Shown here piece after piece: positions 1-64,000 of a DNA stretch of 64,000 nucleotides; position 1 is the first letter of the stretch; each line of letters starts with the position of its first letter. Below the pieces are notes generated by a model. It had not been told where the DNA came from. It did no database searches and saw only the letters and a program-made list of their open reading frames with translations. The DNA comes from Enterococcus silesiacus (lineage in GTDB: Bacteria > Bacillota > Bacilli > Lactobacillales > Enterococcaceae), in contig CP013614.1 in assembly GCA_001465115.1 (NCBI GenBank), positions 2,294,001 through 2,358,000 of the forward strand, given 5' to 3'. The position numbers and the translations under genes were made by a program.

Positions 1-611
1 GGATCATGCGTCACAATAATCAGCGTGATCCCTTTTTCTTTGTTCAAATCAAATAATAGCTGCTCGATTTTATCCCCTGTTGTCGAATCCAGATTTCCTG
101 TAGGTTCGTCTGCAAAAATAATTTTAGGGTTATTGACTAGAGCTCGCGCAATACACACACGTTGCTTTTGACCACCAGATAAGTTGTTAGCTTTATTGTT
201 GATTTTATCGTCTAATTCAACAGCTTTCAGTGCTTCAAGCGCCATTTCTTTACGTTTACTATTTGAAATACCACCGATTTTCAATGGCAACATAACATTA
301 TTTAAAACGGTATCTTTTGGGTTCATGAAAAATTGTTGGAAAACAAAACCGAATTGTTTGTTTCTCGTTTTATCCAACTCTTTTTTACTAATACTCGTTA
401 CATTTTGGTCATTTAATAAAATTTCTCCTGAAGTTGGTTGATCTAATAATGCTAAAATATGCATCAATGTCGATTTGCCTGATCCGCTTTTTCCAATGAT
501 CGCAACGGATTCTCCTTCTTCAATTTTCAGATCTACACCTTTTAATGCATCAAATTTTGATTCATTACGGCCATAACTTTTCTTTATATTTCTTGCTTCA
601 ATTACAGACAT
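1..611 (-). CDS. ABC transporter ATP-binding protein (MacB/LolD-type), 3' end outside window
   Basis: ATPase subunit of an ABC transporter of the class that works with FtsX-like permeases, either exporting peptides or lipids or sensing antibiotics. The 203 visible codons begin MSVIEARNIKKSYG. They contain Walker A GKSGSGKST (about residues 40-48), a Q-loop region FVFQQFF, the signature LSGGQKQR and Walker B IIFADEPTGNLDS, followed by the switch histidine in IIVTHDP at the window edge. The start at 611 is supported by GGAGGGG seven to eight bases upstream. Only about the last 20-40 residues are missing. No membrane partner is inside the window; it should lie to the left. The substrate cannot be told from this subunit. 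Confidence 0.9.
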   Translation of the reverse strand, partial: MSVIEARNIKKSYGRNESKFDALKGVDLKIEEGESVAIIGKSGSGKSTLMHILALLDQPTSGEILLNDQNVTSISKKELDKTRNKQFGFVFQQFFMNPKDTVLNNVMLPLKIGGISNSKRKEMALEALKAVELDDKINNKANNLSGGQKQRVCIARALVNNPKIIFADEPTGNLDSTTGDKIEQLLFDLNKEKGITLIIVTHD

Positions 612-867
612 GTTTTCCCCTCCACTAATTCTATCGCTTTATTCTGCATTTCTTCGTTATTTTACAAACCTAATTCCTCTTTTTCATGTGCTCCTTCCTG
701 CTTCTTTCTCTTACTATTTTGCGGTAATTCAGCGAACTTGTCATGGTACCTAAGACCTATATTTTACGGACTTAAGGTTGATAAAAAAACAACACCTATC
801 AGCTGTTAACGCTAACAAGCATTGTTTCTCAGTCTTTTTGATAACAAAAACAAATTGAACTATTCCC

Positions 868-1989
868 CTATTCCTTCATCAATAACAATATATCTAATGT
901 ACGCTGTACTGCTTTATATAAATTTGTTTTAGCTTCAATCATCGCTTCATCCAGTGTTGTTATATGATCAATGATTGGTACGATTACTGAAACCCCCTCT
1001 TCACTAAATCGTTTTTGATCGCCTTTAAAACTGCCTACAAATGCGATCACTGGTACATTGTATTTTTTTGCAATCCGTCCAATGCCAATCGGTACTTTCC
1101 CTTGAAGGCTCTGAACATCCATCTGCCCTTCGCCAGTAATGACTAAATCAGCTTGTTCGATCGCTTGTTCTAAGTCTGTTTGTTCTGAAATAAACTCAAA
1201 GCCAGAGTAAAAGACTCCTTTTAAAAATACCCTGATCGCAAAGCCAAGACCTCCAGCTGCACCATCTCCTGAAAAATCATCTTGAGCCCCACTTATTACT
1301 TTTTGATAATTCTTCATGCCATACTCATATTTGTCTACTTCATTTTCCGTTAAACCTTTTTGACGGCCAAACATGTGGACTGCACCTGAATCACCTAACA
1401 ATGGGCTCGCAACATCTGAAGCAATCAAAAATGTGATTTCTGCTAAACGTGATTCTAAATGTTCATCTGAAAAATGAGTGATTTGGCCTAAGCTGCTTCC
1501 TTTAGCTGGCAACAGTTGTCCAGCTTGATCAAAAAATTCAACCCCTAAAGCGCTCAATAAACCGATTCCGCCATCTACTGTCCCAGTTCCACCCAGCCCG
1601 ACAACGATTGTTTTAGCCCCTTGCTCCATGGCAGCCAAAATCAGCTCTCCAGTACCATAAGAGGACGTATTTAGTGGATGGGTCTTTTCCGTACCATCTA
1701 AATATTGAATGCCTGAAGCTGCAGCAGATTCGATCACAGCTAATTTTTGAGATTCAAACCAACCAAAATCGACTGTGACCAACTGTCCATCTAACGCCTT
1801 TATTTGTACAGGAATTTGCTGTCCGCCACTATTTTTTACGACAGCCGCCACGGTCCCTTCACCACCGTCTGCGATAGCTACTTCTTTCACAACATGCCCT
1901 TGTTTTGTAAAGACCTCTGCGACGATTTGATTCGCTTCAATACTAGACAGCGAGCCTTTCATTGAATCAATAGCTGTTACAATATTCAT
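868..1989 (-). CDS. glxK: glycerate kinase
   Basis: Phosphorylates D-glycerate with ATP, feeding lower glycolysis (type I GarK/GlxK family, usually about 370-380 residues; this one is 373). The N-terminus MNIVTAIDSMKGSLSS is the family hallmark. Glycine-rich segments ADGGEGTV (about 42-49), GLGGTGTVDGGIG (about 131-143) and the C-terminal VITGEGQMD (about 283-291) are conserved substrate and nucleotide sites. GGAGGG precedes the ATG. An extended -10 (TGG-TAAAAT, minus strand, near 2025-2030) could be its promoter. It stands alone between the ABC ATPase and kdpE. Whether the product is the 2- or 3-phosphate cannot be told from sequence. Confidence 0.92.
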   Translation of the reverse strand: MNIVTAIDSMKGSLSSIEANQIVAEVFTKQGHVVKEVAIADGGEGTVAAVVKNSGGQQIPVQIKALDGQLVTVDFGWFESQKLAVIESAAASGIQYLDGTEKTHPLNTSSYGTGELILAAMEQGAKTIVVGLGGTGTVDGGIGLLSALGVEFFDQAGQLLPAKGSSLGQITHFSDEHLESRLAEITFLIASDVASPLLGDSGAVHMFGRQKGLTENEVDKYEYGMKNYQKVISGAQDDFSGDGAAGGLGFAIRVFLKGVFYSGFEFISEQTDLEQAIEQADLVITGEGQMDVQSLQGKVPIGIGRIAKKYNVPVIAFVGSFKGDQKRFSEEGVSVIVPIIDHITTLDEAMIEAKTNLYKAVQRTLDILLLMKE

Positions 1990-2076
1990 CTTCTACCCTC
2001 CATCGTGCTACCTTGATACTGTCTATTTTACCATCCTTTGACTCTTAGTACGTACTATTACTGCTAGTGTTTCATC

Positions 2077-2122
2077 AAAAAAAGGACTAAGACATAACTC
2101 ATAAAGTTAAACCTCAGTCCTT
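2077..2122 (-). terminator. Rho-independent terminator after kdpE
   Basis: On the minus strand the arms AAGGACTGAG and CTTAGTCCTT (one G-T pair) form a 10-bp stem with a 26-base loop, followed by seven T. It lies 80 bases beyond the kdpE stop and closes the kdp operon. Confidence 0.85.
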
Positions 2123-2202
2123 AAAAATCCTAATACATAGTTAGCAGGGCTTCGCTTCGATCACGCGGAAATAAAGCTGTTATCCCCAACTTTTGATGCA
2201 TA

Positions 2203-2889
2203 CTATTTTTCCAGCATACGATACCCAATCCCGATTTCAGTTAGAATATATTCTGGTTCAACGGGATTATCTTCAATTTTCTTGCGTATATTCGACATAT
2301 TGACTCTAAGTGTTTGGCTTTCATTACTGTATGGTCCCCACACTTTTTGAGAGATATAGGTATGTGTTAGCACTTTGCCAATATTTTCACCAAGCACTTG
2401 GATGATCTTATATTCGTTTGGTGTTAGGTGGATCACTTGGCCTTGTTTACTGACTGTGTGATGCTCTATATCAATACATAAATCACCGTTATTGATCTTC
2501 TTCAGTTCACTTTGAGGACTGGAATTACTTGTAGCATGCCTCATGGCTGTCCTGATCCTGGCAAGTAATTCAGGTGTGCCAAATGGTTTTGTAATGTAAT
2601 CATCTGCTCCTAAATCAAGCGCTTCGACCTTATTATTTTCATGATCTCGCGCAGAAATAATAATAATCGATATCGCAGATGTTTCACGGATTTTTTTCAA
2701 CACTTCGATCCCATCTTGATCAGGCAAACCCAAATCAAGTAAAATCAAATCCATCGACCACATCCGAAATGTTGACAATCCCTCTAATGCTGAATGAGCC
2801 AAATGGATCGTATGCTTTTCTTTTTCTAAAACAGCGCCCATAAATTCAGCAATTACATCATCGTCTTCAATAATCAAAATCGTCGCCAT
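2203..2889 (-). CDS. kdpE: KdpE, response regulator of potassium uptake
   Basis: OmpR/PhoB-type response regulator that activates kdpFABC when potassium is low. It is 228 residues. The receiver domain (1-115) has the acidic pair in IIEDDD, the phosphoacceptor Asp in MDLILLDLGLPD, and the conserved Lys in DYITKPF. The C-terminal winged helix includes LTPNEYKIIQVL and the recognition region LRVNMSNIRKKIE. A longer reading frame exists upstream, but the ATG at 2889 is chosen because AAAGGAGT precedes it and the protein then begins MATILIIEDD, as in homologues. It starts four bases after the kdpD stop, so the two are translationally linked. Confidence 0.95.
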   Translation of the reverse strand: MATILIIEDDDVIAEFMGAVLEKEKHTIHLAHSALEGLSTFRMWSMDLILLDLGLPDQDGIEVLKKIRETSAISIIIISARDHENNKVEALDLGADDYITKPFGTPELLARIRTAMRHATSNSSPQSELKKINNGDLCIDIEHHTVSKQGQVIHLTPNEYKIIQVLGENIGKVLTHTYISQKVWGPYSNESQTLRVNMSNIRKKIEDNPVEPEYILTEIGIGYRMLEK

Positions 2890-2893
2890 TTTT

Positions 2894-5548
2894 TTACTCC
2901 TTTCGCTCCAGTGGTAAAGTGAATGTAAAAATTGCTCCTCCTTGGGGCCTATTCCCAGCATTTAGAGTGCCATCATGAGCCATGATGATCGTTTTGACAA
3001 TCGACAAGCCGATTCCCATACCACTCTTAGAATCAACTGGCGTACTCTGTTTGGTCATTCCACTAAACAATAGTTTGAGTTGCTCTGTGGTCAAGCCCTT
3101 CCCTTGGTCGGCTATTTCAAAAGTGATTTCTTTTTCATTTAAAGTGACCGTCACAAAAATGGGCGAGTCACTCTTTGAATGCCGGATCGCATTTTCCATC
3201 AAGTTAAACAACACCTGCTCGATCAAGATCGAATCCATCGGCACTAATACAAATTCCTCTGGTAAAGTTACGTTGATTTCACTCTTCGGATAGCTTTTTC
3301 TGATGCGTTGAATCGCTGTAGAAACTACTTCTTCTGCAGCTTCTTTGCTTTTAGCAACTTTCATGGTTTCTTCATTGATACGCGTGATTGATAATAAATT
3401 TTCCACCATGCGAATCAGCCAATCGGCATCCTCTTTGATGCCTGTAAGTAGTTTACGCTTGGTTTCATCTGGAAGTTTTGCAGTCTCACGATCATTTAAA
3501 ATCGTTTCAACAGAACCAGAAATTCCAGTCAAAGGTGTCCGCAAGTCATGAGAAATCGCCCGTAATAAATTCCCCCGCATCCGCTCTTTTTCACTTTCAA
3601 ATAAAATTTTCTGACGCTCTGATGTCAATTTATTTTGTTCGATGGCCAGAGAAAGTTGGGTGGAAATCAATTCTAAAAAGCTGATGATTTCATCTGTAAT
3701 TGGAGTTTCTTTGCTTTTTTCGATACCGATCACAGCTAATGTAACACCATTTGATAACACAGGTAAATAAAGAGCTTTCGCCCCCATCAACGTGTCTGTC
3801 CCATAGCCAGCCTCTTTTTGATTCACAAAAACCCAATTGGCAACAGCTAACTCTTCTAAGCTTCTTAGAGGTCCTTTAATGGGCGCTCCTGCTGGATTTT
3901 TTAATTCTGGTTCGCCATACAAAACCACTTCTCGATCCAACATATTGGATAAATATTCGGCCGTTGTCGACAAGATTTCTTTTTGGTCATGGGTCACTAG
4001 GTACTTTTTATTCAATTCATATAAAATTTCTAACTGATGTTCACGTTTCATAGCATAAAAAGCTTGTTTTTTGATTTGCATCATTAAATTACTGACTAAT
4101 AATGCTACCAAAAGCATAAAAATCAAGGTCACTGGATAGCCTTGTTTATAGACAGTCAGTGAATAAAGTGGCTCTACAAAGAACCAATTGAACATCAATA
4201 CGCTGACAATCGAGGCTAACGCTGCCCATAAATAACCTGTCGTTACCCGAGCCACCAGCAGCACAAACAAAATATAAATCAAAATCAAATTTTGATCCCC
4301 AATATGATAATAGGAACCTAGTTCAGATAGTAGTGTAGCGATGGCTAGTAGCCCTAGGGTCATGTAAAAATCTTTCCACGTAAAAATATTTTTTAAATTC
4401 TTTTTCTTAGTAGTATAGTTATTTAATAAATATTTAGATGATTGATAAGGGACTAAATGAATATCCACATCTGGAATAAAAGAAACGAGTTCATCTTCCA
4501 AATCGGGTCGATACAGACGGATAAAACGTGATCGCTTGATAATTTTACCCATTACTAGGTCTGTCACACCTCGCATTTTTACATACTGAATGATCGTTTC
4601 TCGCTGATTGTCACTTTCTAAGGTGACTACTTCACCACCAAGCTTTGTTGCCAGTTTGGAATTATCGGACTCTGAATGCTCAGACATATCTTCTAGGATT
4701 TCTAAGGCGATCCATTCAGTACCAAGCGCTTGGGCCAAACGAGCAGTCCAGCGTAAACATTTTTTTGTCATATCAGGATTTTTTTCATCAATGATCGTTA
4801 ATAATCTGGAATGGATCCCTGTATTCTTTTGTGTTTCTTGCTGATTGGTTGTATTGATATGATCTGACGCTTTGCGGATTGCTAAACCCCTTAGTAGCGT
4901 TAAATTGTCGGATTTAAAAAAATTAGCCATTGCTTTTTTAGCATTCTCTGAATGATAAATTTTTCCTTGTTTTAGCCGTTCCAATAATTCTTCTGTTTCA
5001 ATATCAACAACTTTTAATGAACTGATTTCAAAAAATGTATCTGGTACCGTTTCAGAAATATGAATGCCAGTGACTTGTTCCACCACATCATTTAGGCTTT
5101 CAATGTGTTGGACATTGACTGTTGTATATACATCAATACCAGCCTTTAGCAGTTCTTCAATATCTTGATATCTTTTTCTATTTCTAGCACCGATCGCATT
5201 TGTATGAGCGAGTTCGTCTACTAGAATAATATCTGCTTTTGCTTTTAAGGCAGCATCTACGTCAAATTCATTGATCGTGATCCCTTTATAGTTGTATTTT
5301 TTTGTTGGTAATGTGGGTAAACCTGCCACTAGAGCTTCTGTTTCAGGGCGAGCATGGGGCTCTACATAGCCCACCAAGACGGTTCTGCCTTCTGTCAATT
5401 GTTCATGGGCTTCTTTTAGCATGGCATAGGTTTTTCCTACACCTGCCGCATAACCGAAGAAAACCTTCAGTCGACCAGACCTCAGGCTTTGTTCGTTTTT
5501 CTTCCATTTTTCTAATAGCTGTTCTGGATCTAAGCGTTCATCTTCCAC
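2894..5548 (-). CDS. kdpD: KdpD, potassium sensor histidine kinase
   Basis: Membrane sensor kinase that phosphorylates KdpE; 884 residues, the full family length. The N-terminal cytoplasmic KdpD domain (about 25-235) has Walker A GYAAGVGKTYAML and the VDELAHTN segment. A universal-stress-protein-like domain follows, then four clustered transmembrane helices (about 395-490), a GAF-like region, the dimerisation histidine in SHDLRTPLTG, and the ATPase domain with NLMENAIRH, DQGKGL and GMGIGLSIVK. The start is GTG at 5548, with AAGGATGG eight bases upstream; an ATG nine bases earlier is out of frame and stops at once. It follows kdpC after 98 bases holding an imperfect stem-loop without a T-run, so readthrough is expected. 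Confidence 0.96.
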   Translation of the reverse strand: MEDERLDPEQLLEKWKKNEQSLRSGRLKVFFGYAAGVGKTYAMLKEAHEQLTEGRTVLVGYVEPHARPETEALVAGLPTLPTKKYNYKGITINEFDVDAALKAKADIILVDELAHTNAIGARNRKRYQDIEELLKAGIDVYTTVNVQHIESLNDVVEQVTGIHISETVPDTFFEISSLKVVDIETEELLERLKQGKIYHSENAKKAMANFFKSDNLTLLRGLAIRKASDHINTTNQQETQKNTGIHSRLLTIIDEKNPDMTKKCLRWTARLAQALGTEWIALEILEDMSEHSESDNSKLATKLGGEVVTLESDNQRETIIQYVKMRGVTDLVMGKIIKRSRFIRLYRPDLEDELVSFIPDVDIHLVPYQSSKYLLNNYTTKKKNLKNIFTWKDFYMTLGLLAIATLLSELGSYYHIGDQNLILIYILFVLLVARVTTGYLWAALASIVSVLMFNWFFVEPLYSLTVYKQGYPVTLIFMLLVALLVSNLMMQIKKQAFYAMKREHQLEILYELNKKYLVTHDQKEILSTTAEYLSNMLDREVVLYGEPELKNPAGAPIKGPLRSLEELAVANWVFVNQKEAGYGTDTLMGAKALYLPVLSNGVTLAVIGIEKSKETPITDEIISFLELISTQLSLAIEQNKLTSERQKILFESEKERMRGNLLRAISHDLRTPLTGISGSVETILNDRETAKLPDETKRKLLTGIKEDADWLIRMVENLLSITRINEETMKVAKSKEAAEEVVSTAIQRIRKSYPKSEINVTLPEEFVLVPMDSILIEQVLFNLMENAIRHSKSDSPIFVTVTLNEKEITFEIADQGKGLTTEQLKLLFSGMTKQSTPVDSKSGMGIGLSIVKTIIMAHDGTLNAGNRPQGGAIFTFTLPLERKE

Positions 5549-5646
5549 TTGTCATGCCATCCTTTATTCAGAGGTTGAAACAGAAGGGATTGCCTCCAAG
5601 CTATAGGCGCTTGAAATGGAGGGGCTTTTTCTTCTGATTCCACCAG

Positions 5647-6177
5647 TTATTCAGACTCATCTAATAATTGATTGACTCCTAATACGTTCACACGTTTTGA
5701 ATCAACTGGTCCGATTTTAAGTCCAGTGGTATTTTGTTTGATTATAGCACGGACTTGCGTGTTTTTCATATTTCTGGCAACTGCGATTCGCTCAACTTGA
5801 GTCATTGCGGCTTCTATTGAGATTTCAGGATCGACGCCACTTGCTGACGCTGTGACCAGATCGATGGGCACTTCTTTTGTGTCAGCCTTTTGTACTCGTT
5901 CTTTAACACGAGCTTGTTGTTCTTTGGAAACAGGTGATAACTGGCTGACCTGATCCGGGCGTCCGTGCAGGTATTTCTCTTCCGTAAAGGACTGGCCAAT
6001 CAATTTTGAGCCTAGGATAACGGTCTTATCAGCTTGTTGTTCTTTGATCAGACTACCATTAGCTTGGGCTGGAAATAGAACTTGTCCGACTGCTGTAACT
6101 GCTGCGGTGTATATCACACCGCAGAGCACAGTAAATAGTAAAATACTTTTTAGTGAAGCTATCATTATTTTTTTCAT
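5647..6177 (-). CDS. kdpC: KdpC, potassium-transporting ATPase subunit C
   Basis: Single-span subunit that stabilises the KdpFABC complex and aids nucleotide binding. The protein has 176 residues, slightly short for the family (about 185-200). One N-terminal transmembrane helix (about 8-30) precedes a soluble domain with the family motifs GSKLIGQSF, YLHGRPD and SASGVDPEIS. The last of these is the standard KdpC signature. AGAGGAC lies before the ATG. It is third in the operon, 75 bases after kdpB. Confidence 0.94.
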   Translation of the reverse strand: MKKIMIASLKSILLFTVLCGVIYTAAVTAVGQVLFPAQANGSLIKEQQADKTVILGSKLIGQSFTEEKYLHGRPDQVSQLSPVSKEQQARVKERVQKADTKEVPIDLVTASASGVDPEISIEAAMTQVERIAVARNMKNTQVRAIIKQNTTGLKIGPVDSKRVNVLGVNQLLDESE

Positions 6178-6252
6178 ATGTCCTCTTCTCCTATAAAAAA
6201 ATGAGCACCAATTTTTTCAATTTCGTATCTTGTTTACCTGTGAATCATTCTG

Positions 6253-8313
6253 TCAATACATAATGAAGGTCAAAACGATATCGATTAGTTTAATCGCGAT
6301 AAATGGTGCTATGACACCACCTAATCCATACACAAGTAAGTTGTGACTCAAAATTTTACTTGCTGGTTTTTCTTTATACGACACGCCTTTTAAGGCTAAA
6401 GGAATCAACGCTACGATAATAACAGCATTATAGATGATCGCTGATAAGATCGCTGTGGTCGGGTTCGTCAATTTCATGATGTTCAAGGCATCTAAAGCGG
6501 GATAAATACTGAAAAACAAGACTGGAATGATTGCAAAATATTTTGCAATATCATTGGCAATACTAAAGGTCGTCAAGGCGCCGCGTGTCATTAATAATTG
6601 TTTCCCTATTTTTACGATACTGATCAATTTGGTTGGGCTAGAATCTAGATCGATCATGTTCCCTGCTTCTTTTGCGGCTTGCGTTCCTGTATTCATGGCG
6701 ACAGCAACATCAGCTTGAGCTAATGCTGGCGCATCATTAGTACCATCACCTGTCATTGCGACTAAGTGTCCTTTTTCTTGATAGTCACGAATCAAACTCA
6801 TTTTATTTTCTGGGGTTGCTTCTGCTAGAAAATCATCAACGCCGGCTTCAGCCGCAATTGCGGCGGCTGTCATTGGGTTATCTCCTGTGATCATAATTGT
6901 TTTGATTCCCATTTTGCGCATATCTTCAAACTTTTCTTTCACACCATTTTTTACGATATCTTTTAAATAGATTACGCCAAAAACTTGGTTGTTTTTAACC
7001 ACAACTAGCGGTGTTCCGCCTTCATTAGCGACTCGTCGGACGATTACATCGCACTCTTCAGGATACTTATTGCCTTTTTCTTCTACATATTTTTTCATCG
7101 TATCAGCTGCGCCTTTACGGATTTCGTCCCCTTGGTAATTGATACCGCTCATCCGGGTTTTGGCTGTAAACTCGATAAATTCAACTTCAACATGATTTAA
7201 TTCACGGCCGCGGATATCAAATTTTTCTTTCGCTAAGATGACGATACTACGTCCTTCGGCTGTTTCATCCGCTAAAGAGGATAATTGCGCAGCATCTGCT
7301 AAATCAAATTCACTTACACCTGTGACTGGAATAAATTCGCTTGCGCGACGGTTACCTAACGTGATTGTTCCTGTCTTGTCTAATAATAGAATATCAACAT
7401 CACCAGCGGCTTCAATCGCACGTCCGCTCATAGCAATCACATTTTCTTTGTTTAAGCGGCTCATTCCAGCAATTCCAATAGAAGAAACCAACGCACCAAT
7501 GGTTGTTGGTGCTAAACAAACGAGTAAGGCGATGATCGTTGTTAAAGCTAAAGCAGAACCGTTACCAACTAACTCACTTGAAAACTTTGTGAATGGGAGT
7601 AAGGTTGCTGAAACGACTAGAAAAATGATTGTCAGCATAATCAAAATAATCTGTAGCCCAATTTCATTCGGTGTTTTTTTCCTTTCAGTTCCTTCAACCA
7701 TGGAAATCATTTTATCTAAAAAGGATTCACCATTTTCAGCGGTCACTTTAATCACTAAATAATCTGAAACAACGGTTGTGCCTCCCGTAACAGCACTGCG
7801 GTCACCACCAGATTCTCGAATCACCGGAGCCGATTCACCTGTGATAGCACTTTCGTCCACTGAAGCTGCGCCCTCGATCACGTCACCATCCATCGGAATT
7901 TGTTCGTTGACTACTACATAAACAAGGTCGCCTTTTTTCAATTCTGATGATTTGATTTGTGTGAATTTTTTTGCTTTCGCTTCTTCTATTGAAGCAACTT
8001 TATGCGCTATGACATCTTTTTTTGCTTGCTTTAAACTTTCCGCTTGTGCTTTTCCGCGACCTTCAGCAATCGCTTCAGCAAAGTTAGCGAATAAAATCGT
8101 CAGCCATAAAATAATCGCGATCGCTAAGATAAAAAATGGTTCCGTATCTGTATATCCAACGAATGTTAGAACATATAGGATCGTCGTTAAAATCGCACCT
8201 AGATAAACAACTAACATGACTGGATTTTTTATTTGAATGTTTGGGGCCAATTTTTTAAATGACGAGCGAACTGCATCAATATAAACATGGCGCTTACTTT
8301 GTGTATTTTTCAC
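6253..8313 (-). CDS. kdpB: KdpB, P-type ATPase subunit of potassium pump
   Basis: Catalytic subunit that couples ATP hydrolysis to high-affinity K+ import through KdpA. It is 686 residues, as expected. Seen in order: N-terminal transmembrane pair, actuator motif TGES (about 158-161), phosphorylation motif DKTGTIT (Asp about 314), nucleotide-domain residues, TGDNPMTA, and hinge motif [17 protein letters not shown], then four C-terminal helices. The start is GTG at 8313, supported by GAAGGGGAA. It begins 19 bases after the kdpA stop. The TGES serine that is phosphorylated as an inhibitory mark in E. coli KdpB is present. Confidence 0.97.
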
Positions 8314-8332
8314 TTGTTTCCCCTTCTTTACC

Positions 8333-10015
8333 TTATTTTGTCATAAAGTGTTCTGCGATCGGTCCTAATGCCATAGATGGCAAGAAGCTTAATGCTCCGA
8401 TGACTAAAATCACAATGATCAACATCGTAACAAATGTTGCATTTGTCGTTGATAGTGTTCCTGATCCTGTTGCTACGATTTTCTTTTTCCCTAAATTGGA
8501 AGCCAAATAGATTACAGCCAACATCGGGATAAACCGAGAAAGAATCATAATGCTGCCTCCCAATATATTCAAGAATGTTGTATCTGTTGTCAGACCTGCA
8601 AAAGCACTTCCGTTATTGTTAGCTAGAGATGAAAACGCATAAAGAATCTCAGAAAAACCGTGCGGCCCTTGATTGTTTAGCCATGACATTGCTTGAGGGT
8701 TCAAAATAAACAACATCGTTCCGATTAAGGTCAGCAACAATGGTGTCAAGATCACCAGACAAGCCATTTTCATATCGAAAGGTTCAATTTTTTTCCCTAA
8801 ATATTCTGGCGTTCTTCCCACCAATAAACCAGCAATAAAGATAGCTAGCAAGATGAAAACGATCATCCCATAAAGTCCACTGCCAGCACCGCCAAAGATG
8901 ATTTCGCCCAACTGCATCAGGAACATTGGGATCAACCCGCCAAGTGGTGTAAAGCTATCCAGCATGGCATTAATGGAACCATTGGAAGCAGCTGTCGTGC
9001 TGACTGCCCAAAGAGCAGACCAACCAATGCCAAAACGTGTTTCTTTTCCTTCCAGATTCATTTGACCGATCACATGATTAAACTGAGGTCCATAATATTC
9101 ACTCAAAGTCACACCGATTAAGGCTGCAATCAAAAAGCCCAATGAAACGATCATGATTGTTCTGCCTTGTTTCCAGTCTTTCACGAATAGGCCGAAAGCT
9201 ACAATCAACGCTGCTGGAATGATGAGTATCGAAATATTTTCAATAAAGTTACTGATCAAATTAGGATTTTCAAAAGGATGAGCAGAGTTGGCGCCAAAAT
9301 AGCCACCACCATTGGTTCCTAATTGTTTGATCGCGACTTGACTAGCAACAGTTCCTAATGGTAAAAAGATTTTTTGCCCTAATTCTAAACTGGTCGTTTC
9401 AACAGAACCAGCAAATGTTTGAACAACGCCTTGAGAAATCAAGAGCAGAGAAACGGCAAAAGAAATCGGTAATAAAATATATAAAATAATTTTCGTTAAA
9501 TCTTGCCAAAAATTGCCAATCTGCTTCGTTGTCCGATTGGTAAAGCCACGAAGCAAAACAAACAACACGGCAATCCCAACAGCTGCTGATACAAAGTTTT
9601 GAACGGTTAGTCCAAAGGCTTGTGTAAAGATCGATAACGTATCTTCACCAGCATAAGCTTGCCAGTTGGTATTGGTAATAAAACTTGCTGCAGTATTAAA
9701 TGCTAATGAAAAGCTAGTGCCCGGTAGCTTTTCTGGATTTAATGGTAAAAAACCTTGTCCTAAAAGCATTGCCATCAAAAGAACAAACGAAAAGAAACTG
9801 AAAAACAAAACGCTTAAGCCATATTGCTTAGCAGTCATTTCTTTTTGGGCTGGCGTTCCTAGAAATTGATAGATCTTCGTTTCGATTGGGTTGATGATTT
9901 TTGTCAGGAACGTTTTTTGATTGGTCATCACTTTATGGATATAAAAACCGATTGGAACAGCTAAACCGATCAAGACGATGAAAAAGCTAGCTTGTTGGAT
10001 AATAATTGCACTCAC
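8333..10015 (-). CDS. kdpA: KdpA, potassium channel-like subunit
   Basis: Membrane subunit that selects and conducts K+, related to the SKT superfamily. The frame is open upstream to 10111, but the start is taken as GTG at 10015. That gives 560 residues, the normal family length, beginning VSAIIIQQ (Met-initiated), and overlaps the kdpF stop as GTGA. The longer version would add a charged tail translated from kdpF in another frame. About ten hydrophobic segments are visible, with four pore-loop regions such as [44 protein letters not shown] and [15 protein letters not shown], all typical selectivity-filter regions. Confidence 0.95.
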
Positions 10016-10092
10016 TGTTGATCCCCCCAAAATAGTTGGTAAAATAAATAAATAAGCAGTAGTCCTGCGATAATTCCCGTAATAATCGTCAT
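10012..10092 (-). CDS. kdpF: KdpF, small membrane subunit of the potassium pump
   Basis: A 26-residue hydrophobic peptide, MTIITGIIAGLLLIYLFYQL followed by FWGDQQ, matching the family in length, single helix and position just before kdpA. It lies in a different frame from kdpA. GGAGAGG stands seven to eight bases before its ATG. Its TGA overlaps the kdpA GTG by four bases, which implies coupled translation. In E. coli KdpF stabilises the KdpABC complex together with lipid. It is small enough to be missed by automatic callers. Confidence 0.93.
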   Translation of the reverse strand: MTIITGIIAGLLLIYLFYQLFWGDQQ

Positions 10093-10168
10093 CAAAATTC
10101 CTCTCCTTCATTTGATGAGATTAGCATATCAAATTTTATATAAAGATAGTGTTAAAGTTGGGGTTGGT

Positions 10169-10188
10169 TCTTTATACGATCTTTATAC
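10169..10188 (-). promoter_or_regulatory. probable KdpE operator (tandem repeat) upstream of kdpF
   Basis: Plus-strand TCTTTATAC occurs twice, at 10169-10177 and 10180-10188, with an exact 11-bp period, 77-96 bases upstream of the kdpF ATG. Tandem half-sites one helical turn apart are the usual target of OmpR-family dimers. The core TTTATAC also resembles the E. coli KdpE box. The assignment to KdpE is inference from position and motif. Confidence 0.65.
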
Positions 10189-10297
10189 TAGTAAGGGGTT
10201 TCAATTTGTCCCTGCTAGAACATCCGTAAAAAAATGAATTTACTCCGAATTTTAAGTATTTTATGTTGCTGTCGCACAACTGAATAGCAACATTAGC

Positions 10298-10335
10298 AAA
10301 AAAAGCCCCTGAAGAACCAAATTCTTCTGGGGCTT
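10298..10335 (-). terminator. Rho-independent terminator after gpx
   Basis: On the minus strand, AAGCCCCAGAAGAA pairs with TTCTTCAGGGGCTT around a 3-5-base loop with one mismatch, followed by seven T. It lies about 70 bases beyond the gpx stop. Confidence 0.9.
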
Positions 10336-10403
10336 ACTCTTTATGTTCTTTTTCAGGAATAAATTATACCATGAGCTGATTATTGATAGCTAAAAAAACT
10401 TTC

Positions 10404-10877
10404 CTACAGTAACTTTTCAATATCTCCGGCGATTTTTTCAGGCTCCACAGTCGGTGCAAAGCGTTTTACTACATTGCCGTCACGATCCACTAAAAACTTC
10501 GTAAAGTTCCACTTGATCGCGCCACCTAAAAGTCCACCTTTTTCACCTTTTAAAAATTCATATAATGGATCTGCATTCTCGCCATTCACATCGATTTTTC
10601 CAAATGTTTGAAACGTCGTTTGATAGGTCAACTGACAAAAATCACTGATTTCTTGATTGGTTCCAGGTGCTTGGTGCCCAAATTGATTACAAGGAAAATC
10701 TAAGATTTCTAAGCCTTGCTCACGGTATTTTTTATATAACTCTTCTAAGCCTTCATATTGAGGTGTAAATCCGCAACCTGTCGCTGTATTTACGATCAGG
10801 AGTACTTTGCCACGGTAATCTTCCATCGAAATGGTCTCATCATTTGTCGTTTTCACTTGATAATCATAAATACTCAT
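10404..10877 (-). CDS. gpx: glutathione peroxidase family protein (cysteine type)
   Basis: Cytoplasmic thiol peroxidase, 157 residues, that reduces H2O2 or organic hydroperoxides; bacterial members commonly use thioredoxin. The peroxidatic residue is Cys in NTATGCGFTPQY (about residue 36), where selenoenzymes have Sec. The conserved FPCNQFG block (about 71-77) supplies the catalytic Gln, and the WNFTKF block (about 129-134) supplies Trp and Asn. The ATG at 10877 (MSIYDYQVK) is preferred to one six codons earlier because AGAGGAAG is properly spaced before it. It is a single-gene unit with its own terminator. Confidence 0.93.
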   Translation of the reverse strand: MSIYDYQVKTTNDETISMEDYRGKVLLIVNTATGCGFTPQYEGLEELYKKYREQGLEILDFPCNQFGHQAPGTNQEISDFCQLTYQTTFQTFGKIDVNGENADPLYEFLKGEKGGLLGGAIKWNFTKFLVDRDGNVVKRFAPTVEPEKIAGDIEKLL

Positions 10878-10960
10878 TCTACTTCTTCCTCTCAAGTTAC
10901 CTGTCTAACTAAATAGTAGCCAGTAGAATACGTTTCGTCAAGGAAACGACCTTTGATTTA

Positions 10961-13297
10961 TCATAAAATCGGCGTTAATTCTAGCAGTACAATGCCATTT
11001 GTATCTAGCATCGCATAATAATTAAAGAGATCATTAATTTGAGTATCAAAAACTTTGATCTTAGGTCGAGTGCCTTCTACAACATATTCTTGCGTCTCTA
11101 AGTCGAGTGTATCTGCGTTACGAAATTCTTCATACGTATAAAATAATGCGCCATTATGCCGATTAAAGTCGATTTGTTTAATCTGATAATTTGCTGGTTT
11201 AATATTTGCCAATTCAATTTCAAAAGCCACAGCCTGACTTTTAAGAAAAGCTTCTTCTGAAGAAAGATGAGGATCAAAATAATTTGTATTAAACAATAAT
11301 AACTGATACTTACCATCCAGATAAGTCAACAGGTATTCTTCCCCTTGTGCCAAGACCAACCCTGCCATCCTTCTAGCTAACCACAAACAAAAATAGACGG
11401 GTCTTTTTCCACTGTAAAAATGAAATAGCTCTAAGCCATCATTTTTTAGTGGTCGATCTTGTGTTTGTTTTTCAAACAATTCAATATTCAGCCAAAAACC
11501 GAAACCGTCCACCAAGGTATCCAAGACTAAGAGATCTTTTAAAATAATCGCCCCTCTAAAGAAGGTTCCATTACTATTTCTCGTCATCCCAGTCAAAGTG
11601 TTCCATTCCGTAAGATACAACGGTAGTTGGAGTTCATATTCTTTTAACAAATGCTTGATATACAAGGTTTTATTCAACACATATTGATGATAATTTTTCA
11701 AATCAGGAAAAGTGCTATCTAAATTTTGAAATACGTAGTTAGGCTCGGCAGAAAAAGACAGAAAATCGCATTTTTTCGCAATCGTCTCGCAAAAAAAACG
11801 TATTTGTTCTGGATTCTTTTGCTCAAAAAATGGATCAGTCAACGGAATTTCTGCGCCTACCGCTATTTTAGACGAGATCTCAAATAGACTTTTTTTGACT
11901 TCTAAAAATTCAGGATAATATTCCACAAGAGCTTGATCTTTAAATAGACAATTGACCTTCCACTGTTCAGTCATTTTTGTCCCAAATTTATTTTGAACAT
12001 GTCGAAAAAATTTACGGCAGATCTCTTTTACTCTAACACTGAGTTGTTTAAATTCAACAAGAGATAACTGAAAAAAAATACCTAGCTGTGTTTCTTCTAA
12101 GAAGGCCAAAATATAGTCCCATTGTTCAAAAGCGGGAAAGGAATTCATCCCAGCTTCCTGATGGATCTGTACAGATAAAGGAATTTGCGTAAACAACGAT
12201 TGGACACTGATATACTTGATCCCAATTTGCTTTTTGATATCCAGAATTTCCCTTTGAATTTTCTTAGAGCCTAAAACTTCCCACGAACCAACATGAATGA
12301 TTACGTCTTTTTTTACATACTCAGATTCAATTTGCTCTGTCGTAATATACAGCTGTTTTGTCTTTAGCGTTAATTCTGACGGGCGTGATTCTTCCAACCC
12401 CATTTGCATATAACTGTATAACGGTACTAAGATCTCTTTGATTTGAAGCTCAGTTGCTTTAACCGTTTGCTTGCTTTTCTGAGGTATTTTCGCTTCCGTT
12501 ATGTGAGATGACCGGTAACTGGTGGGAGAATCGTTAAAGATTTTTTTAAAGTGTTGCCGATAAGTCTTGCTATTGCTAAAACCATTGTCCAAAGCAATTT
12601 GCTCAATACTTTTTTTCGTATACAGCAATTCAGACAAGCTATGCTTGACACAAACAGTGCGCACATAATGAGAAAAGTAGTCACCGGTTTCTTTCTTAAA
12701 AAACTTCGACAACGAGGATTCCGACATAAAAAATTGATCTGCTACGTCAGCTAATAAAATACCTTCATGATAATGTTCCTCGATGAATTCTAAAATCTCT
12801 CTTAATTTTTGATTGTCAGAAGGATGATAGTCTGTGACCTCTTCTTTTTGAAAATGATGGACAAGAGACAAAATGATTTGCGTTAAAAATAAAGTGATTT
12901 TAAGTCGTTTTGAAGGATCATCACTAAATTCAACTAAGCATAATTCAGCAACTTGTCTTCTCAAAGCAGCGATTGCATGCATCTTTCCGTGTTCTTTTTG
13001 AATAGGTCGACACTCAAAGTGTGTATAGAAAAAAGCAGGAAATTGGGCAGCAAAGAACACGCTATTAATGCTTAATCTCAAATAAGAGCAGTTTGCTGCT
13101 GTATTAGGTGTCAAAAGAAAATATTCTCCTGTATTAATTACCACTATTTCTCCCGAGCTTACTTGATCCGTCGACTCTTCCAACGTTATCCCCATACTTC
13201 CTTGTAGAACGATCAAAATAGTTGTTTCTTTGCAAAATGCACTTTCTTCGACCTGTAACTGTCGATAATCGATCTGATAATTTTCGTTTACAATCAT
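10961..13297 (-). CDS. AraC-family regulator fused to a GH39-like domain
   Basis: A 778-residue fusion. Residues about 1-160 form a cupin-like AraC sensor region. About 170-275 hold the two AraC helix-turn-helix units (ILLADVADQFFMSESSLSKFFKK and SIEQIALDNGFSNSKTYRQHFKK are the cores). About 320-778 resemble GH39 beta-xylosidases, including YLTEWNT, the region of the GH39 nucleophile. Where GH39 enzymes have the acid/base Glu in a WNEPN-type motif, this protein appears to read QWKVNCLFKD, so hydrolysis is doubtful and a sugar-sensing role is more likely. The start at 13297 has AGAGGGGA upstream. It faces away from the M20-MFS-M20 operon. Confidence 0.85.
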   Translation of the reverse strand: MIVNENYQIDYRQLQVEESAFCKETTILIVLQGSMGITLEESTDQVSSGEIVVINTGEYFLLTPNTAANCSYLRLSINSVFFAAQFPAFFYTHFECRPIQKEHGKMHAIAALRRQVAELCLVEFSDDPSKRLKITLFLTQIILSLVHHFQKEEVTDYHPSDNQKLREILEFIEEHYHEGILLADVADQFFMSESSLSKFFKKETGDYFSHYVRTVCVKHSLSELLYTKKSIEQIALDNGFSNSKTYRQHFKKIFNDSPTSYRSSHITEAKIPQKSKQTVKATELQIKEILVPLYSYMQMGLEESRPSELTLKTKQLYITTEQIESEYVKKDVIIHVGSWEVLGSKKIQREILDIKKQIGIKYISVQSLFTQIPLSVQIHQEAGMNSFPAFEQWDYILAFLEETQLGIFFQLSLVEFKQLSVRVKEICRKFFRHVQNKFGTKMTEQWKVNCLFKDQALVEYYPEFLEVKKSLFEISSKIAVGAEIPLTDPFFEQKNPEQIRFFCETIAKKCDFLSFSAEPNYVFQNLDSTFPDLKNYHQYVLNKTLYIKHLLKEYELQLPLYLTEWNTLTGMTRNSNGTFFRGAIILKDLLVLDTLVDGFGFWLNIELFEKQTQDRPLKNDGLELFHFYSGKRPVYFCLWLARRMAGLVLAQGEEYLLTYLDGKYQLLLFNTNYFDPHLSSEEAFLKSQAVAFEIELANIKPANYQIKQIDFNRHNGALFYTYEEFRNADTLDLETQEYVVEGTRPKIKVFDTQINDLFNYYAMLDTNGIVLLELTPIL

Positions 13298-13327
13298 TTT
13301 TTCCCCTCTTTTGTTTATTTCCTTCTC

Positions 13328-13336
13328 ATTATAACA
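13328..13336 (-). promoter_or_regulatory. extended -10 promoter of the AraC-GH39 regulator gene
   Basis: Minus strand reads TGTTATAAT: a perfect TATAAT with the TGn extension, 31 bases before the ATG at 13297. No good -35 is seen, as is usual for extended -10 promoters. Confidence 0.6.
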
Positions 13337-13411
13337 CGCAAAAGGAAAATATCGTTCGTTCACCAATCTTTTACTTTCTAAACTCCATAGTCCAAAAGTG
13401 CCTTCTGATAT

Positions 13412-13455
13412 TTAGAAATTTCTAACCTTGTGAAGTTTTTAATTAAGCATAGAAT
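13412..13455 (+). promoter_or_regulatory. promoter with 14-bp palindrome before the M20 operon
   Basis: TTGTGA (13428-13433), a 16-bp spacer and TAGAAT (13450-13455) make a plausible promoter 30 bases before the first hydrolase gene. A perfect 14-bp palindrome, TTAGAAATTTCTAA, lies at 13412-13425 directly upstream of the -35 and is a candidate operator. Confidence 0.5.
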
Positions 13456-13484
13456 ATGTAGTGTATTTGAAAGGAGCAGTTTAA

Positions 13485-14681
13485 ATGGATGATTTACGTA
13501 CTCAATTATTTACGAAGCTTCAACAAAAAGAAGCAGATATGATCAAGATTCGTCGACATTTTCATGAGAATCCAGAACTATCTTTTCATGAAACTGAAAC
13601 AGCAACATATATTGCTGATTTTTACGCTGGAAAAGATTGTACGGTTCAAACGAATGTAGGCGGCGGTAACGGTATTTTAGTTGATATTCATGGTGGCAAA
13701 AAAGGACCTGTCTTAGCGATTCGAGCAGATTTTGATGCGTTACCGATTCAAGAAGATACTGGCCTCCCCTTTTCATCTAAAAAGGCTGGCGTCATGCATG
13801 CTTGCGGTCACGACGGGCACACAGCGTACATGATGATTTTAGCCGCTTCACTGATCGAATTAAAAGAGCAATTAGCTGGAACGATTCGTGTCATCCACCA
13901 GCCTGCTGAAGAAGTACCGCCTGGTGGTGCTAAAGGAATGATCGAAGCTGGTTGTTTAGACGGTGTGGATCATGTTTTAGGGATTCACGTAATGAGCTTA
14001 ATGCCGCTTGGCGACGTTCTTTATCATCCAGGATCCGTTCATACTGGTCGAGCAACCTTTAAAGTAGTGATGCAAGGAAAAGGCGGACATGGTTCAACAC
14101 CACAAGATGCGAATGATACGATCGTAGCAGCTTCTCAATTTGTCACAGCCGTTCAAACCATCGTCAGTCGCAGAATTGATCCTTTTGATACTGCAACTGT
14201 CACGATCGGTTCATTTGACGGCAAAGGTTCAGCCAACGTTATCAAAGATTCTGTCACACTAGAAGGCGATGTGCGGATCATGAAAGAAGAAACTCGGACA
14301 ATCGTGGAAAAAGAATTCAAACAAATTCTAGACGGTATCTGCCAGACATTCGGCATCAGCTATGAACTCGATTATGCCAATGATTATCCAGTATGTGTCA
14401 ACGATGCCAAAACCACTGAAATGGTTGCTAAAGCATTGAGCGAAGCGCACATTCCAGAAGTGAAGCAATTGGTCGAATGCGGTCCACAAACACCTTCTGA
14501 AGATTTTGCTTATTATGCCAAAGAACGACCAAGCTGTTTCTTTTTCGTAGGTGCGCATAAAGAGGGAACACCAATGTATCCACATCATCATCCAAAATTT
14601 TATATTGACGAAGATTGTTTATTAATTGCTGCAAAATCAATGGGTGCAGCTGTTCTACATTATTTATCTGAAGGAGTTTAA
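13485..14681 (+). CDS. M20D amidohydrolase (hippurate / N-acyl-amino-acid hydrolase type)
   Basis: Predicted cytoplasmic zinc amidohydrolase of 398 residues, normal for the HipO / IAA-amino-acid hydrolase family, which splits N-acyl or N-aroyl amino acids. Metal and catalytic motifs are clear: RADFDALPIQE (about 85-95), MHACGHDGHTAYM (about 104-116) and HQPAEEVPPGGAKGM (about 139-153). The C-terminal metal region includes PHHHPKF. AAAGGAG precedes the ATG. It begins an operon with an MFS transporter, two bases downstream, and a second M20 enzyme. This suggests uptake or release of an amide-linked amino acid derivative; the substrate is unknown. Confidence 0.9.
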   Translation: MDDLRTQLFTKLQQKEADMIKIRRHFHENPELSFHETETATYIADFYAGKDCTVQTNVGGGNGILVDIHGGKKGPVLAIRADFDALPIQEDTGLPFSSKKAGVMHACGHDGHTAYMMILAASLIELKEQLAGTIRVIHQPAEEVPPGGAKGMIEAGCLDGVDHVLGIHVMSLMPLGDVLYHPGSVHTGRATFKVVMQGKGGHGSTPQDANDTIVAASQFVTAVQTIVSRRIDPFDTATVTIGSFDGKGSANVIKDSVTLEGDVRIMKEETRTIVEKEFKQILDGICQTFGISYELDYANDYPVCVNDAKTTEMVAKALSEAHIPEVKQLVECGPQTPSEDFAYYAKERPSCFFFVGAHKEGTPMYPHHHPKFYIDEDCLLIAAKSMGAAVLHYLSEGV

Positions 14682-14683
14682 TC

Positions 14684-16084
14684 ATGAAAGCAACAACACA
14701 TACAGCAGCAGATGCTGCAACATATAAAGGGACAAACAAATTACTGATAGGCATCGTTTTAAGCGTTTTGACTTATTGGCTGTTTGCCCAATCTTTACTA
14801 AATATGGCGCCAGCCGTTCAAAGTGACTTAGGGGTTTCCGCTGGCGTTTTAAACATAGGAATCTCCATGACTGGTTTATTTTCTGGTATTTTTATCGTCG
14901 TAGCTGGCGGGTTAGCAGATAAATTAGGCAGAATGAAATTAACATATATTGGTCTTATTTTAAGTGTTATTGGCTCAGCGGCTTTAGTCATTACACACGG
15001 CCCTATTTTATTTATTGGTGGTCGAATTTTACAAGGATTATCAGCTGCGTGTATCATGCCTGCAACAATGGCCTTAGTCAAAACGTATTATGAAGGCAAA
15101 GATCGGCAACGAGCGTTAAGTTATTGGTCGATCGGTTCTTGGGGCGGTTCTGGTTTATGTTCATTCTTTGGCGGTGCCGTTGCCAGTTCTTTAGGTTGGC
15201 GTTATGTCTTTATTTTTTCGATTATTGTTTCGATTTGTAGTGCGCTATTGATTTTTGGGACACCTGAAAGTAAGGTTACCAGCGATAGTAATAGTAAATT
15301 CGATTCAATTGGCTTGCTTTTATTTATCGTTTCAATGGTTGCTTTAAACGTTGTCGTTTCTAAAGGTTCTGAACTTGGTTGGACAAGTCCGATCGTACTT
15401 ATTTTAGCTGTAGTAGTCATCATTGGATTGATCACATTTTATAAAGTGGAACAAGCAATCGATAATAGTTTCGTTGAGTTTGCTTTATTTGAAAACCGCG
15501 GTTATCTCGGCGCAACCATTTCTAATTTCTTATTAAATGCTGTTGCTGGTACGTTGATTGTTATCAATACCTATGTCCAACAAGGACGTGGTCTGTCTTC
15601 CGCTAAAACAGGGATGTTATCGATCGGTTACTTGTGCCTAGTCTTGATCACAATCCGGATTGGCGAAAAATTATTGCAAACAATCGGTGCGAAAAAACCA
15701 ATGTTGTGGGGAACGATTCTTTCTGGTACAGGTGTTGGTTTGATGGCTTTAACGATGGTGACTGGCTCGGCCTATTTCATACTAGTTTTTATTGGCTATA
15801 GTCTATTCGGAATGGGTCTTGGCATGTATGCAACACCTTCTACCGACACAGCGATTTCCAGTGTACCAAATGAAAAAGCCGGCGTCGCTTCTGGGATTTA
15901 TAAAATGGCCAGCTCGCTTGGTGGCGCATTAGGAGTCGCGATTTCTGCTGCGGTTTACAATGGCTTTAGTGCTGGTGGGAATTATACACAAGGCGCAACA
16001 TTTGGCTTACTGACAAATATTCTTTTCTGCGTTTTAGCCTTAGGTTCAATCGTATTTATTATTCCAAAAGAAAAACAAGTATAA
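14684..16084 (+). CDS. MFS transporter, DHA2-like
   Basis: Integral membrane transporter of 466 residues with about 14 hydrophobic segments, as in the DHA2 (EmrB/QacA-like) branch. The A-motif GGLADKLGRMK lies between helices 2 and 3 (about 66-76). The segment after helix 5 has the antiporter-like GxxxG stretches GSWGGSGLCSFFGGA. The ribosome site GAAGGAG sits inside the end of the preceding M20D gene. Its place between two M20 hydrolases suggests movement of the hydrolases' substrate or product rather than general drug efflux, but DHA2 proteins are mostly exporters, so direction is open. Confidence 0.88.
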   Translation: MKATTHTAADAATYKGTNKLLIGIVLSVLTYWLFAQSLLNMAPAVQSDLGVSAGVLNIGISMTGLFSGIFIVVAGGLADKLGRMKLTYIGLILSVIGSAALVITHGPILFIGGRILQGLSAACIMPATMALVKTYYEGKDRQRALSYWSIGSWGGSGLCSFFGGAVASSLGWRYVFIFSIIVSICSALLIFGTPESKVTSDSNSKFDSIGLLLFIVSMVALNVVVSKGSELGWTSPIVLILAVVVIIGLITFYKVEQAIDNSFVEFALFENRGYLGATISNFLLNAVAGTLIVINTYVQQGRGLSSAKTGMLSIGYLCLVLITIRIGEKLLQTIGAKKPMLWGTILSGTGVGLMALTMVTGSAYFILVFIGYSLFGMGLGMYATPSTDTAISSVPNEKAGVASGIYKMASSLGGALGVAISAAVYNGFSAGGNYTQGATFGLLTNILFCVLALGSIVFIIPKEKQV

Positions 16085-16097
16085 GGAGAGAGCATCC

Positions 16098-17243
16098 ATG
16101 GATAATCAAGAGGCATTACAATTATTAAAAGAAGTCATTCAAATCAAAAGTATTTTAGGGAAAGAAAAATTAGTTGCAGATAAGCTACAGGCTCTTTTTG
16201 AAACGTATGATATTCCTTGTGAGCAAGTCGAATATAGTGAGGGACGAAATCAATTAGTTGCAACTCTAAAGGGCAATGAAGCAGGTCCTGTCCTAGGTTT
16301 TTCTGGGCATATGGATGTGGTTCCGGTGGGAGAAATCCCTTGGGATGAAGAGCCTTTTGCGGCAATTGAAAAAGACGGTTTACTCTATGGACGGGGAACC
16401 TGTGATATGAAATCAGGCTTGATCGCAGCCGTCGTTGCGATGATTCGTTTGAAAGAAGCTGGTTCGAAATTTAAAGGAACCATCAAACTTTTAGCTACTG
16501 TGGGAGAAGAAACGAGTGCTATTGGCTCTGGTCAATTAGTCGACAAAGGCTATGCAGATGATCTAGATGCATTAGTAATCGGTGAGCCTACCAATGTTGA
16601 GATCGGTGTAGCTCACAAAGGTGCTTTATGGCCGCGCATCACAACTTACGGAAAAACAGCGCATGGTTCCATGCCAGATCAAGGGGTGAATGCGATCGAG
16701 CATATGCTTTTGGTGTTGAATGCTTTTAAAGAAACCTTTGATTTCTCTCAATCTGTGGACGAATTAGTGGGTGCCTCAACTTCAAGTTTAGATATTATCA
16801 ATGGCGGTAACGGAACCAATGTTGTGCCCGATAAATGTACAGTAGAAATCGACATTCGCACGATCAAAGCACAAGATCACTCTGAATTAAAACAACAATT
16901 TAAAGCGATGCTGGATAAGTTGACAGCAACCGTTCCTGATTTTAAAGCGGAAATCGAGTTCATCAATGATTTACCTTCTATGAAAACTGAACTCGACGAT
17001 CCATTTACAGTATTAACACAAAAAGTCGTTGCTAACGTTACTGGTAACACGGCGAGTACGTTTGGTATGACTGGATACACTGACGGTTCTCAATTTGGTC
17101 GCGTGAAAAAAGAATTTCCTATTTTGATTCTAGGTCCTGGTGAAACAAAATATGCGCATCAGCCAAATGAATTCGTGAATATTGACGACTTTTACCAAAT
17201 GATTACGATCAATGAAAACATTGCAAAAGAATTTTTAAACTAA
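16098..17243 (+). CDS. M20 family deacylase (ArgE/DapE type)
   Basis: Zinc-dependent deacylase/peptidase of 381 residues, in the ArgE/DapE/ACY1 group. Conserved motifs: SGHMDVVPVG (first metal His and Asp, about 69-78), GRGTCDMKSG (bridging Asp, about 99-108), GEETSAIGSG (catalytic Glu, about 137-146), and a dimer-domain histidine in TAHGSMPDQ. The family usually removes acetyl or succinyl groups from amino acids or cleaves dipeptides. AAGGAGAG lies before the ATG. No arginine or lysine biosynthesis gene is nearby, so a catabolic role with the upstream hydrolase is more likely than ArgE or DapE itself. Confidence 0.88.
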   Translation: MDNQEALQLLKEVIQIKSILGKEKLVADKLQALFETYDIPCEQVEYSEGRNQLVATLKGNEAGPVLGFSGHMDVVPVGEIPWDEEPFAAIEKDGLLYGRGTCDMKSGLIAAVVAMIRLKEAGSKFKGTIKLLATVGEETSAIGSGQLVDKGYADDLDALVIGEPTNVEIGVAHKGALWPRITTYGKTAHGSMPDQGVNAIEHMLLVLNAFKETFDFSQSVDELVGASTSSLDIINGGNGTNVVPDKCTVEIDIRTIKAQDHSELKQQFKAMLDKLTATVPDFKAEIEFINDLPSMKTELDDPFTVLTQKVVANVTGNTASTFGMTGYTDGSQFGRVKKEFPILILGPGETKYAHQPNEFVNIDDFYQMITINENIAKEFLN

Positions 17244-17301
17244 ACAATAGAAAAAGCCAAAATGAACAGACTAAAGTTCATTTCGGCTTTTTCTATTGTT
17301 T
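17242..17301. terminator. bidirectional terminator between convergent genes
   Basis: A nearly perfect inverted repeat: AAACAATAGAAAAAGCC plus AAATGAAC on the left and GTTCATTT plus GGCTTTTTCTATTGTTT on the right, with one mismatch (A/C) and an 8-base loop. The A/T-rich arms give T-runs in both directions. It serves the M20 operon and the Mga-like gene. Confidence 0.9.
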
Positions 17302-17311
17302 AAGATTCTAC

Positions 17312-18793
17312 TCAAAGCTCAAATAACTTTTTCGTCAGTCTCTCCAACTCACCTGTTGCCGGAAACTGCGAAACCTTAATACTTAAACACCCTTCAATCG
17401 GCACTAGCATCACATGATTATAAATAATCACATCAATTTCTGCTCTTTTTGCATACTCTTCGGTAATTTTTTCATTAAAAACCCAAATAACATCAAAATT
17501 TCCTGGAATTCTTTTCTTTAAAATAGCAATCAAATGCTGAACATAACAGGCCTCACCAGAAATACTTAAAAGAATTTTTTTATTATTTTCAATCGTCGTA
17601 TCAACTAAATAGGAACTAAACAACAAACTCAAATTCGTTGCTACATCTTCTGGATAGACTAATCGCGCATCGTGAGATAACTTAACTTGTTTTAATTTAG
17701 CCAAACATGCTTGGTAAATCTCAGGAAATTCTCTTTCGGCATACTGATTCAGCTCGAATGAATTTCTTTGAAATAGTGGGGTCAATCTAGATAATAAACT
17801 GAGATTTTCTAAAAACGAATTCACACAATGGTACATCTCTTTGCTTCTTGAAGGATCCAGAGGAATGCTTTCACCAAAATCAAAGATCGTATTATACTGA
17901 TTGTCATACTTGGATTTCCGCGTCAGATTGATTGAGTAAATCTCCCCCTCAGGAGGTAAATAAATGACGCTTGCTAAGGTTGTAACATAAGCATAAATGT
18001 GTTCTTCATAAGGTAGATTTTCGATTGAAAAATACTTCTTCATCAATTGATCATAGATTTCAGAAAACACTTCAAAACGATCTGTCATAGCATATTTTTG
18101 ATCAGGATTTTGCTTTTTTGGGATGTACAAATGCTTACCCACTCTTTGTAAGATAACATGGTGCCACATTTTCGTCCGATTTGCGTCCAGCGTTAACACC
18201 CTTTGATACCTATTTAGAAATGATTCTTGAAATTCGTAATAAAATTTTTGAACCATCTCATCAAGATGAACATCCTCTTCTCGCCAGCCCCGTTGACTTG
18301 TGTAATCAAAATATAAATATCGGATATCAGCTTCTTCTCCTATCAAAGCCATATGCGGGGATAGTTGTAAGGTCAAATTATATCGTTCTAAAACTTCAGT
18401 TAGATGAGGCAAATAGCGTCTCAAGGTGCGCTCTGACAACCAAATCCGATCACACCAAGTTTCAATCGAATACTCTTCACCATCCAATAAAGCACTCAAC
18501 AACGTAAAAAGCGGCTGCTGATCGATGATATCCGATAATATTTCTTCGATCGTGTAGGTACTATCTCTGTTAAAAATAATCGTTTCCTTTTTCACTTGCA
18601 CAAATCCATCAATCACAGGACTGTACTCCTGCAGTAGAGCTAGGTCACTTTTTAACGTCTTTTTTGTCACACCCAATTTTGCTGCCACATCTTCCATTGT
18701 CAGTAAATCAGAGGTATCCGCTAAGAAATAAATTAAATTAATCAACCGGATCGCTTTTTTATCTGTTACTAGATCTATATACAATTTCCGCAT
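17312..18793 (-). CDS. Mga-like helix-turn-helix regulator
   Basis: DNA-binding regulator of 493 residues with the layout of the Mga/AtxA family of Gram-positive regulators. An N-terminal helix-turn-helix (LTMEDVAAKLGVTKKTLKSDL, about 32-52) is followed by an Mga-type second HTH (IWLSERTLRRYLPHL, about 117-131), PRD-like middle helices, and a C-terminal EIIB-like fold (ILLSISGEACYVQHLIAIL). The start at 18793 has AAGGGGG upstream; the open frame extends nine codons further but lacks a ribosome site. An extended -10 (TGC-TATACT, near 18850) precedes it. Its target is unknown; the convergent M20 operon is a neighbour, not proven regulon. Confidence 0.85.
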   Translation of the reverse strand: MRKLYIDLVTDKKAIRLINLIYFLADTSDLLTMEDVAAKLGVTKKTLKSDLALLQEYSPVIDGFVQVKKETIIFNRDSTYTIEEILSDIIDQQPLFTLLSALLDGEEYSIETWCDRIWLSERTLRRYLPHLTEVLERYNLTLQLSPHMALIGEEADIRYLYFDYTSQRGWREEDVHLDEMVQKFYYEFQESFLNRYQRVLTLDANRTKMWHHVILQRVGKHLYIPKKQNPDQKYAMTDRFEVFSEIYDQLMKKYFSIENLPYEEHIYAYVTTLASVIYLPPEGEIYSINLTRKSKYDNQYNTIFDFGESIPLDPSRSKEMYHCVNSFLENLSLLSRLTPLFQRNSFELNQYAEREFPEIYQACLAKLKQVKLSHDARLVYPEDVATNLSLLFSSYLVDTTIENNKKILLSISGEACYVQHLIAILKKRIPGNFDVIWVFNEKITEEYAKRAEIDVIIYNHVMLVPIEGCLSIKVSQFPATGELERLTKKLFEL

Positions 18794-18892
18794 GTTTTGC
18801 CCCCTTGGATGTGTCATCATTTTCTATTAAAATCCTTTATAGTAGTATAGCATGAGCGCTTTTAAAACACGCCTGATATGATTTTACAAACG

Positions 18893-20389
18893 TTATAAAA
18901 GTGGTGCAAACAAACCACAAATTTTACCTTTGATTTTTTTCCAAGGGCTTCTTTGTGCTAATTCAAGAGCCGTGATTTGTCTTGCATTGGTCCGATCCTT
19001 TTTGAAATCAGCCGCTAATTTTTGAATTGCTTGGCCAGTGTATAAAATAGCGGACACTTCGTGATTAATATCAAAACTGCGAATGTCGAAATTTGTCGAG
19101 CCAATCGTTGCCACCTGTTCATCAATGATCATCACTTTACAATGTAAAAAGGCTGTATCATCGTATTTGTAGACCTGAATTCCTGCACTGATTAACTCTT
19201 CCAAGTAAAAGTCATTGCCATAATAAGAAAGTTTTCTGTCCCCTTTTCCTGGAATGATGATTTCCACCTTGATACCATTACGAGCAGCTCTTCTTAATAA
19301 AGCCAACAGTTCATCATCTGGCACAAAGTAAGGACTGGCAATGGAAATTTTCTCTTTCGCTGAATCGATCAAATTAAACAAAACATCCCGAACCACGCGT
19401 TCTTGATCATATGGCCCTCCATAAATCACTTGTCCTTCATCACTTCCTACTTCAATTGTAGGAAAATAGCTTTCCACCATAAACTCATTCGCACTACCAG
19501 CACTATTTTTCATATAAAGCCAATCATATAAAAAACTTTCTTGTAATTGCGTCACTAAAGGACCAGTTATTTGCAAATGTGTGTCCCGCCAATGTGAAAA
19601 TTTTGGTGTTATGCCTAAATATTCATTTCCAATATTTAAACCTCCAACAAAACCAAGCGTGCCATCGATGACAATCACTTTTCTGTGATTGCGCCAATTC
19701 GCTCTCGCAATATGATAAAGCGATTGGATCGGATTGAAAATTTCGACCTCCACCTGTGCTGCTTTTAAAGAATCAAGATACGCATCAGATAATTTCACTG
19801 AACCTAATCCGTCTACTCCAAAGCGAACCTTTACCCCTTCTGAAGCTTTCGCTATCAAGATTTTTCTGAGCTTATCTGCAAGTTCATCTTCCTTTATTAT
19901 GAAATAAAACAAATGAATATGATCTTTCGCTTCATTCAAAGCCGCAAAAATAGCGGAAAAGGTCTCTTCACCATCAGTAAGTACCTCAAATTGGTTGCCT
20001 CCGACTACGGCTTTTTTTGACAATCGTTCATTTTTTTCTTCCAAAGAACTTAATGGTTCCAGCATCTTCGTATTTAAACTCTGAACATAACGCACCATTC
20101 TATCTTGTTCTCGCTTTTGGATGACATTGCTTTTTAAGTTGCTGCGCCCGAAGAACAGATAGACAAACAACCCTACAACAGGAACAAAATATAACGTCAA
20201 CACCCAAGCCACTTTAACGCTCGTGACATCCTTCCGTCTAAAAACAATATACATACTTAGTAAAATAGAAATCAGTTCAAACAATGACAGCATAATCAAA
20301 GCAAACTGTGGAAAAAAAATAAAGATCAATAAAAATGTGATGATTGTCACAATTGAAACTATACTAAATTGACGTAATGTTTGATTCAT
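18893..20389 (-). CDS. cls: cardiolipin synthase
   Basis: Membrane phospholipase-D-type enzyme that joins two phosphatidylglycerol molecules into cardiolipin and glycerol. It has 498 residues. Two N-terminal transmembrane helices (about 8-60, with the YFVPVVGLFVYLFFGR motif at the end of the second) are followed by two HKD catalytic repeats: NHRKVIVIDGTLGFVGG (about 235) and LHCKVMIIDEQVATIGSTN (about 415). AAGGAGAG precedes the ATG. It is monocistronic. In enterococci Cls changes are linked with membrane stress and daptomycin response (family knowledge). Confidence 0.95.
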   Translation of the reverse strand: MNQTLRQFSIVSIVTIITFLLIFIFFPQFALIMLSLFELISILLSMYIVFRRKDVTSVKVAWVLTLYFVPVVGLFVYLFFGRSNLKSNVIQKREQDRMVRYVQSLNTKMLEPLSSLEEKNERLSKKAVVGGNQFEVLTDGEETFSAIFAALNEAKDHIHLFYFIIKEDELADKLRKILIAKASEGVKVRFGVDGLGSVKLSDAYLDSLKAAQVEVEIFNPIQSLYHIARANWRNHRKVIVIDGTLGFVGGLNIGNEYLGITPKFSHWRDTHLQITGPLVTQLQESFLYDWLYMKNSAGSANEFMVESYFPTIEVGSDEGQVIYGGPYDQERVVRDVLFNLIDSAKEKISIASPYFVPDDELLALLRRAARNGIKVEIIIPGKGDRKLSYYGNDFYLEELISAGIQVYKYDDTAFLHCKVMIIDEQVATIGSTNFDIRSFDINHEVSAILYTGQAIQKLAADFKKDRTNARQITALELAQRSPWKKIKGKICGLFAPLL

Positions 20390-20716
20390 GAATACTCTCC
20401 TTAAAATAACACGAGTTTTTTATTCAACCACTATAAAAATGGTTGACTTCCTTTTCTAAAAAAGCTTATTTATTCATTATAATAGCGGATAAAAATCTAA
20501 TAATACAGGCATTTTTTTCACTTTAAAGGAAAACATTGCCAGAAAATGTGACTTCTATTTGCTAACCCCTTACCCCTGTTGACTTGAGCTTAAAATAAAA
20601 AAACATAATGACAAAAAAGGGCGTTTCAGTCCTTTTTTTGCCATTCACTTCAAGAACCCTCCGTGGTAAATTTGTGACATAGTAAACAATCTAACCAGAA
20701 TGGATGGTGATTAATC
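20390..20716. other. divergent intergenic region with two hairpins
   Basis: About 327 bases between cls (leftward) and a small gene (rightward). In the cls leader, CAACCA and TGGTTG at 20425-20446 pair around a 10-base AT loop. At 20613-20639, AAAAAAGG and CCTTTTTT form a terminator-like hairpin with a T-run on both strands, although no gene ends here. A weak promoter for the small gene (TTGTGA, 18 bp, CAGAAT) may lie near 20672-20701. Confidence 0.5.
20613..20639. terminator. orphan terminator-like hairpin between divergent genes
   Basis: Arms AAAAAAGG and CCTTTTTT with a 10-base loop, followed by T on the plus strand and also T-rich on the minus strand. It is upstream of both flanking genes, so it may end a short untranslated RNA, act as an attenuator, or be a relic. 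Confidence 0.45.
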
Positions 20717-20926
20717 ATGAAAATCGAGCAGTACTTTTCTTACGGCTTCCTTTTTGAAGCCAAACTTTTGAATAAACATGGCGAAACAATTGCAAAGCAG
20801 TTTGTTTCGATGGAGCCTAATGAAGAAATTGCCATGGAAAAAATAATTTCTCATATCTCTTTACTGCAAGATTTTAAATTGCATCAAATCAAACTGATCG
20901 ATGAAGTATGGATGGTTACAGAATAA
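20717..20926 (+). CDS. small hypothetical protein
   Basis: A 69-residue protein of mixed charge, beginning MKIEQYFSYGFLFEAKL, with no signal peptide, membrane helix or motif I recognise. Its ribosome site is weak (GGATGGTG ten bases before the ATG). It ends 29 bases before the peptidase T-like gene and may be the first gene of that operon. The composition looks like a real small alpha/beta protein, and the frame does not overlap another gene. Function unknown. Confidence 0.6.
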   Translation: MKIEQYFSYGFLFEAKLLNKHGETIAKQFVSMEPNEEIAMEKIISHISLLQDFKLHQIKLIDEVWMVTE

Positions 20927-20955
20927 ACGATTGTTAATAAGAAAGGATGTTTTAT

Positions 20956-22095
20956 ATGAATAAGCAAAGATTAGTAAAGACATTTACTGAGTTGGTCCAA
21001 GTCGCTTCGGTTTCACGTGAAGAAGGAAAATTTGTCCAATTATTGAGCGACAAATTAACCACATTAGGTTTGACGGTCACAGAAGATGATTCAATGAAAA
21101 CAACAAAACTTGGCTCGAACAATTTGATTGCCAAATACACTGGAAATTTAGCGAAGGAGCCAATCTTCTTCTCTTGTCATGTGGACACTGTAGAACCTGG
21201 TGAAGGAATTGAAGTGATTGAGAAAAACGATATTCTGTATTCTAAAGGTGAAACGATTTTAGCCGCAGACAATAAAGCGGGTATTGCGATTCTTTTAGAA
21301 ATGATTGAGACGATTTTAGAAAATAATATTGAAACAGGACCGATCGAGCTTGTCTTTTCTCCTGGTGAAGAAATCGGCTTGATTGGTGCAGCAGCTTTAG
21401 ATATGGCATTGTTCGATTCAAAATTTGGCTATGTATTTGATAATTCTGGACCTGCTGGAAATGGCATCGTCGCTAGTCCTTTCCTCTATATGTTTGATAT
21501 TGACGTTACAGGAAAAGCTGCTCATGCTGGTTTAGAACCAGAGAAGGGGATTTCAGCCTTCTCGATTGCTCAAACTGCATTAGAAGGAATTCCTTTTGGC
21601 AGACTCGATGAGCATACTACTTCAAACATCGGAAAAATGTCTGGTGGTGCAGGAATCAATGTTGTGATGGAACACTTAATGATTCAAGGGGAAGTACGAT
21701 CGATTTCAGATGAAAAAGCCCGTGACTTTCTAACGACATTAGAACAATCATTCAAACATGCGACTGACTTACATGGTGGTGACTTTACTCTTTCAGTGGA
21801 TCAAAAAGCAACTGGTTTTCATCTAGCTGATGATTCTGATCCTGTTAGAATCGCGAAAGCTGCAACAGCCAAAATTGGTCGAATCTTTGCTCCTGAAATC
21901 AGTGGTGGCGGTAGTGATGCCAATATTTTTAACGCACAAGGCAAACCAACGCTGAATTTATCAATCGGATATGAAGAAATTCATACGGTCAACGAATATA
22001 TCCCAATTGCTGAAATGCTAAAGTCAGTTGAATTAGCGTTAGCTATCGTCAATGAAATGCCCGACAGCGCTTCTTCAAGTGGGTCAGTAAAATGA
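20956..22095 (+). CDS. M20 peptidase, peptidase T-like
   Basis: Zinc aminopeptidase of 379 residues in the PepT/YqjE-like group, expected to trim N-terminal residues from tripeptides or related small peptides in the cytoplasm. Motifs: FFSCHVDTVEPG (metal His/Asp), ILAADNKAGI (bridging Asp), FSPGEEIGLIG (catalytic Glu), KAAHAGLEPEKG and the C-terminal SGGGSDANIFN. The ATG at 20956 is chosen over one nine bases earlier because AAAGGA then has an eight-base spacing; the earlier ATG overlaps the ribosome site. Its stop overlaps the next start as ATGA, indicating a YitT-linked operon. Confidence 0.88.
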   Translation: MNKQRLVKTFTELVQVASVSREEGKFVQLLSDKLTTLGLTVTEDDSMKTTKLGSNNLIAKYTGNLAKEPIFFSCHVDTVEPGEGIEVIEKNDILYSKGETILAADNKAGIAILLEMIETILENNIETGPIELVFSPGEEIGLIGAAALDMALFDSKFGYVFDNSGPAGNGIVASPFLYMFDIDVTGKAAHAGLEPEKGISAFSIAQTALEGIPFGRLDEHTTSNIGKMSGGAGINVVMEHLMIQGEVRSISDEKARDFLTTLEQSFKHATDLHGGDFTLSVDQKATGFHLADDSDPVRIAKAATAKIGRIFAPEISGGGSDANIFNAQGKPTLNLSIGYEEIHTVNEYIPIAEMLKSVELALAIVNEMPDSASSSGSVK

Positions 22096-22937
22096 CTGCG
22101 CTGCGTAAAGTTCAAAATATCTCTTTAATTATCCTAGCGGTCCTACTGCTGAGCATTTCCATCAATATGTTTTTAGGTCCTCATCAGATAGCGGCAGGCG
22201 GGGTGAGCGGATTAGGTATTTTGGCAGAAGCGGCCTTTTCGATCGATCGGTCAATCGTTGTGTTGGTCTTAAATTGTTTGATGTTGCTTTTAACGATCAT
22301 CTTTTTAGGTAAAAAAGTTTTCTTTAATACACTGATCGGTAGTTTATTGTTCCCATTCTTTTTAGCCGTCGTTCCTGAAATCATGGTTACCTCAGATCGT
22401 TTACTCTCCGTGCTTTTTGGCAGTGCGATTTTTGGCATCGGTGTTGCGATTCTGTATAAAATCGGTGCTTCTAGCGGTGGCACAACAATTCCACCACTGA
22501 TTTTACAAAAATATTGGCATATCAATACCTCAACAGGTTTACTCGTGACCGATGCCTTGATCGTCTTACTGAATGTATTTATTTTTGGTGTTGAATCGTT
22601 TCTCTTTGCGATCTTGTCGATCATCATCACATCCATTGTCATGACTTATATCGAAACAGGCGTGAAACGAAGAAAATCTATCTTGATTTTCAGTCAGGAT
22701 AAAACAACTGAAATCAAAGAGGAACTACTGCACACTGTAAATCGTGGTATCACACTTTTCAATGTTACTGGGGGTAAAACGCAACAGGAAAATCAAATGC
22801 TGATGATCGTCAGTTCAAATAGTGAGTATCCTGCCGTTATGCAAACGATCGATCGTATCGATCCAACGTCATTTGTGATTGTATCAAATGTTGCTGAAGT
22901 ACACGGTTTAGGCTTTACGTATCATCCTATTCAATAA
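22092..22937 (+). CDS. YitT family membrane protein (DUF161/DUF2179)
   Basis: 281-residue membrane protein with five to six N-terminal hydrophobic segments (to about residue 195) containing the family's GPHQIAAGGVSGLGIL motif, followed by a cytoplasmic DUF2179 domain (about 200-281: SILIFSQDKTTEIKEELLH, RGITLFNVTGG). The molecular role of YitT proteins is not settled. It overlaps the peptidase gene by four bases and is 32 bases ahead of a putative transporter gene, so the three are probably co-expressed, perhaps around peptide or amino acid handling. Confidence 0.88.
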   Translation: MTALRKVQNISLIILAVLLLSISINMFLGPHQIAAGGVSGLGILAEAAFSIDRSIVVLVLNCLMLLLTIIFLGKKVFFNTLIGSLLFPFFLAVVPEIMVTSDRLLSVLFGSAIFGIGVAILYKIGASSGGTTIPPLILQKYWHINTSTGLLVTDALIVLLNVFIFGVESFLFAILSIIITSIVMTYIETGVKRRKSILIFSQDKTTEIKEELLHTVNRGITLFNVTGGKTQQENQMLMIVSSNSEYPAVMQTIDRIDPTSFVIVSNVAEVHGLGFTYHPIQ

Positions 22938-22969
22938 AAATAACCTATCAAAAAAGGAGTGCAAAAATT

Positions 22970-24139
22970 ATGAATTCTGTGTTAGCTTTTACGATTATTA
23001 TGCTTGTTTGGACGGTTAGCGATTACATTTCTAAAAAAACAAAGTCACTACTTTCAACACTATTGATTGCCTCGTTGATCTTTTTAGTTGGCTTTAAAAC
23101 AAACCTGTTTCCAGAGGATTTATTGCCTAGTTCTTCATTACTAGCTTTAGGAACAACTGTGGTCGGTTTCATCTTGGTTCATCTTGGTACAACAATTAGT
23201 TTGAAAGAATTTAAGCAACAGTGGCGAACCTTTTTGATTGGAGTAGCTGCAACGTTGGGAATTGTCGCAGCATTATTACTTGTCGGCCCTTTATTTGAAG
23301 ATCAAAGTTACGCTATTGCAGCGATTGGGGCAATTTCTGGTGGAACAATTTCCATTATCATGGTCCAAGATGCCGCTATAGCTGCTGGCTTATTATCTGT
23401 TGCTGTTTTACCTGTTTTGATTTCGGCCTTTCAAGGGTTGATCGGTTTTCCATTGACTTCATTGATTTTAAGAAAAGAAGCCAATCGCTTACATCAAGAA
23501 TATCAAGAAAATCCAGCGGCTTTTGCCAGCACTGAAAAAGTGGTAGAAAAAGAAACGAAAAAAACACGTTTACCTGAACTTTTTCATACAACAGCAGGTA
23601 CACTATTCGTTGTTGGGGTAACAGTATTGCTTGCTACCTTCGTTAATAATCTAACCAATGGCATGATTAACACATTTATTCTCTGTTTACTATTTGGGAT
23701 CGCGTTAAGAGAATTGAATATTTTCAAACCAAATATTTTAAATGGCATTGATGCTTATGGTTTGATGATGCTTGCTATTTTGATCATTATTTTTGGTCCA
23801 TTAGCCACGATTTCTATTCATGATTTAATTGAATTGATTCTACCGTTGACTCTTTCATTTTTAGTTGGTGTTACCGGAAATGTATTATTTGCTGCAATTG
23901 CTGGGAAGTTTCTTGGCTATAGCTTATCGATGTCGATTGCAATTGGTTTAACTTCATTGTACGGCTTCCCTGGGACAATGATTTTGAGTCAAGAAGCCGC
24001 AAAAAGTATCAATGGTACACCAGAAGAAATTGCATTGATCGAAGGGCAAATTTTACCTAAGATGGTCATTGCAGGTTTTTCTACTGTTACGATCACATCT
24101 GTATTTATTACAGGGATCTTAGTTAATTTAATTGGATAA
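22970..24139 (+). CDS. multi-spanning membrane protein, probable transporter
   Basis: 389-residue protein with about ten to eleven hydrophobic segments arranged as two halves separated by a charged cytoplasmic loop (about 165-200, EANRLHQEYQEN to EKETKKTRLPEL). Glycine/serine-rich re-entrant-like stretches occur in each half (IGAISGGTISIIMVQDAA; IGLTSLYGFPGTMILSQEAA). That layout resembles secondary carboxylate or amino-acid carriers such as the GltS or 2-hydroxycarboxylate type folds, but I do not recognise the family with certainty. AAAGGAG precedes the ATG. It is the last gene of the peptidase-YitT operon. Confidence 0.75.
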   Translation: MNSVLAFTIIMLVWTVSDYISKKTKSLLSTLLIASLIFLVGFKTNLFPEDLLPSSSLLALGTTVVGFILVHLGTTISLKEFKQQWRTFLIGVAATLGIVAALLLVGPLFEDQSYAIAAIGAISGGTISIIMVQDAAIAAGLLSVAVLPVLISAFQGLIGFPLTSLILRKEANRLHQEYQENPAAFASTEKVVEKETKKTRLPELFHTTAGTLFVVGVTVLLATFVNNLTNGMINTFILCLLFGIALRELNIFKPNILNGIDAYGLMMLAILIIIFGPLATISIHDLIELILPLTLSFLVGVTGNVLFAAIAGKFLGYSLSMSIAIGLTSLYGFPGTMILSQEAAKSINGTPEEIALIEGQILPKMVIAGFSTVTITSVFITGILVNLIG

Positions 24140-24141
24140 TG

Positions 24142-24190
24142 AAAAAAATAAAAGTAAGTCGTTTTCTTTCCGACTTACTTTTATTTTTTA
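24142..24190. terminator. bidirectional terminator
   Basis: AAAAAATAAAAGTAAGTCG pairs perfectly with CGACTTACTTTTATTTTTT around an 11-base loop. The A/T-rich outer stem provides T-runs for both the rightward transporter operon and the leftward MFS gene. Confidence 0.92.
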
Positions 24191-24202
24191 TTTCTCTTCG
24201 TA

Positions 24203-25462
24203 TCATTCAGTGATCCCTTTTAACTCAATGGTTTCTTTCTCTGTCTCTTTCCATTCATTCATTACTTTCTTATAGCGATAACGAATAATCACTGCTGCCA
24301 CAACACCAATAGCAGTCAAACAGATATTTAATCCAAAAATCAGTGAAACATTGATTTTTTCTAATTGCCCAGTAATATAAGGAATGACCATCACAGAAAC
24401 AGACGTTGCAATAGAATAATAGCTGGTGATTCGACCTTTGCCTTTTGAAAACAACTCTAATAACACTGCCAGCCCTAATTGCCAAATTCCCCCTGCGGCA
24501 AAAACACCGATACCGATTGATCCAACTAAAAACATTGGTACACTTGGAAATAATGTCATGCCAATCAATAAAAACAATGAAACGAATGTACACCAAACAA
24601 GTAATAAAGTCGGGGCAACACCTCGTTTAACGATCAATGATGTTAAAAACACTGAAGCAAATGAACCGATACTATACGCACTAACTAAAACCAAACTATT
24701 TGAATGGTTCATAAGGTTTAATGATTCCGCGAATGACGGTACCCATAAAATAAAGATATTGAAAGTAGACACACAAGTAAAACTAAAAACCAATAACGCA
24801 ATTCCTTCGACTTTAAACAACGGTTTTTTCGCCGCTGGTTCATGGTTAGCTTCAGCGATTATTGATGATTCACTTGCATTCGTTTCTATTCTTTGCGGAA
24901 ATCCAAGTCTAGATATATACAATAAGTTAAGAAACAGACCCAACGCACAGCCAATAAAAACAAGTCCATAATAAATCCCATTATCCAGCATAAACCGCGT
25001 TAATAACGGCAAAATAAACTGTCCCAAAGAAATAAAAGCCTTATTTAAAACACTAAGTGAGCTATTATCTTTTTCGTTTGGATAAGCTTCCATCAACGTT
25101 GGATAGGTACTCGTATCTAAAAAAGCATTACTAAAACCAGCAAATAGTGCAAAAAAGAGCCCTTGTAAATAATTCTGACTGATCAAGATCCCCAGGAAGA
25201 AAATCAGATAACTAATAATACCAAGCTGAACTGTTTTTTTCCGACCAAATTTATCCGAAAAGTACCCTGCAAAATATAAAATCAAGACACGTCCTAAGCC
25301 AATGCCACTAATCACTAAAGTTACTTGTTGCACAGTGGCTTGCCAACTATCCATCAATGCATGCAGGTTCTGAGATAAAATAATCGCTGCCATCCCTTGA
25401 AAAATGAAATTTGTGTATAAAGAACCGATCAAAGGTTTGTAGTTTTTTTTCGTTGTGTCCAT
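24203..25462 (-). CDS. MFS transporter
   Basis: Twelve-helix major facilitator protein of 419 residues. The A-motif YFSDKFGRKK follows helix 2 (about residues 66-75). A weaker A-like repeat (LTSLIVKRGVAP) lies in the second half, and a charged central loop (about 190-215, TNASESSIIAEANHEPAAKK) separates the halves. AGGAGAAT precedes the ATG. It is monocistronic between two terminators. Substrate unknown; it resembles sugar/metabolite-type MFS members with the FSNAFLDTSTYP segment more than classical multidrug pumps. Confidence 0.85.
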   Translation of the reverse strand: MDTTKKNYKPLIGSLYTNFIFQGMAAIILSQNLHALMDSWQATVQQVTLVISGIGLGRVLILYFAGYFSDKFGRKKTVQLGIISYLIFFLGILISQNYLQGLFFALFAGFSNAFLDTSTYPTLMEAYPNEKDNSSLSVLNKAFISLGQFILPLLTRFMLDNGIYYGLVFIGCALGLFLNLLYISRLGFPQRIETNASESSIIAEANHEPAAKKPLFKVEGIALLVFSFTCVSTFNIFILWVPSFAESLNLMNHSNSLVLVSAYSIGSFASVFLTSLIVKRGVAPTLLLVWCTFVSLFLLIGMTLFPSVPMFLVGSIGIGVFAAGGIWQLGLAVLLELFSKGKGRITSYYSIATSVSVMVIPYITGQLEKINVSLIFGLNICLTAIGVVAAVIIRYRYKKVMNEWKETEKETIELKGITE

Positions 25463-25681
25463 CGCTATTCTCCTAATTGTTTAAAATTAACTTTGCTCAA
25501 CATTTCACTATCTATAGTTTAAGAAGAAATGCCTATAATATCTAATGCTTTATTTTCATATAATCGATAAATAATATTTATTGATTACATGTATGAATTG
25601 ATTTTTTCTAATTTTGAAGATAATTATTTTATTATTGCCTATGCTTTGCGGCAAGTCAATGTTTTTTCATATAAAAATAAT

Positions 25682-25724
25682 AAAAAAACTGTAAACGAGT
25701 CTAATAACTACTTGTTTACAGTTT
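25682..25724 (-). terminator. terminator after the flavin oxidoreductase gene
   Basis: Minus-strand AAACTGTAAACAAG pairs with CTCGTTTACAGTTT (one mismatch) around an 11-base loop and is followed by seven T. It starts five bases beyond the stop codon. Confidence 0.9.
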
Positions 25725-25728
25725 ATCT

Positions 25729-27060
25729 TTAATATAAATAACTTAAATCACTCGCTACCGTTGGGTAAAGCATGATCATACTATTGACTTTGTTTGCTGC
25801 TAATTTTTGATTGATCATTACTGTAAACAAATTGATCAATTGATCAGCTTCATTTCCTAAAACGGTTGCACCGACCAATAATCCAGTTGCTTTTTCACTG
25901 ACGATTTTCGCTTTGACTAAAGACTCGTTGAGATGCTTATACGTAAACCAATGTGATAAATCTAACTCTTTCACTTCATAGTTGTCATTAGCTACTGTTT
26001 TGTCATCAGTTAAACCGACCTGGGCTAATTTAGGAGAACTGAAAATAATGGTTGGGATAGCTGGATAGTCAATTGCTTCTTGGACGCTTCCAGTGAAAAG
26101 CTTAGCAAGATAGCTCCCTTCAAAACTAGAAACGGGTGTTAATTTAGGTTCATTTTTTTGTAAACAGTCTCCTAAAGCATAAATCGTTTCCACAGTGGTT
26201 TGTAAATGATCATTTACGTTAACGCCTTTGTGCGCATACTCAACCCCTATTTTTTCCAATCCCATATTTTCAAGGTTCGGAATTCGGCCCGTAGCACAAA
26301 ATACGCGATCGACGATTAGACTCCCCTGATTAGTCAGCTCAACTTTAAATTGTCGTCCTTGCTTCGTGAGCGTTTCAGCAGATTCATTAAAATGAAAATG
26401 AATTCCTCGTTGTTCAAGATTTCCAATCAACTCACTTGTTAAGGCTTCATCAAACCCCTTCAATGGTCGTTGGTTATGATGAAGCAAGTGAACCTCACTG
26501 CCACAACTATTGGCGATATTCGCTAGTTCAAGTGAAATATAGCCGCCGCCAACAAAAGCGATTTTCGCAGGTAGCTCCTTCATTGACAAAAAATCAGTGC
26601 TTGTACCGAAATACTCTTTTCCGGGAATATCCAATATAGCTGGTCGTTGTCCAGTCGCTAGGATAAATTTATCAGCTTGATACTCCGTTGATTCTACAAG
26701 GATCGTCTGCTTGTCTTTAAACACTGCTCGCCCAGTAATCGTTTGGATACCAGAATTTATTAGTCCTTTTTTTTGCTCGGTTGGAACAGGTTTCGTAAAG
26801 GTTTCTTTAAAGCCCATTAATTCTGCCCAATTGATTTTAGGAACACTATTGAACCCACGATTTTGCAATTGAGCTAGGTTATCTTTCGCTTCAACGACTC
26901 CATAGAGAACTTTTTTAGGATCACATCCTCGATTTGGGCAAGTTCCGCCCCAAAGATCAGCTTCTACTACTGCTACTTCATTTCCTTCTGACGCCAGATC
27001 ATAAGCCGCTGCCATACCGCCTGGTCCGCTACCGATAATGATTACATCAAATCGTTTCAT
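25729..27060 (-). CDS. FAD/NAD(P)-dependent disulfide oxidoreductase, glutathione reductase-like
   Basis: 443-residue class I flavin disulfide reductase. FAD site IIGSGPGGMAAAYDLA (about 7-22); redox pair in GGTCPNRGCDPKK (Cys about 41 and 46); NAD(P) site FVGGGYISLELAN (about 170-182); second FAD motif YALGDCLQ. The usual C-terminal HPT..E base pair is replaced: the end reads LYPTVASDLSYLY, so His is Tyr and Glu is Asp. That makes glutathione reductase itself unlikely and fits lactic acid bacterial paralogues of unknown substrate. The ATG at 27060 has GAGGAGGAA upstream. It has its own promoter and terminator. Confidence 0.87.
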   Translation of the reverse strand: MKRFDVIIIGSGPGGMAAAYDLASEGNEVAVVEADLWGGTCPNRGCDPKKVLYGVVEAKDNLAQLQNRGFNSVPKINWAELMGFKETFTKPVPTEQKKGLINSGIQTITGRAVFKDKQTILVESTEYQADKFILATGQRPAILDIPGKEYFGTSTDFLSMKELPAKIAFVGGGYISLELANIANSCGSEVHLLHHNQRPLKGFDEALTSELIGNLEQRGIHFHFNESAETLTKQGRQFKVELTNQGSLIVDRVFCATGRIPNLENMGLEKIGVEYAHKGVNVNDHLQTTVETIYALGDCLQKNEPKLTPVSSFEGSYLAKLFTGSVQEAIDYPAIPTIIFSSPKLAQVGLTDDKTVANDNYEVKELDLSHWFTYKHLNESLVKAKIVSEKATGLLVGATVLGNEADQLINLFTVMINQKLAANKVNSMIMLYPTVASDLSYLY

Positions 27061-27130
27061 GGTGATTTCCTCCTCTAGTTGCTCTCGTTTAAACACTGTC
27101 GCGTACACATCTCATCGCTACTACACTTTC

Positions 27131-27139
27131 ATTATAGCA
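27131..27139 (-). promoter_or_regulatory. extended -10 promoter of the flavin oxidoreductase gene
   Basis: Minus strand TGCTATAAT: consensus -10 with TGn extension, about 70 bases before the start codon at 27060. No strong -35. Confidence 0.65.
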
Positions 27140-27172
27140 ATCGATCCCTAAAAGCGCATATGTTACGACGCT

Positions 27173-27211
27173 AAAAAAACGTTCAGATGACGGATGCATC
27201 ACCGAACGTTT
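27173..27211 (-). terminator. terminator of the xyl/xyloglucan operon
   Basis: Minus-strand AAACGTTCGGTGATG pairs with CGTCATCTGAACGTTT around a 4-6-base loop with small mismatches, followed by seven T, directly after the ROK kinase stop. Confidence 0.9.
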
Positions 27212-27214
27212 CTC

Positions 27215-28084
27215 TTATTTTGGATGATTTTCTATAAAATGATAGACTGCGCCGATCAGATTAGCATCATTTCCAAACTGACACGCCACTATTTCATACG
27301 TCAACTCTGTCACAGCATTTTCTAGTAAAATCCGTTTTAATTGACGATCGACCATTGGAATCAGTTGGCTATTTCCAGACACGCCACCACCGATCACGAT
27401 TCTCCCTGGATCAAAGCAGACGAGTAGATTATAAATTCCTCTTGCTACAGATGCATAAAATTTATTCAACAAGTGGCTCGCCAATTCATCTCCTGTTTCC
27501 GCTAGTTCAAACAACTCCTGCCCATCAATATTAGCGCCAGTAAGCTGGTTATATTTTTTCACACATTTTACTGAACTCCCTAAATCGCTTAATGAAGAGG
27601 ATTCATTTAACACCATATAGCCAAACTCACCACCAAATAGATTGCGACCTTTGACGAGTTTCCGATTGATCACAATTGCTCCTCCAATACCTGTGCCGAT
27701 CACAAAAAAGATCGAATTTGCAACATCACTTGCAGCTCCTAGCCAGACTTCTGCCAACGCTGCACAATTGGCATCATTTTCCATCGAAACAGGGACGTTA
27801 AATAGCTCCGTTAATTCTTTTTGTATAGGAAAATGGTGGAGGTATGGTACAGCACTAACCCCGCGAATCTTACCTTTTGCTTCATCCACTAATCCTGGTG
27901 CACTTAAGGCGACGCCTGTAATCTGTCGTTCACTCTGAATTCTATCAAAAACCTGCTTAAGTGCTATTTTCATTAGAGACCAATCTGCTGGTAAAGAGAA
28001 CGAGTCTTGTTGAACCAATTGTTCATTCACCCAAATACCATATTTCACTGAACTACCACCAATATCAAATGCTAGTATACACAT
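27215..28084 (-). CDS. bglK: ROK-family sugar kinase, probable beta-glucoside kinase
   Basis: 289-residue cytoplasmic sugar kinase. ATP site DIGGSSVKYG (about 6-15), catalytic region ENDANCAALAE with Asp about 103, and phosphate-2 motif GTGIGGAIV. The zinc motif CxCGxxGCxE of many ROK glucokinases is absent; beta-glucoside kinases (BglK of Listeria and Klebsiella, about 294 residues) also lack it. BglK puts phosphate on O6 of the non-reducing glucose of cellobiose-like sugars. The downstream position after a GH1 enzyme with a phosphate-binding loop supports this. Glucokinase or allose kinase remain alternatives. AAGGAGGA precedes the ATG. Confidence 0.8.
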   Translation of the reverse strand: MCILAFDIGGSSVKYGIWVNEQLVQQDSFSLPADWSLMKIALKQVFDRIQSERQITGVALSAPGLVDEAKGKIRGVSAVPYLHHFPIQKELTELFNVPVSMENDANCAALAEVWLGAASDVANSIFFVIGTGIGGAIVINRKLVKGRNLFGGEFGYMVLNESSSLSDLGSSVKCVKKYNQLTGANIDGQELFELAETGDELASHLLNKFYASVARGIYNLLVCFDPGRIVIGGGVSGNSQLIPMVDRQLKRILLENAVTELTYEIVACQFGNDANLIGAVYHFIENHPK

Positions 28085-28094
28085 CTTATCCTCC

Positions 28095-29594
28095 TTAATT
28101 TAACGCTTCATTCAATCGATGACAAAGTGTTTTGGTTTGATTATAAATCTCCCTATATAGTTCATAAACAGCCTGATAGCTTGCAACGGCTTCTTCATTT
28201 GGAAAATATTCTTTATCATAGACAACAAATTGTTTCGCACATTCTTTTACCGTAGCAAACCAGCCAACGCCTACTGCAGCTATCATTGCCGCCCCCAGTC
28301 CTGGCCCTTGTTCTGTTTTTAAGGTAACGATTTTTGCATTAAAAATGTCTGCTTGTATCTGCAGCCATAACTCGCTTTTTGCCCCACCACCTACAGATAC
28401 GATTTCTTGAAATTGTTTTCCTGCAATGGTTTGCATCATGACTTGTGAATCTTTTAGTGAAAATGTAATTCCTTCTAATACTGCTCGCGTAAAATCACTA
28501 ATAACATGACTCGCATCCATACCTATAAAACTACCTCTAATTTTACTGTCTACATGCGGGGTCCGTTCTCCCATGATATAAGGTGTAAAGAGTAATCCAT
28601 TTGCGCCAATCGTACTGTTTTTACTACTTGCTACTAACGCTTCAAAGGTCTGCTCCTTTGCAAAGGTTTCTCTAAACCAAGTCAGGCTTTGACCTGCAGC
28701 CAACGTGACACCCATTGAGTAATAGGTGTTTGGAATCACGTGATTGAAAAAATGCAATTTTCCTTGATAATCCTTTTCTTGTTCACCCTCATAAGAAAGA
28801 AAAACACCTGAAGTGCCAATGCTACACATCCCGCGATTTTCCTCAACGATCCCAGCCCCTAGCGCCGCACAAGCATTGTCTGCACCGCCTGCAAAAACAC
28901 ATACATCCGTTTTAAGACCTAACTCTTTAGCAAGCACTGGGTTGACCGTGCCAATATTTTCTAAAGAAGATACTAAACTCGGCAACAATGTCCGATCAAT
29001 GCCAAACGTTTCAGCTATTTCCATATCCCACTGTTTATCCATTACATTCAGTAATAAAGTACCCGCAGCATCCGAACATTCCATTTGTTGGTTTCCAGTC
29101 AGCCAAAAAGCAAGGTAATCTTTAGGCAATAAAAAGCTTTTTGCTTTTGCCCAAATTTCTGGTTCATGTTCTTTGATCCACAATATTTTTGGTAAGGTAA
29201 ACCCTTCTAAGGCTAGATTCTTTGTCTTTTCTACTAATCGTTTTCCAAGTTTTTGCGTGATTTCTTCACATTGCTTCGTGGTTCGGACATCATTCCATAA
29301 AATTGCATTTCTCAGAGGTTGCTGTTTTTCATCTAATAAGACCAAGCTATGCATTTGCCCTGAAAAGCTGATTCCCTGCAATTGTTCTTTTAACTCAGGC
29401 ATTTTAGCGATCAATTTTTTTAAAATCGTTTCTGTGGCGTGTAACCAATCAGCTGGATCTTGCTCACTATACCCTTTCTTTATATGAAATAAGGGATACG
29501 GTTCTGAAGCTTCCAATACAACAGTTCCCTTTTTATTGACAACTAATCCTTTGACTGATCCTGTTCCAAGATCGATTCCAATCACATAGGACAT
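28095..29594 (-). CDS. xylB: xylulokinase
   Basis: FGGY-family kinase that converts D-xylulose to xylulose 5-phosphate, 499 residues. N-terminal ATP site GIDLGTGSVKGLV (about 5-17), substrate loop SGQMHSLVLLD (about 75-85), FGGY signature-like YIMGERTPH in the middle and the C-terminal VSVGGGAKSELWLQIQADIF. The ATG at 29594 (MSYVIGID) has AAAGGTGG upstream and is preferred to one seven codons earlier. Inside the xyl operon it follows a cre-like site and a partial terminator and precedes bglK by ten bases. Confidence 0.95.
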   Translation of the reverse strand: MSYVIGIDLGTGSVKGLVVNKKGTVVLEASEPYPLFHIKKGYSEQDPADWLHATETILKKLIAKMPELKEQLQGISFSGQMHSLVLLDEKQQPLRNAILWNDVRTTKQCEEITQKLGKRLVEKTKNLALEGFTLPKILWIKEHEPEIWAKAKSFLLPKDYLAFWLTGNQQMECSDAAGTLLLNVMDKQWDMEIAETFGIDRTLLPSLVSSLENIGTVNPVLAKELGLKTDVCVFAGGADNACAALGAGIVEENRGMCSIGTSGVFLSYEGEQEKDYQGKLHFFNHVIPNTYYSMGVTLAAGQSLTWFRETFAKEQTFEALVASSKNSTIGANGLLFTPYIMGERTPHVDSKIRGSFIGMDASHVISDFTRAVLEGITFSLKDSQVMMQTIAGKQFQEIVSVGGGAKSELWLQIQADIFNAKIVTLKTEQGPGLGAAMIAAVGVGWFATVKECAKQFVVYDKEYFPNEEAVASYQAVYELYREIYNQTKTLCHRLNEALN

Positions 29595-29621
29595 CTTGTT
29601 CCACCTTTCTTTCAAACTAAA

Positions 29622-29635
29622 ATAAAGCGCTCACA
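29622..29635 (-). promoter_or_regulatory. cre-like CcpA site before xylB
   Basis: Minus strand TGTGAGCGCTTTAT matches 12 of 14 positions of the lactic acid bacterial cre consensus WGWAARCGYTWWMA, including the CG centre. It lies 28-41 bases before the xylB start, inside the operon, where it could act as a roadblock or serve a local promoter. Confidence 0.6.
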
Positions 29636-29646
29636 TTTTCATCAGA

Positions 29647-29690
29647 TATAAAACAGGCTGGATCAAACTCATTGAGCTTTGCTCCAGCCT
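29647..29690 (-). terminator. internal partial terminator between GH1 and xylB
   Basis: Minus-strand AGGCTGGA-CAAA pairs with TTTG-TCCAGCCT around a 13-base loop, followed by only TTTTATAT. The weak T-run suggests attenuation rather than complete stop, lowering kinase expression relative to the upstream genes. Confidence 0.7.
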
Positions 29691-29708
29691 ATTGATTTTT
29701 ACTATCGG

Positions 29709-33447
<3,739 letters not shown>

Positions 33448-33481
33448 AGAATCCTCCTCATTTAAATGCTACTAATATTCT

Positions 33482-34306
33482 TTATTTCACTGCACCATCC
33501 GAAATGCCCTTAATAATATATTTTTGTAGGAATACATAAAGAATAATGATCGGTACAATCGCTATAAACAAGGCTGCCAACGCTAAATGCCATTGTTTTG
33601 AATACTGTCCGAAGAAATAAAACATCTTCAAAGGAATCGTATACATGCCTTCTTTGTTGATAACTAAAGAAGGAAGCAAGTAGTCATTCCAAAACCAAAT
33701 TGCATTCAACACGATCACCGTAACGGTCGTTGGCTTTAATAAAGGCAAAATAATATACCAATAAATCTGGAACTTAGAAGCACCATCGATCGTTGCTGCT
33801 TCATCCAGAGATTGAGGAATACTTCTTAATGCGCCAAAATAGAGAAAAATTGCCATACTACTAGCTAACCCAAGATACATAATGACTAATCCAGGTCGGT
33901 TCAACATATTGGCTTTCCCAAAAAATGACACTAAAGGAATCATGATCGCTTGAAACGGAATCAATAAACCAATGGCAATCACAAAATACAAGGTATTACT
34001 CAATTTACTCTTATTTCTAGACAACGCATATGCTGCCATCGATGTACAAATGACAATCACAAATAAAGAAATCGCAGTAATCATAATCGAATTAAAAGCA
34101 CTTCTAAAAAAATCTAATTTTTCAAAGGCGACTGGATAATTTTCTGTTGTAAAATTTTGCGGGACATTCAACGTGTTTTTAAAAATTTCTGATTTTGTTT
34201 TAAACGAATTAACCACGATCAAATAGAATGGATATAACCACAACAGCGTTAGGATAATCCCAGCAAGTTTGATCCACAGCGCTTTTCTTTTTTTCTGCTT
34301 GATCAT
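33482..34306 (-). CDS. carbohydrate ABC permease, MalG-like
   Basis: Inner subunit of a CUT1-type sugar importer, 274 residues with six transmembrane helices. The EAA loop reads EAATIDGASKFQIYWYIILPLLKP (starting about residue 178), the contact site for the ATPase. It overlaps the preceding permease gene by four bases (ATGA). No ATPase gene follows. Confidence 0.94.
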   Translation of the reverse strand: MIKQKKRKALWIKLAGIILTLLWLYPFYLIVVNSFKTKSEIFKNTLNVPQNFTTENYPVAFEKLDFFRSAFNSIMITAISLFVIVICTSMAAYALSRNKSKLSNTLYFVIAIGLLIPFQAIMIPLVSFFGKANMLNRPGLVIMYLGLASSMAIFLYFGALRSIPQSLDEAATIDGASKFQIYWYIILPLLKPTTVTVIVLNAIWFWNDYLLPSLVINKEGMYTIPLKMFYFFGQYSKQWHLALAALFIAIVPIIILYVFLQKYIIKGISDGAVK

Positions 34307-35166
34307 AGGTCAACCTCCCGTTTTCTGGTAATACTAATTTGCACGACAGAAATCACGGCAATGATCACTAAGAAAATCACAGCTTTAGCTTGAGCATAGC
34401 CCATGTTTCTCACGGCAAAAGCTTCATTGACAATATTCATCGCGACCATTTGTGTAGAGTCAAACGGACCACCTGCGGTCAAGGCTAAATTTTGGTCATA
34501 GATTTTAAACGCATTAGACAAGGTTAAAAATAAGCTCACAGTAAACGCCGGTGCTAACATCGGAAACTTGATTTTCCAAAATGTCTGCCAAGCAGTTGCG
34601 CCATCGATTTCTGCAGCCTCGATCAATTCATCTGGGATATTGTTGATAAATGAGATATAGATGATCATAATATAACCACTCATCTGCCAGACAAATAAAA
34701 TCACCAAGCCCCAAAAACCAGTATTTGTCGTTGAAAGCCACCCTTTGAAAAACTCAATCCCTGTCGCATCTCCAATTGCTGCAAAGGCTTTGATAAAAAT
34801 AAATTGCCAGATAAAGCCTAAAATAATTCCACCAATCAAATTAGGCATAAAGAAAACTGTTCGAAATAGATTGTTCAACTTGTCTGCTTTTTGCGTAACA
34901 AGCATTGCCAATCCTAACCCGATAACATTGACTAAAATAATAGCTACGACCGAAAACTTAGTAGTAAACCAAATACTACTCAAAAAACGTTCATCTTGAA
35001 ATGCTCGAAGGTAATTTTCTAATCCTAAAAATTCACCAACTTTGATCCCATTCCAGTCTGTCATAGAATAATAAGCGCCTGTGATCAGTGGAATAAATAA
35101 AACCACTGCCATCCCAATCAAACTAGGCGCCAAAAACAACCAAAATGATTTTGATTTATTACGCAT
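34303..35166 (-). CDS. carbohydrate ABC permease, MalF-like
   Basis: Partner membrane subunit of the CUT1 importer, 287 residues with six helices. The EAA loop is EAAEIDGATAWQTFWKIKFPML (about 185-206). The N-terminus is short, as in Gram-positive MsmF-type permeases, without the extra MalF helices. AGGAGGAAA precedes the ATG. It follows the binding-protein gene after a 100-base gap that contains a strong stem-loop. Confidence 0.94.
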   Translation of the reverse strand: MRNKSKSFWLFLAPSLIGMAVVLFIPLITGAYYSMTDWNGIKVGEFLGLENYLRAFQDERFLSSIWFTTKFSVVAIILVNVIGLGLAMLVTQKADKLNNLFRTVFFMPNLIGGIILGFIWQFIFIKAFAAIGDATGIEFFKGWLSTTNTGFWGLVILFVWQMSGYIMIIYISFINNIPDELIEAAEIDGATAWQTFWKIKFPMLAPAFTVSLFLTLSNAFKIYDQNLALTAGGPFDSTQMVAMNIVNEAFAVRNMGYAQAKAVIFLVIIAVISVVQISITRKREVDL

Positions 35167-35192
35167 AATGATTTTCCTCCTTAAATGAGATC

Positions 35193-35237
35193 AGACAGCG
35201 GCAGAAACAGAGTTTCCCGATTCTGCCGGCGCTATCT
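35193..35237 (-). other. intercistronic stem-loop after the binding-protein gene
   Basis: CGGCAGAA and TTCTGCCG, extended by AGATAG/CTGTCT with a small bulge, form a strong hairpin with no T-run. Hairpins here usually protect the upstream binding-protein mRNA and raise its level over the permeases (family knowledge; inferred here). Confidence 0.7.
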
Positions 35238-35266
35238 CCAAGATATTCATTTAACTGACGAACATC

Positions 35267-36553
35267 CTACTTGCGGTCTGCTATCCACGCTTCTTTACTT
35301 GTCGTAATCAATTCATCCCATGAAATATCCCCATTCAAATATTTTTGGAATTCAGGATAAAATTGTGTTTGAGAAAAACCATCAGGGTATTGATTATGTC
35401 CCCAAGGAACCACTTTTCCATCAGATAAATAGTTGAAAATATCTTTTGACGTTGGGTCTTGAATCGAATCAGAAGAAAAATTTGTATAGGCTGGAATAAA
35501 TTCCATTTCTTCTGTGACAACTTTCATTGCTTCTTTATCCGTGTATAACCATTCTAGAAAGTCCTTGCTTGCTTCCACCACTTTTTCATCTTTATTTTTA
35601 TTTACACCCCAGTACCATGGTGCTCCTGCGGCAATTTTCCCATCCGTTTCATCTTGAACATATAGCGGCAAAATGCCAAGTTTTTCTTTCGTAAATTCTG
35701 GGTCTAAACTATTCAGTGTTGGGACGATCCAATTTCCTTGGTGCACGATCGCCACTTGATCATTGGCGAAATCTTCTTCTACAGAGGTACTATAATCTAA
35801 TGATAATATTGGTTGAACGTTATATTTATTGATTAGGTCTGTGTATTTTTTAAACTGATCACCATATTTGAAATCAATCGTTTTAGCATCATAAATTTTT
35901 TGAAGATTATTATCAAATTCTGGGGAAACAAAGTGAGCGCTATACTGGCTCACTACCCAGAATTCTTTGGCACTAAATCCAAAAACCGCTTTCATTTCTA
36001 AGTTATCTTTTTTACTGTCTAATGTCTTCACTGCCTTTTCAAAATCTTCATAAGATTTAATTGCTTCAACATCTACTCCTGCTTTTTTGAATAACTCTTT
36101 ATTGATCAAAAAGCCAAAGCCTTCAATGTTCATCGGTAAGCCATAAACTTTGCCATCCTTAGTTGCCCCATCTAAGGTACCTTCGATTGCAGTTTCAGCT
36201 AATTTGGTATCCGATAAATCAGCTAGACTGTCGCCCCATTTTTCAACATCAGCTAAACCTCCTAGAAGGAAAACACTTGGCTCATCGCCTGATGAAAACT
36301 TTGACTGCAAAGCTGCATTAGCATCTTGTCCGCCGCCAACTGTCGTCACGTTGATTTTAACCCCTTCGTGACTTGCTTCATATTTCTTAGCCAATTCATC
36401 CAGTTGATCTTTTGTTTCAACTTTGATATTGAACACATCTACTACCGCATCATCTTTTGAACCTGAATTCGAACTACCACTTCCACATGCACTCAAGAGT
36501 AAGCCTGCTGCTGCCAAAATTGTTACCGAAAAAATAAGTTTACTTCGTTTCAT
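35267..36553 (-). CDS. sugar-binding lipoprotein of ABC importer
   Basis: 428-residue family 1 extracellular solute-binding protein. It has a type II signal peptide with lipobox LLSACGSG (lipidated Cys about residue 23), a Ser/Gly linker, then a bilobed binding domain with several Trp and Tyr residues suited to oligosaccharide stacking (APWYWGVNKNKDEKV, PWGHNQYPDGFSQ). It is the second gene of the operon, directly after xylA, and feeds the two downstream permeases. Xyloglucan oligosaccharides or isoprimeverose are the inferred ligands, from the neighbouring GH31 and GH1 enzymes. Confidence 0.93.
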   Translation of the reverse strand: MKRSKLIFSVTILAAAGLLLSACGSGSSNSGSKDDAVVDVFNIKVETKDQLDELAKKYEASHEGVKINVTTVGGGQDANAALQSKFSSGDEPSVFLLGGLADVEKWGDSLADLSDTKLAETAIEGTLDGATKDGKVYGLPMNIEGFGFLINKELFKKAGVDVEAIKSYEDFEKAVKTLDSKKDNLEMKAVFGFSAKEFWVVSQYSAHFVSPEFDNNLQKIYDAKTIDFKYGDQFKKYTDLINKYNVQPILSLDYSTSVEEDFANDQVAIVHQGNWIVPTLNSLDPEFTKEKLGILPLYVQDETDGKIAAGAPWYWGVNKNKDEKVVEASKDFLEWLYTDKEAMKVVTEEMEFIPAYTNFSSDSIQDPTSKDIFNYLSDGKVVPWGHNQYPDGFSQTQFYPEFQKYLNGDISWDELITTSKEAWIADRK

Positions 36554-36574
36554 TCTTATTCCGCTCCCTTTTCT

Positions 36575-37882
36575 TTAGACTAAATAGTCGTTCAAACGTG
36601 ATTTGACATATTCCAAGTGACTAGATTCTAAGGTGACATCATCATGTTTCAAAGCATACTCTGTCAGCGTTTCTAAATTTTCTTGATCCTCGATGATTTT
36701 AGCACCGATCCCTGTTCGGTAAGATTCATAGCGTTTTTCTTTTAGCTCATCGAAGAAACGGTCTTCTTTCAATCTAGCTGCAGCTTTTAACCCTCTGGCA
36801 AAGGTATCCATTCCTGCGATATGTGCCAATAATAGATCCTCCATTTCAAAAGAAGAACGACGAACTTTTGAATCAAAATTGATACCTCCTGGAGCAATTC
36901 CACCATTTTCTAAAATCTCATACATCGCTAAAGTTGTGTCATAGATATTCGTTGGAAATTCATCTGTGTCCCAACCTAACAGGATATCTCCTTGATTGGC
37001 ATCGATTGAGCCCAATGCATCATACGTACGTGCTACTGCTAGTTCATGTTCAAATGTATGACCTGCTAAAGTTGCATGATTGGCTTCTAAATTTAATTTA
37101 AAATCATCTGTTAAATCATATTTTTGTAAAAAAGCCATCGCTGTTGCTGCATCAAAATCATATTGGTGTTTTGTTGGTTCTTTTGGTTTTGGTTCGATTA
37201 AAAATTGGATAGTGTGTCCGATTTTTTTAGAGTACGCCACAGCCATTTTGAATAAGCGGGCAATGTTGTCTTGTTCTAATTTCATGTCCGTATTCAGCAA
37301 TGATTCGTATCCTTCACGACCACCCCAGAATACATAATTTTTCCCGCCAAGTTTTTTGCTGATATCCAGTCCTTTTTTTACTTGGGCTGCCGCATACGCA
37401 AAAACTTCTGCATTATTAGAAGAAGCGGCTCCATTGGTAAAACGTGGATCTGAAAACATATTCGCTGTGTTCCATAATAATTTGATACCGGTTTCATTCA
37501 TTTTCACTTTAATCAAGTCTGTGATTTCATCTAAATTAGCAAAGAACTCTTCTAATGAATCTCCTTCTGGCGCCACATCTACATCATGGAAACAAAAGTA
37601 TTCAACATCCAGTTTAACTAATAATTCAAAGAATGCCGATACTCTATTTCTCGCAGTTTCCATTGGATCAGTTGTTTCCCAAGTACGAACATTCACTGGT
37701 TTTCCAAAAGGATCTGAACCATCTTGGGTCATAGTGTGCCAATACGCAATAGCAAAACGCAACTGTTCTTTCATCGTTTTCCCTAATACAACTTCATCTG
37801 ACTTGTAGTGACGAAATGCAAACATATTCTCTGTCTCAGTGCCTTCATAGTTTACCTTTTCTACTTGCGGAAAATAATTCAT
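36575..37882 (-). CDS. xylA: xylose isomerase
   Basis: Converts D-xylose to D-xylulose, first step of isomerase-type xylose catabolism. 435 residues, typical for the class II enzymes. Catalytic and metal residues: His in [13 protein letters not shown] (about 101), WGGREGYES, the [15 protein letters not shown] loop with Glu about 232 and Lys about 234, and [15 protein letters not shown] (about 268-282). GGAGGAA precedes the ATG. First gene of the leftward operon, under the xylO/cre promoter at 37922-37997. Confidence 0.97.
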
Positions 37883-37921
37883 CTAAATTCCTCCTATAAA
37901 TGACTTGCTTCTAGTTAGTTA

Positions 37922-37940
37922 GTAAGTTAAACTAACTTAC
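37922..37940. promoter_or_regulatory. xylO operator for XylR
   Basis: Perfect palindrome GTAAGTTA-AAC-TAACTTAC immediately downstream of the xylA -10. A second overlapping inverted repeat (AGTTAGT and ACTAACT, 7-base spacer) uses 37917-37937. It resembles the TTAGTTT/AAACTAA half-sites of known Gram-positive xylO. Binding there would block xylA transcription. Confidence 0.8.
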
Positions 37941-37946
37941 ATAAAG

Positions 37947-37997
37947 AATATAAAACAATTGAATTTAGTTGTCAAGCGCTTTCAAACATTTTATTAT
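37947..37997. promoter_or_regulatory. divergent xylA / xylR promoters overlapping at a cre site
   Basis: Minus strand (xylA): TTGACA (37970-37975), 17 bp, TATATT (37947-37952). Plus strand (xylR): TTGTCA (37969-37974), 17 bp, TATTAT (37992-37997). The two -35 boxes occupy the same bases on opposite strands. Minus-strand TGAAAGCGCTTGAC at 37971-37984 matches 12 of 14 cre consensus positions and covers both -35 boxes. Confidence 0.8.
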
Positions 37998-38019
37998 ATT
38001 TAATAAAGAGGTGGATAAA

Positions 38020-39168
38020 TTGGTAGTAAACAAATATAAAATCAGAGAGCAAAATGAATCACTCATATTAAAAGGAATCATTGACCATAAAAATATTTCC
38101 CGCGCAGAGCTTGCGGTATTAACTGGCTTGAATAAAGCTTCGGTTTCTTCTATTACTAAGACCTTGTTAGATGACGGACTTATTTTTGAAACAGGGATCG
38201 GTAATGCCAGCACACTCGGTGGCAGAAAGCCGATTTTACTGCAGTTCAATCCTAAAGCTGCATTGATTTTATCTTTTGATATCGGTGTGGATTATTTGAA
38301 AGGGACACTTGCCTATTTAGACGGTGAAGCAGTAGTCACTATTCAAAAAAAACGGATCGTAGTCTCATCGGAAACAGTTATTGCCTTACTCCAACAAAGC
38401 ATCAAGGAACTAACGGTCAAAACAGATAGCTTGATTGTAGGCATGTGTGTAGCTGTGCACGGCGTGGTAAATCAAAACGAGATCGTTTTTACCCCCTATT
38501 ATGATTTAGATACAATTGATCTTCATCAAAAGCTGTCCGATCACTTTGAATTTCCAATATTTATCGAAAATGAAGCCAACTTAGCGGCCTTGGGAGAATA
38601 TGTTTTTTCTTTAGATAGTAAAACCTTAGTTAGTTTAAGTATTCACAGTGGCATTGGTGCTGGGATTGTTGATGGAGGGATTCTAAGAAAAGGCCATTTT
38701 GGTGAAGCTGGTGAAATCGGTCATTCTATTTTATATCCAAATGGGAAGAAATGTCCTTGCGGCAACCGCGGGTGTCTGGAACAGTACGCTTCAAACTCTG
38801 TTTTATATGAAAACTTAGCCTCAATCAAAGGGTTAGAATATGTCGATTCGACCATTGTACAAAAGCTAGTCGAAAGCGACGATGAAAAAACAGCGGCTGC
38901 CCTAGCTGACAACGCCTTTCTACTAAGTATTGGAATCAACAACATTCTTACAGTGTATGATCCAGAAGTGGTTGTGATCAACAGTTCTATTTATCGCAAT
39001 AACCCTGCACTGCTATCGATGATTACAACTCATCTGACTAGCCGCTTTGCAAGAAATGTGCAAATTCAAAATAGCAAATTAGGCAGTCAAGCAACTTTAT
39101 TTGGCGGGATTGCTTTATGCTGCCAGAATTTTTTGAATATAAAAGAATTGAAACTATATTCTAACTAA
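38020..39168 (+). CDS. xylR: XylR, ROK-family xylose repressor
   Basis: 382-residue repressor. N-terminal winged helix (about 10-60; LKGIIDHKNISRAELAVLTG and KASVSSITKTLLDDG) and a ROK sugar-binding domain (DIGVDYLKG, HSGIGAGIVDGG, zinc motif CPCGNRGCLEQ). The chosen start is TTG at 38020, with AGAGGTGG properly spaced; the open frame reaches an ATG at 37969, but that lies inside the xylR promoter. It should repress the xylA operon by binding xylO and release it when xylose binds. Confidence 0.9.
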   Translation: MVVNKYKIREQNESLILKGIIDHKNISRAELAVLTGLNKASVSSITKTLLDDGLIFETGIGNASTLGGRKPILLQFNPKAALILSFDIGVDYLKGTLAYLDGEAVVTIQKKRIVVSSETVIALLQQSIKELTVKTDSLIVGMCVAVHGVVNQNEIVFTPYYDLDTIDLHQKLSDHFEFPIFIENEANLAALGEYVFSLDSKTLVSLSIHSGIGAGIVDGGILRKGHFGEAGEIGHSILYPNGKKCPCGNRGCLEQYASNSVLYENLASIKGLEYVDSTIVQKLVESDDEKTAAALADNAFLLSIGINNILTVYDPEVVVINSSIYRNNPALLSMITTHLTSRFARNVQIQNSKLGSQATLFGGIALCCQNFLNIKELKLYSN

Positions 39169-39587
39169 GTAGAGTCCATTAAACGAACAATTGAAACGCC
39201 CACTAAAACGATTGATTTTCATTGCGATTACATCTATTAAAATGCTGAAATCATAGCAGAAAATCGATCGTTTTAAACCCAAATTAGTTGTAATAGAAAA
39301 AAATATTGAATAACAAAAAAATATATTTCTGCAAATTAAAAATAAAAAAACGCATTTTTTATTCAAATAAAATAGTTTAATCCTCTAAATTAATGGTTCT
39401 TTTAGTAATCCTGTTTTTTATTATTTTTAAACGTTTTTTTATTTCATTTTTTTTACAAACGAAAAACAGTCGATAGACACGCCTATTATTTTCCTGTTGG
39501 AGAGTGCTATACTATTGTGATATACTAGAGATGCTTTGTTTCACAGTATTTCTCTTGTGAATTTGTTATGAAAGGAGTGAAACTATT
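39169..39587. other. intergenic region between xylR and the LysM gene
   Basis: About 419 AT-rich bases without a gene. A long inverted repeat TAAAACGATTGATTTTC / GAAAATCGATCGTTTTA (39204-39220 and 39259-39275, 16 of 17 pairs, 38-base loop) follows xylR and may be its terminator or a separate element. AATAAAAAA and TTTTTTATT pair at 39341-39363. A promoter for the next gene is likely at 39497-39526 (TTGGAG, 18 bp, TGA-TATACT), with a second extended -10 (TGC-TATACT) at 39505-39513. Confidence 0.55.
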
Positions 39588-40127
39588 TTGGAAGAAGAAT
39601 ATTCAAGACGTAAACAACAGCGTCCGGCATCAGCCTCTAAATTCAGTATCGTAACTGTTATTTTATTGTTATTAATAAATACAATCGCATTGGGCGTATT
39701 GCTATTTTTAAATGTTCAAGCAAGTTCTAAACAAGAAACACAGTTAAACAGTATCGAAAAACAAGTGAGCCAGCTTGAAAAAGGACCCCGAGCAACTGAG
39801 CAAGCAGACGCAACGGACAATACAGAGCATAATGTCCCTGTAAGAGAAAGCGCTACTCAACCAAGTAGCATAAATGAAACCAGCTCAACCGCTGAAAGTT
39901 CAAGTCAACCAGTTCAAGCTACTCCTTCAACAGAGGTCGTTGGACAACAAACAGAACGCTCGACAGAACCTACAACAACGCCTGCCGCAACTTCTTATAC
40001 TGTTCAATCTGGCGATACGCTTTCTGTAATCGCTGAAAAAAATAAGATATCCCTTCAAGATTTAATGTCAAAAAATAATTTAACTGATTCAACTGTTTAT
40101 ATTGGACAAGTGTTATCTTTACAATAG
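39588..40127 (+). CDS. LysM-domain cell-wall protein with membrane anchor
   Basis: 179-residue protein. A cytoplasmic basic N-terminus (about 1-18) is followed by one transmembrane helix (about 22-45) that probably stays as anchor, a coiled or low-complexity Ser/Thr/Gln-rich linker (about 48-130), and a single LysM domain at the end (SYTVQSGDTLSVIAEKNK onward, about 132-178) that binds peptidoglycan N-acetylglucosamine. No catalytic domain. Start is TTG at 39588 with AAAGGAGTG upstream. Extended -10 promoters lie 60-80 bases before. It may be a cell-wall attached scaffold or regulator. Confidence 0.88.
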   Translation: MEEEYSRRKQQRPASASKFSIVTVILLLLINTIALGVLLFLNVQASSKQETQLNSIEKQVSQLEKGPRATEQADATDNTEHNVPVRESATQPSSINETSSTAESSSQPVQATPSTEVVGQQTERSTEPTTTPAATSYTVQSGDTLSVIAEKNKISLQDLMSKNNLTDSTVYIGQVLSLQ

Positions 40128-40171
40128 GCAATATTTTTCCCTACATAATTTTGTTCAACAAACTATTTATC

Positions 40172-40210
40172 AAAAAATCCCCACTCTATAATTAAGAGCA
40201 GGGATTTTTT
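40172..40210. terminator. bidirectional terminator
   Basis: AAAAAATCCC pairs with GGGATTTTTT, with inner CTCT/AGAG pairing and a short AT loop. T-runs arise in both directions for the convergent LysM and nucleotidase genes. Confidence 0.88.
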
Positions 40211-40249
40211 GATACGATTTTTATCGCATATCACTCACAAAATATCACA

Positions 40250-41776
40250 TTATACACACGTTTGATTGATTCTATAATTCAGGTTCTTAGGTATGTTGAT
40301 CTCATCTTTTGATTGGATAAACTCAACAATCAGCTCAACGATTTCCTTAGACCCTTCATTGATTATAGGACAATCCTGATAGGTTGGAAAGCCTCCGCCT
40401 CCACTTGCTCGATAATCACTTAAAGCAATGGTAAATTCATCTGTCTCTTGAACGATTTTATTTTTGTAGAGCAGCTTCGTTACACGCTCGCCTGCTTTTG
40501 CACAAAGATCAATTGTATAATCGATCCCAACAAAAAAGTCAAAATGATAATGTTCAACTTTAGGATATAAATAACTTGGTGAAATAATCACTTTATGTTG
40601 TTCATCTAAACTAAAGTAATCCGCGTTTTTGTCAATAACCCGTCTCAATTGCGCACCAGTAATCTTTAATGTAATCAGCTGATTGGTGTATGGATAGGTT
40701 GCAATCACGTCTCTCATCGTTACAGCCTTATGAAAACCCGGGGACGTGTTCGCTAAAGAAACCACTGCAATCTGTGCGTTGCTGGCTTGCAGTTGAACTT
40801 CTCCGATCAACGCTACGACGGGGCTTCCATTCAATGCCATTGCCAACTTCTCTTCAGCTAATGCATCGCTGTTCAATTTTCCGATCGCTTGATCCAGCCA
40901 ATTTTGTACTTCTTTTTCCACAGGCTGTAGTCGACCTACCAGCTCAGTTTCTGGAGAAGACGTGGGTTTGCCCACAGTCGACGTTATTTTGATGTTATTT
41001 TGTACTTTTTCAATATCAATTTCAAAATAATTCAGTGCATTCGCTGAAGGCTGCACAATATAAGTGCCATGTAAGAGCTGCCCTTCAATCAATAAATGCT
41101 GATGTCCGGTCAACAATAAGTCAAAATCGAGTTCTTCACAGATTTTATAACCGATATTTTCACTTGTTTTAGATAAGACCTCACCTGATTTTACATCTCG
41201 TTCAAAGCCGCCATGATAGATACAAATCGTAAGATCAACTTGCGGTTTGACTTTCTCTAATGCTTTTTTTGCAGCTATAAACGGATCAGTGATGGTAATA
41301 TCCTTGATGTTTTCAGCTTTTTCCCAAACATTGATATAATCTGTCACTACGCCAACAATCCCGACTTTTAAACCATTCGCTAACGTCTTGATCGTCCATG
41401 GGAATTTTTCCGTTTGGCTTTTTGCATCCAATACATTCTCACATACACATGTTGCATCAAGTGCTTCTAAATACTTATACAAATAACTTGTGCCATAATT
41501 GACATCATGATTTCCTAAGGTAACAAAATCATAGCCTGCCTGATTCAATACCGTTGCCTGAGGAAATCCGGCTTCTGAATGGTCTTGACAATAGGTTGCT
41601 AAAGCTGATCCTTGAAGCATATCCCCACCATCGATGATTAATGTATTCTCATCTTTTTTAAAGTTAGGGATACATTTTAACAATCCCATAGCTTTTTCTT
41701 GCGTATCAGCATAGCTAGTTGGGAATAAATAACCATGAACATCAGATGTATAATAAATCTTCAGTTGTTGCTTCAT
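40250..41776 (-). CDS. 5'-nucleotidase / cyclic phosphodiesterase family protein, full length
   Basis: 508-residue metallophosphoesterase related to UshA/CpdB. N-terminal dimetal domain: DVHG (about 12-15), DGGD (about 49-52), GNHD (about 93-96), YHGGFERD (about 188-195), TGHQH (about 221-225). The C-terminal substrate domain has the family motif ASGGGGFPTY. No signal peptide, lipobox or LPXTG is present, so it acts in the cytoplasm, unlike most relatives. It ends an operon behind a PhnCDE-type importer and a paralogue, suggesting that imported phosphoesters (nucleotides, 2',3'-cyclic nucleotides or similar) are dephosphorylated inside. Confidence 0.88.
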   Translation of the reverse strand: MKQQLKIYYTSDVHGYLFPTSYADTQEKAMGLLKCIPNFKKDENTLIIDGGDMLQGSALATYCQDHSEAGFPQATVLNQAGYDFVTLGNHDVNYGTSYLYKYLEALDATCVCENVLDAKSQTEKFPWTIKTLANGLKVGIVGVVTDYINVWEKAENIKDITITDPFIAAKKALEKVKPQVDLTICIYHGGFERDVKSGEVLSKTSENIGYKICEELDFDLLLTGHQHLLIEGQLLHGTYIVQPSANALNYFEIDIEKVQNNIKITSTVGKPTSSPETELVGRLQPVEKEVQNWLDQAIGKLNSDALAEEKLAMALNGSPVVALIGEVQLQASNAQIAVVSLANTSPGFHKAVTMRDVIATYPYTNQLITLKITGAQLRRVIDKNADYFSLDEQHKVIISPSYLYPKVEHYHFDFFVGIDYTIDLCAKAGERVTKLLYKNKIVQETDEFTIALSDYRASGGGGFPTYQDCPIINEGSKEIVELIVEFIQSKDEINIPKNLNYRINQTCV

Positions 41777-41798
41777 TTCGTTTTACCTCACTTCTATA

Positions 41799-42995
41799 TT
41801 AATACTTATTAACACTCGCAATGTATCCGTCGAAAATGTTATAAATATAAGTTGTTTCCACACGATAGCTTGGAAAGATCGGTCCATTGCTCGTTACACG
41901 ATAATCTGATTGATCAGGCAGGAGTTGATTTTTTTCTAACCTTACTCCTTGCACTTCTTGTCTTAATAATAATTCTGCCAATTCACTTTTTGATACATGA
42001 TAAGTTGAAAGCGTGTATGGTGGCTTAAAACTGGATAAAAAGTTTCCTTTCGTTGGCCCTTTCAGTTCTACTGCATAAAATGTACCTGGCACTTTTTTGG
42101 CTATATACTGATCCAAAAAGCTTAGGTCAAGTTCTTTTTCCAGCCATTTCTCATAGTCCACTTCATCATATAGATGATAACGAGCGGCTGGGTAGGCCTT
42201 TGTATCAATCAATTGACCCTTTCTATTCATCACTTGACCCGCTTGAATAGAAAAAGTTAATTCTCCAATATAATTTCCTTGATAGCCAGGCTGTACAAAG
42301 GCAGTATTATTTAATATACCGGCATTTACTCGATGCTGATGACCACAAATCACACCATCGATCCCAGCTATTTCACTGATGATTCGATATGTCTGATCTT
42401 CACCAGTGTCATATTGCGTTGGCTGCCCTGTAAGCATATCTCGTTCAATCCCGCCATGATAACTTACGATCAATACATCGACTTGGCTACGAACAAGCGG
42501 CACCCATTTGTTTAAGCTGTCTATTGCGTTGATAAATTTAAGGTCACTAATTTGATCATAATCAGTAATTTGCGGCATAGCACTGGTGATCACGCCTATC
42601 ACACCAACCTTAAGACCACTACGTTCAATAATCGTGTACGGTTCAAAAATCAATTCATCTTTCAAATCCAACACATTGGCACACAAATACTTGCCTGAAA
42701 ATACGGCAACTTGACGTTTCAAAAAATCGATACCATAATCAAAATCATGATTTCCTGGAACCATGACATCAAAACCAATCTTATTTGCAAGCTCGATCAA
42801 AGGTGAGATTGCTCTAGTTGTATTAAAAAAAGTAGTCTGAGGACTACCTACTAAAAAATCGCCATTGTCGATCAAAATGGGTTCATGATAGTTTGCAGCA
42901 ATTGCAGGAAGAGAACAAATACCGTTCTCTTCTTTTGCTGTCGCTGTCAAAAAACCATGAACATCCGTTGTACTTAATATCGTTAATTCATTCAT
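41799..42995 (-). CDS. 5'-nucleotidase-family metallophosphoesterase with shortened C-terminus
   Basis: 398-residue paralogue of the next gene. All metal motifs are intact: TTDVHG (about 9-14), DNGD (about 42-45), PGNHDFDYG (about 80-88), SYHGGIERD (about 177-185), CGHQH (about 216-220). The C-terminal substrate domain is about 100 residues shorter than usual and lacks the SGGGG motif, ending YNIFDGYIASVNKY, so substrate choice probably differs. No export signal. GTGAGGA precedes the ATG. It begins 17 bases after the last permease gene and is part of the phn-type operon. Confidence 0.85.
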   Translation of the reverse strand: MNELTILSTTDVHGFLTATAKEENGICSLPAIAANYHEPILIDNGDFLVGSPQTTFFNTTRAISPLIELANKIGFDVMVPGNHDFDYGIDFLKRQVAVFSGKYLCANVLDLKDELIFEPYTIIERSGLKVGVIGVITSAMPQITDYDQISDLKFINAIDSLNKWVPLVRSQVDVLIVSYHGGIERDMLTGQPTQYDTGEDQTYRIISEIAGIDGVICGHQHRVNAGILNNTAFVQPGYQGNYIGELTFSIQAGQVMNRKGQLIDTKAYPAARYHLYDEVDYEKWLEKELDLSFLDQYIAKKVPGTFYAVELKGPTKGNFLSSFKPPYTLSTYHVSKSELAELLLRQEVQGVRLEKNQLLPDQSDYRVTSNGPIFPSYRVETTYIYNIFDGYIASVNKY

Positions 42996-43012
42996 TTTTT
43001 TATCCTCACGAC

Positions 43013-43792
43013 TTACTGTAGTTTTTTACGTAAATAACCAGTGCCAGCATCGATCAAAAATACTGTAATAATGATGCCAAACAAAATGATGCCAACTTTA
43101 TCCCAAGCTCTTGATTGAATGGCAAATATCATCGGTGCACCGATTCCTCCTGCTCCAACTAAACCAAGCGTTGCTGCACTGCGGACGGCTATCTCAAAGT
43201 GATTCAATGCCAGTGATAAAAAGGTGGGAATCAATTGTGGCAAGCGTGCATAAAACATGGTTTGCCAAAAGTTAGCACCGACGGCCGTCATTGATTCTAC
43301 TGGCGCTTCATCCATTGATTCGATTTCTTCTGTATATAATTTACCTAACATACCGATCTGATGAACGCCGATTGCTAGAACGCCAGCAAATGGCCCAGGT
43401 CCTACCATCTTCACAAAGATAATGGCATAAACAAGTTCTGGAAAAGCTCTTAATACATTGCAAATGAACTTGCCGATTTTAGAAACGATCGTATTTGATT
43501 TCCATAGATTGTGCGCGCTGATAAATGTTAATGGTAATGCTAAAACCGTCGCAATCACTGTTCCTAAAAAGGCAATTCCGATTGTTAATAGCAACAAGCT
43601 CAGTAAATCTTCTCCACTGCCGTCATAGACATACGCCCAATCCGGATGAAACAAACCTGAAAAAACAGATTTGACCATATCGAACGACATATTTCCAGCT
43701 TCCGAATAATCGATACCTGCTGCTGAATACAGAATGATCGCTAAAACAACGATAATTGGCAAATAGCTTTTTAACTTTCGATTTATGCTCAT
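43013..43792 (-). CDS. phnE: PhnE-type ABC permease (second)
   Basis: 259-residue membrane subunit with five to six helices and the PhnE motif EEIESMDEAPVESMTAVGANFWQTMFYARLPQ (beginning about 150; ATPase-contact loop), ending with GAGGIGAPMIFA. It overlaps the other phnE by one base (TAATG). Two PhnE proteins form a heterodimer in many Firmicutes systems. In sequence alone phosphonate, phosphite and phosphoester importers cannot be separated. Confidence 0.9.
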   Translation of the reverse strand: MSINRKLKSYLPIIVVLAIILYSAAGIDYSEAGNMSFDMVKSVFSGLFHPDWAYVYDGSGEDLLSLLLLTIGIAFLGTVIATVLALPLTFISAHNLWKSNTIVSKIGKFICNVLRAFPELVYAIIFVKMVGPGPFAGVLAIGVHQIGMLGKLYTEEIESMDEAPVESMTAVGANFWQTMFYARLPQLIPTFLSLALNHFEIAVRSAATLGLVGAGGIGAPMIFAIQSRAWDKVGIILFGIIITVFLIDAGTGYLRKKLQ

Positions 43793-44571
43793 TATACCAA
43801 CCTCTTTCTGATAATTTCACTGATCCAGTCGATCGTGATCACAACAACTAATATAGCTAAAATAATGATTGACACCCGATCATAGCGCATCAAACTCAAC
43901 GAAGAATTCAAAATCACACCGATTCCACCCGCACCAACATAGCCTAAAATCGTCGATGCACGAATGTTGACTTCAAATGCATACAAAGAATAACTGGCAA
44001 TTTGGTGAGATATTTGCGGTGCGATCGACCAAAAAGCGATCTGCATTTTTGTCGCACCGACTGATTCAGCCGCTTCGATTGGACCATGATCAATTGTTTC
44101 GATGGCTTCATAAACTAATTGTGAGACCATCCCAAAGGTAAACACAGCAATCGTTAAGACACCTGTAAACTCACCGATCCCAAACATCGCAACAAATAAG
44201 GCAGCCAACAGTAAGTTAGGGATCGTCCGCACAATACTCATTAAAAAGCGGATGATCGTTGTTACAAAAAAGTTTCTAGTCACAACGGTTGTCGCTAGAA
44301 ATGCAAACGGCACAGCAAAAACGACACCAAGTGTTGTTCCCACTACTGACATTTTAATTGTTTTCAACATTGGTTCAATAATTTTAGGAATATAGCTCCA
44401 ATCAGGACTAAGAAAACGTTGTAAAAAAAGACCCATCTGATCTAAGTTATTAAAGACATCTGCCAGCTCGGCCCCAGTCACACGTGCACTTGAATACACG
44501 CACAAAAGAACTAACGCGACAATAAATAAGTGCTTATATAAATCACGGTGAATCGTATCTTTTAGCTTCAT
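43792..44571 (-). CDS. phnE: PhnE-type ABC permease (first)
   Basis: 259-residue partner permease with the same organisation: ATPase-contact loop EAIETIDHGPIEAAESVGATKMQIAFWSI (about 150-178) and GYVGAGGIGVILNSSLS. Its start overlaps the phnC stop (TAATG) and its stop overlaps the next start, indicating tight coupling of the three transporter genes. Confidence 0.9.
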   Translation of the reverse strand: MKLKDTIHRDLYKHLFIVALVLLCVYSSARVTGAELADVFNNLDQMGLFLQRFLSPDWSYIPKIIEPMLKTIKMSVVGTTLGVVFAVPFAFLATTVVTRNFFVTTIIRFLMSIVRTIPNLLLAALFVAMFGIGEFTGVLTIAVFTFGMVSQLVYEAIETIDHGPIEAAESVGATKMQIAFWSIAPQISHQIASYSLYAFEVNIRASTILGYVGAGGIGVILNSSLSLMRYDRVSIIILAILVVVITIDWISEIIRKRLV

Positions 44572-45335
44572 TAGGCAACACCTTCAGTTTGTTTCAAAAT
44601 ATCTGCACCATAAATGCTGGTTAATACTTCATCTGTCGCCTCTTCTGCTGTTCCATCAAAAACCACTTCGCCATCACGCAAACCAATGATACGGCTTGAA
44701 AACTCACGAGCTAAATCAACTGAGTGCAAATTGATCACTACCGTATGATTCAAGTCTTGATTGATTTTCTTTAGATCCTTCATGATTTTTTGAGTTGTAA
44801 TCGGATCTAATGACGCTACCGGTTCATCAGCCAAAATAATCGACGCTTGTTGAACCAAGGTTCTGGCAATTGATACACGCTGTTGCTGCCCACCACTTAA
44901 TTCATCACTTCTTGAGTGAAGCTTATCTGCTAGACCAACGCGACCTAAAGCATCATTGACTAATGCATAGTCGTCTTTTGAAAAAATTCCGAAGATACTC
45001 TTAAATGTAGAATAATAGCCTAATCTACCCGAAATAACGTTTTTTTGAACAGAACTTTTTTTCACTAAATTAAAGTGTTGAAAAATCATACCGATATTTC
45101 TGCGAATTTTGCGCAAGTCTCTTTTATTGGCTTTTGTGATCGAAGCCTCATCAATGATGATATTTCCTTCACTGATTTCGTTTAAGCGATTGATGGAGCG
45201 AAGCAATGTGCTTTTACCCGCACCACTTAAACCGATGACTGAAACAAACTCGCCATCGTTGATGGTTAAATTAATATTTTTAAGCCCTTTGACCCCATTA
45301 TTATAGGTTTTCGTTACATTTTCAAACTGAATCAT
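44571..45335 (-). CDS. phnC: PhnC-type ABC ATPase
   Basis: 254-residue ATPase. Walker [13 protein letters not shown] (about 35-46), Q-loop MIFQHFNLV, signature [15 protein letters not shown] (about 143-157), Walker [13 protein letters not shown] (about 162-173), switch His in NLHSVDLA. The sequence [24 protein letters not shown] is characteristic of PhnC. AAGGAGAA precedes the ATG. It is separated from phnD by 83 bases containing a terminator-like hairpin. Confidence 0.92.
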
Positions 45336-45363
45336 GATTTCTCCTTTTTATTCTGAAAAATAG

Positions 45364-45392
45364 AAAAGCTGAACAAATTCCGTTCAGCTTTT
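45364..45392 (-). terminator. partial terminator between phnD and phnC
   Basis: AAAAGCTGAAC and GTTCAGCTTTT form a perfect 11-bp stem with a 7-base loop, followed by CTATTTTTC. The interrupted T-run suggests attenuation, favouring phnD expression over the membrane and ATPase genes. Confidence 0.75.
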
Positions 45393-45418
45393 AAGTCACT
45401 CATTCATGTAGCAAAGCT

Positions 45419-46348
45419 TTATTCTGCTGCTTTTTCCGTATACTCTTCTACTGTATCATAGTTTTTATCATCGGCTTCTACATAGCCTTTGTGTCCCCAC
45501 ATAGCCATCGCTTCTGCGCCTTCTGTATCTTTAGGCATTGCCAAGAAAACCTCTTTGACTTTTGCTTGTAAGTCTTTATCCATTTTCGGTTGAACAGCGA
45601 TCGCATCATTGGGAATATCGCCTTTTGTTAAATACAATACTTTTAAATCTTTAAACAAATCGTCTGTTTCAAATTTTGAAGCAAACACATTACGTGCTCC
45701 TTCAAAAACAAAGCAAGCGTCTTGCTGACCATTTAAGACTGCTGTAATTTCACTTGGGATATCATTGACTGTTGTCAACGTAACATCTTTCGTCGGATCG
45801 ATGCCCGCTTCTTTCATTTCAACGACTGGATAAATATAGCCACTAGCTGAGTTCGGACTTAAGCTCGCAATTTTTTTGCCTTTCAAGTCTTTCAAAGAAT
45901 CAATGCCACTATCTGCTCTAACTAGCACTTCACCTTTAAAGGTACTAGACAGCTTATCTGCTTCTGGTTTCCCAGTTTCACGATTAAAAGCGCTTAATTC
46001 AGAAGATAAAATTGCTGTTGCAGCTTTTTGATTGCGGGCTTGAACGTATGCGGATGGCGGCATGATCCCAATATCTACTTTGCCAGATGCCATTGCTTCA
46101 ACGATCGTTGAATAATCCGTCGCTAAGGTAACATTAACCTCGCGACCTAATTTTTCAGTTAAATACTTTGCGAAAGGTTTCGCTTTTGCTTCCATTGAGC
46201 CATCATTGTTGGTTGGAACAAATTGTAATTCTAGTGGTTTTGTCTCATCTGCAGCTTTTTTATCGCCACCTGACCCACACCCTGTAAGTAATCCTACACT
46301 CAATCCAATAACAGACAGCAACCCTAACAATTTCGTTTTCTTTTTCAC
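45419..46348 (-). CDS. phnD: PhnD-type binding lipoprotein
   Basis: 309-residue phosphate/phosphite/phosphonate-type binding lipoprotein. Lipobox GLLTGCGSGG (Cys about 24), then a periplasmic-binding fold with the PhnD motif MASGKVDIGIMPPSAYVQAR and the Ser-rich SLSPNSASGYIYP phosphoryl pocket. Start: GTG at 46348 has AAGGGA at good spacing; an ATG three codons earlier has the ribosome site directly abutting it. First gene of the operon, after a phased hexamer array. The family includes binders of phosphonates and of phosphoesters such as thiamine pyrophosphate, so the ligand is open. Confidence 0.9.
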   Translation of the reverse strand: MKKKTKLLGLLSVIGLSVGLLTGCGSGGDKKAADETKPLELQFVPTNNDGSMEAKAKPFAKYLTEKLGREVNVTLATDYSTIVEAMASGKVDIGIMPPSAYVQARNQKAATAILSSELSAFNRETGKPEADKLSSTFKGEVLVRADSGIDSLKDLKGKKIASLSPNSASGYIYPVVEMKEAGIDPTKDVTLTTVNDIPSEITAVLNGQQDACFVFEGARNVFASKFETDDLFKDLKVLYLTKGDIPNDAIAVQPKMDKDLQAKVKEVFLAMPKDTEGAEAMAMWGHKGYVEADDKNYDTVEEYTEKAAE

Positions 46349-46406
46349 TCTTTCCATCCCTTCGCATTTCGGTATCGCTAAAACAGTTGATTATTTTACT
46401 GTTCTA

Positions 46407-46480
46407 GTTATACCTATTGTATTTTAATGGTGTAAATTTCTCATAATATCGAAGTAAATATTGTGTAAATTTTCTGAAAT
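46407..46480 (-). promoter_or_regulatory. phnD promoter with PhoP-box-like phased hexamers
   Basis: On the minus strand, five hexamers sit at exact 11-bp steps from 46480 to 46431: ATTTCA, TTTACA, TTTACT, ATTATG, TTTACA, each separated by five bases. The last TTTACA doubles as -35, followed by 18 bp and TATAAC (46407-46412). This matches the TT(A/T/C)A(C/T)A N5 layout known for PhoP boxes of phosphate-starvation genes. Confidence 0.7.
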
Positions 46481-46655
46481 CTACTTCTCTATTATTGATG
46501 TCAAACTACAGTACAAATACTTGATTATTTTCAGTAAATTCCACTGGATTTCTCATTAAAAAATGAATGATCAAGCTAAAATCAGTATAGCATAATTTCG
46601 ACTTTTTTCTAGACTAGTTTTCATTTTTCACTTATTTTTTCCTCATAAACCTTTT

Positions 46656-46680
46656 AAAAAAAAAGGTAAAAAAAACCTTT
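46656..46680 (-). terminator. terminator downstream of the small membrane protein gene
   Basis: Minus strand: AAAGGT, T-rich loop, ACCTTT, then a run of T. It lies about 117 bases beyond the stop at 46797, insulating phnD from upstream transcription. Confidence 0.6.
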
Positions 46681-46796
46681 ATTAGGTGGACTTTCTAGCG
46701 TTTATTACTAATTGTTACCATTCGTATACACAGCAATTTTTGTTATACTTTAATCTTATGAGATGATTATGAAAAAACATAATCTGTTACGATCAC

Positions 46797-47075
46797 TTAT
46801 TTTCCAAAATAGTTTAGATACAAAATCAATACCAATGGAGAAGCCAAACATATCAACACAAGCAGCAGATAATAATAATACCACTTCTTAGCGTTTTTTA
46901 GCCCCAAGAAAAACGTTGCTACACTATATACCATTAGAATAAACAAGTAAATGCTGGTTCCCTTACCTACAAAGTCCATTGAACTTGCGCCCGCTATCAT
47001 TCTCAATATACTATACGAAATAAGTGCTGTTAGAATTCCCCAGACAAACCAACTTATTTTTTTCAAGTAACCCAT
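46797..47075 (-). CDS. small hypothetical membrane protein
   Basis: 92 residues with three predicted helices (about 8-28, 41-60, 68-88) joined by short basic loops (KNAKKWYYYY). No family recognised. AAAGGAGAA six bases before the ATG is a strong ribosome site, supporting a real gene. It stands alone between the phn and iron operons. Function unknown. Confidence 0.65.
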   Translation of the reverse strand: MGYLKKISWFVWGILTALISYSILRMIAGASSMDFVGKGTSIYLFILMVYSVATFFLGLKNAKKWYYYYLLLVLICLASPLVLILYLNYFGK

Positions 47076-47182
47076 TCTTTTCTCCTTTGTGTATTATTGT
47101 CAAAATCTACTTATAGAATGCCAGCATCAATTCAACTTTATCATACAAGATAAGAAAAACCATTTAGATTTCCAATCAAATC

Positions 47183-47222
47183 AAAAAAACTGACACATCG
47201 TTCTTTTCAACGTTGCGTCAGT
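47183..47222 (-). terminator. terminator of the iron-uptake operon
   Basis: Minus-strand ACTGACGCAACGTT pairs with AACGATGTGTCAGT (two mismatches, 6-base loop), followed by seven T, just after the binding-protein gene. Confidence 0.9.
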
Positions 47223-47230
47223 CGCTTTGA

Positions 47231-48238
47231 TTATTTTTCTGGATACATCTCATCCGCTAATTTTTCGATTCCGTCTAACGATTGATAGCCATAACCAAAC
47301 ATATAGTTATAATCAACTGCATAGACTTTTTTGTTTTTAACTGCTTTCATGCTTGAAAGTTTAGGATTTTTCAGCACAGCATCAATCATTGTTTCTCCTG
47401 AAATTCCACCTTTCATCGTGCCCCAATCAGCTACGATCAAGACATCAGGATCAGTTTCAATCAATTTCTCCACACTGACTTCACCTTTTTCGTCTTTAAA
47501 CACATTGTCCAGTTTCACCATTTTGAAAATATCATTAAAAAACGTTTCATTATTTGCTGGATAAACGTATAATTCTTCTGGATCTGAGGTGTGTAGATAG
47601 GCAAATGTTTGATCCTCGTTGATTTTTGCTAACTTTTTATCCACTGTTGCTTGGCGTTCCTTTAGATCTGATTTAAAGGCATCTGCTTTTTCCGTTACAT
47701 TGAACACTTTCCCTAAATTGTCGATATCATCATACACTGAGTCAAAGGTACCGCCTGTGACAGAAGAGTTCAACACGAAAGTTTTGATCCCCATATCATT
47801 TAGTGTATCAACTGTTCCGACACCCCAATCTTGGTTATCAAATAGTCCCCCACGCCCATAGACTAAATCTGGATCAACGCTTAAAGCCATTTCTTTTCCG
47901 ATATAGTCAGTGGATAAATGATTCAATTCATTAAACTCTTTTTCAACGGCTTTATCTGGCTCACCAAAAACAGCGCCCACGCCGACGATTTTATCCTTTA
48001 ACCCTAAATGCAGTAATAACTCTGCCGCTGGTTGTGTATTCGCTAAAACTTTTTCCGGAACTTTATCAAATGTTTGCTCTTTCTTTTGCCAGCTTTCTGC
48101 GCCTTCTGCTTTAGTAAAATTTTGAACGGTTACAGGGTACCCCTCACTTTGATTTTTTTCAGTAGCTTTCTGCTCTTGTTGACCGCAACCGGCTAACAGT
48201 GTTAAACCTAATAAACTAATAATAAATGCTTTTTTCAT
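47231..48238 (-). CDS. iron-siderophore binding lipoprotein (FepB/FecB type)
   Basis: 335-residue cluster-8-like binding protein with lipobox LLAGCGQQ (Cys about 18). Typical features: PEKVLANTQPAAELLLHLGLKDKIVGVG (about 61-88), VDPDLVYGRGGLF, and C-terminal DPDVLIVADWG and VYAVDYNYMFGYG. It delivers a ferric chelate (or possibly a cobamide or heme) to the permease encoded upstream. Last gene of the Fur-controlled operon, 37 bases after the ATPase gene. Confidence 0.9.
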   Translation of the reverse strand: MKKAFIISLLGLTLLAGCGQQEQKATEKNQSEGYPVTVQNFTKAEGAESWQKKEQTFDKVPEKVLANTQPAAELLLHLGLKDKIVGVGAVFGEPDKAVEKEFNELNHLSTDYIGKEMALSVDPDLVYGRGGLFDNQDWGVGTVDTLNDMGIKTFVLNSSVTGGTFDSVYDDIDNLGKVFNVTEKADAFKSDLKERQATVDKKLAKINEDQTFAYLHTSDPEELYVYPANNETFFNDIFKMVKLDNVFKDEKGEVSVEKLIETDPDVLIVADWGTMKGGISGETMIDAVLKNPKLSSMKAVKNKKVYAVDYNYMFGYGYQSLDGIEKLADEMYPEK

Positions 48239-48275
48239 TTTTTCGCATCCTCTTCCTGTATTTTAATGCAAGTGA

Positions 48276-49040
48276 CTACTCTAACGAATACGCAAAACCC
48301 AATCGGTTCGTCACTGGATTTTTATAAATCGTACACTTAACACCATAAATTTCTTCGATCAATCGTTCTGTAAATAATTCTTCTGGTTTTCCTTCCGCAA
48401 TGATTTTGCCAGCTTTCATCGCATAAATATAATCACAATAATGTGCCGCCAATTCCAAATCATGAAGTGCCGCCAAAACACCGATGTCTAGATTTTTCAC
48501 ACAGCTCAGGATTTCTAATTGATAGCGAATGTCCAAGTGATTGGTCGGTTCATCTAAAATCATATAGCTTGGTTGTTGAGCGATCGTTCTGGCTAAAATG
48601 ACCCGTTGCTTCTCACCACCAGATAAAGACAGAAAACTTCGCTCAGCATAATTGACCAAGTTGGTTTTAGCTAAAGCATCCATTACGATATCGATGTCTG
48701 CTTGAGTGTCTGACTCTAACAGTTTTTTGTGCGGCGTTCTTCCTAGCAAAACCATTTGAAAAACACTCAAATCAAAGTTTAGTTCATTAAATTGATTGAC
48801 CACACCTAACTTTTGCGCCACTTTCTTTTCAGAAACAGCGAGCAGATCTAGATCATCTAAAAAAACACGTCCAGCTTTCGGCTTGATTCCTTTGTAAATT
48901 CCTTTAAGCATCGTTGACTTACCACAGCCATTTGCGCCAATGATTCCCACAAATTGCTTTTTCTTTGTTTGAAAAGAAATACTGTTTACAATCGCTTCTT
49001 GCCCAATCGTGATTTCTAAGTCTTTTACATTTAGTTCCAT
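48276..49040 (-). CDS. iron-siderophore ABC ATPase (FecE type)
   Basis: 254-residue ATPase: Walker A GANGCGKSTMLKG (about 35-47), signature SLSGGEKQRVILAR (about 136-149), Walker B YMILDEPTNHLDI (about 154-166), switch His in LAALHDLELAA. The NHLDI motif is characteristic of FecE/BtuD-type importers. It starts two bases after the permease stop, with GGAGG inside the permease gene. Confidence 0.93.
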   Translation of the reverse strand: MELNVKDLEITIGQEAIVNSISFQTKKKQFVGIIGANGCGKSTMLKGIYKGIKPKAGRVFLDDLDLLAVSEKKVAQKLGVVNQFNELNFDLSVFQMVLLGRTPHKKLLESDTQADIDIVMDALAKTNLVNYAERSFLSLSGGEKQRVILARTIAQQPSYMILDEPTNHLDIRYQLEILSCVKNLDIGVLAALHDLELAAHYCDYIYAMKAGKIIAEGKPEELFTERLIEEIYGVKCTIYKNPVTNRLGFAYSLE

Positions 49041-49042
49041 TG

Positions 49043-50134
49043 TTAGCCTCCGAAATTGTAGCCTTTTTTAACAATAATGTAGATAAATAACGGTGCACCG
49101 ATCACTGATGTAATGATTCCGATCGGCAACTCAACGTTTGGAATCATGATTCGAGAAAGAACATCTGCCCAAATCATAAACAGCGCTCCGGACAATGCTA
49201 CGATCGGCAGTAATCGTTTATGGTCAGAGCCGATTAACCCACGCACGATATGTGGAATAATGAGTCCCACAAAACCGATCATTCCAGAATAAGCCACGAT
49301 CACACCTGTCAAAAGAGCTGCTAGTAATAAATACAGCTGACGATATTTCGCCAAAGGAACCCCTAAAGTAATCGCTGCTTCGTCTCCTAACAACATTACA
49401 TTTAAAATCCGATGCTGAAACAAAAAGAAGCTAGTGATCAGCACAACAACGACTGATAAAACACCTAACTTATTCCAACTTGCAGAAGCTAAACTCCCCA
49501 TTGCCCAAAACGTCACTGTCTTCATGCCCTCTGCATTATTCGCCAGATAAACAATAAAACTAGAAATCGAGCTACATAACGCTCCAATCACTGAACCAGA
49601 TAAAACTAATTTGACCGATGTCATTCGTCCACCAATCCCTGATAAAACAAGGACACCAAACGCCGCGGCCATTGCTCCAACAAACGCGCCAAAAGCCAAG
49701 CCAAACTGAGAGAAAATACTCCCTGTGCCAAAGCCTACAAGAATCGCAAATGTTGCGCCAAGTGAAGCGCCAGAAGAGATCCCTAGAATATAAGGGTCCG
49801 CCAAAGGATTTTGAACAACTGCCTGCATCACAGCTCCAGTAATCGCTAAGCCCATCCCAACAAAAACTGCTAAGATCACTCTCGGTGTCCTTACAAACCA
49901 AATAATATTCACTGCAGAGTGACTAGTAACTCCCTCTAAAGACCCTAAGCGACCGCCAGAAACTTTATTTAAAAGAATCTGAACGATATCCTCAATTGAA
50001 ATATTCGCCTGTCCATTGATCAATGAATAGACGATGGATAAAAAAATAAGTACGACTAAAAACATAAGGATCAATGGATAATACTGATGTGTTTTGGCCT
50101 TGATCCTTACCTCATTTGTCTTGATTGCCTGCAA
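49043..50134 (-). CDS. iron-siderophore ABC permease (FecCD family)
   Basis: 363-residue permease with about ten helices. FecCD motifs: VRTPRVILAVFVGMGLAITGAVMQAVVQNPLADPYILGISSGASLGAT (about 77-125) and the ATPase-contact region GMIGFVGLIIPHIVRGLIG (about 285-303). Start is TTG at 50134 with GGAGGCG upstream. Only one permease gene is present, so a homodimer is expected. It follows the nitroreductase gene by 34 bases. Confidence 0.93.
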   Translation of the reverse strand: MQAIKTNEVRIKAKTHQYYPLILMFLVVLIFLSIVYSLINGQANISIEDIVQILLNKVSGGRLGSLEGVTSHSAVNIIWFVRTPRVILAVFVGMGLAITGAVMQAVVQNPLADPYILGISSGASLGATFAILVGFGTGSIFSQFGLAFGAFVGAMAAAFGVLVLSGIGGRMTSVKLVLSGSVIGALCSSISSFIVYLANNAEGMKTVTFWAMGSLASASWNKLGVLSVVVVLITSFFLFQHRILNVMLLGDEAAITLGVPLAKYRQLYLLLAALLTGVIVAYSGMIGFVGLIIPHIVRGLIGSDHKRLLPIVALSGALFMIWADVLSRIMIPNVELPIGIITSVIGAPLFIYIIVKKGYNFGG

Positions 50135-50168
50135 AAAAATACGCCTCCTGTGTATCTGAAAATCTCAA

Positions 50169-50792
50169 CTACTTGTTTCCTTCACTCATTTCTGACACTT
50201 GCTCTTTCAAACTCTTAGTCCACTGTGCCACAGGTTTCCTACGGCTCATGGGTAACTTCATCTTGTCATCGACTGCGCTAATATCAAGTAAACCAATGAT
50301 TTGTCGCTCAACTGCCACACCAACATTTTGCTTGAATACTTGATCGAAAATCACTGGAATCGTACGCCATGTCACACCGATTTGTCTAGCCCAAGCTGCT
50401 AATTGAAAATTTTGAATAAAAGCTGAGACTGCACCGATTGCTTCCAAGTTCGATTTTTCACTTGTACAAATAGGTGCAGTGACAATTAAGGTTATGGGAA
50501 CATCTAAGAAATAATCCTGCGTTCTCTTCTTAGCCTTTTCTAGATTTTCTTGATCATAACGTGCCCAAATATCTAACCGTTCATAGCTATTCATGATTTC
50601 TTTCACAAATGCTTGTCGCTCTTGCTGCTCACTAACCATCACGACTTCCCAAGGCTCTTCTTTAGAATGATAGGGGGCATAGCTAGCACTTTCTAATAGA
50701 TCATGTATTGTTTCTAGAGAAATCATTTGATCTGTTAACGTGCGAATCGTTCTACGGTCTCTGATGATTTGATCGATTGAATTACTTTCCAT
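50169..50792 (-). CDS. nitroreductase family flavoprotein
   Basis: 207-residue FMN-dependent oxidoreductase, short single-domain type. N-terminal FMN-binding Arg pair IIRDRRTIRTL (about 9-19), SASYAPYHSKEEPWEVVMV (about 35-53) and GAVSAFIQNFQLAAWARQIGVTW (about 117-139) define the fold. First gene of a Fur-boxed iron importer operon, so a role in reducing the imported ferric chelate, or in modifying it, is a reasonable inference. General nitro- or quinone reductase activity is the alternative. Confidence 0.85.
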   Translation of the reverse strand: MESNSIDQIIRDRRTIRTLTDQMISLETIHDLLESASYAPYHSKEEPWEVVMVSEQQERQAFVKEIMNSYERLDIWARYDQENLEKAKKRTQDYFLDVPITLIVTAPICTSEKSNLEAIGAVSAFIQNFQLAAWARQIGVTWRTIPVIFDQVFKQNVGVAVERQIIGLLDISAVDDKMKLPMSRRKPVAQWTKSLKEQVSEMSEGNK

Positions 50793-50860
50793 CTCATTTC
50801 TCCCATTCTCTAATCGATTTATGATAAATACAAACGTAATTTATAATTCCGTTCTCAACT

Positions 50861-50879
50861 GAAAATGAAAATCATTCTC
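50861..50879. promoter_or_regulatory. Fur box before the iron-uptake operon
   Basis: GAAAATGAAAATCATTCTC matches 16 of 19 positions of the classical Fur box GATAATGATAATCATTATC and contains the 7-1-7 half-sites TGAGAAT-G-ATTTTCA on the minus strand. It lies 69-87 bases before the nitroreductase start. Confidence 0.85.
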
Positions 50880-50942
50880 AATTAGAAATTAAGAGTACCA
50901 TTTCACTATTTTTTTTGCAAGCCCATTTTTGCTTTTTAAAGC

Positions 50943-50980
50943 AAAAAAAACGCACGTCCGAGTGAATCAGACAATGCATT
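50943..50980. terminator. terminator downstream of the GH3 gene
   Basis: Minus strand: a hairpin with GCA/TGC and GTC/GAC pairing and a 10-base loop, followed by eight T; a T-run also follows on the plus strand. The stem has mismatches, so efficiency is uncertain. Confidence 0.55.
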
Positions 50981-50995
50981 TTTTTACTAGCTTGC

Positions 50996-53212
50996 TCACA
51001 CTAATTCAAACGTTAATTGCTGCGTTTCTTTCACGTTAGCTCCGACAAAAACGATGAATTCTCCCGCTTCTTCTTCGAATAGCATCTCTTTCGTGTAAAA
51101 TTTCAAGTCTGCTCTCGTTAAGGTAAAGATAACTTCTTTTTCCTCACCAGCGGCAAGTTCGACCTTTTTGAACGCTTTTAACTCTTTGACCGGACGTACG
51201 ACAGATCCTGTCACATCCTGTATATATAATTGAACTGTTTCGGTCGTTGCACGCTCTGAGCTATTTTTAACTTTGACTGATACTTCAAGTGTTTCTTCCA
51301 TTTTTTCACTGCTTAATGTCAATTCAGAATAGTCAACTTTACTATAAGATAATCCGTAGCCAAATGAGAATAACGGATCGTTAGGACTATCTAGATATTT
51401 GGAAACAAAACGACCTTTGTGAGTTGTACTAGTTAGCGGGCGCCCTGTTTTGAACTCACTGTAATAGATTGGCAGCTGTCCAACTGAATGAGGAAAACTC
51501 ATACTTAAGCGGCCTGTTGGGTTCGTTTGACCAAATATAATATCTGCTAACGCATTACCCCCTTCTGTTCCAGGGAACCACGCTTGGATGATTGCGTCTA
51601 CTTGTTCGACTTCTTTGGTTAAAACAAGTGGTCTGCCGCTGATCACGATCAAGACTGTCTTTTTATTCATAGCTGTCAACTTTTGTAAAAATTCTTGTTG
51701 TATATGTGGTAACGTAATCTCAGTCCGACTGCCAGCTTCACCACTTTGCATCGTATGTTCACCTAATGCAAAGACAATCGTATCGGCTTGTTTAGCTAAG
51801 TTTAACGCCTGAGTGAGTTCTTGCTCTTTTGTTTGTTCATTTAAGCCGATTTGTTCAATTTGATCTTTCGTTGCACCAAATTCCCCTAAAAAGGTGTAAT
51901 CTTCCAGCATGTCACAGCCTTGTGTATAAAGTAAATGCTCTGAATCAAGATAGCTTTCGAAGCCCTTCTTGATTGTCACGACATCTTCACGTTTTCCATG
52001 CACCGCCCATAAACCGATCAGCTCTTGATTATCACCGTAGGGTCCGACTAATAACACTTTTTCCTTGTTTGGTGTCAAAGGTAAAACTGATTGTTTATTC
52101 TGCAATAGTACGACTGACTCAGACGAAACTTTTTTAGCTAATTGACGTTTTTCTTCTGTCAAAAAGACTTGTTCTTCCTGCTCCGCACTTGCACCACGAT
52201 AAGGATCTTCAAATAAACCAAGGTCATTTTTCAATTTTAATACACGGTAAACGGAGCGATCGACTAAATCGGCACTGATTTCTCCCGCTTCAATCAAGGG
52301 CTCTAATTCTTTTGCATAACAGGGTGTCTTCATATCGATATCTGTGGTGGCTTCAATCGCCAATTTTGCTGCTTCACGATCGTTAGCTGCGACACCATGA
52401 GCTATCAATTCTTGAATTGCGGCGTAGTCGGAAATGATCACGCCATCAAAGCCCCATTCTTTGCGCAAAATATCTTCAAGTAGAAATTTATTTCCAGTTA
52501 CTGGCATCCCATCGTAGGTATTAAATGACGTCATCACTAACTGACACCCTGCATCAACTGCAGCTTTGTAGGATGGTAGATAGTCTTGGCGTAGTCTACG
52601 TTCCGACATATCAACAGTGTTATATTCACGACCACCTTCTGCAGCGCCATACGCCGCAAAGTGCTTCACGCAAGCAGCAATCCCACCACCATTAAGCAAA
52701 TCTTTTTGCAATCCTGTCACCATCGCTCTGGCAAATGCTGAATTTAAAACTGGATCTTCCCCAGTTGATTCTAAACAGCGACCCCAACGTGCATCACGGA
52801 CTAGATCGACCATCGGGGCAAACGTCACGTGCGCTCCTGCAGCGTTAGATTCTTCCGCTGTCTGTTGATAAGCTAATTCGATCAATTCAGGATTCCAAGT
52901 CGCACCTAAACCTAACGGAATCGGAAAAATCGTACGATAACCATAGATAATATCTGCCATAAACAATAACGGAATGTTATGGCGACTTTTCTTTAAATAA
53001 CGCTCTTGGATTTCCCTTGTTTTGTCCGCTCCAGTGACATTTAAGACTGAACCGACCTGATCGACGATTTTTTGATCGATCCCTAATTTTTTCTGTGGTC
53101 CAACAGCTAATTCATCTGCATGGAAAAAATCGCCTGACAACTGAACTAACTGTCCAATTTTTTCTTCCCAAGTCAATGACTTAAGTAGTTCTTTTAATTT
53201 TGTCTCTTCCAT
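50996..53212 (-). CDS. bglX: GH3 beta-glucosidase
   Basis: 738-residue GH3 enzyme: N-terminal TIM barrel (to about 330) with CVKHFAAYGAAEGGREYNTVDMSERRLRQDYLPSYKAAVDAG and the nucleophile Asp in GVIISDYAAIQEL (about 255); alpha/beta sandwich (about 360-570, including GRPLVLTKEV and WFPGTEGGNALADIIFG); C-terminal fibronectin III-like domain. No signal peptide, so cytoplasmic, unlike periplasmic BglX of enteric bacteria. AGAGGTG precedes the ATG. It follows a cellobiose-type PTS EIIC gene by two bases, an unusual pairing because GH3 enzymes generally act on unphosphorylated sugars. Confidence 0.92.
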   Translation of the reverse strand: MEETKLKELLKSLTWEEKIGQLVQLSGDFFHADELAVGPQKKLGIDQKIVDQVGSVLNVTGADKTREIQERYLKKSRHNIPLLFMADIIYGYRTIFPIPLGLGATWNPELIELAYQQTAEESNAAGAHVTFAPMVDLVRDARWGRCLESTGEDPVLNSAFARAMVTGLQKDLLNGGGIAACVKHFAAYGAAEGGREYNTVDMSERRLRQDYLPSYKAAVDAGCQLVMTSFNTYDGMPVTGNKFLLEDILRKEWGFDGVIISDYAAIQELIAHGVAANDREAAKLAIEATTDIDMKTPCYAKELEPLIEAGEISADLVDRSVYRVLKLKNDLGLFEDPYRGASAEQEEQVFLTEEKRQLAKKVSSESVVLLQNKQSVLPLTPNKEKVLLVGPYGDNQELIGLWAVHGKREDVVTIKKGFESYLDSEHLLYTQGCDMLEDYTFLGEFGATKDQIEQIGLNEQTKEQELTQALNLAKQADTIVFALGEHTMQSGEAGSRTEITLPHIQQEFLQKLTAMNKKTVLIVISGRPLVLTKEVEQVDAIIQAWFPGTEGGNALADIIFGQTNPTGRLSMSFPHSVGQLPIYYSEFKTGRPLTSTTHKGRFVSKYLDSPNDPLFSFGYGLSYSKVDYSELTLSSEKMEETLEVSVKVKNSSERATTETVQLYIQDVTGSVVRPVKELKAFKKVELAAGEEKEVIFTLTRADLKFYTKEMLFEEEAGEFIVFVGANVKETQQLTFELV

Positions 53213-53214
53213 TT

Positions 53215-54483
53215 TTACACCTCTTCACTTTGCTCTTTCAAATAAGTCTTTTTATCTAAACGCTTGAACCATGGGTACCAGAGCAGTGGCGATAATACCA
53301 GTTGGATCACCAATTGTAAAATAATCACAGAAATACTTCCCTGAACCGCAGCATGAAATCCGATCGGTAATCCAAAAATCGCTTGTACTCCGACAAATCT
53401 TGAAACCAGCCCGATTTTCGTTAACACATACGCTAAAATCAAACCAATACTATTATTAAAAATAAACGGAATCGCTAAATCAAAGTTCAATACTAAAGGC
53501 GTTCCAAAAATCACAGGTTCTGTGATTCCAAATAACGCTGGCACAATAGAAATCTTACCAACTTCCCGATATTGCTTACTTTTAGCCCGCAACATCAATA
53601 ACACTAACCCTAAGGCCATGCCGCCAAACGTAATAATATTGAAAAAGGCCAACCCAACAATATTCGGTGGTACTTGACCAGCCGTTACTGCATTCATATT
53701 TTCAACATCCATAGCCATCCATAAAGGGGTAACCAAAGGGATGATCACATTGGTCCCATGAATCCCAAAAAACCAAAGAATCTGCTGAATTAAGCTTAGA
53801 ATAATCATTGCACCGATCGAGCCACCGATGCCTTTTAACGGTTCTTGAATAATCGTGTAAACAAATTGATGCATATTTCCAAATGTAGTTAAACTAAAGC
53901 CTAAATCAACTAAAATAAATAAAATCCCAATCAATACAGTAGGAACCAATGATTCAAACATTCGTGTTACCATTGGCGGTACACCTTCCGGCATTTTGAT
54001 CGTCCAACCTCTACGCTTGATCGCTATAAACAAACGTCCAACAACTAACCCTACGATCATCGCTGAAAAGACACCTTGTGCACTTAGCCAAGTGGTAGGT
54101 AGTGCTGCAATATCATCCGCCGTCTTATCAAGAGGTGTGATCAAAAGAAAACTCATCAGTGAAATGATGCCAGCTGCAACGTAGTCTTCTTTTTCATCTA
54201 ATTTACGAACCAAATTAATCGCCATCAAAACAGAAATATATAATGCCAGAGAACCAATCGTAAATGTATTGACTTTCCCTAATAATGCAATCACTTGTGT
54301 GAATCCTTGCAACGTTTTAGACATATTCATAAAAACAACTAATAATACCGCAACGGAGCCTATAAATACTGGACCCAACGTTGACATCATTGCCCCAGAA
54401 ATGGCTTGGAGATAAGGATTATTGCCCATCTTATCAAAAAATGGACTTACCTTATCAAACAGACCAATTATCTTTTTCTTCAT
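53215..54483 (-). CDS. celB: PTS EIIC, cellobiose/lichenan family
   Basis: Membrane channel subunit of a lactose/cellobiose-family PTS permease, 422 residues with about ten helices. Family motifs: FFGIHGTNVIIPLVTPLW (about 250-267) with the substrate-binding His, and ALFGITEPVIFGTPLVLNF (about 312-330). No EIIA or EIIB gene is adjacent, so it must borrow them from other loci. The ATG at 54483 has AGAGGGGAAA upstream and is preferred over one six codons earlier. A cre site and palindrome lie just upstream. Confidence 0.9.
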   Translation of the reverse strand: MKKKIIGLFDKVSPFFDKMGNNPYLQAISGAMMSTLGPVFIGSVAVLLVVFMNMSKTLQGFTQVIALLGKVNTFTIGSLALYISVLMAINLVRKLDEKEDYVAAGIISLMSFLLITPLDKTADDIAALPTTWLSAQGVFSAMIVGLVVGRLFIAIKRRGWTIKMPEGVPPMVTRMFESLVPTVLIGILFILVDLGFSLTTFGNMHQFVYTIIQEPLKGIGGSIGAMIILSLIQQILWFFGIHGTNVIIPLVTPLWMAMDVENMNAVTAGQVPPNIVGLAFFNIITFGGMALGLVLLMLRAKSKQYREVGKISIVPALFGITEPVIFGTPLVLNFDLAIPFIFNNSIGLILAYVLTKIGLVSRFVGVQAIFGLPIGFHAAVQGSISVIILQLVIQLVLSPLLWYPWFKRLDKKTYLKEQSEEV

Positions 54484-54506
54484 GTATATTTCCCCTCTCA
54501 ATATCC

Positions 54507-54538
54507 AGTAAGCGCTTTACTTGAATTCAGTATACTGA
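54507..54538 (-). promoter_or_regulatory. cre site and palindromic operator before celB-bglX
   Basis: Plus strand AGTAAGCGCTTTAC (54507-54520) matches 13 of 14 cre positions. A perfect palindrome TCAGTATACTGA (54527-54538) holds a minus-strand -10 (TATACT, 54529-54534). The -35 is poor, suggesting dependence on the neighbouring AraC regulator, with CcpA repression at the cre site. Confidence 0.7.
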
Positions 54539-54596
54539 GTATTCCCCCTCATTTCTGTGCTTATTTCGTCTTCAAATCGGAAAAATAATGACTTTT

Positions 54597-55424
54597 TTAT
54601 TTGAAATATTTTTGTCGATATTGTTGTGGAGACAAGCTGTAATTCTTTTTAAACACATTGTAGAAGGATTTTACTGAGAAAAAACCATTAGCCATCGCAA
54701 TATCTAAAACGGTCATATCAGTATCTCTTAATTGATAATACGCTTTCTCCAATCGCACAGTATTCACATATTCAGAAAAAGGAATGCCCATATATTTTTT
54801 GAAAAATCGTGAAAAATAGGCTGGGTCATAGTTAAACACTTCCGCCACTTGTTCTAATTTCAGTGATTGATTGTAGTTGATTTGCACATATTCATTCACT
54901 TGTTTCAAGCGTTCAAGATGCTTTAAGCTCTTGATTGTTTTTTTAGTGGCTAAAGGAATACTGTATTTTTCTGTCAACAGTGATAAAACCGCCAATGTCC
55001 GACTCTTAACAAGTAGGTTTGTTGCTAAATCATTGACTTGATAATCTTTAAAAATTTGATTCAATAATGTTTGAAGTTGCTCATCTTTTTCCTTCAAAGG
55101 GATCAAATTGAATAAGAATTGATCATTGTATTGATTTTGCGTCATTTCCTGCAAAAATTTTAAAGGAAACTGCATGACAAAAACTTCATTTGGTAAAGGA
55201 CTTCTAGAGGAATGAATAATATTGGAATTGATAAATAAGGTATCGCCTGGTTCCAGTAAATACGTTACTTGAGGAAAACGGACTTCTAAGTTTCCTTTTA
55301 GACAATACAATAACTCTGCGCTTTCATGCCAATGGGTAGAAATCAGTCGATCTGGATTTCTCGATGTAAAAGAAAATAGTTTAAATGGATAATCTTTATT
55401 TGGTGAGATCATTTCATGTTTCAT
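54597..55424 (-). CDS. AraC-family regulator
   Basis: 275-residue regulator: N-terminal cupin sensor (about 10-100; STHWHESAELLYCLKGNLEVRF, LEPGDTLFINSNIIHSS) and C-terminal tandem HTH (LKLEQVAEVFNYDPAYFSRFFKKYMGIPF; VLDIAMANGFFSVKSFYNVFKKNY). GAGGG precedes the ATG. It is directly upstream of, and co-oriented with, celB-bglX and is the likely local activator for beta-glucoside use. An inverted repeat TTGAC...GTCAA around a TATAAT at 55448-55482 may be its own operator. Confidence 0.88.
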   Translation of the reverse strand: MKHEMISPNKDYPFKLFSFTSRNPDRLISTHWHESAELLYCLKGNLEVRFPQVTYLLEPGDTLFINSNIIHSSRSPLPNEVFVMQFPLKFLQEMTQNQYNDQFLFNLIPLKEKDEQLQTLLNQIFKDYQVNDLATNLLVKSRTLAVLSLLTEKYSIPLATKKTIKSLKHLERLKQVNEYVQINYNQSLKLEQVAEVFNYDPAYFSRFFKKYMGIPFSEYVNTVRLEKAYYQLRDTDMTVLDIAMANGFFSVKSFYNVFKKNYSLSPQQYRQKYFK

Positions 55425-55616
55425 AATCAGCCCTCTTTCACTTTGATTTGACGGTTAAATTATAAGCTATTTTTTAGGTCAATAAAAAGAGAATGTTCTT
55501 TCTGCTGATTTTTCATATTGAGGGAAACTCATTTTTATGATACGGTTAATACTGATTGAACAAATGTTTTTATAATTCGTTTCAATCTGACTTTGGTTGG
55601 GGAAAAGGAGAATAAT

Positions 55617-55982
55617 ATGAAAAAAACACTAGTAGCAGTCCTTGCTTTGTCTATGGTGACACTAGCTGGCTGCGGTAATTCTAATGAGGGCAAAAAAACT
55701 TCTGAAAGTACAAAAACAGAAGCTCAATTTGAAAAAGAATCTAAAAAGCGCGAGGAAGACGCAAAAAGAAAGCAAGAATTAGTTCAAGAAATCTCAATTC
55801 TAAAAGAATCTATTGCTTCAATGCAGAAGATCCAAAAGCAAGCTGAAGAAATGGCAACAGAAAATACCATGGAAGACATGCAAGCCAACTATGATGAGGG
55901 TGTCGTATTAGGCAAACAAGGGATTGAGGATCTACAAGCTCAATTAAAGGATTCCGAAGCTGAATTAGAAGAATTGAAATAA
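55617..55982 (+). CDS. small coiled-coil lipoprotein
   Basis: 121-residue lipoprotein: signal peptide MKKTLVAVLALSMVTLAGCG with lipobox LAGC (Cys about 19), then a highly charged region predicted to form a long coiled coil (about 35-120; KKREEDAKRKQELVQEIS, and IEDLQAQLKDSEAELEELK at the end). No enzymatic motif. The ATG at 55617 has AAAGGAGAA upstream; the frame is open eight codons earlier without a ribosome site. Function unknown; surface-exposed helical lipoproteins of this type are common in Firmicutes. Confidence 0.82.
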   Translation: MKKTLVAVLALSMVTLAGCGNSNEGKKTSESTKTEAQFEKESKKREEDAKRKQELVQEISILKESIASMQKIQKQAEEMATENTMEDMQANYDEGVVLGKQGIEDLQAQLKDSEAELEELK

Positions 55983-55988
55983 ATAAAA

Positions 55989-56025
55989 AGGCTGGGATGT
56001 AACTCTATGAGTTACATCCCAGCCT
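55989..56025 (-). terminator. perfect 17-bp hairpin at the end of a repeat element
   Basis: AGGCTGGGATGTAACTC and its exact complement flank a 3-base loop. Leftward transcription meets TTTTTATTT after it; rightward it lacks a T-run. It thus ends leftward transcripts (DUF308 gene) and abuts the rightward lipoprotein stop. Confidence 0.88.
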
Positions 56026-56081
56026 CAAGGAATCCGAATAAACGGTGGGAGCAGAAACAACTCCTTCGGAAATAAGCTGAA

Positions 56082-56135
56082 ATTGCTGTAAAACACAGCA
56101 AGGTACGAGCTGATGTAGAACAGTACCTACTTGGT
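56082..56135. repeat. direct repeat copy 1 (54 bases)
   Basis: 47 of 54 bases match copy 2. It contains the perfect hairpin TTGCTGT-AAAAC-ACAGCAA and the arms AGGTAC/GTACCT, so this is the structurally intact copy. Confidence 0.85.
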
Positions 56136-56226
56136 CACAAAAATTTGAAAAACACCGAGTAGTTACCAATCATCATCAGTTCGTAAACTTACTGTGATTC
56201 TTGGCAATTTTCGTGAATTCCTTCTT

Positions 56227-56280
56227 ATTGCTGTAAAACACAACGAAGTATGAGTTGATGTTGCACAGTACCTACTTGGT
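56227..56280. repeat. direct repeat copy 2 (54 bases)
   Basis: 47 of 54 bases match copy 1, in the same orientation 145 bases away. Substitutions break both stems found in copy 1. Confidence 0.85.
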
Positions 56281-56315
56281 TATCGGAGTTAAACGCTTCA
56301 GTCCCATCCTCTTAA

Positions 56316-56852
56316 TTAGTCAATATTGCGCAATTGGAAAAATGAAACAACTTCACCAATTCCCATAAATATCAAAATTCCGCCGAACAATTGGAATAAT
56401 ACCAACAGACTGCTGAAAGGATTAAATGTCAAAACTAATCCAGCAATGATTAAAATCACGCTATAAATCAACATCGGTAACCAGCTGACATTGACATACG
56501 TCCGTAAATTGACTGATTGAATGGCCCGAGTAACTCCCACAATCACGATCACCAGTCCTAGGAAAATTGGTAAGATACTTACGATTCCTTTTGCAAAAAC
56601 CAGTACGATTCCTGCAATTACTAGTAAAATGATCCCGCCTAGAAAACTCATTCCATAGGTACCTGTTGCTTTTTTGACCTTAAAACCATCATACAGATTT
56701 AGTACACCCATAATGGCAATATAAGCCGATATAAAATAAACAGCCAATTGGAAGACACTTCTTGGGTTAATTAAAATCAATAGACCAAAAATAATATAAA
56801 CAATTCCTCGCAAAAGTGCATATTTTCTTAATTGTTCCATAACGTTATTCAT
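56316..56852 (-). CDS. DUF308 (HdeD-like) membrane protein
   Basis: 178-residue protein with six hydrophobic segments in two-helix repeats, each beginning with a GI.. or AI.GV pattern (LLRGIVYIIFGLLILINP; IAIMGVLNLYDGF; LVIVIVGVTRAIQSV), as in HdeD/DUF308 proteins. HdeD is linked to acid resistance in E. coli; the role in Firmicutes is unknown. The ATG at 56852 has GGAGGGG six bases upstream; an ATG five codons earlier overlaps that site. Monocistronic. Confidence 0.85.
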   Translation of the reverse strand: MNNVMEQLRKYALLRGIVYIIFGLLILINPRSVFQLAVYFISAYIAIMGVLNLYDGFKVKKATGTYGMSFLGGIILLVIAGIVLVFAKGIVSILPIFLGLVIVIVGVTRAIQSVNLRTYVNVSWLPMLIYSVILIIAGLVLTFNPFSSLLVLFQLFGGILIFMGIGEVVSFFQLRNID

Positions 56853-57000
56853 TGTTATCCCCTCCATTAACGCTTTACTTGATTTCTACTTATATTGTAT
56901 AGAACTTCTTGGAATAAGACGAATGATAAGGTCCAACTTTCACGATATTTTATAACACTCTTTACTCAGCTAATGCTCTTTTTCTTAAATAAAAATCTGA

Positions 57001-57058
57001 GCAACAGTTAAAAACAATCTTTTCACTCTTATTAAAAAAAAACATTTCTAACTGTCGC
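57001..57058 (-). terminator. hairpin downstream of the PepSY lipoprotein gene
   Basis: Minus strand: GCGACAGTTAGAAA pairs with TTTTTAACTGTTGC (wobble pairs), enclosing a T-rich stretch. It begins eight bases beyond the stop codon and is followed by AT-rich sequence. Confidence 0.5.
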
Positions 57059-57065
57059 TTATTAT

Positions 57066-57686
57066 TTAATCCTCTATTTCCTTTTCAATGACCTCACCTG
57101 TTTGTGCATCGATTTTTATGGATATTTCATCATTTCCAGAACGTACTTTGACCTCCCAATAGGTGATAGACAGTTCTCGGTCTAAAGACCATTCAACAGC
57201 TTCTCCCTGTCCAGCACTTTCCTGTGCTATTTTTGAAGCTTCTTCCAAGGACTTCAATCCTTTTAAATCCAAGGCTTTATTTTCTTTTTCTACACCATTT
57301 TGCTCTTCACGATCTAGTGTTTCTTCTCGCTCTTTTGTTAATTTAGCGGTTGCTGCATTGATTTTCACTTCGTATTCCTTACTATCATCGACTCCTTGAA
57401 TCTCATAATAATAAGAGCCAAAAGAGGTATCTAAATCAAGTGAAGTAATCGCTGTGTTGGGATACGCTTCTTCGTATGCTTTGATTGCTTCTTCAACAGT
57501 CACTTTTATTTCAGACAAATTTGCTTTATCTGTTGTTTTTATACTAGACTCATTCGTCGTTGACTGGCTGAGCGTTTCACTGCCGGCCTGACTTTTTTCG
57601 TTACTTTCCAGTGATTTGTTGTTGCTTGTACAACCTGCCAAGATAACGCCTAAACAAACTGTTGTTATAATCATTTTTTTATTCAT
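57066..57686 (-). CDS. PepSY-domain lipoprotein
   Basis: 206-residue lipoprotein: signal with lipobox VILAGCTSNN (Cys about 19), a Ser/Thr-rich linker (about 22-60), then two PepSY repeats: VEEAIKAYEEAYPNTAITSLDLD to INAATAKL (about 65-130) and LEEASKIAQESAGQGEAVEWSLD to IDAQTGEVIEKE (about 150-205). PepSY domains are thought to modulate extracellular proteases or act as sensors. The ATG at 57686 has AAAGGA nine bases upstream. It is directly downstream of a two-component system and shares a 20-base upstream motif with it. Confidence 0.88.
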   Translation of the reverse strand: MNKKMIITTVCLGVILAGCTSNNKSLESNEKSQAGSETLSQSTTNESSIKTTDKANLSEIKVTVEEAIKAYEEAYPNTAITSLDLDTSFGSYYYEIQGVDDSKEYEVKINAATAKLTKEREETLDREEQNGVEKENKALDLKGLKSLEEASKIAQESAGQGEAVEWSLDRELSITYWEVKVRSGNDEISIKIDAQTGEVIEKEIED

Positions 57687-57775
57687 ATTGTTCATTCCTT
57701 TCAATTTTCCTTTGCTTTACACTATTATCTTAACAGCAGAGCGAACAGAAAAAAATAAATCTATGTGAAAGTTAA

Positions 57776-57795
57776 ATGAAGAAATCTTCATTTTT
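57776..57795 (-). promoter_or_regulatory. shared 20-bp motif, copy before PepSY lipoprotein gene
   Basis: Minus strand AAAAATGAAGATTTCTTCAT, differing at one base from the motif before the response regulator gene (59927-59946). It lies 90-109 bases before the lipoprotein start and about 50 upstream of a probable -10 (GATAAT, 57724-57729). Probable binding site of the adjacent response regulator. Confidence 0.65.
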
Positions 57796-59171
57796 TATAG
57801 ACTAGTTGCTGCAAAGGTTAGAGTAAAACAAGTTCCTGTAGGCCTTGCATCCGTTACTACGATATCTCCTTGATACAACTCAACCAATTCTTTAACAATT
57901 GCTAAACCAATTCCTGTACCCGGAATTTCACTAGAACGCGATCGATCCACTCGATAAAATCGTTCAAACACCTTACTTTTTTCTTCGTTTGAAATACCGA
58001 TTCCAGAATCCTCTATCATTAGATAAATGTGCTGACCCTTAGTAAAAAGCTTAACGCTAATTTTTCCAGTATCATCTGTGTATTTCACAGCATTTTCAAG
58101 CAAGTTTCTAGTCATCTGATAGAAATGTTCTGAACATCCTTTGATCACTATTTTTTCTTCAATTTGGACAATCAAACTTTGAGGCATCATGACTTTTAGC
58201 TCGTTGATCGTTTGCTGGATCAACAATGATAAATCAATTACTTCTGTCTCCATTTGGTTTTCCAGACGACCTAAAGTCAGCAGTTGTTCAACCAGTATTT
58301 CCATTCGTTTTGATTCTTTGTCAATATATTCTAATGACGTTGGGATCACTTTAGGGTGGTTTTTTCCACGGCGTTTAATCAGATTGACATGCCCACGAAT
58401 AGCCGCTAGCGGTGTACGTAATTCATGTGATGCATCGGTGACAAATTGCTGCTCTCTTTTTAATGATGCACGCTGTTTTACGAGTAATACATTAAATGAT
58501 TTCGCGATATTTTGAACTTCCAGTGGCGTCTTTGGAACCGTTAATTCTTGTTCAGCAGATGAACTTTCCAGCTGACTAATTTCCTGATCCATAGCAACTA
58601 ATGCGCCACTGATTTTCCTTGAAAAACGATACGTGACCAATGAACCAATGCCAATCACGATAATGGTTAGAAAAATGGTAACTGAAAAAATTCTTTCAAT
58701 CACTTCAAATTGATCTTCCATATCCACTAGAATAGTGACTTTGGTCTGTCCTGTTTGAAAACTTGTATAATAATAAGGTTCTATCTCACTTGTCCATAAC
58801 ACCCGATCAAATAAAATGAATTGTTTCAAAGTAGGAAATTCATCATACAATTCTGCGGCATCATCAGATGAAAAAATCACCTCTCCGCTTTCTAAACCAA
58901 CGCGAATCAAATAAGGAGAATTTTCTTTAGGAACCGAACCAGCTAAAGTCTTTTGCCAGTCATTTGCCGTTTTTTTCTGATCACTTTTCAGCGACTCTTC
59001 TACTAATACCGTCTGTTCTTTCGTCGATTCATATAACTCTGCAATCGTGATTCCCATGATTGCTAGGCTTAAAACCAATACAGCAGAAACAAGTAAGCCA
59101 ATAAAACGAAGTGTCAATTGAAATTGGGTAGTATTTTTCCGTTCACGGAACGTCTTTTTAGTTTTCTCCAT
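57795..59171 (-). CDS. sensor histidine kinase
   Basis: 458-residue membrane kinase. Two transmembrane helices (about 22-45 and 166-187) flank an extracellular domain of about 120 residues; a HAMP-like linker follows (about 188-240), then the HisKA box with His in VTDASHELRTPLAAIRGH (about 258) and the ATPase domain with NLLENAVKY (N box), DSGIGIS (G1) and GTGIGLAIVKELV (G2). Its start overlaps the response regulator stop by 14 bases. Architecture resembles the CovS/ArlS group. The signal is unknown; the PepSY lipoprotein next door could be an extracytoplasmic accessory. Confidence 0.92.
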   Translation of the reverse strand: MEKTKKTFRERKNTTQFQLTLRFIGLLVSAVLVLSLAIMGITIAELYESTKEQTVLVEESLKSDQKKTANDWQKTLAGSVPKENSPYLIRVGLESGEVIFSSDDAAELYDEFPTLKQFILFDRVLWTSEIEPYYYTSFQTGQTKVTILVDMEDQFEVIERIFSVTIFLTIIVIGIGSLVTYRFSRKISGALVAMDQEISQLESSSAEQELTVPKTPLEVQNIAKSFNVLLVKQRASLKREQQFVTDASHELRTPLAAIRGHVNLIKRRGKNHPKVIPTSLEYIDKESKRMEILVEQLLTLGRLENQMETEVIDLSLLIQQTINELKVMMPQSLIVQIEEKIVIKGCSEHFYQMTRNLLENAVKYTDDTGKISVKLFTKGQHIYLMIEDSGIGISNEEKSKVFERFYRVDRSRSSEIPGTGIGLAIVKELVELYQGDIVVTDARPTGTCFTLTFAATSL

Positions 59172-59865
59172 CGCTGGACCTCAAAACATAGCCTACTCCA
59201 CGAACCGTTTGAATCAAACGCTGATTCGGATTGTGATCGATCTTGTTTCTCAGTGAGCGTATATAGACATCCACAACATTCGTCTGACCAAAATAATCAT
59301 AGCCCCAAACCGCATTGAGCAATTGATCTCGTGTTAAAACGACTTCAGGCTGTTTGATCAATTCTGCTAATAATTCAAATTCCTTTTGTGTCAATTGAAT
59401 CAGCTCTCCAAAACGTTCAACGGTTCGCTTGGTCAAATCTAAGGACAAGTCACTGTACCGATAAACCAATTGCTGCTGAAGTTTTTCTTGTTGTTCTGCT
59501 CGTCTGAGGATCACTCTAATTCTGGCTAATAATTCTTCTATATCAAAGGGCTTCGTGATGTAATCATCTGTACCAGCATCCAGACCGCTAACTTTATCGG
59601 CCAACTGATCTCTAGCAGTCATCATGATAATTGGCACTTGGCTGTTACGGCGAATCCTTCTTGCAACGGTGATTCCATCATATTTTGGCAACATCCAATC
59701 TAACAAGAGTAGTGTAATGGTTTCTTGATTTTGTTTATATAGTTCCAACGCCAGCTCTCCATCAGGGGCATAAAGTACTTCATAACCTTCAAACTTAAGT
59801 TCTTCTGAAATAAAATTAGCCAAACTCGCTTCGTCTTCTACTAGCAAAATAACTACCTTATCCAT
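59158..59865 (-). CDS. OmpR-family response regulator
   Basis: 235-residue regulator. Receiver with LLVEDEAS (acidic pocket), phosphoacceptor Asp in LLLLDWMLPKYDG (about 53) and Lys in DDYITKPFDIEELLAR; C-terminal winged helix (LTQKEFELLAELIKQ, NVVDVYIRSLRNKID, QTVRGVGYVL). Closest by sight to CovR/ArlR-type regulators. The ATG at 59865 has GGCGGTGG upstream; the frame is open 17 codons earlier without a ribosome site. A possible promoter is TTGACC, 17 bp, TACGCT (near 59888-59916). The CRISPR array ends 113 bases upstream. Confidence 0.93.
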   Translation of the reverse strand: MDKVVILLVEDEASLANFISEELKFEGYEVLYAPDGELALELYKQNQETITLLLLDWMLPKYDGITVARRIRRNSQVPIIMMTARDQLADKVSGLDAGTDDYITKPFDIEELLARIRVILRRAEQQEKLQQQLVYRYSDLSLDLTKRTVERFGELIQLTQKEFELLAELIKQPEVVLTRDQLLNAVWGYDYFGQTNVVDVYIRSLRNKIDHNPNQRLIQTVRGVGYVLRSSDGEN

Positions 59866-59926
59866 TTTTTCCACCGCCTTTTTACATAGCGTACCCACTA
59901 TTTTTAGCTTGGTCAAGCAAATTATG

Positions 59927-59946
59927 ATGAAAAAATCTTCATTTTT
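59927..59946 (-). promoter_or_regulatory. shared 20-bp motif, copy before the two-component operon
   Basis: Minus strand AAAAATGAAGATTTTTTCAT, near-identical to the copy at 57776-57795. It contains an inverted ATGAA/TTCAT pair and lies just upstream of the proposed -35 TTGACC, fitting autoregulation by the response regulator. Confidence 0.65.
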
Positions 59947-59978
59947 ATGGGACTGGTGGGATTGCGAGTGGTTGGTAT

Positions 59979-62590
59979 TTTTGATGGGTCTAGCTCTAAA
60001 CAGAGCTAGACTTTGTGTCCGCTTTTTTTGGAAAGGATACCAGGATATTTCAATCCACTAGCTCTAAACAGAGCTAGACTCCAATAACCCTTGGATTGAT
60101 TTAAGTAACGGAGATTTCAATCCACTAGCTCTAAACAGAGCTAGACCGCTCCCCATAAGTCAACATCGCCAATACCTCTAAAATTTCAATCCACTAGCTC
60201 TAAACAGAGCTAGACGAGTCTAATGAGTGTATCGCAGTATAAGAATAAAATATTTCAATCCACTAGCTCTAAACAGAGCTAGACCTTCTTGCTGTTTTTA
60301 ATGCCTCATCGGTCATTGGATTTCAATCCACTAGCTCTAAACAGAGCTAGACGAAAAAAATTGTAAAAACGAAGGATAGCGATTTAATATTTCAATCCAC
60401 TAGCTCTAAACAGAGCTAGACTTTTACTGTTTGGGTGTTAGAGCAAAACGAAAGATTTCAATCCACTAGCTCTAAACAGAGCTAGACTTGGCAAGTAGCA
60501 GGAGATTACGATATTTAACTAAACATTTCAATCCACTAGCTCTAAACAGAGCTAGACGTCACAATTTTGATAAATGGCTGGGTTGGCTCACTATTTCAAT
60601 CCACTAGCTCTAAACAGAGCTAGACCTCTTATGTTCAAAATGTCACCCGATTGTCGAAAATATTTCAATCCACTAGCTCTAAACAGAGCTAGACGGATTT
60701 AGCCGATGCGATAAAAGGTGGACGTTTTATTTCAATCCACTAGCTCTAAACAGAGCTAGACTTTGAAGTATAGGTCGTAAGGAGTTTATACATAGAATTT
60801 CAATCCACTAGCTCTAAACAGAGCTAGACTAAAATATACAAAACACCTTCTGTTTCATAATCAATTTCAATCCACTAGCTCTAAACAGAGCTAGACGTAG
60901 GTTCGAGTCCTGCCACGTCTTTAGCAACCGAGATTTCAATCCACTAGCTCTAAACAGAGCTAGACCAACACCAGGCGGTGGCGGACATCCAGACATAAAA
61001 AATTTCAATCCACTAGCTCTAAACAGAGCTAGACATCACATGAAAATAATAACTACGGTTTTTATTTAATTTCAATCCACTAGCTCTAAACAGAGCTAGA
61101 CGTATTTGTTTCATTATCTTCAAGCATTTTATATTTAATTTCAATCCACTAGCTCTAAACAGAGCTAGACAATTTATAGATATAACAAAGAACACACGAT
61201 CACTATTTCAATCCACTAGCTCTAAACAGAGCTAGACGTTTAATCATCGAAAGGGGGTGTGGAAATGTTTATTTCAATCCACTAGCTCTAAACAGAGTTA
61301 GACGTCAAAGGTAAACAACAGATTAAGTGGATGCAAAATTTCAATCCACTAGCTCTAAACAGAGCTAGACACTTCAGCGGGATCACGCCCGCAAATATGT
61401 ATCAAATTTCAATCCACTAGCTCTAAACAGAGCTAGACATGAGTGGATCGGATTGAGCAAAGAAACATTTAAAATTTCAATCCACTAGCTCTAAACAGAG
61501 CTAGACTTTAAGTGGGGGTATGCAAAAGAAATCCCTATGATTTCAATCCACTAGCTCTAAACAGAGCTAGACCTACTAACCAAAACACTTGAAGACGTCC
61601 AAGAATCGATTTCAATCCACTAGCTCTAAACAGAGCTAGACTATATCAATTCTTATCATGTGATCACTCCTAAAGTATTTCAATCCACTAGCTCTAAACA
61701 GAGCTAGACATCGTAATGAAGCTTTACGCCGAACAGGAAACAGAACATTTCAATCCACTAGCTCTAAACAGAGCTAGACTAAAAAAGGAATTCACAATCA
61801 AAAGCGGTGGTTACATTTCAATCCACTAGCTCTAAACAGAGCTAGACTCATCTTTAAGCCCCTCTCTTAAATCATAGATTATTTCAATCCACTAGCTCTA
61901 AACAGAGCTAGACTGATGCTGTCGCCGCTTGACTTCCAGCATCATTATATTTCAATCCACTAGCTCTAAACAGAGCTAGACCAATGTTTACTGGCACTTC
62001 AATGGTTATACTGGAAATTTCAATCCACTAGCTCTAAACAGAGCTAGACCCCAATGTATTACTTTATCGAGAATCCACGTGGAGATTTCAATCCACTAGC
62101 TCTAAACAGAGCTAGACATCGGCTATCACATTTTTAATATACACGAAATTATTTCAATCCACTAGCTCTAAACAGAGCTAGACCACTAAAGGATGGATAG
62201 TCACTTGCTTTGAATGACATTTCAATCCACTAGCTCTAAACAGAGCTAGACATTAAGTGAGGAAATACTAAAACGTGTGTGGATTCATTTCAATCCACTA
62301 GCTCTAAACAGAGCTAGACATACTTAATGCAGCTAATGTAAATATCATCAATATATTTCAATCCACTAGCTCTAAACAGAGCTAGACAATCGTGCGATCG
62401 TCTTTTAAAACGATATTACAGGGATTTCAATCCACTAACTCTAAACAGAGCTAGACGTTGTATAGATTATCTTCTGCAATGTTGTACATACATTTCAATC
62501 CACTAGCTCTAAACAGAGCTAGACATAAACTTAGCAACAGACAAAACCAATTGGGAAATTTCAATCCACTAGCTCTAAACAGAGCTAGAC
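59979..62590 (-). CRISPR. type I-C CRISPR array, 39 repeats and 38 spacers
   Basis: 33-base repeats; in the transcribed (minus) sense each begins GTCTAGCTCTGTTTAGAGC and ends TAGTGGATTGAAAT. The 3' end GTGGATTGAAAT is the type I-C hallmark, and the inner CTAGCTCT/AGAGCTAG forms an 8-bp stem with a GTTT loop. Spacers are 33-37 bases, all different by eye. 36 of 38 full repeats are identical; those at 61271-61303 and 62424-62456 each carry one substitution. The repeat at 59979-60011 has lost its GTGGATTGAAAT end, marking the trailer. The leader and cas2-cas1 are on the right, so new spacers enter near 62590. Confidence 0.97.
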
Positions 62591-62702
62591 TGTGAAAATG
62601 ACATAAATACATGTCATTTCTTCACCTTTTCACAAATAAACCGCAATTAAATTAAATTCAGATGAGAAAAACGGCTTTTTTTAAATAAAATATACCTAAA
62701 AT
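62591..62702 (-). promoter_or_regulatory. CRISPR leader
   Basis: AT-rich region between the first repeat and the cas2-side hairpin. A nested palindrome abuts the first repeat: TGTGAAAA/TTTTCACA (62591-62598, 62627-62634) outside AATGACAT/ATGTCATT (62597-62604, 62611-62618). It must carry the array promoter and the integration signal; no -35/-10 pair could be picked with confidence. Confidence 0.75.
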
Positions 62703-62751
62703 TTGGTGCGGATCCCCCAGTGATTTCATGTGCACTTGGGGTTCGCACCAA
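62703..62751 (-). other. conserved hairpin between cas2 and leader
   Basis: TTGGTGCG and CGCACCAA, with inner CCCC/GGGG and AGTG/CACT pairs, form a long stem-loop starting 6 bases after the cas2 stop. Minus-strand continuation is ATTTTAGG. A hairpin with GGTGCGAACCCC is typical between cas2 and type I-C arrays; it may end cas mRNA. Confidence 0.8.
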
Positions 62752-62757
62752 TTTTAC

Positions 62758-63048
62758 TTAAAATATCAAAGGAGCTTCTACATCAAAGCTTTCTTTTGCA
62801 CCAATATGCTCTACTTTATTTTGATAATTATTTCCCAAGCGGTAAATACGTAAACTATCTAATTCTTCATCAATTAAATCAACCAGTTCTTTCTTCAACT
62901 TAGTTAACTCCGTTGCATCAACAACACATTCAAAAACAGAATTCTGAACACGTTGTCCATAATCTTGACATTTTTTTGCTACTTTCCTCAAACGACGAGT
63001 TCCATTCTTAGAACTTGTTGCGACATCATAAGTGATCAACACTAACAT
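62758..63048 (-). CDS. cas2: Cas2, type I-C
   Basis: 96-residue partner of Cas1 in spacer integration, exactly the usual I-C length. MLVLITYDVAT holds the conserved Asp; RRLRKVAKKCQDYGQRVQNSVFEC and DSLRIYRLGN are family motifs. The ATG at 63048 is chosen because AGGTG, overlapping the cas1 stop, is six bases upstream; a GTG three codons earlier (63057) is the alternative. It follows cas1 directly and precedes the leader. Confidence 0.95.
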   Translation of the reverse strand: MLVLITYDVATSSKNGTRRLRKVAKKCQDYGQRVQNSVFECVVDATELTKLKKELVDLIDEELDSLRIYRLGNNYQNKVEHIGAKESFDVEAPLIF

Positions 63049-63057
63049 ACTTTTCAC

Positions 63058-64000
63058 CTACTTCCATAAAAACGGTGGATAACCATCTAAATCATCTCTT
63101 AAAAAGCGACTTAATAACAATGCCTGAGCGTAAGGAACTAACCCCCAATTGATTTTCTCACCTAAAAATGGATGCTGAATTTGCTCTTGTTTCTTTTCTT
63201 GCCATTTTTGAAAGAAAGTACGTCTACCATCATCCGTCAAAATTACTGCACCGCTCTCTTTTTTCACAAAATCCTTTTCAGTCACTATTTTTTTATTGAT
63301 CAAGGTTAAGACAAAACGATCCGCATAAATGCCTCGCAACTCTTCCATCAAATCTAGTGCTAAAGAAGCTCTACCCGGTCGATCTTGATGCATAAAGCCA
63401 ACATAAGGATCAAGTCCAACAGTTTCTAATGCAGCAGCACATTCTTGCGCTAACAAAGTATAAGCTAAGGAAAGCATTGCATTTACATTATCCAAAGGTG
63501 GTCGGCGGTTTCTACCATAAAAACCGAAATCACTTTTTTGCTGTAAAATCATTTGATCAAACAATAGAAAATAACGATTTGCTGCTTGTCCTTCGATTCC
63601 TCTTAATGATTCTAAATCCCCGACTTCGCGAATATCTTCAATGTATTTTTTTAATTCGCCAGAAATTTGTTTAAAACGTTCGACATCAACTCGCATCGTA
63701 TTCTCTCTTGTCATTCGTTCCAACATCCAGCGTTGATTATATAATTTGCCAATAATAAAATGACGGGCAATTTCCAAGCTATCGGCTTCAATATCAGATA
63801 AACGATATTGCTTTTTCCGCAATGTGACATTGCCAGTTGTACCACCAGTCACTCGACTGCCAAACTTACCAGAATTCGTTAAAAAAGTAATTCCAATATT
63901 TTTTTCAGCACATTTGCGCATTAGCGCAGGGCTAGCACCTAAATAACCAGAAGTGACAATGGCTTCTATATTATGAAGTGGAACTCGATTTTTCTTTTCA
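63058..64000 (-). CDS. cas1: Cas1, type I-C (5' end outside window)
   Basis: DNA integrase of CRISPR adaptation. The frame runs open to the right edge: codons before the internal Met at 63921 read EKKNRVPLHNIEAIVTSGYL, which is the conserved N-terminal Cas1 sequence, so the apparent start at 63921 is false. About 313 of roughly 340 residues are visible. Catalytic residues are present: Glu in RGIEGQAANRYF, His in VGFMHQDRPGR and Asp in ALDLMEELR. The cas3-5-8c-7-4 genes expected for I-C would lie to the right. Confidence 0.96.
   Translation of the reverse strand, partial: EKKNRVPLHNIEAIVTSGYLGASPALMRKCAEKNIGITFLTNSGKFGSRVTGGTTGNVTLRKKQYRLSDIEADSLEIARHFIIGKLYNQRWMLERMTRENTMRVDVERFKQISGELKKYIEDIREVGDLESLRGIEGQAANRYFLLFDQMILQQKSDFGFYGRNRRPPLDNVNAMLSLAYTLLAQECAAALETVGLDPYVGFMHQDRPGRASLALDLMEELRGIYADRFVLTLINKKIVTEKDFVKKESGAVILTDDGRRTFFQKWQEKKQEQIQHPFLGEKINWGLVPYAQALLLSRFLRDDLDGYPPFLWK

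Follow-up and report, generated by a model that had tools for sequence, protein, structure and literature searches.

Three bacterial routes for cellobiose are well known, namely those via beta-glucosidase, via phosphorylase and via the PTS with a phospho-glucosidase (PMC6298952), and BglK together with a 6-phospho-beta-glucosidase has been reported to form a working in vitro relay for a fluorogenic glucoside (PMC13264166). For xylosides, loci described in Firmicutes include XylR, xylS and the transporters XynT, Xyn-ABC or Xyn-PTS (PMC2873477), while a cluster in L. brevis ATCC 367 combines a PTS, an alpha-xylosidase, a xyloside transporter and a sugar kinase, and xyloglucan oligosaccharides were suggested as its substrates (PMC7125115). 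A xyloglucan-oligosaccharide role for a related cluster was proposed in print in 2020. A xyloglucan dextrin pathway is also described for Ruminiclostridium cellulolyticum (PMC8576529).

We analysed a window of 64,000 nucleotides of Enterococcus silesiacus (contig CP013614.1), in which an operon shares features with each of these systems. Like the ATP-dependent beta-glucoside kinase BglK of Klebsiella pneumoniae and Listeria with 6-phospho-beta-glucosidase, it pairs a kinase of the ROK fold family, lacking the zinc motif and with the ExGH His replaced by Tyr (as in 4htl), with a phospho-type GH1; however, its ROK is only about 30% identical to BglK and scores under the NCBIfam equivalog cut-off, and an ABC importer and an alpha-xylosidase replace the PTS. 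Its GH1 resembles Gan1D of Geobacillus stearothermophilus, a dual 6-phospho-beta-galactosidase/glucosidase, over the full length, in the phosphate loop and in the Trp beside the loop Ser, whereas its genomic partners differ and its phospho-activity is a prediction. The Firmicutes xyloside loci likewise have xylA, xylB and an alpha-xylosidase with an ABC importer, and the XylR control that is predicted here, but neither a kinase nor a phospho-GH1 acting on the glucose moiety is named in the available portion of that account (PMC2873477). The L. brevis cluster shares the alpha-xylosidase, the proposed xyloglucan role and a kinase resembling BglK (34% to that of K. pneumoniae); unlike the operon it contains a PTS, its sole 6-phospho-beta-glucosidase is stated not to lie near a PTS, and an ABC/GH1/ROK relay is not described in the accessible part of that paper (PMC7125115). 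Uptake of xylogluco-oligosaccharides and their cytosolic dismantling are common to the R. cellulolyticum pathway, which, as far as its available text goes, differs from the relay proposed here in ending in free glucose, cellobiose phosphorylase and a GTP-dependent hexokinase (PMC8576529). No pathway joining ABC import, alpha-xylosidase, ROK and phospho-GH1 was found in the literature searched, in which subscription papers are thinly covered; the families are individually known, and such a combination is little described.

Gene content and control region

Positions 27215-37882 are filled by eight minus-strand ORFs, arranged head-to-tail with a widest gap of 100 bp, which profile searches assign to a ROK kinase, xylB, GH1, GH31, two BPD_transp_1 permeases, a binding protein and xylA (Table 1). 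The divergent neighbour is xylR, a ROK-type regulator that includes a winged helix. Family profiles thereby confirm the operon and the gene identities of the original prediction, including the ROK kinase, which is HTH-less, and a YicI-type alpha-xylosidase, and the gene set, the identities of GH31, XylA and XylB (all above curated cut-offs) and the GH1 phosphate loop are established at the level of sequence.

Table 1. Features of the operon and its control region, in window coordinates
Feature	Position	Strand	Support
HTH-less ROK sugar kinase, BglK-like, proposed kinase for O6 of non-reducing glucose	27215..28084	-	PF00480 164 bits; residues
xylB, xylulokinase	28095..29615	-	TIGR01312 625 bits (above cut-off 380); start codon uncertain
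GH1, Gan1D type, proposed 6-phospho-beta-glucosidase	29709..31145	-	PF00232 558 bits; Gan1D 4ze4 738 bits
GH31 alpha-xylosidase, YicI type	31162..33447	-	NF007940 (NCBIfam) 1209 bits (above cut-off 606); E. coli YicI 1we5 912 bits
ABC sugar permease, MalG side	33482..34306	-	PF00528 96 bits
ABC sugar permease, MalF side	34303..35166	-	PF00528 81 bits
Extracellular sugar-binding lipoprotein	35267..36553	-	PF13416 102 bits
xylA, xylose isomerase	36575..37882	-	TIGR02630 711 bits (above cut-off 533)
Palindrome just downstream of -10, proposed XylR operator	37914..37940	-	inverted repeat
Promoter-like TTGACA-17-TATATT of operon	37947..37975	-	11/12 matches, top site of scan
cre-like element TTGAAAGCGCTTGACA, overlaps -35	37970..37985	-	read by eye
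xylR, ROK-family repressor	37969..39168	+	PF00480 181 bits, MarR_2 weak

The identical gene set occurs in eight other genomes (six of the same genus, Enterococcus sp. PF1-24 and Vagococcus elongatus), and therefore the operon is not a chance assembly. Gene order differs in Enterococcus sp. PF1-24; in V. elongatus GH31 is split over two ORFs and GH1 lies on the opposite strand, which it shares with an EIIC and not with the xyl operon. The locus edge cuts xylA in L033 and L034, and xylR falls outside the locus in L033-L035.

The importer, anticipated as CUT1, is present as a binding protein and two permeases, the closest solved relative of the binding lipoprotein being 9xor, deposited as a maltose-binding protein (213 bits). 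No ATPase gene lies within the operon, and one MalK/MsmK-type ATPase domain was found elsewhere in the genome (G000:C1:3722432). We take the importer to be of the CUT1 class, and presumably the MsmK-type ATPase is shared.

The promoter scan returned 46 sites versus 37.7 in shuffles. The palindrome is a candidate XylR operator, and xylA is preceded by a similar element in 7/7 sequences listed. The TTG start of xylR overlaps the elements of the promoter, and translation probably begins further downstream. At the cre-like element the strict cre pattern has no match, its sole match lying inside xylA. In locus L116 a weak XylR fragment (14 residues, E 0.086) was left out of the analysis.

The ROK kinase and the GH1 enzyme

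The operon ROK lacks the CxCGxxGC zinc motif, which is present in another ROK of the same genome. This absence had been read as a likeness to BglK; the observation stands, but as proof of BglK it was rejected because zinc-less NanKs exist, those of F. nucleatum and S. aureus among them (PMC5458393, from the accessible part). In L. monocytogenes BglK (4htl), according to the same portion of that study, the zinc motif is absent and Tyr takes the place of the ExGH His. Tyr replaces this His (ExGY) in 9/9 ROKs of the operon type, as in 4htl, and is a sharper mark of BglK than zinc-motif absence; it is also found in the uncharacterised 2gup, while FnNanK retains the His. The PDB relatives scored almost alike (4htl 154 bits, 2gup 153, 5nck 152); FnNanK, at 152 bits, is about as close as 4htl. 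The top NCBIfam match is BglK (NF042998, 188 bits versus an equivalog cut-off of 550), a cut-off under which Listeria-type relatives clustering with 4htl also fall (398-426 bits). In the ROK tree, grouping of the operon ROK with 4htl was not recovered: 4htl clusters with L136-L138 (support 100), where the 4htl-like ROKs adjoin a Gan1D-type GH1 and an EIIC, and the operon ROK sits in a separate set of 19 rows (support 99). The glucokinase model TIGR00744 is missed as well (141 versus 260 bits, the ExGH and CxCGxxGC motifs being absent), whereas a separate gene of the genome reaches 346 bits and has the glucokinase motifs.

The S-x6-K-x-Y phosphate loop foreseen for GH1 was recovered as S432, K439 and Y441, with W433 following the Ser; E170 and E378 are the acid/base and the nucleophile, roles taken from the family. 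Its best solved relative is Gan1D, with an identical phosphate-loop sequence, and S, K and Y are retained by all Gan1D-type GH1s (50% or more) among those listed, many of which adjoin a PTS EIIC. Naming GH1 or ROK by NCBIfam is indecisive, with cut-offs missed on both sides: GH1 reaches 340-398 bits against the 561-686 set for 6-phospho-beta-galactosidase/glucosidase, and its best model is a plain GH1 beta-glucosidase (435 bits, below the cut-off of 478.5), which a relative in L200 clears at 482.

GH1 is not dedicated to the operon. It stands alone and intact at the same site in seven sister genomes, without kinase or importer, and an alpha-xylosidase remnant adjoins it in five of them. Since GH1 is kept without these partners and its own genome holds 42 PTS_EIIC matches, it may act chiefly on PTS sugars. 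Close relatives of GH1 occur in 2/398 genomes of the phylum sample, its own genome counted. The genome has no clear GH42 beta-galactosidase (two partial matches, 35-40 bits) and no clear GH5 endoglucanase (14 weak matches, on ORFs mostly of GH1 length).

GH1 and ROK at alpha-xylosidase loci

The survey covered 61 alpha-xylosidase loci, drawn from 395 genomes of Lactobacillales, with GH1 and ROK presence scored per locus by tblastn, as an ORF-based count misses the GH1 of L213. The four-way GH1/ROK count over all 61 loci was 19, 6, 5 and 31. Among the 33 loci with an ABC importer nearby, 18 had GH1 and ROK, 1 GH1 only, 2 ROK only and 12 neither (Fisher p 3e-6), and the association persisted when each genus contributed a single row per pattern (8/1/1/9, p 0.001). 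A phylogenetic pairs test with the GH31 tree was not significant, either for GH1 with ROK (3 for, 1 against, median p 0.625) or for ROK or EIIC (4 to 0, p 0.125). Two locus sets carry different ROK clades, a single ROK clade being rejected (p-AU 6e-45), and the second set comprises 13 loci whose GH1 also belongs to another clade; the GH1-ROK pairing therefore probably arose at least twice. L036 is treated as an exception: its ROK, 61% identical, lies beside BCCT and sporulation genes, and no sugar genes were seen there.

A probable phosphorylation relay and its alternatives

We think it rather probable that in this operon import is followed by removal of xylose, then by phosphorylation of the newly freed glucose O6 by the ROK and lastly by GH1 cleavage. 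Under XylR control, the binding protein and two permeases, energised by the shared MsmK-type ATPase encoded elsewhere, would bring in small xylose-decorated cello-oligosaccharides, from isoprimeverose to XXXG-type, in unphosphorylated form. GH31 would then take the alpha-1,6 xylose off the non-reducing end and free the O6 of that glucose, to which the ROK kinase would transfer phosphate from ATP while the glucose is still beta-linked; the Gan1D-type GH1 would liberate glucose 6-phosphate and expose the next xylosyl-glucose. Xylose would enter the pentose phosphate route through XylA and XylB, and the final free glucose would go to the ordinary glucokinase. For GH1 to act on sugar that enters through this non-phosphorylating importer, a kinase is required. 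We infer the substrate, the specificity of the kinase for oligosaccharides and the order of the three middle steps, in which xylose must leave before phosphate is added because it occupies O6; this logic gives a clear prediction on reaction order. The relay of the original prediction fits all observations, including the co-occurrence of GH1 with an HTH-less ROK in ABC-type loci and the second set with other clades; three of its points are weaker than first put, namely the zinc-motif argument, the likeness of the ROK to BglK (missed cut-off, near-equal similarity to FnNanK) and the tie of GH1 to the operon.

The chances appear evenly balanced that this represents an additional way of breaking down cello- and xyloglucan oligosaccharides in the cytosol, in which a zinc-less ROK would use ATP to phosphorylate O6 of the non-reducing glucose ahead of a phospho-GH1, with the alpha-xylosidase as gate, and which Lactobacillales would have built two or more times, each time with other clades of ROK and GH1. 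If so, an ABC importer coupled to a phospho-glucosidase that a kinase supplies would add a route to those via beta-glucosidase, phosphorylase and PTS; it would provide a physiological role for BglK-like kinases and for many ROK kinases annotated merely as 'sugar kinase', and would account for phosphate-loop GH1 enzymes in non-PTS operons. The two independent locus sets supply several proteins for one decisive assay.

It is unlikely, though worth serious attention, that isoprimeverose or related alpha-xylosides are the operon's main substrates, with GH31 yielding xylose and glucose, ROK acting as a second glucokinase and GH1 as a bystander on PTS-delivered sugars. The 12 ABC-type loci with importer and GH31 but neither GH1 nor ROK indicate that this core can work alone, and the survival of GH1 after loss of the other operon genes, like the many EIIC matches, agrees with a bystander. 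A second glucokinase accords poorly with the one already found above the curated cut-off and with the loss of the glucokinase His and zinc loop from the operon ROK; moreover, a ROK for free glucose should be common without GH1, whereas among ABC-type loci it was found in 2/14 without and 18/19 with GH1.

That GH1 is an ordinary beta-glucosidase on dexylosylated oligosaccharides, with ROK phosphorylating glucose afterwards and the phosphate loop a mere inheritance, would suit its best NCBIfam model and the relative in L200; we hold it distinctly improbable, since every Gan1D-type GH1 at the alpha-xylosidase loci listed keeps S, K and Y of the loop, and Gan1D, the closest enzyme of tested activity, is a phospho-glycosidase. 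Highly improbable, finally, is a ROK for another sugar (e.g. ManNAc, GlcNAc or an unknown by-product), whose presence here is accidental or serves a different end. Its near-equal similarity to FnNanK and 4htl and the zinc-less NanKs speak for such a substrate, but NanK models score far under their cut-offs (106 versus 283 and 93 versus 450 bits), the ExGH His of FnNanK is missing, and ROK relatives at large are repeatedly linked to GH1, which lies within 3 kb in 28/75 loci versus 18/352 control ORFs.

The operon and its GH1 and ROK enzymes

The window (G000:C1:2294001-2358000) is part of a complete genome of 3.93 Mb, and the gene set originally claimed for its operon is borne out by eight adjoining minus-strand ORFs, never more than 100 bp apart, which family searches assign to xylA, a sugar-binding lipoprotein, two ABC permeases, GH31, GH1, xylB and ROK. 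Curated cut-offs were passed by xylA (711 bits against 533), xylB (625 against 380) and GH31 (1209 against 606). The operon includes no ATPase gene, a single MalK-type ATPase domain being encoded elsewhere in the genome. It also lacks a GH42, so some other enzyme would have to handle galactosylated pieces. The closest named operon-bearing relative in the search for ROK relatives is Enterococcus termitis (ROK 71%, GH31 86% and GH1 93% identical). The xylR gene is divergent from the operon. On the minus strand 5' of xylA, a cre-like box, TTGAAAGCGCTTGACA, provides the -35 with its end and is followed by a -10 TATATT and, directly after that, a palindrome. The palindrome holds the same position in 7/7 upstream regions printed, and the box is near-identical in five of these seven and weaker in L167 and L041; a strict cre pattern search gave no match to the box upstream of xylA. 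On these sequence features, the natural reading is that the operon would be under XylR and CcpA control.

The ROK matches BglK best among NCBIfam models, with 188 bits and the cut-off of 550 missed, compared with 141 bits on the glucokinase model (cut-off 260) and 106 and 93 bits on the NanK models (cut-offs 283 and 450). Its solved relatives are the Listeria monocytogenes beta-glucoside kinase 4htl (154 bits), 2gup (153) and FnNanK, 5nck (152). According to the accessible text of PMC5458393, the NanKs of F. nucleatum and S. aureus likewise have no zinc site, and the ExGH His is kept in FnNanK, with Tyr155 in 4htl; 4htl is a NanK in that text but a beta-glucoside kinase in its PDB entry. Across 68 aligned ROKs, the ExGH His position is Tyr in 9/9 ROKs of window-type loci (ROK and GH1 of the same clades as in the window) and Met or Leu in 13/13 of a second set with other clades, while the His is present in FnNanK and in the genome's own glucokinase. 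The latter (L001) passes its cut-off (346 bits against 260), which gives free glucose an enzyme of its own.

NCBIfam does not settle the identity of the GH1: its best model, the beta-glucosidase TIGR03356, gave 435 bits (cut-off of 478.5 missed), and the 6-phospho models 340–398 bits (cut-offs of 561–686 missed). Its best solved relative is Gan1D, a Geobacillus stearothermophilus phospho-glycosidase (738 bits), in which a 15-residue stretch is identical, and two more top relatives (736 and 735 bits) are named 6-phospho-beta-galactosidase or -galactobiosidase. LacG 1pbg reached 294 bits and plain beta-glucosidases at most 355, three entries at 411–441 bits excepted (a pyruvylated galactosidase, an ancestral reconstruction and 8in1). 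A PTS EIIC often adjoins Gan1D-type GH1s in the 40-odd neighbourhoods fetched, as it does the genome's second Gan1D-type copy (L152, 67% identical).

Coordinates of the operon and of related ROK and GH1 loci
Feature	Coordinates	Genome position	Remarks
Operon, xylA start to ROK stop	37882 to 27215 of the window (-)		
Own-genome ROK paralogue	L160:6453-7331	G000:C1:306452-307309	46% identical, Leu at ExGH His; ClpX- and EngB-like neighbours (named by eye), conserved in four genomes
ROK on contig labelled Clostridia bacterium	L036:10001-10867		61% identical to the window's; BCCT transporter and sporulation genes as neighbours; no GH1 or GH31 seen nearby
Asn-subtype GH1 beside BglK-like ROK	L045:7544-8962		Likewise in L038, L040, L044, L046, L057, L063, L068, L087, L101, L104

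GH1 and ROK at alpha-xylosidase loci

A GH31 query against 395 Lactobacillales genomes gave 61 matches in 56 genomes, and all 61 neighbourhoods (40 + 17, the window and L033-L035) were examined by tblastn for a Gan1D-type GH1 and an HTH-less ROK within 7.5 kb of GH31. By Fisher tests, which ignore relatedness, the counts for both, GH1 only, ROK only and neither were 19, 6, 5 and 31 (p 2e-6), and 18, 1, 2 and 12 at the 33 loci with ABC permeases (p 3e-6); with one row per genus and pattern they became 9, 5, 4 and 17 for all loci (p 0.012) and 8, 1, 1 and 9 for ABC loci (p 0.001). An independent-pairs test on the GH31 tree comprised only 10 pairs, with ROK accompanying GH1 in three against one (median p 0.625) and ROK or EIIC accompanying it in four against none (p 0.125). 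Phylogeny-aware statistics thus make the association suggestive but do not prove it. EIIC is present at three of the six GH1-only loci (L168, L183, L190); at L182 and L184 the GH1 lies 4.6 and 7.0 kb off on the opposite strand, and L170 has neither feature. Among the five ROK-only loci, L191 carries a different GH1, whose SKRYGF loop is of phospho type, and L194 and L198 contain a gene of a fucosidase cluster. Loci with an XylP-like GPH transporter (n=24) contain GH1 in only two cases and ROK in only two.

EIIC was seen beside GH31/GH1 at L167, L168, L183, L185, L190 and L204, in whose stretches four reference proteins detected neither EIIA nor EIIB; such searches found one or the other in L136, L138 and L142 and not in L137. 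It would be unusual for orphan EIICs to work with a ROK kinase. At L167 (V. elongatus, L037), an in-frame stop divides GH31 in two, and the GH1 adjoining EIIC is on the opposite strand. L194 and L198 combine alpha-xylosidase, ROK and a GH29-type fucosidase; L198, which additionally carries a GDSL esterase and an alpha/beta hydrolase, is possibly a locus for acetylated, fucosylated xyloglucan.

A proposed relay and its two probable assemblies

Because the importer is of the ABC type, the sugar would enter unphosphorylated. The YicI-type GH31 would remove xylose at the non-reducing end, the ROK would put phosphate on O6, which could not happen earlier because xylose occupies that position, and the GH1, requiring 6-phosphate, would release glucose 6-phosphate; XXXG would yield three molecules each of xylose and glucose 6-phosphate plus a single glucose. 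Such a pair of kinase and phospho-GH1 is chemically proven for other proteins: in the available parts of the reports, K. pneumoniae BglK with S. pneumoniae BglA-2 freed the fluorophore of an MU-glucoside in a coupled assay (PMC13264166), and sinigrin 6-phosphate was made with BglK (PMC8660893). The accessible portions of earlier work contain a 2010 prediction of XylR regulons that combine alpha-xylosidase with ABC or PTS transporters (PMC2873477), and a cluster in L. brevis ATCC 367, with a BglK-like kinase alongside a PTS, an alpha-xylosidase and a xyloside transporter, for which xyloglucan oligosaccharides were suggested in 2020 (PMC7125115). Neither a relay of ABC import, ROK and phospho-GH1 nor a double origin of the ROK/phospho-GH1 relay was found in the available text of the literature searched.

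Of the 19 double-positive loci, six are of window type, a group to which other searches added L041, L158 and L159, and 13 make up the second set. The latter spans seven genera; 12 of its loci carry ABC permeases, 10 GH42 and six a GH5 (that of L193 bearing CBM46 and CBM_X2). Loci of this kind look like complete xyloglucan systems. A single clade for the two ROK sets was rejected (p-AU 6e-45, quick tree). The second-set GH1s (12/13 in the tree) form one branch (100*) with those of four GH31 loci with EIIC or neither, separate from the window-type GH1s, and the GH31s of the two sets are likewise apart. To judge from these trees, the GH1–ROK pairing seems to have been assembled separately from different lineages of the two enzymes, and this speaks for a working partnership. 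In a wider sample of 79 loci with ROK relatives (75 after removal of four without a ROK ORF), 28/75 have a GH1, whatever its type, no more than 3 kb from the ROK, compared with 18/352 control ORFs of the same loci. These GH1s partly belong to another subtype, in which Asn replaces the loop Lys (SWxNAYRNRY); the only member searched, that of L045, is nearest to 4b3k, a 'beta-glucosidase', and 5foo, a '6-phospho-beta-D glycosidase'.

GH1 after loss of the operon

At the corresponding site, seven genomes of the genus (L112-L118) carry an oxidoreductase gene, GH1 and a LysM gene but not xylR, xylA, ABC, GH31, xylB or ROK; farther from it, L115 and L117 show other differences. In these genomes the best ROK is 45–47% identical, and no GH31 match reached 1e-200. 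Immediately upstream of GH1, tblastn detected tail fragments of GH31 in L112, L115, L116 and L117 (E 6e-27 to 9e-12), and L114 has one by nucleotides only (E 1.5e-9); none was seen there in L113 and L118. These C-terminal remnants beside an intact GH1 indicate that the operon was lost in at least five of the seven and GH1 kept. In the reverse case, G083 (L165), the operon is present without GH1 and ROK. The GH1 without a kinase is under purifying selection (dN/dS 0.02–0.05 in five of seven measured; dS >1 in four) and must therefore have other substrates. These probably come from a PTS; the E. silesiacus genome has 42 PTS_EIIC matches.
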